Assembly: GCA_002686955.1 (NCBI GenBank)
Contig: NYZA01000242.1
Location: forward strand, 1-27,043
Direction of reading: 5' to 3'
DNA length: 27,043 nt
Source: Gemmatimonadota bacterium
GTDB taxonomy: Bacteria > GCA-2686955
Numbering within the stretch: the stretch's first letter is position 1; every line of letters starts with the position of its first letter. The notes beneath the pieces were generated by a model that searched no databases, had not been told where the DNA came from, and saw nothing but the letters and a program-made list of their open reading frames with translations. The translations under genes were made by a program, and so were the position numbers. Positions 1 through 27,043 of the stretch are shown here, one piece after another.

Positions 1-1084
1 CTCTGCTAAAGCGATGGGGCTGGAATACCGCTACAACACGGCCCGACCATTGCTCACGAACGGCCTTGAGCGTGGCCTCGATCTCTCGCGGATGGTGCGC
101 ATAATCGTCGTAGACCACAACACCCCGAGATTCCCCTCTGCGCTCGAGCCTGCGGCCAACGCCGTCGAAGGCTTCGAGTCCCCGGATGATATCGCCGGCT
201 TCGATCCCCAGCTCGAGACCCACGGTTGCGGCGGCGAGCGCGTTCGCGATGTTGTGTTTGCCCGGCACCGCAAGCCTGCAAGATCCCAAACTGTCGCCGT
301 GCCAGAGCAGCTCGAAGCGCGATCCTCCCCTGATCGGCTGCACCTCTCGCGCCATGAGATCCGCGCCCGGCTCCAGACCGTAGGTCACTATGCGGCGCTC
401 GATTCTGGGAACCACTGCTTGAGTGTTGGCGTCATCGAGACAAAGCACGACCGCTCCGTAGAAGGGAACACCGTTCGCGAAAAGCACGAACGCTTCGAAT
501 GTGTCTTCGAGACTGGCATAGAAGTCGACATGTTCGCGATCGATATTCGTGATGATGGCGATCGTCGGCTGAAGCCGAAGGAAGGTGCCGTCCGACTCGT
601 CCGCCTCAGCGACCATTGTGTCGCCCGCGCCGACACGCGCATTCGTCCCGAGGCGCTTGACCCGGCCTCCGACGACCACAGTCGGATCGAGTCCCCCCTC
701 GATCAGAACTCCCGCGGCCATCGATGTCACTGTCGTCTTTCCATGCGAGCCACCCACGGCGATCCCGCGCTTCATTCGCATCAGCTCGGCCAGCATCTCG
801 GCACGCCGGATCACCGGAATCGAGCGCGCCCGGGCGGCCAACACTTCGGGATTCCCCTGCTCGATCGCGGTCGATACAACGACCACATCGGCATCGAGAA
901 CGAGAGGGCTGCGGTGATCGTGGGCGATTCGAGCGCCCGCTGCCTTCAATCGGTCAGTGACCTCGGTCGAACCCAGATCGGATCCGGTCACGCTGAAACC
1001 GAGACTCAGCAGAACCTCGGCGATGCCGCACATTCCGGTTCCGCCGATTCCGACGAGGTGGATTCGCCGGACCCGCCCGAACAT
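1..1084 (-). CDS. murC: UDP-N-acetylmuramate--L-alanine ligase MurC (3' end cut by window edge)
   Basis: MurC is the cytoplasmic ligase that adds L-Ala to UDP-MurNAc, the first step of stem-peptide synthesis. The frame opens with a Rossmann motif (HLVGIGGTGMCGIAEVL, about residues 8-24), carries the Mur-ligase P-loop GGSHGKTTVTS, then DESDGTF and the central NIDREHVDFY region, and is still open at base 1 in the family motif VFQPHRFSR. About 361 codons are visible; the last 100 or so residues lie outside. I chose the ATG at 1082-1084 because the protein then begins MFGRVRRIHLVGIGG, as in the family, with GGAG six bases upstream. An in-frame GTG at 1130-1132 overlaps the murG stop (GTGA) behind a stronger GGAGG, so a form 16 residues longer is a real alternative. 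It is the last visible gene of the operon. Confidence 0.97.
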   Translation of the reverse strand, partial: MFGRVRRIHLVGIGGTGMCGIAEVLLSLGFSVTGSDLGSTEVTDRLKAAGARIAHDHRSPLVLDADVVVVSTAIEQGNPEVLAARARSIPVIRRAEMLAELMRMKRGIAVGGSHGKTTVTSMAAGVLIEGGLDPTVVVGGRVKRLGTNARVGAGDTMVAEADESDGTFLRLQPTIAIITNIDREHVDFYASLEDTFEAFVLFANGVPFYGAVVLCLDDANTQAVVPRIERRIVTYGLEPGADLMAREVQPIRGGSRFELLWHGDSLGSCRLAVPGKHNIANALAAATVGLELGIEAGDIIRGLEAFDGVGRRLERRGESRGVVVYDDYAHHPREIEATLKAVREQWSGRVVAVFQPHRFSR

Positions 1085-1128
1085 CGCCTGCTCCGCGGGA
1101 GGTCTTCGCTTCCGAGACCGGGCTCTCT

Positions 1129-2280
1129 TCACGCCACTTCCTCCCCCGCGATCGCGGCCAGCCGGGCGGCGATCTCGCGGGCGGCCTCCGGTCGGGCCAG
1201 GGAGCGAGCCGACGAGGCCATCTCATCGAGAGCCTCCCGATCCGAGAGCAGCTCGGATAGGAGCTCGGCGAGAATCCGGCCCGAGCGTCGTGGATCGGCA
1301 AGGCGGTCTTCGGAGACGATTCGCGCGGCACCCGCGTCGGACAGGGCACGGGCGTTGTGGCTTTGGTGATCGCCCGCCGCCGACGCCAAAGGCACGAGCA
1401 CCGAGGGACGTCCAACGAGAGCCAGCTCCGCGCAGGTGATCGCGCCGGCGCGGCATAGCACCAGATCCGCCGCCGCGTAGGCAGTCGACATCTCTTCGAG
1501 ATAGGGACGAACGACCACGGGAATCTCGAGCGAAGCGGGAAGCTGCGTTTCCATCACCTCGGCGTGGAGCTTCCGTCCGGTGGCCCACAAGATCTGGCAG
1601 GGGGGCAGACGCTCGATCTCGCCTTCGAGCATGCGACCCACCGACCGATTCAGGAGCCGCGATCCCTGGCTGCCTCCCAGAACGAGGAGGGTCGCCCTCT
1701 CGGGATCGAGGCCCTCGATCTCGCCCCTCGCGGCCCGGCGAGAATCAGCTCCGGCCCCCGCGCCCAGAAGATCCGCCGCCAACGACACCCGAACGGGATT
1801 GCCGGTGCAGCGGGTTCGATCTCGAACCCCCTCGGGTAGCTCATCCAGCGCCTCCGCGAACGCCAGGTGCACCTCGGCCGCCCAGCGCGAGAGGATCCGC
1901 GTGGTCACTCCGGGGTGGGCATTCTGCTCCTGGAGAACGATCGGCACTCCCTGGAGCCAGGCAGCAAGGACTGGTGGCCCACTGGCGAACCCCCCGGTGC
2001 CCAGAACCACCTGGGGACGGAATCCCCGAACGATCCTCCAGGCAGCGATCAGCGCCGACACGAGGCGGAAGGGGAAGAGCAGATTCTCCGGGGTCAGGCG
2101 ACGGTGAAAGCCCTCCACCGGCACACCACGATAAGCGAGCCCGGCCCCCCGCACGATCCGCTCCTCGATTCCGCGCTTCGACCCCACGAAGAGCATCTCG
2201 GCTCGACGCAACGCCTCGGCCACGGCGAGGGCGGGATAGATATGTCCCCCGGTCCCCCCTCCAGCGAAGAGCACCCGCAT
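1129..2280 (-). CDS. murG: Undecaprenyl-PP-MurNAc-pentapeptide GlcNAc transferase MurG
   Basis: MurG is the membrane-associated GT28 enzyme that transfers GlcNAc from UDP-GlcNAc to lipid I to make lipid II at the cytoplasmic face. The 383-residue protein has the N-terminal glycine loop GGGTGGHIYPAL (7-18), QEQNAHPG (117-124), the second domain opening LVLGGSQGSRLLN (199-211), and the donor-binding stretch CRAGAITCAELAL (276-288) followed by GDHQSHNA (303-310). Length is only slightly above the usual 350-370. The open frame extends far upstream, but the ATG at 2278-2280 gives the conserved MRVLFAGGGTGGH start and overlaps the ftsW stop by one base (TGATG), which fixes it. Confidence 0.98.
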   Translation of the reverse strand: MRVLFAGGGTGGHIYPALAVAEALRRAEMLFVGSKRGIEERIVRGAGLAYRGVPVEGFHRRLTPENLLFPFRLVSALIAAWRIVRGFRPQVVLGTGGFASGPPVLAAWLQGVPIVLQEQNAHPGVTTRILSRWAAEVHLAFAEALDELPEGVRDRTRCTGNPVRVSLAADLLGAGAGADSRRAARGEIEGLDPERATLLVLGGSQGSRLLNRSVGRMLEGEIERLPPCQILWATGRKLHAEVMETQLPASLEIPVVVRPYLEEMSTAYAAADLVLCRAGAITCAELALVGRPSVLVPLASAAGDHQSHNARALSDAGAARIVSEDRLADPRRSGRILAELLSELLSDREALDEMASSARSLARPEAAREIAARLAAIAGEEVA

Positions 2281-3455
2281 CACCCCTGCCTCCGGTTCCG
2301 GGCGGGCGCGCGCGCGACCTTTCCCCTCGCCGCGACGCTCATCACGATTCCGAGCGAGAGCATCGTCGCGGCCAGCGAAGTGCCACCGTAAGAAAAGAGC
2401 GGCATCGGGATTCCGGTCGGGGGAATGAGGACGGAAACGACGGCCGCATGGAGAAAGGTATTGAGCACCAGGGAGAGAGCGGCCCCCAGGGCGAGCATCC
2501 GTCCGAAAAGATCGGGGGCATCGCGCGCCGCTCGAATGCAGAGCCAGGCCAGCCCCCCGTAGAACGACAGAACGACCGACGCTCCGATGACGCCGACCTC
2601 TTCGCCGACGATCGCGAACACGAAGTCGGTGTGGGCCTCCGGCAGATAGAAGTACTTCTGCCAGGATTGGCCGATTCCCCGGCCGAACCACCCCCCGTTG
2701 GCCAGGCTGATGAGAGATTGCTTCGCATGGTATCCGGCGCCGAGCGGATCGGCGTCGCCTCTCAGGTGCGCCAACCATCGCGACCACCTATAGGGCGAGA
2801 AGTAGATCGCCGCGGCCGTCAGGGAAAGAAGGACGGTCGCCGACGCCGCCATATGCCGGTGACGGGCACCGCCGAGCCAGAGCAGGGCCCACACGAGCGT
2901 GCCGAGGGTGAGTGCCGAGCCGAGATCTCTACCGGCGAGAACCACCAGGGCCACGGAGAAGCCCGCGATCATGGCGGGGAGCACTCCCTGCCTGAAGTCG
3001 GTGATCAGTTCGCTCTTGCGCGAGATGAACGCGGCCAGGTAGACCAGAACGGCGATCCGGGCGATCTCCGAGGGCTGGATCCGCGGCAAGCCGGGCAGGT
3101 CGAGCCAACGGCGCGCCCCGTTCACCCGAGGCACGACCGACTCGGGCAGCACGAGCATCAAGGCCAGTGTCACGAGCGAGGTGGCGAAAGCCCACTTGCT
3201 GATCCTCTCGAAGTGGTGGTAGTCGAAGGCCGATATCGTGAGGCCGATGATGATGGCGAGCAGAATGCGAATGAAATGCTCCTGGACGAAGTAGAACGAG
3301 TCCCCGTAGTCACGCGCGGCCAACGCCGATGTGGCGCTGTAGATGAAGATCGCGCCGATCGCCATGAGGACCAAGCTGATGCCGAAAATCTGGCCCACGA
3401 TTGGAATCCCGAGCTGATTCCGAGCCCGATCGAACCAAGGGCGAACGCCGATCAT
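2280..3455 (-). CDS. ftsW: Septal SEDS peptidoglycan glycosyltransferase FtsW
   Basis: FtsW is the polytopic SEDS polymerase that makes septal glycan strands from lipid II together with FtsI. The 391-residue protein has about ten hydrophobic segments after a roughly 20-residue cytoplasmic N-terminus. Family signatures are GARRWLDLPGLPRIQPSEIA (113-132), EAHTDFVFAIVGEEVG (273-288, with Asp277 at the position of the catalytic Asp of SEDS enzymes) and PPTGIPMPLFSYGGTS (345-360). Position between murD and murG is the canonical dcw place and argues for FtsW rather than RodA. The ATG overlaps the murD stop (ATGA), and the stop overlaps the murG start. Confidence 0.97.
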   Translation of the reverse strand: MIGVRPWFDRARNQLGIPIVGQIFGISLVLMAIGAIFIYSATSALAARDYGDSFYFVQEHFIRILLAIIIGLTISAFDYHHFERISKWAFATSLVTLALMLVLPESVVPRVNGARRWLDLPGLPRIQPSEIARIAVLVYLAAFISRKSELITDFRQGVLPAMIAGFSVALVVLAGRDLGSALTLGTLVWALLWLGGARHRHMAASATVLLSLTAAAIYFSPYRWSRWLAHLRGDADPLGAGYHAKQSLISLANGGWFGRGIGQSWQKYFYLPEAHTDFVFAIVGEEVGVIGASVVLSFYGGLAWLCIRAARDAPDLFGRMLALGAALSLVLNTFLHAAVVSVLIPPTGIPMPLFSYGGTSLAATMLSLGIVMSVAARGKVARAPARNRRQG

Positions 3456-4759
3456 GACGCACTCCCAAATGCCGTGACGAGCGAGCGCATCGCGTCACCA
3501 CGCCGCTCGAAATCGGAGAACTGGTCGTACGAGGAGCACGCTGGGGAGAGCAGGACAACGTCCCCCGGATGCGCCATCTCTCGAGCGCGCGCTAGAGCCC
3601 GATCCAAAGTGCCCACCTCTTCGACCGCGACCTCCTCGGCCAAGGCGGATGCCATCCTCGCCGAGGCCTCCCCGATGAGCAGCGCCTGCCGCACTCTCCC
3701 CTTCGCCGCCTGGGTCAAGGGGGTCAGATCGGCGCCCTTGTCGCGACCACCCGCGATCCAGATCACTCCCCGCGGATACGAGCGCAGGGCCACACAGGCG
3801 GAATCGACATTGGTCGCCTTCGAATCGTTGATGTAGAGAACCGAGCCGAGCTCCGCCAGCCGCTCCAAGCGATGGGGGAGTGAGCGGAAGCTCGCCAAAG
3901 CGTCGGCGAGCGCGTCATTCGACGCATCGGGAGCGATGGCGCGAACGATCGCGAGCGCCGCCAATGCATTGGCCCGGTTGTGTCCGCCGGGCAGCTCTAG
4001 CGCGTCGATGCAGGGAAGAGCCGGAAACTCGGCGCCGAAGAAGCGGATTCGCACACCGGGTGGGACCCGACGAGAGAGAGCGCGAGTCCGAGGATCGCCG
4101 GCGCTCAGAATTACGTGATCTCCGGGCCCAGCACGGCGGAAAATCGCCGTTTTCGCCTCGACATACCCCTCGAAACCTCCGTGCCGCTCCAAGTGATCCG
4201 GCGTGAGGTTCAGCACCGCGGCGACTCTCGGTCGAAAACCCATGACGCTCTCGAGCTGAAAGCTCGACACCTCGGCCACCAAGATTCGAGAAGAGGGTGC
4301 ATCGATCGCCAGATCACAAACCGGGAGTCCGATGTTTCCGCAGGCGCGGGCGTCGAAGGAGAGCGCATCGAGCAGATGGGCGGTCAGCGCGGTCGTCGTC
4401 GACTTGCCGTTCGAGCCGGTTATGGCGATGAAAGTCGCGTCGGTCAGCCGGTAGGCCAGCTCGATCTCTCCGATCACCGGAATCCCGCGCTCCCTGGCCG
4501 AACGGATGAAGGGCGCCTTCCAGGGAACGCCCGGGCTCACGACGACCAGCTCAACGCCACGCAACGACGCGGCACTGTGTCCACCCAGCTCGAATTCGAA
4601 ACCGGAGGCTTCGAGCTCGGCAGTCGCCGATTCCGCCTGATCGGTCATGAAGGGCACGGCACCGAGTGCGGCCAATACGCGCGCCGCCGCGAGGCCGCTA
4701 CGTGCCGCTCCGACAACGCAGACCCGCTTGCCGTCGATCGGGAGTCTGGATCGGCTCAT
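3452..4759 (-). CDS. murD: UDP-N-acetylmuramoylalanine--D-glutamate ligase MurD
   Basis: MurD adds D-Glu to UDP-MurNAc-L-Ala in the cytoplasm using ATP. The 435-residue protein has an N-terminal nucleotide-like fold beginning KRVCVVGAARSG (11-22), VVVSPGVP (72-79), the Mur-ligase P-loop ITGSNGKSTTTALTAHLL (113-130, Lys119), the central LNLTPDHLERHG, GGHNRANALAA, and the C-terminal YINDSKATNVDS and WIAGGRDKGAD motifs. The frame continues to an ATG at 4813, but the ATG at 4757-4759 forms an ATGA overlap with the mraY stop and gives the usual spacing to the first Rossmann strand, so it is preferred. Length agrees with the family. Confidence 0.97.
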   Translation of the reverse strand: MSRSRLPIDGKRVCVVGAARSGLAAARVLAALGAVPFMTDQAESATAELEASGFEFELGGHSAASLRGVELVVVSPGVPWKAPFIRSARERGIPVIGEIELAYRLTDATFIAITGSNGKSTTTALTAHLLDALSFDARACGNIGLPVCDLAIDAPSSRILVAEVSSFQLESVMGFRPRVAAVLNLTPDHLERHGGFEGYVEAKTAIFRRAGPGDHVILSAGDPRTRALSRRVPPGVRIRFFGAEFPALPCIDALELPGGHNRANALAALAIVRAIAPDASNDALADALASFRSLPHRLERLAELGSVLYINDSKATNVDSACVALRSYPRGVIWIAGGRDKGADLTPLTQAAKGRVRQALLIGEASARMASALAEEVAVEEVGTLDRALARAREMAHPGDVVLLSPACSSYDQFSDFERRGDAMRSLVTAFGSAS

Positions 4760-5850
4760 TGCACCTTCAGAGTCGAGAGAGCCACGAGAAGCAAGAGCAC
4801 ACCCGCCAGCCAAAAACGAACGACAACGCGGTTCTCGGCCCAGCCCAGCTTCTCGAAGTGGTGGTGAATCGGGGCCATTAGAAAATAGCGCTTCCCCCCG
4901 GTCCGCCGGAAATACCAGACCTGGATGATGACGCTCAGGGTCTCCACGAAGAACACCCCTCCCATCACGGCCCAGATCAGCTCCCGCTTGAGCAGCACCG
5001 CCATGACACCGAGGGCTCCGCCGATCGGCAGCGATCCGGTGTCCCCCATGAATACATCCGCGGGGTGGCAGTTGTAGTAGAGGAAGCCGAGCGATGCTCC
5101 GACCAGCGCGGAGCAGAAGACGGTCAGCTCACCGGCACTGGGGACGTAGTAGATCCCGAGATAGTCGGCGAAGCGCGCGTGACCGGTGAGGTAGGCGAAG
5201 ACGCCCATCCCGGTTGCGGCGATCGCCACCAGTCCGATCGCGAGACCGTCGAGGCCATCGGTGAGGTTCACAGCGTTCGAGGAGCCGGTGATGACGAAAG
5301 TCACGAAGGGGATGTAGAGGAGCGAAAGATGGAGTAGGACGGTGCGCGCCTTGAAGAAGGGCACGGTGGTCGCGTCGCGGAGCTCTGGGAGCTCGGGCCA
5401 GAAATAGAGGGTCGCTCCAACGACGAGGCCGAGGAGGATTTGCGCTACGAGCTTGTAGCGGGCGATCAGCCCATCCGGCAGTCTGCGCACGTTCTTCAGA
5501 TAGTCATCGAGGAAGCCGACGCCGCCCAGAACGACCGTGACCAGCAGGACCAATAACACCGAGCGATTCGTGAGATCCGCCCAAAGAAGAGTCGAACCGA
5601 TGACCGCGGTGAGAATCAGCACTCCGCCCATCGTCGGGGTGCCCGCTTTTGATCGGTGGGATTCCGGTCCTTCGCTTCGAATCGATTCACGGTAGCTGCT
5701 TTCCCGCAGAAGCCTGATCACCCAGGGGCCGAGCAAGAGGCTCACGACCAGGGCGGTCAGGGCGGCATAGGTCGCTCTGAATGTGATGTATCGAAAGACA
5801 TTGAAGAGCGCGAAGTGTGGAGCCAGGGGCGCCAGAAGGTGATAGAGCAT
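4756..5850 (-). CDS. mraY: Phospho-N-acetylmuramoyl-pentapeptide-transferase MraY
   Basis: MraY is the integral membrane enzyme that moves phospho-MurNAc-pentapeptide from UDP to undecaprenyl phosphate, forming lipid I. The 364-residue protein has about ten membrane segments and the complete signature set: GTPTMGGVLIL (70-80), FLDDYLKN with the Asp115-Asp116 pair (113-120), SNAVNLTDGLDGLA (191-204), FMGDTGSLPIGG (267-278, Asp270) and the HHH loop APIHHHFE (326-333). Length matches the family (about 360). The ATG overlaps the murF stop as TGATG, and the stop overlaps the murD ATG. Confidence 0.98.
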   Translation of the reverse strand: MLYHLLAPLAPHFALFNVFRYITFRATYAALTALVVSLLLGPWVIRLLRESSYRESIRSEGPESHRSKAGTPTMGGVLILTAVIGSTLLWADLTNRSVLLVLLVTVVLGGVGFLDDYLKNVRRLPDGLIARYKLVAQILLGLVVGATLYFWPELPELRDATTVPFFKARTVLLHLSLLYIPFVTFVITGSSNAVNLTDGLDGLAIGLVAIAATGMGVFAYLTGHARFADYLGIYYVPSAGELTVFCSALVGASLGFLYYNCHPADVFMGDTGSLPIGGALGVMAVLLKRELIWAVMGGVFFVETLSVIIQVWYFRRTGGKRYFLMAPIHHHFEKLGWAENRVVVRFWLAGVLLLLVALSTLKVQ

Positions 5851-7241
5851 CAGGATCCTCCCCCTTCGGCGGCACGTACCGAGGCGAATCGGTCGATGAG
5901 CCGCTCCAGGGCCATCCCCCGAGAGGCCTTCACCAAGACGAGATCGCCCCGATCCGCCCAGCTCGCCAAGAACTCTGCGGCATCGGTCGGATCTTCGAAA
6001 TGGTGGACCTGGCCCCTGCTGCTCAAGCGGCCCGCGGCGGCGGAGATCTGCTCGGAAAGCGCTCCGACCGTGATCAGCAGATCGACGCCGGCCGAGTCGG
6101 CGGCCAGTCCGACGCCGCGGTGATAATCCGGGCTCAGCTCTCCGAGCTCCAGCATGTCGCCGAGGACCAGGGCACGCCTGCCACTGGCGGGCAGCGCGGC
6201 GAGGGCGGAGATGGCGGCCGCCATCGATGCGGGGTTGGCGTTGTAGGCGTCATTGATCAGGTCTACACCCCCGATCGAGAGTCGTTCGGAGCGCATCGGC
6301 GCCGGGCGAGCCGCGCGGAGCCCCTCGCGGATCGCCTCCCAGTCGCTGCCAAATCGCTCGGCCACGGCGATCGCCGCCAGAGCATTCAGCACATTGTGGG
6401 CGCCTGGCAGTCGGAGCCGCACCGGTCCCCGTCCATTGACGAGGAAGCGAGTGACGCCCCCTGCGCCGGCCTCGATATCGGTCGCGCGGTAGTCGGCTTC
6501 CCGCTCCGTTCCGAAAGTACGAAGGGCCTGACGATCGCCCAGTCGATCGCGCGCCTCATCCAGTAGTCGCGGCGCGTCACAAGGAAGAACCGCGAGCGCC
6601 GGCTCTTGATCCATGATCTCGAGCTTTGCGCGGGCGATCGCTTCGACACTTCCCAGGCTCTCGAGATGCGCGGGCCCGATATTCGTGATGACCACCACCT
6701 CTGGCGGGGCGATCTGGACCAGACGAGCGATCTCACCCGGTGTAGACATCCCCATCTCGAGTACCGCGGTGTCGACCTTCGATCCGAAGGACAGGGCCGA
6801 GAGAGGGAGCCCGATCTGGTTGTTGAAATTGCCGAGAGATGCTCCGATCCGCCCACCGCCACCCAGGGCGGCGCGGGGGAGCTCCTTCGTGGTCGTCTTC
6901 CCGTTGGTTCCTGTCACCCCGACGATCTTCGCTCCCAGCCTTTCCAGGTGTTCGGCAGCCCAGGCCTGCAGCCCGGCCAAGGGATCGTCCACGCCGATCA
7001 GCGCTCCCGCCGACCCGGCGCCGGCGGCCCATGAAGACTGCACGAGGGCACCGGCGGCCCCCGACGCCAAGGCCTGCTCGACGTGCGCATGACCATCGGT
7101 CTGCTCTCCGGGAAGGGCGACGAAAAGATCGCCGGGCGAGATCAGCCGGCTGTCGATGCAGGCCCCCGCCACGGCCGTGCTCGGATCGCCCGAGATCAGG
7201 GCGCCGTCCACGATTCGGGCAACTTCGCCCATTCGCCACAC
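5850..7241 (-). CDS. murF: UDP-MurNAc-tripeptide--D-Ala-D-Ala ligase MurF
   Basis: MurF attaches the D-Ala-D-Ala dipeptide to UDP-MurNAc-tripeptide, completing the cytoplasmic precursor. The 463-residue protein shows the N-terminal MurF substrate domain (IDSRLISPGDLFVALPG, 29-45), the P-loop VTGTNGKTTTKE (109-120), the MurF-type SLGNFNNQIGLPLS, TNIGPAHLESLGS, GAHNVLNALAA and DAYNANPASMAAA near the C-terminus. The start codon is GTG (7239-7241), ten bases after GGAGG. An ATG three codons later is 19 bases from that site and less likely. A 15-base gap separates it from the cysteine-rich small gene, the only non-overlapping junction between murE and murG. Confidence 0.97.
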   Translation of the reverse strand: MWRMGEVARIVDGALISGDPSTAVAGACIDSRLISPGDLFVALPGEQTDGHAHVEQALASGAAGALVQSSWAAGAGSAGALIGVDDPLAGLQAWAAEHLERLGAKIVGVTGTNGKTTTKELPRAALGGGGRIGASLGNFNNQIGLPLSALSFGSKVDTAVLEMGMSTPGEIARLVQIAPPEVVVITNIGPAHLESLGSVEAIARAKLEIMDQEPALAVLPCDAPRLLDEARDRLGDRQALRTFGTEREADYRATDIEAGAGGVTRFLVNGRGPVRLRLPGAHNVLNALAAIAVAERFGSDWEAIREGLRAARPAPMRSERLSIGGVDLINDAYNANPASMAAAISALAALPASGRRALVLGDMLELGELSPDYHRGVGLAADSAGVDLLITVGALSEQISAAAGRLSSRGQVHHFEDPTDAAEFLASWADRGDLVLVKASRGMALERLIDRFASVRAAEGGGS

Positions 7242-7256
7242 TGTTTCCGATCCTCC

Positions 7257-7466
7257 CTAGGCGACTCGAATCGCCTCGCTCTCGGGCAGGTCATCGGGCC
7301 GCAGAATCGGCGGGGCCGCCACGTCGAGCCAGCGGCCATGCGCCGAGGCACAGATGGCGCGGGTCAAGAACTCGCTGGCGCAACGCGGGTCGGCTCTGAA
7401 GCACTCCGCGCAATCGCTCCGCGTGACCAATCCGACTCGCGCACAATGGAATCTTTCCGAAGTCAT
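7257..7466 (-). CDS. Cysteine-rich small protein of unknown function, coupled to a receiver protein
   Basis: A 69-residue protein that I do not recognise. It has Cys at 8, 19, 22, 29 and 39 and His at 7 and 43, with the pattern HC-x10-C-x2-C-x6-C-x9-C-x3-H. This could be a small zinc-binding or redox fold (inference). The middle reads DCAECFRADPRCASEFL, and the tail is acidic and proline-rich (ILRPDDLPESE). There is no signal peptide or membrane segment, so it is probably cytoplasmic. Its ATG overlaps the stop of the preceding receiver gene as ATGA, and its stop is followed at once by the GGAGG used by murF. That coupling is the main evidence that it is translated. It is below most annotation length cut-offs and may be missed in relatives. 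Confidence 0.72.
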   Translation of the reverse strand: MTSERFHCARVGLVTRSDCAECFRADPRCASEFLTRAICASAHGRWLDVAAPPILRPDDLPESEAIRVA

Positions 7467-7831
7467 GCTCTGTTCTCCGTCTGTGCGATCCAGGGCCGAA
7501 TCGCCTCCTCGACCGCGCGGAATCCGAACGGTTTCGAAATCCAGCCGGCGGCGCCCCGCGCAAGCGCCAGCTCGCTGTTGCAACCCCACCCGCTCATCAG
7601 CACCACGGGGAGGTCCGGTTGCTCTCCATGGACCCGTTCGAGCAGTGTCCAGCCATCGAGATCGGGGATGGCCAAGTCGGTAATGACAAGGTCGAAAGAC
7701 CCATGTGCCAGCCGATTGAGCGCCTCGCGCCCGCTCGCGGCGACCGTTGCCCCGAACCCCATGAGCTGCACGAACTCCCGCACGATGCCGCGGATCTCCG
7801 AGTTGTCGTCAACGATCAGTATTTGCGTCAT
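7463..7831 (-). CDS. Stand-alone response-regulator receiver protein (CheY-like)
   Basis: A single-domain receiver of 122 residues with no output domain. Visible hallmarks are the acidic pair Asp8-Asp9 (ILIVDDN), the phospho-acceptor Asp52 in LVITDLAIPDLDGW, the switch Ser80 in LMSGWG and Lys100 in ISKPFG. It should therefore be phosphorylated by a histidine kinase or a small phosphodonor and act through a partner protein. No kinase is encoded in this window. An ATG at 7846 lies in the same frame, but the ATG at 7829-7831 overlaps the murE stop (ATGA) and gives the usual MTQILIVDD start. Its own stop overlaps the next small gene. A receiver gene inside the precursor section of a dcw operon is not part of the canonical order. 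The regulatory target is unknown; wall synthesis or division is a guess from position. Confidence 0.95.
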   Translation of the reverse strand: MTQILIVDDNSEIRGIVREFVQLMGFGATVAASGREALNRLAHGSFDLVITDLAIPDLDGWTLLERVHGEQPDLPVVLMSGWGCNSELALARGAAGWISKPFGFRAVEEAIRPWIAQTENRA

Positions 7832-9363
7832 ACCGGGTTCCCCCATTGGATGCGCAGAAACGTCTCGGCAACCCTCCGGTCGTCGAAGTCGCGCCTCTCG
7901 CGCCCCAAAATCTGGTAGTCCTCGTGCCCCTTGCCCAGCAGCACGACGGCGTCTTCGCTGCCCGCCAACGCGATTGCCCGCTCGATCGCATCGGCACGGT
8001 CGAGAATGATTTCACAGGGCCCGCTCAGACCGGCGCGCACATCTTCGACGATGTGGCCGGGATCCTCCCCTCGGGGGTTGTCGTTCGTCAGGATCGCGAC
8101 ATCGGCGATGCGGGTGACGGCGCGACCCATCACCGGTCGCTTCCCTCGGTCGCGATCTCCACCACAGCCGAAGAGCGCGATCAGCCTGCCCGCGACGAGC
8201 GGACGAAGCTCGGTCAGCACACGCTCAACCGCGTCGGGGGTGTGTGCGTAGTCGACGAAGAGCGACGGCGCCCCCGCGCCGGCCGCCACCGGTTCCAGCC
8301 GCCCCGGCACGCCCGCGAAGTCGGCCAATGCCTCGACCGCGAGTGCGGGATCGATCCCGCACGACGCGCAGCTCGCGACCGCCGCCAATCCGTTGGCGAG
8401 ATTGTGGCGGCCGGGCAGTCGCAGGAAAGCGCGAACTCCCGTTCGCACGATTCCTGGCCCGAACAACCAAAAAGTCGTTCCGCCGAGATCGACCGATTCG
8501 ACGCGCGTCGAGAAGGCCCCTTCGATCGCTCCCTCAGCCGTCGAATCGAAGCGGAGGAGCTCGATCCCTTTGGCTCTCGCCGGAATCGTCTCCCACGCGG
8601 GATCGGCCGCGTCGTAGACGATGGCGCGTTTCCAGGGCCCGGATGAGCTCCTCACCCGATCGACCAGCATCAGCTTCGCTTCGCGATACGCCTCCATCGT
8701 GCCGTGATGGTCGAGATGGTCTCGCGTGAGGTTGGTGAACACCCCGACATGCACATCGCAACCCTCGAAGCGACGCAGCTCTAGCCCTTGCGACGATGCC
8801 TCGACGATCGCCGCTTCGAGCCCCCTCTTGCGCATCTCGGCGAGCAGCGTCTGCAGCTCCAGAGCGTCGGGAGTGGTGAGTCGGGCCGAGCGTGGGCCCG
8901 CCCCGGTGTCGTATTCGACCGTTCCGAGCATTCCCGCCGGAAGTCCGAGTCGCCTCAGCAAATGACGCAGCATCCACGCGACGGTCGTCTTCCCGTTGGT
9001 GCCCGTGATTCCCAGCACCCGCATCGCCCCGGAAGGCGCGCCGTGGAATAGCCGGGCGGCACGGCCCAGTGCGAGCCGCGCATCGCGGACTTTGTAGAGA
9101 GGCGGATCTATCCCTGGATCCGCCTGGGCGATCACCGCGCAAGCACCGGCCGCCAAGGCTTCGGCGACATGATCGAGTCCGTCATGACGCGCGCCGGGGA
9201 TCGCCACGAAGACATCCCCTGGCGCGACCTCGCGGGAATCGTGCGTCAGACCGCTGTACGTTTCGCGGCCCGATATCGCCGGCGCCTCGATCAGGTTGTC
9301 GTCGGGACCGTCGATCGCACGCTCCAGCTCGGCCAGCGGTCGCCGCCTCTCCGCTCCCCTCAC
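7828..9363 (-). CDS. murE: UDP-MurNAc-L-Ala-D-Glu--2,6-diaminopimelate ligase MurE
   Basis: MurE adds the third stem-peptide residue. The 511-residue protein contains the N-terminal HDSREVAPGDVFVAIPG (41-57), the P-loop GITGTNGKTTVAW (118-130, Lys125), the substrate loop LTTPDALELQ (162-171), EASSQGLELRR, NLTRDHLDHHGTMEAYREAK (211-230, ending at the lysine that is carbamylated in the family), DYAHTPDA and GCGGDRDRGKRP. NDNPRGEDP (427-435) carries the DNPR motif that marks specificity for meso-diaminopimelate rather than lysine. The start is GTG at 9361-9363, overlapping the ftsI stop as GTGA with GGAGGGG four bases upstream. The stop overlaps the receiver gene. Confidence 0.97.
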   Translation of the reverse strand: MRGAERRRPLAELERAIDGPDDNLIEAPAISGRETYSGLTHDSREVAPGDVFVAIPGARHDGLDHVAEALAAGACAVIAQADPGIDPPLYKVRDARLALGRAARLFHGAPSGAMRVLGITGTNGKTTVAWMLRHLLRRLGLPAGMLGTVEYDTGAGPRSARLTTPDALELQTLLAEMRKRGLEAAIVEASSQGLELRRFEGCDVHVGVFTNLTRDHLDHHGTMEAYREAKLMLVDRVRSSSGPWKRAIVYDAADPAWETIPARAKGIELLRFDSTAEGAIEGAFSTRVESVDLGGTTFWLFGPGIVRTGVRAFLRLPGRHNLANGLAAVASCASCGIDPALAVEALADFAGVPGRLEPVAAGAGAPSLFVDYAHTPDAVERVLTELRPLVAGRLIALFGCGGDRDRGKRPVMGRAVTRIADVAILTNDNPRGEDPGHIVEDVRAGLSGPCEIILDRADAIERAIALAGSEDAVVLLGKGHEDYQILGRERRDFDDRRVAETFLRIQWGNPV

Positions 9364-11276
9364 GACGCCCCTCCACTTCGCGGCTCCGCGCGCACCGAGC
9401 AGACCGTGCCGGGAGCGACCCGCTGCCCGGCACGCGGTAGCTGTCCGATCACATGGCCATTCCCATCCAGTCGCAGGCCGAGCCCCAGGTCGAGCAGGGC
9501 GCGATGCGCGCCGCGAATGCTCAACCCCGTGAGCTCCGGCACTTCGACGGCCATCGTGTCGTCCCGCTGGGACGGAGCCGCCAGGAGCAAGACCGAAGCC
9601 CCCCTAGTCAACGCGGTCCCCGGCCGCGGTTCCTGCTGCGAGACCCTCCCGGCTTCACCCTCGACCCGTGTACGCAGCCCTATCCTCTCGAGCTCATTTC
9701 GCGCCTGATCGATCGATTTCCCGCCGAGCGATGGCACCCGGACCCGCGCCAAGGCCGATCCGGGAGCGATGCGCGGCCCCCTGACCGCGTCCCGGCGAAC
9801 GATCAGCTCCGCAATCTCGCGAAAGATCGGTGCCGCCACCGTTCCCCCGTAATGCTCCTCGCGCGGATCGATCACCGCGACCGCGATCACCAATGGGGGC
9901 GAACGATCGGGAAGGTAACCCGCGAAGGTGCTGTTGTACCCTCCACCCTCGTACCCTCCCTCGGGATGTGCCCTCTGGGCGGTGCCGGTCTTTCCCGCGA
10001 CTCTGACCCCCTCGATCGCAGCATTCGTCCCGGTCCCCTCCTCGACGACTCGCGTCAGGATCCGCGTCATTCGAGCTGCCGTCTCCGGCTTCACCACTCG
10101 TCTCACCGGTCGTCGTAGCGACACCGCGTGAACCTCGCCGTGCGGTCCCAGCATGCGCAAGACCGCGTGCGGCTCGACCAGGATCCCCCCGGACGCGAGC
10201 ACCCCCATCGCGCACGCCATCTGTACGGTCGTCACGGTCACTTCCTGGCCGATCGCCAGGCAGGCCAATGAGAGACCGGACCAGAGATCATCGCCAGGAG
10301 CATTCAGCTTGCCGCGGCCCTCCCCCGGAAGATCGATCCCCGTCGGTTCACCAAAGCCGAAACCCTTGGAGTAGCGATAGAGGCGCTCAGGCCCCACGAT
10401 CTCGGCTACGTGGATGGTGCCGACGTTGCTGGACTGAACGAGGACCTCTTCGAACGGCAGCGACTCGTACGGATGCACGTCGCGAATCGTCCGCCCCGCG
10501 ATCCGGATCTTGCCGTTGCCGCAATCGATCCGCGCGCCGCCGGGCACCAGGTCCTCATCGATCGCGGCCGCGAAAGGAACGACCTTGAACACAGATCCCG
10601 GCTCCAACAGATCGGTGATCGCGCGGTTTCGTCGTGAATCGATTGGCGACCGCCCCAACGCACCTGGGTCGTAGCTGGGCCAGTTTGCCATCGCCAGAAC
10701 CTCACCCGAAATCGGATCCAACACCACCGCCGAGCCGGACTCCGCTCGCTCCTTCTCGACGCCCGCTCTCAAAGCGTTGTGGGCGGCTTCTTGAAGCTCC
10801 AAGTCCAGGCTCAACACCACATGACCACCGCCGACCGGATCGCGTCGCTCCAACTCGATGGTCCTCCGATCCGCGAAGCGTCCCAGGACCGCCCGACCTT
10901 TCACTCCCGTCAGGGCTTCGTCCCGCGAGAGCTCGACCCCTTCGAGCCCTCCGCCATCCGATCCGACGAACCCCACGACGTGGGCGCTCGCCTCGCGCCC
11001 CACGTAGACCCGCCCTCCCCGAGACGAGATGACCGAGCCGCCGCGGTCTTTCTTCGGCGACGCCCCCCCCACCGTATGCGCCATCGGCCTCAGGTCGCGA
11101 TCGTAGATCGAGCCGCGTGGAGCCTCCAGCGTCACAGTAATCTTGCTCTGCCCCCTGCCCGCGGCCCGCAACTCCTCCGCGGCGAAAACCTGCAGCCAGA
11201 AGAGCCGGGCCACGAGGCCGATTCCGCAGACCAAACCGACCCAGGCGGCGGCCCTCGTGCGGTCCTCGACTTGCAT
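9360..11276 (-). CDS. ftsI: Septal transpeptidase FtsI/PBP with two PASTA domains and a shortened pedestal
   Basis: A class B penicillin-binding protein that cross-links septal peptidoglycan in partnership with FtsW. The 638-residue protein has one N-terminal membrane anchor (about 11-32), a pedestal beginning APRGSIYDRD (52-61), and a transpeptidase domain with EPGSVFK (catalytic Ser228, Lys231), QSSN (Ser282-Asn284) and VAGKTGTAQ (Lys429). Two PASTA domains follow at about 511-566 and 576-632. The pedestal is unusual: only about 20 residues separate LRPMAH (62-67) from GRVYVGREASAHVVGFVG (88-105), whereas about 100 residues lie between these landmarks in E. coli FtsI as I recall it. The ATG has AGGAG eight bases upstream. 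A 79-base gap separates it from ftsL, and its stop overlaps murE. Confidence 0.97.
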   Translation of the reverse strand: MQVEDRTRAAAWVGLVCGIGLVARLFWLQVFAAEELRAAGRGQSKITVTLEAPRGSIYDRDLRPMAHTVGGASPKKDRGGSVISSRGGRVYVGREASAHVVGFVGSDGGGLEGVELSRDEALTGVKGRAVLGRFADRRTIELERRDPVGGGHVVLSLDLELQEAAHNALRAGVEKERAESGSAVVLDPISGEVLAMANWPSYDPGALGRSPIDSRRNRAITDLLEPGSVFKVVPFAAAIDEDLVPGGARIDCGNGKIRIAGRTIRDVHPYESLPFEEVLVQSSNVGTIHVAEIVGPERLYRYSKGFGFGEPTGIDLPGEGRGKLNAPGDDLWSGLSLACLAIGQEVTVTTVQMACAMGVLASGGILVEPHAVLRMLGPHGEVHAVSLRRPVRRVVKPETAARMTRILTRVVEEGTGTNAAIEGVRVAGKTGTAQRAHPEGGYEGGGYNSTFAGYLPDRSPPLVIAVAVIDPREEHYGGTVAAPIFREIAELIVRRDAVRGPRIAPGSALARVRVPSLGGKSIDQARNELERIGLRTRVEGEAGRVSQQEPRPGTALTRGASVLLLAAPSQRDDTMAVEVPELTGLSIRGAHRALLDLGLGLRLDGNGHVIGQLPRAGQRVAPGTVCSVRAEPRSGGAS

Positions 11277-11355
11277 GACTCGATCTCCTGGTGACGGACG
11301 ATATGCTCTTTCGGGCTACGTCCCTCCGTGTGAAACGGACTCGTCCAATGCGCCC

Positions 11356-11745
11356 TCAGTGATTCGCCGCATACGCTTCCCGCGTGCCGAAGAGAGCGGT
11401 CGCGACATCCCGAGCGCCTCGCCGCGCCGCCAAGAAAACTCCACCCTCGGTCCGGCGATCCGGCGCGACCGCGTAGATCCGGCGCGCGTGCCACTCGTCC
11501 TCCAGGCCCATTTCTCTTGCAAGAGGTCCGATCCGTTCAGGAGCCGCCAGCGCTCGGAGCGACCACTGCAACTCATTCTCTCGCTCCTGAAGTACCGCCA
11601 ACTCACCATCGAGCTTGGTGAGCTCGACGGCCCGAAGCACGCTTCGGTTCTGGACGCAGCAGGTCGCCCACATCAGGCCGAAGGTGGCCGCCGCGAGTGC
11701 CATCGCACGCAGCCTGCCGCCGGCAAGCAGCCGATCGATTCGCAT
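11356..11745 (-). CDS. ftsL: Cell division protein FtsL-like
   Basis: A 129-residue bitopic protein with a short basic N-terminus, one membrane segment at about 11-31 and a following heptad-rich stretch (about 34-66, ending ELQWSLRALAAPERIG), which is the FtsL/DivIC layout. After this comes RIGPLAREMGLE, the conserved motif at the end of the coiled coil. FtsL bridges FtsQ and FtsB to FtsWI. Sequence identity in the family is low, so the call rests on topology and on the position between rsmH and ftsI. The ATG is preceded by AGGGG at five bases. The C-terminal 40 residues after the motif are longer than usual and of no recognisable domain. It is not overlapped by either neighbour. Confidence 0.86.
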   Translation of the reverse strand: MRIDRLLAGGRLRAMALAAATFGLMWATCCVQNRSVLRAVELTKLDGELAVLQERENELQWSLRALAAPERIGPLAREMGLEDEWHARRIYAVAPDRRTEGGVFLAARRGARDVATALFGTREAYAANH

Positions 11746-11833
11746 TTCATCCCCTGAATTCCGACCACGCGCGACACCTCTCCGGTCATGCCGTCGCGGT
11801 CATCATGTCGTCATCGCGACCTCTCTTGTGTGA

Positions 11834-12781
11834 TCAAGCGGCCCTTCTGTCCGGGAGTCGGGCCGCCACGCGAAGCCGCGCCGAACGGCTTCGTGGATTG
11901 CGCTTCACTTCCTCCCCCGACGCCTGAATCGCCCGGCGCGTCACAAAGCGCAATGACGCGCGATGCTCGCACCGGCATTCCGGGAAATCGGGGGGACAGA
12001 TACACTCCTTCGCGGAGAGCACCATGAAACGCTTCACGATTCGATCCTCGAGACTGTGAAACGAGATCACCCCCAAGCGACCGTCTGGTGCCAACAGACG
12101 AACCGCCGCGGGAAGAGCCGATTCCAAAGCCTCAAGCTCATGGTTGACCCGAATCCGAAGAGCCTGAAAGACCCTCGACAGGGTCTTGATCCGGAAACGA
12201 GACGACGCCACCGACGAGATCACCGAGGCGAGCTCTCCGGTGGTGCGTATGGGATCGCGCTCTCGCGCCTGGTCGATCGCCCGGGCGATCCGCCGGGCAT
12301 TTCGCTCCTCGCCCAGGGTGCGGATCAGCTCTTCGAGCTCACCGGCCTCGAGCGATCGGATGAGCTCGCTGGCGGGCGGCCCGATCGACGGGGTCAAGCG
12401 CATATCGAGAGGTCCGTCCGCGCCGTAGCTCAGCCCGCGTCGAGCATCCGCCAATTGCGCGCTCGAATATCCCAGGTCTAGAAAAATGCCGTCGAAGCTC
12501 CCTTCGACTCCTCTCAGAGTGCGGTCCATGCGGGCGAACGAAGCCTGCACCAAGAACCAGCGCCCCGGTGCCGAACGCAGCAACGACCGCGCCCGATTCA
12601 ACGACGCGACATCGAGATCGAGGCCGACCAGTAGGGCGTCCTCACCGGCGCGCCGCAAAAACTCCTTCGAGTGGCCTCCGTTGCCGATCGTCGCGTCCAA
12701 ATATCGACCGCCCTCTCGCCACGCGACCAGCTCTCCGCAACGCTCCAACATCACCGGTTCATGCTCCCGTGCCTCGCTCAT
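11834..12781 (-). CDS. rsmH: 16S rRNA (cytosine-1402-N4)-methyltransferase RsmH (MraW)
   Basis: RsmH methylates N4 of C1402 in the 16S rRNA P-site using S-adenosylmethionine. The 315-residue protein has EHEPVMLERC at the N-terminus, the SAM-binding DATIGNGGHSKEFL (29-42), GLDLD, FDGIFLDLGYSSAQLADARR, DGPLDMRL, RVFQALRIRVNHELEALE, GVISFHSLEDRIVKRF and the cysteine-containing tail ECICPPDFPECRCE. Length and motif order match the family. The frame extends to 12799, but the ATG at 12779-12781 overlaps the mraZ stop (ATGA) and fits the family start. An 88-base gap without a gene follows before ftsL. Confidence 0.98.
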   Translation of the reverse strand: MSEAREHEPVMLERCGELVAWREGGRYLDATIGNGGHSKEFLRRAGEDALLVGLDLDVASLNRARSLLRSAPGRWFLVQASFARMDRTLRGVEGSFDGIFLDLGYSSAQLADARRGLSYGADGPLDMRLTPSIGPPASELIRSLEAGELEELIRTLGEERNARRIARAIDQARERDPIRTTGELASVISSVASSRFRIKTLSRVFQALRIRVNHELEALESALPAAVRLLAPDGRLGVISFHSLEDRIVKRFMVLSAKECICPPDFPECRCEHRASLRFVTRRAIQASGEEVKRNPRSRSARLRVAARLPDRRAA

Positions 12782-13287
12782 GCCCCGATCCCGCCGCACG
12801 TCTCGTCTCCCCCCGACTCTGGATCGGCCTCGGGAGCATCAAACTCATCCTCTAGCCTCCCGAACGTGCCGAGCTCCCCATCAACCATGTGGGCCTTGTG
12901 GCGCTCGCGATCCCAGATCTCGAGCCGGTCGAGGCAGCCGACAACCATCGCCTCGCCATCGAGCCCCGCGTATTCCCGCAGATGTTCGGGGATCAGTGCG
13001 CGACCTTGTCGATCAAGAACGATCGTCTCCTTCGCCCCCACGACCATGCGAACGAAGCGGCGCAAGCGCCGATTCCTCGGCTGCGCCCGGATCATCCTGG
13101 CCAACTCGTCTCGCTTGTCGCTCCACTCATCGGGACTGAAGACCGCCAGGCAACCCTCCGAAGCGATCGTCACGCTGATCGCGCTCCCGTAGTCCTCCCC
13201 TAACCGGGTGCGGAAGCTCGCTGGAAAGGCCATCCTGCCTTTCGAATCGAGTTTCGAGGTCTTCGAGCCTTCGAACGAGGGCTTCAT
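12778..13287 (-). CDS. mraZ: Transcriptional regulator MraZ
   Basis: MraZ is a DNA-binding protein with two AbrB-like swapped-hairpin repeats and typically controls its own dcw operon. Both repeats are visible in this 169-residue protein: KLDSKGRMAFPASFR (about 12-26) and VLDRQGRALIPEHLREYAGL in the second half, each with the D-x-K/Q-G-R core. The ATG at 13285-13287 gives the family start (MKPSFEGSKTSKLDSKGR), although its ribosome site is weak (GGCGGAT). An in-frame GTG at 13327-13329 behind GGGGAG is an alternative that would add 14 residues. The acidic C-terminal tail (GRLEDEFDAPEADPESGG) is longer than in short family members. It is first in the operon and is coupled to rsmH by ATGA. Confidence 0.95.
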   Translation of the reverse strand: MKPSFEGSKTSKLDSKGRMAFPASFRTRLGEDYGSAISVTIASEGCLAVFSPDEWSDKRDELARMIRAQPRNRRLRRFVRMVVGAKETIVLDRQGRALIPEHLREYAGLDGEAMVVGCLDRLEIWDRERHKAHMVDGELGTFGRLEDEFDAPEADPESGGDETCGGIGA

Positions 13288-13326
13288 CGAGCGATCCGCC
13301 AGAAAAAAGTGGAGCCGAGAGCGGTT

Positions 13327-13341
13327 CACCACCGCTCCCCA
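13327..13341 (-). promoter_or_regulatory. Candidate proximal MraZ box pair
   Basis: On the minus strand the sequence TGGGG-AGCGG-TGGTG lies about 40 bases upstream of the mraZ ATG. MraZ of E. coli recognises direct TGGGN repeats spaced by five bases. This is one perfect and one near-perfect repeat with exactly that spacing. It overlaps the alternative GTG start. Confidence 0.35.
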
Positions 13342-13384
13342 CTCATAGGTGCGTTGCCTAGCCGGGAGAGTAGTGTGAAGATCG

Positions 13385-13418
13385 AGAGAAGAAAAGACGC
13401 CGCCGCATTTTCTCTTCT
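13385..13418. repeat. Imperfect inverted repeat in the mraZ leader
   Basis: Arms at 13385-13395 (AGAGAAGAAAA) and 13408-13418 (TTTTCTCTTCT) pair over 11 positions with one mismatch and one wobble, around a 12-base GC-rich loop. It lies about 100 bases upstream of the mraZ start, so it is either in the leader RNA or in the promoter. The arms are purine/pyrimidine tracts and could match partly by composition. Confidence 0.35.
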
Positions 13419-13457
13419 GACAGGGGATTCGGCCTGCGTAGCGCAAGCTTGAGTCGG

Positions 13458-13472
13458 TGGGAGCAAGTGGGG
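13458..13472 (+). promoter_or_regulatory. Candidate distal MraZ box pair
   Basis: The plus strand reads TGGGA-GCAAG-TGGGG: two TGGGN repeats separated by exactly five bases, the arrangement known for MraZ operators in E. coli. It lies about 170 bases upstream of the mraZ ATG. The repeats point away from mraZ, so orientation relative to the promoter should be checked. No third repeat is seen on either side. Confidence 0.4.
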
Positions 13473-13647
13473 AAGGACTCTGATATTGAAGGGGCAGGCT
13501 CTTCAGGTCAGCCGGCAGCTCGCCCCTGAGAGCCAGTACCAGGAGCGATCGGAAGGAGATGGGGGACGCACTGGACTCCAGGGCCGTGGACCCCTTCCAC
13601 GCCTGCGCGGTGGCTGCGCTCCGCCCCGAACCGGCCGCGGAATGGGC

Positions 13648-14640
13648 TCATCTTGAGCGGACAAGGAGCCTCTTCCCCAGCCGAAGGGCCCCTGACTCCC
13701 ACGCATGCACCACGTACTCGTGCCGCGTCGCTCCCCAGCTCTCCTTGTAGCGCCGCAGCCCATCGGCCCCCTCGGGTGTCCCCCCGAAGTTGTAGTCGCT
13801 CTTTCCCCGCTCGATCGCCCACCGGATCGCCGTGTCGACGAGTGCGTTGTTCGGCCGCAGATGCCACCACTCCCGCTTCGAAGCCGTCAACCAGTTCATA
13901 AGAGAACTGCCCGAGCAAAAATGAAGAGTCCCCGCGACCGGCCGGTTCTCGTGATAAGCGAGATGGAAGACACATTCTTTCTTCATCGACTCTAGTATGT
14001 TCAGAAAGAGCTCTCGCGGATACACTTTCCCGCCGTGTCGATCAAGTGTTTGCGCCGCGATTTCCGCGAAGGCTCGAACACTGTCTTCATCCCTTACTTC
14101 CTCTACCCGCACTCCCTTCTCGCGGGATTGTCGGATCATCTTCCGTACGTTTTGGCTGTAGATCTTCCTGTAAACGTGTTCGTACTCGGACGGCAGTGAT
14201 ATCCGATGAGTGCAGGCTGGAATCCACTCGTAGCCGGGATGGCGGATCACAGAAAGGTCGCGTTCGAGGTCGGCTACATGGACAGAAATCGCACGTATGC
14301 TTCGGCTGCGCTCACGGAACGCATCCCAAAGCTCTCGAGCAATACCCGCGGACGCATCCGGCGCGAGAATGGGACCGCCATATGTGCCGAGCGGAAGCGA
14401 CATTATTCGCGACAGAAACCCGAATCTCGTTTGAACCGCGTAGGGAAAGGCTCCTGAGTATCCACCGTCGTTCTCTACGACAAGCACTCGTCCCTCGATT
14501 GACTCGTAACTTCTCGTCAAGGCTTTTAGCCAACCGAGCGAATGAAATGGTGTCGCTGCTGGTGATGACGCGATGAGGCGATTCCAAGCGCGCCGCGCGA
14601 TCTGCTCCGGGAGGAGCTCCGCTACCCTAATCAGTCCCAC
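13648..14640 (-). CDS. FemAB/GNAT-like acyltransferase (Acetyltransf_6 type)
   Basis: A 330-residue protein resembling the FemAB-related GNAT branch: an N-terminal TPFHSLGWLKALTRSYE segment, a first GNAT half ending GGPILAPDAS, then a second half with RKIYSQNVRKMIRQSREKGV, GTLHFCSGSSLMNWLTAS and a C-terminal DYNFGGTPEGADGLRRYKES plus WGATRHEY. The last stretch is the conserved GNAT strand and helix of this family. True FemX/FemA enzymes add amino acids to lipid II from aminoacyl-tRNA; related proteins accompany exopolysaccharide and PEP-CTERM loci. The substrate cannot be told from sequence, and no exosortase is present. The start appears to be GTG (14638-14640) with a weak ribosome site. It is transcribed in the dcw direction but 360 bases upstream, and is divergent from the protease gene. 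Confidence 0.87.
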   Translation of the reverse strand: MGLIRVAELLPEQIARRAWNRLIASSPAATPFHSLGWLKALTRSYESIEGRVLVVENDGGYSGAFPYAVQTRFGFLSRIMSLPLGTYGGPILAPDASAGIARELWDAFRERSRSIRAISVHVADLERDLSVIRHPGYEWIPACTHRISLPSEYEHVYRKIYSQNVRKMIRQSREKGVRVEEVRDEDSVRAFAEIAAQTLDRHGGKVYPRELFLNILESMKKECVFHLAYHENRPVAGTLHFCSGSSLMNWLTASKREWWHLRPNNALVDTAIRWAIERGKSDYNFGGTPEGADGLRRYKESWGATRHEYVVHAWESGALRLGKRLLVRSR

Positions 14641-14837
14641 AACAACATCTGGCTTTCATTCCGCTTCCACTCGAGATCAAGGAGCTGAGCCCGCGGGAAG
14701 GCTGTTTGACTTTCAAGGACTTGGGCTTCCCGGGAGGTTACGATACCGGCGCAGCCCAATCCCATAGTAGTTCGGCGGCCCACCGCGCGTTCCGCCACGC
14801 GCCCCGGCGATCCGCCTTGTCATCTGGAGATCGATTC

Positions 14838-16697
14838 ATGCCGATCCGGAACGCGCTTCCCTTCGCGCTCGCCTGCGCCGCGGTCGCGTTGGTCTGCCCC
14901 GCCGATGCGGCTACCCTGACCGCCTGCCTCGAGTCCGCGCTCGCGACCGCCCCCGAAGACGAGCCGATCTCCATCAACCTGCGAATGCACGCGCAGCTCG
15001 ATCTGAGTGCGTTGAGCCCGTACCTCGAGGCCATGAGGAAGACAGAGCGGCGCATGGTCGCGATTCGAGCGGCCAAGGACCTGGCCAGCAATACACAAGC
15101 TCCCCTGCTGGAGCAGCTTTCCCTCTGGGTACCCGACGGTGCTGTGTTCTCTATCCGCACTAGCTGGGGAGTGAACGAGATCAATGTGACGGCTCTACCC
15201 CGAGTGGCTCGCGCGCTTGCGCACCGTAGTGACTTGGCACACCTGGGGCTCAACGTCGAACGCGACGAATCGATCCTCGCCGATGTGGAATCCGACGAAT
15301 ACGGGAGAATGAACCGAGGCGGCGACGATGCACTGTCGAACCTCGATATGATCGACGCACCCGAGGCCTGGGCAATGGGCTTCGAAGGCCAAGGCGTCGT
15401 GATCGCCAACATCGATACCGGAACCGATCGCCACCATTCGGACTACGCTTCTCGCATATGGGAGAATCCCGGCGAGATCGCGTCCAACGCCACGGACGAC
15501 GACGGCAACGGCTATATCGACGACCTTTGGGGATGGGACTTCGACGGAGACGACAACGATCCTGGCTACGAAGAGTCTTCGCACGGTACACACACCGCGG
15601 GAATCCTAGTGGGCGATGGTACCGCCGGCACGATTACGGGTGTCGCACCTCGGGGAACGATGCTGGTGCTTCGAAGCTGCAACAGCGAATTCGATGCTCG
15701 ATCCGCCTACGAATACGCACTCGCAAACGGAGCTGACATTATCTCGAGCTCGTGCAGCTACAAGTTTCCAGACTGCCCGGACTACGCTGCGTTCCGCCAA
15801 CTATCCGAGCTCACGGCTGCCGGTGGCCTCTTTCACACCAATTCGATCGGAAACCTCCGCGGTCAGAATGGATACGCAGTTCCTTACAATATCTCCGCGC
15901 CGGCGAATGCTCCGGCCGCCTTCATCCACCCCGATCAAACACTTGTCGGATCAACCGCGGGAGTGCATGGCTGCGGGGCGGTCGACTCCGCCGGCGAGCT
16001 CAAGCACTATTCGGCGGAAGGCCCAGCGGAACATGAGGCGGGTTCTCCCTCTTGCGGTCCCCAGTATTACTACGACGACTACCCATACGATCCGGAAATG
16101 GGGCTTATCAAGCCGGACTATGTCGCGCCTACCGATGTGACAACAACGAGGCCGGGTGGTGGCTACACTTACTCTTTCGGTGGCACTTCCGCTGCCACAC
16201 CTCACTCGGGCGGCGTTGCCGCGGTCATCCTATCGGCGATCCCTGACGCCACACCCGCTCAGTTGTCGGAGGCGATGCAGATGACCGCCGTGGACCGCGG
16301 GCCGGCAGGCAAGGACAACGATTATGGCGCCGGAATCCTCGATTTGGACGACGCAATCGGCTATCTCTTGAAAGATCTCACGATTGCCCTCTCTCCCCCG
16401 GCGCTGCAGATCGCACAAGGCGGCGAAATGTCGGTCAGGGCGGAGATCTACAACAACACAGCCGACTCGATCAGCTTCGAGCTTCGGGCGGCTGCGTACC
16501 TCTCCGACGGAACCCCTTGCAGCACCAACCCGGTTCTCGGCCCCCGCATGCTCACGATCGAGCCCGGCGAACTGATGGTCAAGAACTTGGCCGGGACTGT
16601 CGATGTCCCGCCTGGAATCTATACGGTAGAAGGGATCGTTTCGATCGACGGAGCCGATCTGACAACCGATACCTTTGTTTTCGGTGTGACGCGCTAG
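14838..16697 (+). CDS. Secreted subtilisin-family (S8) serine protease
   Basis: A 619-residue exported protease. A signal peptide occupies residues 1-24 (cleavage after ADA). A propeptide-like region runs to about 180, and the S8 catalytic domain spans about 185-510. The triad is Asp193 in IANIDTGTD, His249 in SSHGTHTAG and Ser451 in GGTSAATPHSGG, with Asn339 (SIGN) as the likely oxyanion residue. The Asp-rich DATDDDGNG-like stretch at about 217-245, between Asp193 and His249, resembles calcium-binding loops of bacillopeptidase F-like members. The C-terminal 110 residues look like a beta-sandwich. The ATG at 14838 has GGAGA seven bases upstream. The frame is open for 44 codons before it, but only this start gives a signal peptide. 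Its target is unknown. Confidence 0.93.
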   Translation: MPIRNALPFALACAAVALVCPADAATLTACLESALATAPEDEPISINLRMHAQLDLSALSPYLEAMRKTERRMVAIRAAKDLASNTQAPLLEQLSLWVPDGAVFSIRTSWGVNEINVTALPRVARALAHRSDLAHLGLNVERDESILADVESDEYGRMNRGGDDALSNLDMIDAPEAWAMGFEGQGVVIANIDTGTDRHHSDYASRIWENPGEIASNATDDDGNGYIDDLWGWDFDGDDNDPGYEESSHGTHTAGILVGDGTAGTITGVAPRGTMLVLRSCNSEFDARSAYEYALANGADIISSSCSYKFPDCPDYAAFRQLSELTAAGGLFHTNSIGNLRGQNGYAVPYNISAPANAPAAFIHPDQTLVGSTAGVHGCGAVDSAGELKHYSAEGPAEHEAGSPSCGPQYYYDDYPYDPEMGLIKPDYVAPTDVTTTRPGGGYTYSFGGTSAATPHSGGVAAVILSAIPDATPAQLSEAMQMTAVDRGPAGKDNDYGAGILDLDDAIGYLLKDLTIALSPPALQIAQGGEMSVRAEIYNNTADSISFELRAAAYLSDGTPCSTNPVLGPRMLTIEPGELMVKNLAGTVDVPPGIYTVEGIVSIDGADLTTDTFVFGVTR

Positions 16698-16781
16698 TGG
16701 CGTTCAGCCGTGCTCAACTGCAAAGGTGATGTCAGAGTGACGAAGGATAAGGCCGAGAGGCGCATGGCGAAGCGCGCATTA

Positions 16782-16823
16782 GGTGGTGAATCCTGGCTGG
16801 TCAACGAGGATCCTCGCACCACC
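16782..16823. repeat. Interrupted stem-loop between convergent genes
   Basis: GGTGGTG (16782-16788) pairs with CACCACC (16817-16823), and ATCCT (16790-16794) pairs with AGGAT (16807-16811), leaving a 12-base loop and an asymmetric bulge. The right part is also a perfect 12-base palindrome, CGAGGATCCTCG. It lies between the convergent protease and GT4 genes, where a two-way terminator would be expected, but no T-run follows on either strand. Confidence 0.35.
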
Positions 16824-16903
16824 ATGCCCACGGGCAGATCGCACCCTCTTACATGGAGCGAAGCGCCGATCGCGAGGGGCGAAGTCCCCTTCACCACAGC
16901 CTC

Positions 16904-18022
16904 TTACTGCCTTGCCCTCTCTACCACCGCCCGCACCGCCCGATCCACCCGCTCCTGACACAGATCGAAATCGGCGTGGCGGACGATCATGTCGCGCGCG
17001 GCTCGGCTCAGACGCTCTCGCTCCTGGCGGTCTTCCGCAAGGGAACGGATCGCGTCGGCGATCGAATCGGGGGAACGAGCAGGAACGATCGTTCCCGTCG
17101 CGCCCCGATCCGGCCTCGGCACGATCCACTCTCTGTTGCTCGGCAGATCGGATGCAACGACGGCGCAACCAGACGACATTGCTTCCAATAGAGCAACACT
17201 CGTGGCGTCGTGAGTCGGCACACTCACGTATATGTCCGCCAGCGACATGAGCGAGACCATTCGCGTTCGCGGCACTTGCTTCAACCAACGGATCCTCGTG
17301 GAGCAGGAGTGGCCGGAGACGGCGGAGCGAAGCGGCTTTAGGAGGGGACCGTCACCGGCAACCACGAGGAAAAGGGTGTCGCATGTCTCCATTGCTTGCA
17401 ACGAACCACGGACGATATCTCCGACGCGATAGAACTCCTCGGAGAGGCTCCGGGCCGAGAGAACGATTGTCGCGGACTCGGGAATCTCGAGTTCGCTCAG
17501 TAGAGCTTCGCGGCGCACCGAGCTTCCTGCAATCGGCGAAAAGCGGTCCACCTCGACTCCCCATGGGATCACCAGACTTCGACGGGGCCGCGCCCCGAGC
17601 TCCCCCGCCGCCCGCACGGCATCCCGCGAGTCGCCGATGACCAAGTCGGCGGAGCGAAGCGCCGCTCGGGAGAGCAGTTGATCGGCGAGCGTTCGGCTCG
17701 GGTTCTTGTAGACATCGGTGCCCCAGATCGTCATCGCCCAAGGGCGGAATCGGAGCCAAGGCGCCAGGTATCCGTAACCGGTGAGGTAGTGGACATGGAG
17801 CAGGTCCGGCGCGAGCTTCGCAACCAAACGGCGCAGCTCAGGCACCGCCTCGATGTAGCGGGTGAGCTTGTTGTCGTGGCGACGCAAAGGGTGCAATGTT
17901 GCCCCTGGTACTGGGGAAGCTTCGAACGATGCGACGTGGGCTTCGTGCCCGCGGACCACCGAGGCGGCGACCCAACGCCTCAAGTGCTCATTCCCCGCGA
18001 TTCCGAGATAGAGAATCCGCAT
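16904..18022 (-). CDS. GT4-family glycosyltransferase
   Basis: A 372-residue GT-B glycosyltransferase of the GT4 family, probably cytoplasmic and acting on a lipid-linked glycan. It begins MRILYLGIAGNEHLRRWVAA, has LLHVHYLTGYGYLAP and TIWGTDVYKNP in the acceptor domain, and in the donor domain VIPWGVEVDRFSP, VVAGDGPL and THDATSVALLEAMSSGCAVV. In the last motif the first acidic residue of the usual E-x7-E pair is Asp. SDLPSNREWI follows. The ATG is four bases after the stop of the upstream FemAB-like gene, so it is the last gene of the polysaccharide operon. Donor and acceptor sugars cannot be assigned. Confidence 0.92.
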   Translation of the reverse strand: MRILYLGIAGNEHLRRWVAASVVRGHEAHVASFEASPVPGATLHPLRRHDNKLTRYIEAVPELRRLVAKLAPDLLHVHYLTGYGYLAPWLRFRPWAMTIWGTDVYKNPSRTLADQLLSRAALRSADLVIGDSRDAVRAAGELGARPRRSLVIPWGVEVDRFSPIAGSSVRREALLSELEIPESATIVLSARSLSEEFYRVGDIVRGSLQAMETCDTLFLVVAGDGPLLKPLRSAVSGHSCSTRIRWLKQVPRTRMVSLMSLADIYVSVPTHDATSVALLEAMSSGCAVVASDLPSNREWIVPRPDRGATGTIVPARSPDSIADAIRSLAEDRQERERLSRAARDMIVRHADFDLCQERVDRAVRAVVERARQ

Positions 18023-18026
18023 CGCT

Positions 18027-19115
18027 CTAGCGTCTTCCTCTCACCCATCGCCAGAGCGGCGCAAGGCGGTGCCAACTGCGCATGCGCATAACTGATGCTC
18101 CAAGCGAGGTCTTGAGACTCTCGGAAATGGCATTCTCCGTGGCGCCGAGATCGTACATCGATCGTCCCTCATCGACCCCTTTCTCCATGGCGGTCCAGTG
18201 CAGCAGAGCATCCGCCCCAAGCGTTCTGCCCATTGCGCTGGAGAGAACGATAATATTTTGCATTCTGTCGCCGCGCACGAGATTCACCGTTGCTGCCACG
18301 GTCGATATGCCGTCGATCTCCGCGAGGCGGACCTCGATGCCATCCCCCGCCCCGCTGGTAGGCCACGCCAAGAGCAGATCGATCATTCGCCGCGCGATCT
18401 CGGGACGGTCCTCATCCTCTGGCCCGATGCTGTTTCTCAGGCCCAAAAGTGCTTGACGCTGCTCTTGCGCCGAGTGCGGAGCTCGCACCGCCAATCCTCG
18501 CCGACTCGCCTTGTCGATTCGAGATCGACACTCCGGCGCCATATCTCCGCGCAGGCGTTCCTTCCCTCTTTTCAGATCGACAACGCCACGCGAAGGAAAC
18601 CGACACTCGACTCCCGGCACGAAGGCCAGATCCTCGCCCGCGGCCGCGGTCGAGTCGACCAGATGAACCTCGGCGACCGAGGGAATCTGGAAGAGGGCGA
18701 GGGCCAGGCGTCCTCCCAGAGGAGTTCCACGCTGCCATGCGAGGTCGCTAGCCGCCGGCCACGTCTCGCCACCGGCTGTCCCCGTAGCGTGCTCCCATCC
18801 TCCCGGAGCCCCGCAGGCGATCAGAGGACCGCCGCCGGTGCCGAAAGGAAGTGCGAAGATCCGCCGGATCGGCCCAATCCTCTCCTCGACGGCCGCAATT
18901 CCGCCGACCAAACGGCCCCGCCAGCGCGCAGTAATCGCCAATGGCCTGGCGCGCCGACTCGCCCCCGCGCACGCGCTCCACCACGCGCTACCGTGGCAAG
19001 AGTCGGCCGCCGGATCGGCGGAAACCAGCTCGTCCCAATCGGCCGGAATCACCCCATCGCGCACTTCGATGCATAGCCTCGCCCCCTTCCGATCCGTCTC
19101 CCGGTCGTCACCCAA
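18027..19115 (-). CDS. Second FemAB/GNAT-like protein, in the polysaccharide operon
   Basis: A 362-residue protein with the same two-GNAT architecture as the protein at 13648-14640 but clearly diverged. It has HGSAWWSACAGA near the N-terminus, FALPFGTGGGPLIACG, CRSRIDKASRRGLAVRAP (equivalent to the N/R-R-x-I-R-x-A segment), STVAATVNLVRGDRM and the C-terminal YDLGATENAISESLKTSLGA. The function may be acylation of a sugar or wall component; the substrate is unknown. The frame is open far upstream into the dehydratase gene. I prefer the TTG at 19113-19115, which overlaps the dehydratase stop and has GGGGGAG about ten bases upstream. GTG codons at 19064 and 19052 are alternatives but would cut into the first strand. 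Start confidence is low, gene confidence high. Confidence 0.82.
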   Translation of the reverse strand: MGDDRETDRKGARLCIEVRDGVIPADWDELVSADPAADSCHGSAWWSACAGASRRARPLAITARWRGRLVGGIAAVEERIGPIRRIFALPFGTGGGPLIACGAPGGWEHATGTAGGETWPAASDLAWQRGTPLGGRLALALFQIPSVAEVHLVDSTAAAGEDLAFVPGVECRFPSRGVVDLKRGKERLRGDMAPECRSRIDKASRRGLAVRAPHSAQEQRQALLGLRNSIGPEDEDRPEIARRMIDLLLAWPTSGAGDGIEVRLAEIDGISTVAATVNLVRGDRMQNIIVLSSAMGRTLGADALLHWTAMEKGVDEGRSMYDLGATENAISESLKTSLGASVMRMRSWHRLAPLWRWVRGRR

Positions 19116-20541
19116 CGCTGCGGGTCTCCCCCAGCCGATCCGGAAGCTCCGGGACCAAGCGTTGCATCTCACGCCGAATCCCGGCCACTTCTCCATCGTC
19201 CGCGAATTGCTCGAGTCGCTCCAAGACCTCCTTGAACGAGGCGGCCTCCGGCGATCGCGGTTCGGCAAGATGCACCTTCGGCATCTCGGTCGCGGCGAAC
19301 TCGTCGGTCCAGAGCTCCTCTCTGAGTTTCTCGCCGGCGCGCAGGCCGCTGATTTCGATATCGACCTTTCGCCCCGACATCGCGACCATCTCACGCGCCA
19401 GCTCCAAGATCGAAATCTGCTCCCCCATGTCGAGCACGAACACTTCGCCACCCTGCGCCCGCGCCCCGGCAAGGACGACCAGAAGCGCTGCCTCTTTGAT
19501 CGTCATGAAGTAGCGGGTGGCATCAACATGCGACACAGTTACAGGCCCCCCCCGCTCTATCTGTCGCGCGAAACGCGGAACGACGCTTCCTCGGCTGCCG
19601 AGCACATTGCCAAAGCGCACCATCGCCAGTCGTGTGATCGGCTCATCCCCCATCTCCACCGCTCGGTGTTGCAACATGATTTCTGCGATCCGTTTCGACG
19701 CCCCCATCACACTGATCGGCCTCACCGCTTTGTCGGTCGATAGCATCACCAAACGGCCGACACTCGCGGCGATCGCCGCGTCTACGACATTCCTGGTGCC
19801 AAGAATATTTGTCTTCACCGCCTCATCGGGCTGCTTCTCCATCAAAGGCACGTGCTTGTGCGCCGCTGCATGAAATACAATGTCGGGAGATCGCGCCGCG
19901 AGTACTCGGCCGGTTCGAGAAGCATCGCGCACGTCCGCTACATCGACGCGGACCGGCACGTCGCCATGATCGGCGGCCAGCTCCTCCTCGAGCTCGAAAA
20001 GCTCGTTCTCGGCATGCCCGAAAAGGGCCACTTCCGCGGCCCCCGATCGACACGCCCACCTGCAGAGCTCCGAACCGATCGATCCGCCCGCTCCGGTGAC
20101 CAAGACCCGCTTCCCCCCCAATCGCGCCGCTGCCTCGGAGGGCCGCAGCTCCACCGCCTCTCGCCCGAGCAGATCATCGGGCTGAATCGGTCGAATCTGA
20201 TGCCATCGCACTTCACCGAGCACGATTTCGCGAATGCCGGGAACGATCCGAAGCTCGGCGTCGACCCGTCGACAGGTGCGCAACAGTTTTCGCACCACCT
20301 CTCCTTCCGCCGACGGGATCGCGAGAAGCAGCATCTCGACTCCCCTCGTCGTCACGATCGATTCGATCGCCCCCCGATCGCCGAGCACATCGAGGCCGAA
20401 GCGCCGCCTCCCCGCCAGCGTCGGATCGTCGTCCACGAAACCGATCACTTCGAGATCGAGCTCGGGGTGGGCGGCGATCTGTTCCGCGGCCATTCTCCCC
20501 GCGACTCCGGCGCCGATGATCAGGACTCGCCTGCGGCTCAT
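19108..20541 (-). CDS. Soluble nucleotide-sugar 4,6-dehydratase (PglF/CapD/FlaA1 type)
   Basis: A 477-residue protein of the polysaccharide-biosynthesis CapD/PglF group, which typically converts UDP-GlcNAc to the 4-keto-6-deoxy sugar as the first step to modified amino sugars. It has two Rossmann folds: VLIIGAGVAG (6-15), and VLVTGAGGSIGSELCRW (146-162) followed by HAAAHKHVPLME. The catalytic segment STDKAVRPISVMGASKR has Thr269-Asp270-Lys271 and Met279 in place of the usual SDR tyrosine, as in PglF-like members. Most long relatives begin with four membrane helices; here the protein starts directly with the first Rossmann strand and is predicted soluble. The ATG overlaps the previous gene stop (ATGA) behind GGGAGGAGGG. 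The 777-codon open frame upstream of this ATG is antisense-like noise. Confidence 0.94.
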   Translation of the reverse strand: MSRRRVLIIGAGVAGRMAAEQIAAHPELDLEVIGFVDDDPTLAGRRRFGLDVLGDRGAIESIVTTRGVEMLLLAIPSAEGEVVRKLLRTCRRVDAELRIVPGIREIVLGEVRWHQIRPIQPDDLLGREAVELRPSEAAARLGGKRVLVTGAGGSIGSELCRWACRSGAAEVALFGHAENELFELEEELAADHGDVPVRVDVADVRDASRTGRVLAARSPDIVFHAAAHKHVPLMEKQPDEAVKTNILGTRNVVDAAIAASVGRLVMLSTDKAVRPISVMGASKRIAEIMLQHRAVEMGDEPITRLAMVRFGNVLGSRGSVVPRFARQIERGGPVTVSHVDATRYFMTIKEAALLVVLAGARAQGGEVFVLDMGEQISILELAREMVAMSGRKVDIEISGLRAGEKLREELWTDEFAATEMPKVHLAEPRSPEAASFKEVLERLEQFADDGEVAGIRREMQRLVPELPDRLGETRSVG

Positions 20542-21656
20542 TCCCTCCTCCCCTCTTTCGCGGCAGCCCGCCCCGCCCCTTTCCCGGCAATCGTGCGGGC
20601 AACCACGCGCAACACCACGGTTCCAGTCGCGATCAACGCCGCAAACACGAGAAGGCGCAACCTGCGATCCGGGTGCACCAGAGCCACGGCGACGAGTCCG
20701 GCACAGGCTGCGAAGGAGTAGAGGATCGTTACGGTCTGCGGTGTGCTCAGGCCGATATTCAGGAGCTGATGATGCAGATGGTTGCGATCGGCCTCGAAGA
20801 TCGGCCGGCGGGCCACCGCGCGGCGCATGGTCGTGACGACGATCTCGGTCAGCGGCACCAAGAGCACGACCATCGGGATGATGAGTGCGATGGCGGCGGC
20901 ACTTTTGAAGTTGGCGACGATCGTTATGAGCGCCAGAGCGGTCCCCAGGAAGAGCGAGCCGGAATCGCCCATGAAGACCGTCGCGGGGTGCAGGTTCCAC
21001 TTGAGAAAACCGAGTGCCGCGCCGGTCAGCCCCGTCAGGAGCAGGGCCGCCTCGAGATTTCCCCTCAGGACCGAGATGGCGAAGAGCGCGAGTGAAGCGA
21101 TCACGACCATCCCTCCCGCCAGTCCGTCGACCCCGTCGACGAGGTTTACCGCGTTCATCAAGGTCATGATCCAGGCGACCGTGATCGGAATCCCCCAAAG
21201 CCCCAAAGCGATCGATCCGCCGAGGGGACTGCTCAACACATAGATTCTGAATCCGAGGGCCAGCGCCGCTCCCGCGATGAGGAGTTGCAGCACGAATTTC
21301 ATCCCCCCCCCGACATTCCACAGATCGTCGACCAGACCCAGCAAGAGAGCTGCCGCGCTCACCGCCAGAATTCGCCGCAGGTGCGCATGTCCTGGGAAGA
21401 GCAGGTTTTCGTTCGCGCGATCGATCGCGGGCCAGATCCATCTCCAGCGCACCGCGAGCCAGGCCGCCGTCTCACCCGCGAAGTAGGCCGCGAAGATGGC
21501 GACGCCGCCGAGGCGGGGCACCGCGCGCTGATGAACGCGACGGCCCCCCGGATGATCGACTGCTCCGAGCCAGCTGGCGACCCTACGCACCATCGGTGTT
21601 GCGGCAAGCGAGGCGATGAAGGCGATGCCGAAGGCCAGGGAGAAGGGGATCAGCAC
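20538..21656 (-). CDS. WecA/TagO-like undecaprenyl-phosphate sugar-1-phosphate transferase
   Basis: A polytopic (about 10-11 segments) member of the polyprenyl-phosphate sugar-phosphate transferase family, related to MraY, that primes O-antigen, teichoic acid or exopolysaccharide on undecaprenyl phosphate, usually from UDP-GlcNAc. The 372-residue protein shows HQRAVPRLGG, the Asp pair in LLGLVDDLWN, MNAVNLVDGVDGLAGG, FMGDSGSLFLG and the cytoplasmic FEADRNHLHHQLL. The HHQ-type loop and the context separate it from MraY, which is present separately at 4756-5850. The start is probably GTG (21654-21656), five bases after the previous stop. Its stop overlaps the dehydratase start. It is not named wecA because the sugar substrate is not determined. 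Confidence 0.93.
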   Translation of the reverse strand: MLIPFSLAFGIAFIASLAATPMVRRVASWLGAVDHPGGRRVHQRAVPRLGGVAIFAAYFAGETAAWLAVRWRWIWPAIDRANENLLFPGHAHLRRILAVSAAALLLGLVDDLWNVGGGMKFVLQLLIAGAALALGFRIYVLSSPLGGSIALGLWGIPITVAWIMTLMNAVNLVDGVDGLAGGMVVIASLALFAISVLRGNLEAALLLTGLTGAALGFLKWNLHPATVFMGDSGSLFLGTALALITIVANFKSAAAIALIIPMVVLLVPLTEIVVTTMRRAVARRPIFEADRNHLHHQLLNIGLSTPQTVTILYSFAACAGLVAVALVHPDRRLRLLVFAALIATGTVVLRVVARTIAGKGAGRAAAKEGRRE

Positions 21657-21661
21657 CGCGC

Positions 21662-22420
21662 TCAGGTCCGTTGTTTGGACGAGGGGGGACGCACTCGCGT
21701 CGGCACCCGCCCGAAAAGCGCGCCGAAACGCAGTTTCCAGACCAACACGATCGCCTCGCGCACGATCGCTCCGCTCATCTTTGATGCGCCTTGGGTGCGA
21801 TCGGTGAAGATGATAGGGATCTCGCGCAGGCGGAATCCGGCGCGCCAGGCCTTGAAGTTCATTTCGATCTGGAAGGCATAGCCGTCGGAGCGCACGCGAC
21901 CGACGTCGATCGCCTCGAGGACCTCGCGGCGAAAGCACTTGAAGCCGCCGGTGGCGTCGAAAATCGGCATGCCGGTGACGAAACGGGCGTAGACCGTGGC
22001 GAAGTACGAGAGGAGGAGGCGGGGCATCGGCCAGTTGACGACGCAGACGCCGTGCACGTACCGAGACCCGATGACCAGGTCGGCGTCGCGTGCGGCCTCG
22101 ATGAAATGGGGCAGATAGTCAGGATCGTGGCTAAGGTCGGCGTCCATCTCGAGTATCAGGTCGTATCCGCCTTCGAGGGCGATGCGGAAACCGTCGCGAT
22201 AGGCTGACCCGAGCCCCTTCTTCTCTTCGCGGTGGAGAACCCGGACTCGCGCTTCGGTGGCGGCGATCTCGTCGAGGAGCTTGCCGGTACCGTCCGGGGA
22301 GTTGTCGTCGACCACGAGCATATCGAGGGCTACGCCGGCGTCGACCGCCAGCACACGGCCCACGAGATCATGGATATTGTCGGCTTCGTTGTAGGTCGGG
22401 ACGACGACGATCGCTCGCAT
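21662..22420 (-). CDS. DPM1-like polyprenol-phosphate glycosyltransferase (GT2)
   Basis: A 252-residue GT-A glycosyltransferase resembling dolichol/polyprenol-phosphate mannosyltransferase: MRAIVVVPTYNEADNI at the N-terminus, MLVVDDNSPDGTG, GLGSAYRDGF, the DAD metal site in LEMDADLSHDPDYLP, then GSRYVHGV and DATGGFKCFRREVLE. It would move mannose or glucose from a nucleotide sugar to polyprenyl phosphate at the inner face of the membrane, supplying a lipid-linked donor. It lacks the C-terminal membrane domain found in larger relatives. The ATG at 22418-22420 fits the family start. It is 39 bases from the transporter gene and five bases from the WecA-like gene. Confidence 0.95.
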   Translation of the reverse strand: MRAIVVVPTYNEADNIHDLVGRVLAVDAGVALDMLVVDDNSPDGTGKLLDEIAATEARVRVLHREEKKGLGSAYRDGFRIALEGGYDLILEMDADLSHDPDYLPHFIEAARDADLVIGSRYVHGVCVVNWPMPRLLLSYFATVYARFVTGMPIFDATGGFKCFRREVLEAIDVGRVRSDGYAFQIEMNFKAWRAGFRLREIPIIFTDRTQGASKMSGAIVREAIVLVWKLRFGALFGRVPTRVRPPSSKQRT

Positions 22421-22459
22421 CGGTTTCGATCCGAATCGGGAGGAGGGTTTGGAGTGCAA

Positions 22460-23599
22460 CTATCCTACGACATCGGGGGGGAGCGCGGTGCTCCAGGATC
22501 TCTCCATGCGCGCAGGCGCCGCTGCGCTGATCCCCTCGACTTCGAGCGTGATGTGGGTCACTTGCGGTGATCTACGCCGGATCTCCGCCTCCAACTCGTC
22601 GATGATGCTCTCCGCCCGACTCAATGTAACGGTGACCGCGGCGTATGACTCCGCATACGATCGAGCTTGGGCGGTATCTCGCCACCTCGGTTCCACCTCC
22701 GCCAAGATCTTTTCGCGCGCTTCCTTCAACGCACTGTCCAGCCCGGGGATGATCGCCTCTTCCTTGAGTTCTACTTCCCCCACCAATATTGTGTAGCTTT
22801 CATCGAGGATGATGGAACGAAGATCGTGGTAGCGCTCGACCTCCGCGTGTGCCTCGGCGACGTCGGCGAACACCTGTTCCGCGTTCGCGTCTCGCATGTC
22901 GGCGAGGTAGCGCATGTTGGTTCGGCCGAGGTAGAACGCGATCACCCCGAGCATCACGGCGATCAGAGCCGAGAAGAGAACGTCCCATATTTCGTTGCCG
23001 GTAAGGGCGGTCAATCCGACTCCAAAGGCGGCGAAGAGAAGACCGAGCATGGCAACGCCGTCTTCGAGCACCACCGCGACCAAGGTGGGGTCTTTCGCCC
23101 GGAATAGGTAATTGAAGGGGCTTTTGAAATTGTCATCCCGCATGGCTCCCAAGAAGGCTCTGATCGCAATCACGAAAGAGTACCCCTCGAGCAGGAATGC
23201 GATGCCCAGCACGACCAGATTCACCGTCAGAGGGGAGACTTCGATGTGAAAGAGCTGCGTTGCCTCCTCCGCTGGCGAATGCCCCAAATCTCGCCACGAG
23301 TGCCAGGCGTGAGAAAGGCCGAGCCCGCAACCGATCGAGAAGAGACCGATCGCACTCCATAGATTCCACAAGTACTTCTTCTGTCCGTGGCCAAAGGCGT
23401 AGTGAGCATCGGCGGGTCTGTCCGCCTCTTTCAGGCCGATCAAGAGGAATGCCTGATTCAGTGTGTCCATCAGCGAATGCACCGCCTCGTTCGTCATTGC
23501 CGCTGAACCACTGAGGACCGACGCCGTGAACTTGATGACCGTGACGATCGAGTTGGTGACGATGGCGGTGAACACCGCCTTTCTTGAGCCGTGGGCCAT
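22460..23599 (-). CDS. Cation diffusion facilitator, ZnT9-like branch
   Basis: A 379-residue CDF transporter, which exchanges Zn(II) or another divalent metal for protons. It starts MAHGSRKAVFTAIVTNSIVT and has about six membrane segments. Segment 2 carries HSLMDTLNQ, and HYAFGHGQKKYLWNLWSAIG follows in the next loop and segment 3. Segment 5 has LEDGVAMLGL instead of the usual HxxxD; Glu-Asp at this place is what I recall for the SLC30A9/ZnT9-like branch, so metal specificity may differ from ordinary zinc exporters. A cytoplasmic C-terminal ferredoxin-like domain of about 130 residues follows. The ATG at 23597-23599 has only a weak ribosome site. Its relation to the glycan genes 39 bases downstream is probably only co-transcription. 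Confidence 0.92.
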   Translation of the reverse strand: MAHGSRKAVFTAIVTNSIVTVIKFTASVLSGSAAMTNEAVHSLMDTLNQAFLLIGLKEADRPADAHYAFGHGQKKYLWNLWSAIGLFSIGCGLGLSHAWHSWRDLGHSPAEEATQLFHIEVSPLTVNLVVLGIAFLLEGYSFVIAIRAFLGAMRDDNFKSPFNYLFRAKDPTLVAVVLEDGVAMLGLLFAAFGVGLTALTGNEIWDVLFSALIAVMLGVIAFYLGRTNMRYLADMRDANAEQVFADVAEAHAEVERYHDLRSIILDESYTILVGEVELKEEAIIPGLDSALKEAREKILAEVEPRWRDTAQARSYAESYAAVTVTLSRAESIIDELEAEIRRRSPQVTHITLEVEGISAAAPARMERSWSTALPPDVVG

Positions 23600-23629
23600 G
23601 GGGGACTCTCGCGGATGGGTTTGGGGGCC

Positions 23630-23706
23630 GCGCAAGATTAACTTGTCATCTTGGCGCCCAGATGTGCCGCAGATCTGGGCGCCAAGATGACAAGTTGTTC
23701 TTGCGC
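23630..23706. repeat. Large palindrome, 34-base arms
   Basis: Arms at 23630-23663 and 23673-23706 are reverse complements at 32 of 34 positions around a 9-base loop. The inner 24 bases match perfectly. It lies between the beta-propeller stop and the CDF start. No T-run flanks it, so an ordinary intrinsic terminator is unlikely. The right arm with its flank recurs at 25154-25190 in opposite orientation. Confidence 0.9.
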
Positions 23707-23751
23707 GAACCCTTTGGGCAGGATGAAGATCCGTCATTCGCAGTCGTTGGC

Positions 23752-24987
23752 CTATTTCACAACGAGCATTCTCTGGGAGGCGGCGAGATGGTCTTCGAGG
23801 ACCAGTTGAAGCAGATAAACCCCGGAAGAAAGACCCGCGGCGTGGAGCCGGCGACTGTGGTCACCGGCTACCTGGTACCCTTCGTTCAGAGTCCGAATCT
23901 TCCTCCCTTGGACATCGTAGATGTTCAACACGACGTGCGCTGGTCGATCCAACGAATAACGGATTGTCGTGGATGGATTGAATGGGTTTGGGTAGTTGTG
24001 GACCTGCTGCACTCTACTATGGTTGGCAGGGGTTTTATCGTCGATACCCACTTCGCCAAGGCCAAGCCGGAAGACTCCTCCGCTTTCCGTCCCAATAAAT
24101 ATGTGCGTAGTCGTAACCGTCACTGCTGTCACATTTCCGCCGCTCACACCGCTCATTCCAATCGGGATGAAGTTGACGAAGTCTACCGAGTAGTAGCCGC
24201 TTTCGCCGAACACCAGCACCATTCCAGCCGTCAGCGAGAACGTAAGTGTATTGAAAAGCTCGCTCTCGATCACTGGGAGCCAGCTATCGCCCAGGTCGCT
24301 CGACATGTAGAATCCGCCATGTGTCGCGGCCATAACGAGCGATCCGAAAGCTGCCAGTCTCTTCGCGGAAAGCGCGTCGCCGGTCAATCCGTTGTTCTTC
24401 TCGGTCCACGTGTTAATTCCATCGGTGGAGAAGTAAACACCGCCTTCCGTCGCGATCACGGTGAAAGACGTCTCGTCGTCGTCGTATCCACTCATGTCGT
24501 TAACCTGCAGTCCGGCACCGGAGATCCCTGTGTTTCTGGCAGTCCACGGCCCCAGCTCATTCGCCGCGACGTAGACTCCGCCACCGTCGGTCCCGAGCGC
24601 CCAGTCGGTTTCCGGCGTATCGGTGTCGCCAAACCAGTAGTAGTTGGTGTTTCTGTTGGCTACACCGATCGAAGCGTCGGCGTAGATGGCGTGGTCCACT
24701 GTCAAATAGGCTCCGTCGTCCGTTGCAGCCCAAATGACCCGGGGGGCGCCCCCTCCACGGATATCGTTGATGCTCGTGGAACCGATATCGCCGCTGATGT
24801 CTACCCAGCTCGCTCCTCCGTCCCCGGAGCGGAAAATACCGCCGGCAGTGCCTACCATTACGGTGTCCACGTAGGCGAATAGAGATCGAACAGAAGTATC
24901 ACCCAAGCCGTTGTTCACTTCCTCCCATGCGCTTTGCGCCAAGGCCGTGTTGATCAGAAGTAGTGACATCCATGCTGGTGTTCTCAT
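23752..24987 (-). CDS. Secreted beta-propeller protein with C-terminal type IX-style sorting module
   Basis: A 411-residue exported protein. The signal peptide is residues 1-17 (cleavage ALA/Q). Repeated blades of about 40-60 residues share a GGVY/F...DG..W core: GTAGGIFRSGDGGASW (46-61), GTDGGGVYV (132-140), ATEGGVYFSTDGINTW (179-194), ATHGGFYMSSDLGDSW (221-236) and GTESGGVFRL (299-308), as in BNR/photosystem-stability-factor-like propellers. Residues 329-411 form a FlgD-Ig or Por-type sorting domain: NYPNPFNPSTTIRYSL, LNIYDVQGRKI, GLSSGVYLLQL and a C-terminal lysine. This suggests secretion and surface attachment by a type IX-like system, none of whose parts is encoded here. The ATG has AAAGGA eight bases upstream. 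The gene is bracketed by copies of an inverted repeat. Confidence 0.93.
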   Translation of the reverse strand: MRTPAWMSLLLINTALAQSAWEEVNNGLGDTSVRSLFAYVDTVMVGTAGGIFRSGDGGASWVDISGDIGSTSINDIRGGGAPRVIWAATDDGAYLTVDHAIYADASIGVANRNTNYYWFGDTDTPETDWALGTDGGGVYVAANELGPWTARNTGISGAGLQVNDMSGYDDDETSFTVIATEGGVYFSTDGINTWTEKNNGLTGDALSAKRLAAFGSLVMAATHGGFYMSSDLGDSWLPVIESELFNTLTFSLTAGMVLVFGESGYYSVDFVNFIPIGMSGVSGGNVTAVTVTTTHIFIGTESGGVFRLGLGEVGIDDKTPANHSRVQQVHNYPNPFNPSTTIRYSLDRPAHVVLNIYDVQGRKIRTLNEGYQVAGDHSRRLHAAGLSSGVYLLQLVLEDHLAASQRMLVVK

Positions 24988-25153
24988 AGCGCTGGTCCTT
25001 TCTCTTTGGCGGGCGCAGCTTGGTGAGCTACACCAACCGACCGAAGGTAGGATACACTGAGATGGTAGGTTCGTGGTTGCCCGTCATCTTGGGACCGAAC
25101 ATCGTCCAAGAAACTCGGCGAGTTCCGATACCGGAGGAGTAGCGGCGCCCTTT

Positions 25154-25190
25154 AGGGTTCGCGCAAGAATAGCTTGCTATCTTGGCATCC
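25154..25190 (+). repeat. Second, diverged copy of the palindrome arm
   Basis: These 37 bases match the reverse complement of 23677-23713 at 31 positions, with all six differences being transitions. The first 16 bases (AGGGTTCGCGCAAGAA) are identical. Both copies are preceded by a small CCC...GGG stem whose loop differs (AAA or TTTA). A shorter match (GTCATCTTGG) sits at 25083-25092. With the mate at 23677-23713, the copies form inverted repeats around the beta-propeller gene. Confidence 0.75.
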
Positions 25191-25227
25191 CCTCCGAATC
25201 GAAAGGCGCGATACGCTGGAAACTACC

Positions 25228-25649
25228 ATGACCATTCCGGCTATTGCTCTTCTTCTCTTTCCGTGGGTCGTCGTTGCCTGCGTGCTCTTTCCCGAGGCAC
25301 CTCGAATGGAGCGGTTGGTGATCGGCTTGGCCGGCGGGGTCGCCGCGAGCACAACCATCGGCTACCTCTTAGCGATGGCCGGCGTGCTGCATCTCTTCTC
25401 CGCTTTTCTGATCGGCGCGACGATCTGCGCTTCGCTCTGCTCTCTCCTTTCCTGGGTTCGTTGTGGTTCAGCGCGCTGGTCTTCTGGCTCTGTCTCCTGG
25501 ACGATGTGTATCGATTCTTCACGAATCTTCTTTTGAACGAGGATCTCACGGCCTTCACACCGTCGCGCTTTCGCGGTTTTGTCGTTTCGATCGCTCCCGA
25601 TGGCTCTCCCAGGGGCCGCGATCTGGGCCGACCGGAGAAGATGAAATGA
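25228..25649 (+). pseudogene. Frameshifted or truncated membrane-protein gene
   Basis: From ATG 25228 the first frame gives about 70 hydrophobic residues with three likely membrane segments (MTIPAIALLLFPWVVVACVL, LVIGLAGGVAASTTIGYLLA, then LFSAFLIGATICASLCSLLS). It then turns into low-complexity serine/arginine sequence and stops at 25536. A second frame, shifted by -1 near 25440, continues with plausible coding sequence: FLGSLWFSALVFWLCLLDDV, FFTNLLLNEDLTAF and SRFRGFVVSIAPDGSP, ending at 25649. Joined, they would give about 140 residues. The beginning resembles the N-terminus of larger polytopic glycan-related proteins, so this may be a decayed gene start. A sequencing indel is equally possible. 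The family is not recognised. Confidence 0.45.
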
Positions 25650-25807
25650 GGAAAGAGCGATTCTGTCGTTGGATGCTCTTGGCCGCGCTGGCCATCATGG
25701 GAGTGTCATCGCTGCTGGCGGATCGTAGTATCGTTTTCTCCTCCGCGAAAGTATGGGTCCGATCCGCCGATGGTCGCGTCGGCTACGAGGGGCGGGGCGG
25801 GATGTAA
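25646..25807 (+). CDS. Small membrane-anchored protein, unknown
   Basis: A 53-residue protein: basic N-terminus (MRKERFCRW), one hydrophobic segment (MLLAALAIMGVSSLL) and a short hydrophilic tail (VWVRSADGRVGYEGRGG). It may be a membrane-anchored or exported small protein. Its ATG overlaps the stop of the preceding shifted frame as ATGA, and GGAGAAG lies five bases upstream, which supports translation and coupling. No family is recognised, and there is no sign of a longer original gene downstream. Confidence 0.5.
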   Translation: MRKERFCRWMLLAALAIMGVSSLLADRSIVFSSAKVWVRSADGRVGYEGRGGM

Positions 25808-25896
25808 CGGCGCCGGCATCGATAGGCCGAGCAGGAATCGGCGGGTCGGGCAGGCCGAGACTCGGGAGCCGGTGCGCGGCAGACTCCCGGAGACCC

Positions 25897-25902
25897 TACA
25901 AT
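25897..25902 (+). promoter_or_regulatory. Candidate -10 element placing the transcript start on the nlpC-like ATG
   Basis: TACAAT ends six bases before the ATG at 25909. With the usual 6-7 base distance the transcript would begin at the A of the ATG, i.e. a leaderless mRNA. No good -35 (TTGACA-like) sequence is seen 17 bases upstream, and no usable Shine-Dalgarno precedes the ATG (the GGG is only two bases away). Confidence 0.4.
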
Positions 25903-25908
25903 AGGGAC

Positions 25909-26409
25909 ATGATACCGGCGCTTCGAGCAGGGTCGATTCACGGAGTGCTATTCGTTGTGGTCCTCTTCTCGCTGGTTGCCGGCTGTGGCCAATCGGAAGA
26001 AGAGATCCTGGCACGGATCGAAAAGCAGCTGCGCGAGCTGGCCGCGGAGTGGGACGGCACGCCGTACCGGGACGGCGGGACCTCCCGCGAGGGGATCGAT
26101 TGCTCCGGACTCGTCCAGACTCTCTACCGCGAGGTCTTCGATCAGGAGCTCCCTCGCAGCGCCAAGGCCCAGGAGAAGGCCTGCTTGGAGATCACCGTCG
26201 AGAGCCTGCGGCCGGGCGATCTCATCTTCTTCCGCACCAAGGGGATCGGTCCTTTCTTCAAGCGAAGGCATGTGGGCGTGTATCTGAGCGATCGTGAGTT
26301 CGTTCATGCGTCGAGCAGCAAAGGCGTGACGATATCGAGTCTCGACGACCACTACTGGAAGACGAAGTTCCACAAGGCAGCGCGGATCTCGGCGGGCGAG
26401 GAGATCTGA
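25909..26409 (+). CDS. NlpC/P60 peptidase, lipoprotein
   Basis: A 166-residue lipoprotein of the NlpC/P60 cysteine peptidase family, likely a gamma-D-Glu-meso-DAP endopeptidase that cuts peptidoglycan stem peptides in the periplasm. The signal sequence ends in the lipobox LVAGC with the lipidated Cys26. The catalytic domain starts at about 46 (WDGTPYRDGGTSREGIDCSG) with Cys65 in GIDCSGLVQTLY, His121 in RRHVGVYL and a third polar residue, His133, in EFVHASSSKGV. LRPGDLIFF is the usual core strand. Size is like Spr/MepS-type enzymes with no extra binding domain. The ATG is chosen because only it gives a lipoprotein signal; the open frame upstream does not. meso-DAP specificity fits the DNPR-type MurE of this genome. 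Confidence 0.95.
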   Translation: MIPALRAGSIHGVLFVVVLFSLVAGCGQSEEEILARIEKQLRELAAEWDGTPYRDGGTSREGIDCSGLVQTLYREVFDQELPRSAKAQEKACLEITVESLRPGDLIFFRTKGIGPFFKRRHVGVYLSDREFVHASSSKGVTISSLDDHYWKTKFHKAARISAGEEI

Positions 26410-26427
26410 CTGGAGAGTCGGGGCGAT

Positions 26428-26457
26428 CCGACATCGAGCGAGTTCCTGGCCTATACT
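26428..26457 (+). promoter_or_regulatory. Candidate sigma-70-type promoter for the small secreted protein
   Basis: CCGACA (26428-26433) and TATACT (26452-26457) match the -35 and -10 consensus at 4/6 and 5/6 with an 18-base spacer. This leaves a leader of about 65 bases before the ATG at 26529. It follows the nlpC-like stop by about 20 bases. Confidence 0.35.
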
Positions 26458-26528
26458 GGTGTAGATCGCGGCCGCGTTGAAACCTAGATATCCCGTTCAG
26501 CATCTGCGAGCCGCGGAGGAGAGCCAAA

Positions 26529-26912
26529 ATGAAGCTTCGGAATCTGGTTCTTGGATTCTCGTCTCTGGTGTTGATCGCCACTACTCAATCTGCGCAAGCA
26601 GTGACGCTGACCCCGGTCGGTAGCTGCCCGGGCCTCATGGATTTCGAAGTGACGGGCGCGACTCCAAACGGTCGGGTCGCGTACGTCTACGCTTTCGGTC
26701 TCGGTAGCTTCGTGATTCCCGGCGGCTATCCTTGCACCGGTGTGGTGATGGGCCTGGACAACAGCGCCACGCTCTACTCCTACGAGGAAACCGACGCCTC
26801 CGGGAGTGTGACGATTACGGTTCCTGTGCCGGCCTGGGTGTGCGGCAACGTGTACCTACAGGTCGTCGATGCCGATCCGTGCACATTGTCAGGTGTGATT
26901 CTCATTATCTAG
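26529..26912 (+). CDS. Small secreted protein with four cysteines, unknown
   Basis: A 127-residue exported protein: signal peptide 1-24 (cleavage AQA/V), then a roughly 100-residue beta-rich domain with GATPNGRVAYVYAFGLGSF, YPCTGVVMGLDN, ETDASGSVTITVPVPAWVCG and NVYLQVVDADPCTLS. The four mature cysteines could form two disulfides. The order (glycine-rich strand, xDASGxVxxxxxxP, then CGxxxYLQ) recalls a beta-sandwich module seen at the C-terminus of many planctomycete and related secreted proteins, where it may serve in surface display; this is from memory and uncertain. The ATG has a strong GGAGGAG seven bases upstream. Confidence 0.82.
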   Translation: MKLRNLVLGFSSLVLIATTQSAQAVTLTPVGSCPGLMDFEVTGATPNGRVAYVYAFGLGSFVIPGGYPCTGVVMGLDNSATLYSYEETDASGSVTITVPVPAWVCGNVYLQVVDADPCTLSGVILII

Positions 26913-27043
26913 TTGTTTGGGCCGGGGACGATCCCCCGCGCCTCTTGATCCCCGAGTTCCCCGACGAAGGCATCGAAAGCCGCGATGCCTGCTCGTAGCG
27001 ACTCGATCGGGAAACCACCGCCGCTCTCTCTCAGGTTGACCTC
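26905..27043 (-). CDS. Probable C-terminal end of an unidentified protein (cut by window edge)
   Basis: A minus-strand frame enters from the right edge and is open for 45 codons to a TAA at 26905-26907. It reads GGGFPIESLRAGIAAFDAFV then GELGDQEARGSSPAQTTR. The amphipathic helix pattern and C/G-rich third positions look coding. It would converge on the preceding plus-strand gene and overlap its end by eight bases. Too short to assign. Confidence 0.45.

Follow-up and report, generated by a model that had tools for sequence, protein, structure and literature searches.

Gene order between murE and murF

The window, which is the whole stretch of 27,043 nucleotides analysed here from a Gemmatimonadota bacterium, carries on its minus strand a dcw operon in the order mraZ, rsmH, ftsL, ftsI, murE, receiver, small protein, murF, mraY, murD, ftsW, murG. 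The dcw cluster is one of the best-kept gene orders in bacteria, and the operon in the window is canonical except for two co-directional genes between murE and murF, a stand-alone CheY-like receiver and a small protein with four conserved cysteines (Table 1). The coordinates, both ATGA overlaps, the gene order and the 15-nt spacing before murF, as described in the first-pass annotation, are borne out by the sequence, and the presence of both genes in the murE-murF interval is confirmed in this window. Near the junctions, no promoter-like site was found in a scan for sigma-70 type sites only, and PADLOC gave no match at the locus. The C-terminal part of ftsI looks PASTA-repeat-like when judged by eye.

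Table 1. Genes of the murE-murF interval and other genes of the window
Feature	Positions	Strand	Remarks
murF	5850-7241	-	GTG start at 7241, 15 nt past the small gene
Four-cysteine small protein, 69 aa	7257-7466	-	Stop at 7257; sister-genus homologue between murE and murF; common block LTRAICASAxG
Stand-alone CheY-like receiver, 122 aa	7463-7831	-	Stop overlaps the small-gene ATG at 7466 (ATGA); D8, D9, D52, S80 and K100 intact; W97 at the Tyr/Phe switch position
murE	7828-9363	-	Ends at 7828, overlapping the receiver ATG at 7831 (ATGA)
GNAT-like Acetyltransf_6 domain protein	13648-14640	-	Also matches FemAB
Subtilase-family (S8) protease	14706-16697	+	Opposite strand, beside the dcw operon
GNAT-like Acetyltransf_6 domain protein	18027-19472	-
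Cation_efflux family protein	22460-23737	-
Protein with Por_Secre_tail domain	23752-24987	-	Type IX-like C-terminal sorting
NlpC/P60 protein	25753-26409	+	Apparent secreted lipoprotein, possible wall hydrolase

Several other genes of the window are listed in Table 1 as observations in their own right. Two GNAT-like proteins are encoded near the dcw operon, one of them with a FemAB match; FemAB proteins known from elsewhere attach amino acids to precursors of the wall.

The small four-cysteine protein

The phylum sample in our collection comprises two genomes, the window genome and one of another genus in the same family (hereafter the sister genus). A homologue of the small protein was found in the murE-murF interval of the sister-genus genome, with an E value of 1.3e-8 in the whole-genome search and 2e-13 in the pairwise comparison. 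The window protein contains five cysteines (positions 8, 19, 22, 29 and 39) and two histidines (7 and 43), as the first-pass annotation had counted them, but as a conserved set this does not stand, for only four cysteines are common to both genomes. These are C8, C19, C22 and C39, a set of four candidate metal ligands with one CxxC pair and the spacing C-x10-C-x2-C-x16-C, defined on two sequences. C29, H7 and H43 of the window protein correspond to F, F and N in the homologue, and no histidine is shared. The two proteins (69 aa in the window, 74 aa in the sister genus) are 50% identical over residues 1-44, compared with 52-53% for MurE and MurF of the same two genomes, and their C-terminal third is poorly conserved.

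At the codon level, 44 positions were compared: 8 codons are the same, 14 carry only synonymous differences and 22 encode different residues, so that 14 of the 22 codons for identical residues carry synonymous differences. The synonymous rate dS is saturated and dN is 0.46. When the same 60 nucleotide changes were placed at random, the mean number of residues kept was 11.7, and the observed number (22 of 44) was never reached in 20,000 trials. The codon usage of the small gene also matches that of the operon. Since 22 identical residues were never obtained by random placement, the comparison argues that the small frame is a real gene under constraint and no chance ORF; purifying selection, on which the first-pass annotation had made its proposal depend, is present. 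This conservation comes from one comparison between two genomes, both of which are incomplete assemblies of MAG quality (84.5% complete at 4.28 Mb for the window genome, 83% for the sister genus).

Searches against known families gave no relative of the small protein. Neither homologue had a Pfam match at E values up to 10, the window protein had no NCBIfam match at E values up to 1, and at these thresholds it falls into no curated small metal-binding family of the two databases. Among PDB sequences the protein itself had no match, and a profile built from the two sequences returned only thermitase, which was dismissed as a chance match. AlphaFold models of both proteins, predicted from a two-row alignment, agree at low confidence (mean pLDDT 55 and 51) on a hairpin spanning roughly 6-14 and on two helices (16-25 and roughly 29-42); C8, C19/C22 and C39 lie within these elements. 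Foldseek with the small-protein model returned nothing below an E value of 1.8. Because the models are of low confidence and no fold was matched, metal binding is read from the cysteines alone, which probably hold one metal, zinc being the likeliest. An Fe-S cluster or disulfides are possible alternative roles for them.

In order to see how far the arrangement extends, we also examined more distant genomes. Among the 28 genomes with the most similar MurE outside the family, murF adjoins murE in 23 and lies elsewhere in 5. The gap between the two genes is -19 to 122 nt in all 23 (23 of 23), which leaves no space for the small gene or the receiver. The two-sequence profile, whose reach is limited so that distant homologues could escape it, found no credible further homologue in 386 genomes across the domain (including the two positives), nor any in three phyla with similar MurE, of which 47, 249 and 95 genomes were searched. 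A scan for the pattern across 84,980 GTDB species, each represented by one genome, returned only JALXCG. Weak profile matches in other phyla had stops in frame, ran antisense to other genes or lay within unrelated proteins, and were rejected. A match on a viral contig was likewise rejected, as it lies inside a 483-aa frame resembling, by eye, an IS21-type transposase.

The receiver and the sister-genus locus

The receiver (122 aa) matches Pfam Response_reg (PF00072) over nearly the whole profile (positions 1-110 of 111; E value 2.7e-22; 79.5 bits against a cut-off of 30.2). Its domain spans residues 4-111 and no output domain is present. The acidic pair, the phosphorylated Asp, the Ser/Thr and the Lys are all in place, which bears out the intact Asp52, Ser80 and Lys100 seen in the first reading and adds D8 and D9; the switch position holds Trp (W97) in place of Tyr or Phe. 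The closest solved structures are CheY, Spo0F and NtrC-type receivers. With a codon usage of 0.187 per codon and a GC3 of 0.79, the receiver lies within the ranges of the operon (0.18-0.32 and 0.74-0.84) and so is not visibly foreign.

In the sister genus, the operon lies on JALXCG010000506.1, deposited as a Gemmatimonadetes MAG, in the order rsmH, ftsL, ftsI, murE, small gene, murF, mraY, murD, ftsW. There murE and the small gene overlap by ATGA, murF follows directly after the small gene, and the receiver is absent from the interval, as seen directly. The best match of the receiver in that genome is 41% identical (34% over the tree alignment). When 29 receivers of the two genomes were placed in one tree, the murE-linked receiver had a long branch (1.71) and no supported neighbour, while for several of the others one-to-one partners were seen in the two genomes. 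No orthologue was found in the sister-genus genome, which is 83% complete, so one encoded elsewhere could be missed.

The first-pass annotation had treated the receiver and the small protein as one unit and suggested checking in related genomes whether both are conserved and co-occur. In the one relative available, the small gene is kept between murE and murF, but the receiver is absent and the two genes do not co-occur; the small gene stands there alone, joined to murE by ATGA. A conserved receiver-microprotein system is therefore not supported by these genomes. As far as the two genomes show, the small gene was at the murE-murF site already in the common ancestor of both genera. Since the small gene is common to both, the parsimonious reading is that the receiver entered the window lineage later, in a single insertion, which is simpler than a gain with a subsequent loss.

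Possible roles and comparison with known systems

We favour, with nearly even confidence, a reading in which the small protein is an accessory of precursor synthesis, restricted to this lineage and probably zinc-binding, and in which the receiver was inserted later and works through binding that depends on phosphorylation. Both functions are read from the features described above. The small protein would be a cytosolic protein of 69-74 aa, translationally coupled to the upstream gene. Its N-terminal 45 or so residues would probably form the predicted beta-hairpin and helices around one metal, likeliest zinc, held by the four cysteines. Its role would probably be that of a small structural adaptor or accessory, with a Mur ligase or some other protein of division or the wall as its binding partner. 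The receiver would have been inserted between murE and the small gene with ATGA coupling kept on both sides. As it has no output domain, it most likely works in the manner of single-domain response regulators, through protein contacts that depend on phosphorylation; its kinase would be encoded elsewhere in the genome, and its target may be a wall enzyme. The position of the small gene and its coupling to murE across two genera suggest a role with precursor synthesis or division, with the caveat that a shared location with murE and murF need not imply functional linkage.

A serious rival, which we consider quite possible, is that both genes are plain passengers unrelated to the cell wall and owe their place in the dcw operon to nothing more than steady expression, as may be the case for other genes that have entered dcw clusters. 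In Neisseria, dca or another gene occupies the same interval, and in N. lactamica a different hypothetical gene stands in place of dca (PMC1538595), which agrees with such a role, as does the lack of conservation of the receiver in the sister genus. However, the small gene has held its place and its murE coupling since the genera split, over a distance at which MurE is only 52% identical. It is unlikely, though still to be weighed, that the small protein is a redox- or Fe-S-responsive regulator instead of a structural zinc protein. The four conserved cysteines with their CxxC pair would suit such a regulator, but searches of Pfam, NCBIfam and PDB sequences showed no resemblance to an Fe-S or redox family, and in silico this role looks the same as zinc ligation.

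The proposal that the two genes form one signalling module, in which the phosphorylated receiver controls the small metal protein and the latter tunes MurE/MurF or septation, now appears improbable. It draws on the ATGA coupling on both sides, the position in the operon and the intact phosphorylation residues. Against it, the small gene of the sole relative is coupled straight to murE with no receiver beside it, and no receiver orthologue was detected there; moreover, the window genome contains 64 receiver-domain matches, so that one inside an operon is unremarkable by itself. A spurious frame for the small ORF, or a mis-assembly for the receiver, is hardly credible. GC-rich DNA does yield long chance frames, and both assemblies are fragmented (270 and about 900 contigs). 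For the small gene, though, this explanation is refuted by the homologue that an independently assembled genome carries at the same place and by the protein-level constraint, and for the receiver it is opposed by operon-like codon usage and the seamless ATGA junctions on its flanks. What stands of the first-pass interpretation is that the genes are real, co-directional and, for the small frame, under selection, and that four cysteines fit a metal site; its two-gene unit is not supported, and its ideas that the pair is made in fixed ratio with the wall enzymes and that it senses metal, redox or phosphorylation state to adjust precursor synthesis are conjectural.

The new element is a four-cysteine protein, undescribed and under constraint, found between murE and murF in a phylum that has scarcely been sampled, with a lineage-specific receiver alongside. 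Such a protein, fixed at this site, suggests that precursor synthesis or division has a component peculiar to the lineage. If the receiver touches MurE or MurF, two-component signalling would have a direct hold on wall synthesis in the cytoplasm. A bolder extension, which we regard as improbable, is that the phylum has a new metal-dependent family of small four-cysteine adaptors of MurE/MurF and that in one genus the added receiver puts this step under two-component control; peptidoglycan precursor synthesis would then be controlled by phosphorylation through genes encoded within the dcw operon itself.

No report of a response regulator or a small zinc protein between murE and murF was found in the literature. 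The small protein resembles small four-cysteine zinc-binding proteins in general in its four conserved cysteines, its CxxC pair and its short length, but its cysteine spacing fits no Pfam or NCBIfam model. The receiver is like CheY, CpdR, Spo0F and Myxococcus EpsW, which are single-domain response regulators, in having a receiver domain with the phosphorylation residues and no output domain. For example, EpsW stimulates a glycan-initiating (envelope-polysaccharide) enzyme by direct contact (PMC12802240). Unlike these proteins, the window receiver is encoded inside the dcw cluster between murE and the small gene, has Trp for Tyr or Phe at the switch position and is without a close orthologue. 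As to location, genes inserted between murE and murF are not unheard of, for Neisseria dca is also a lineage-specific gene inserted in this dcw interval (PMC1538595). However, dca is linked to competence, being reported as needed for it in N. gonorrhoeae (PMC1538595), and is, going by its description, unrelated to the receiver and the small protein.
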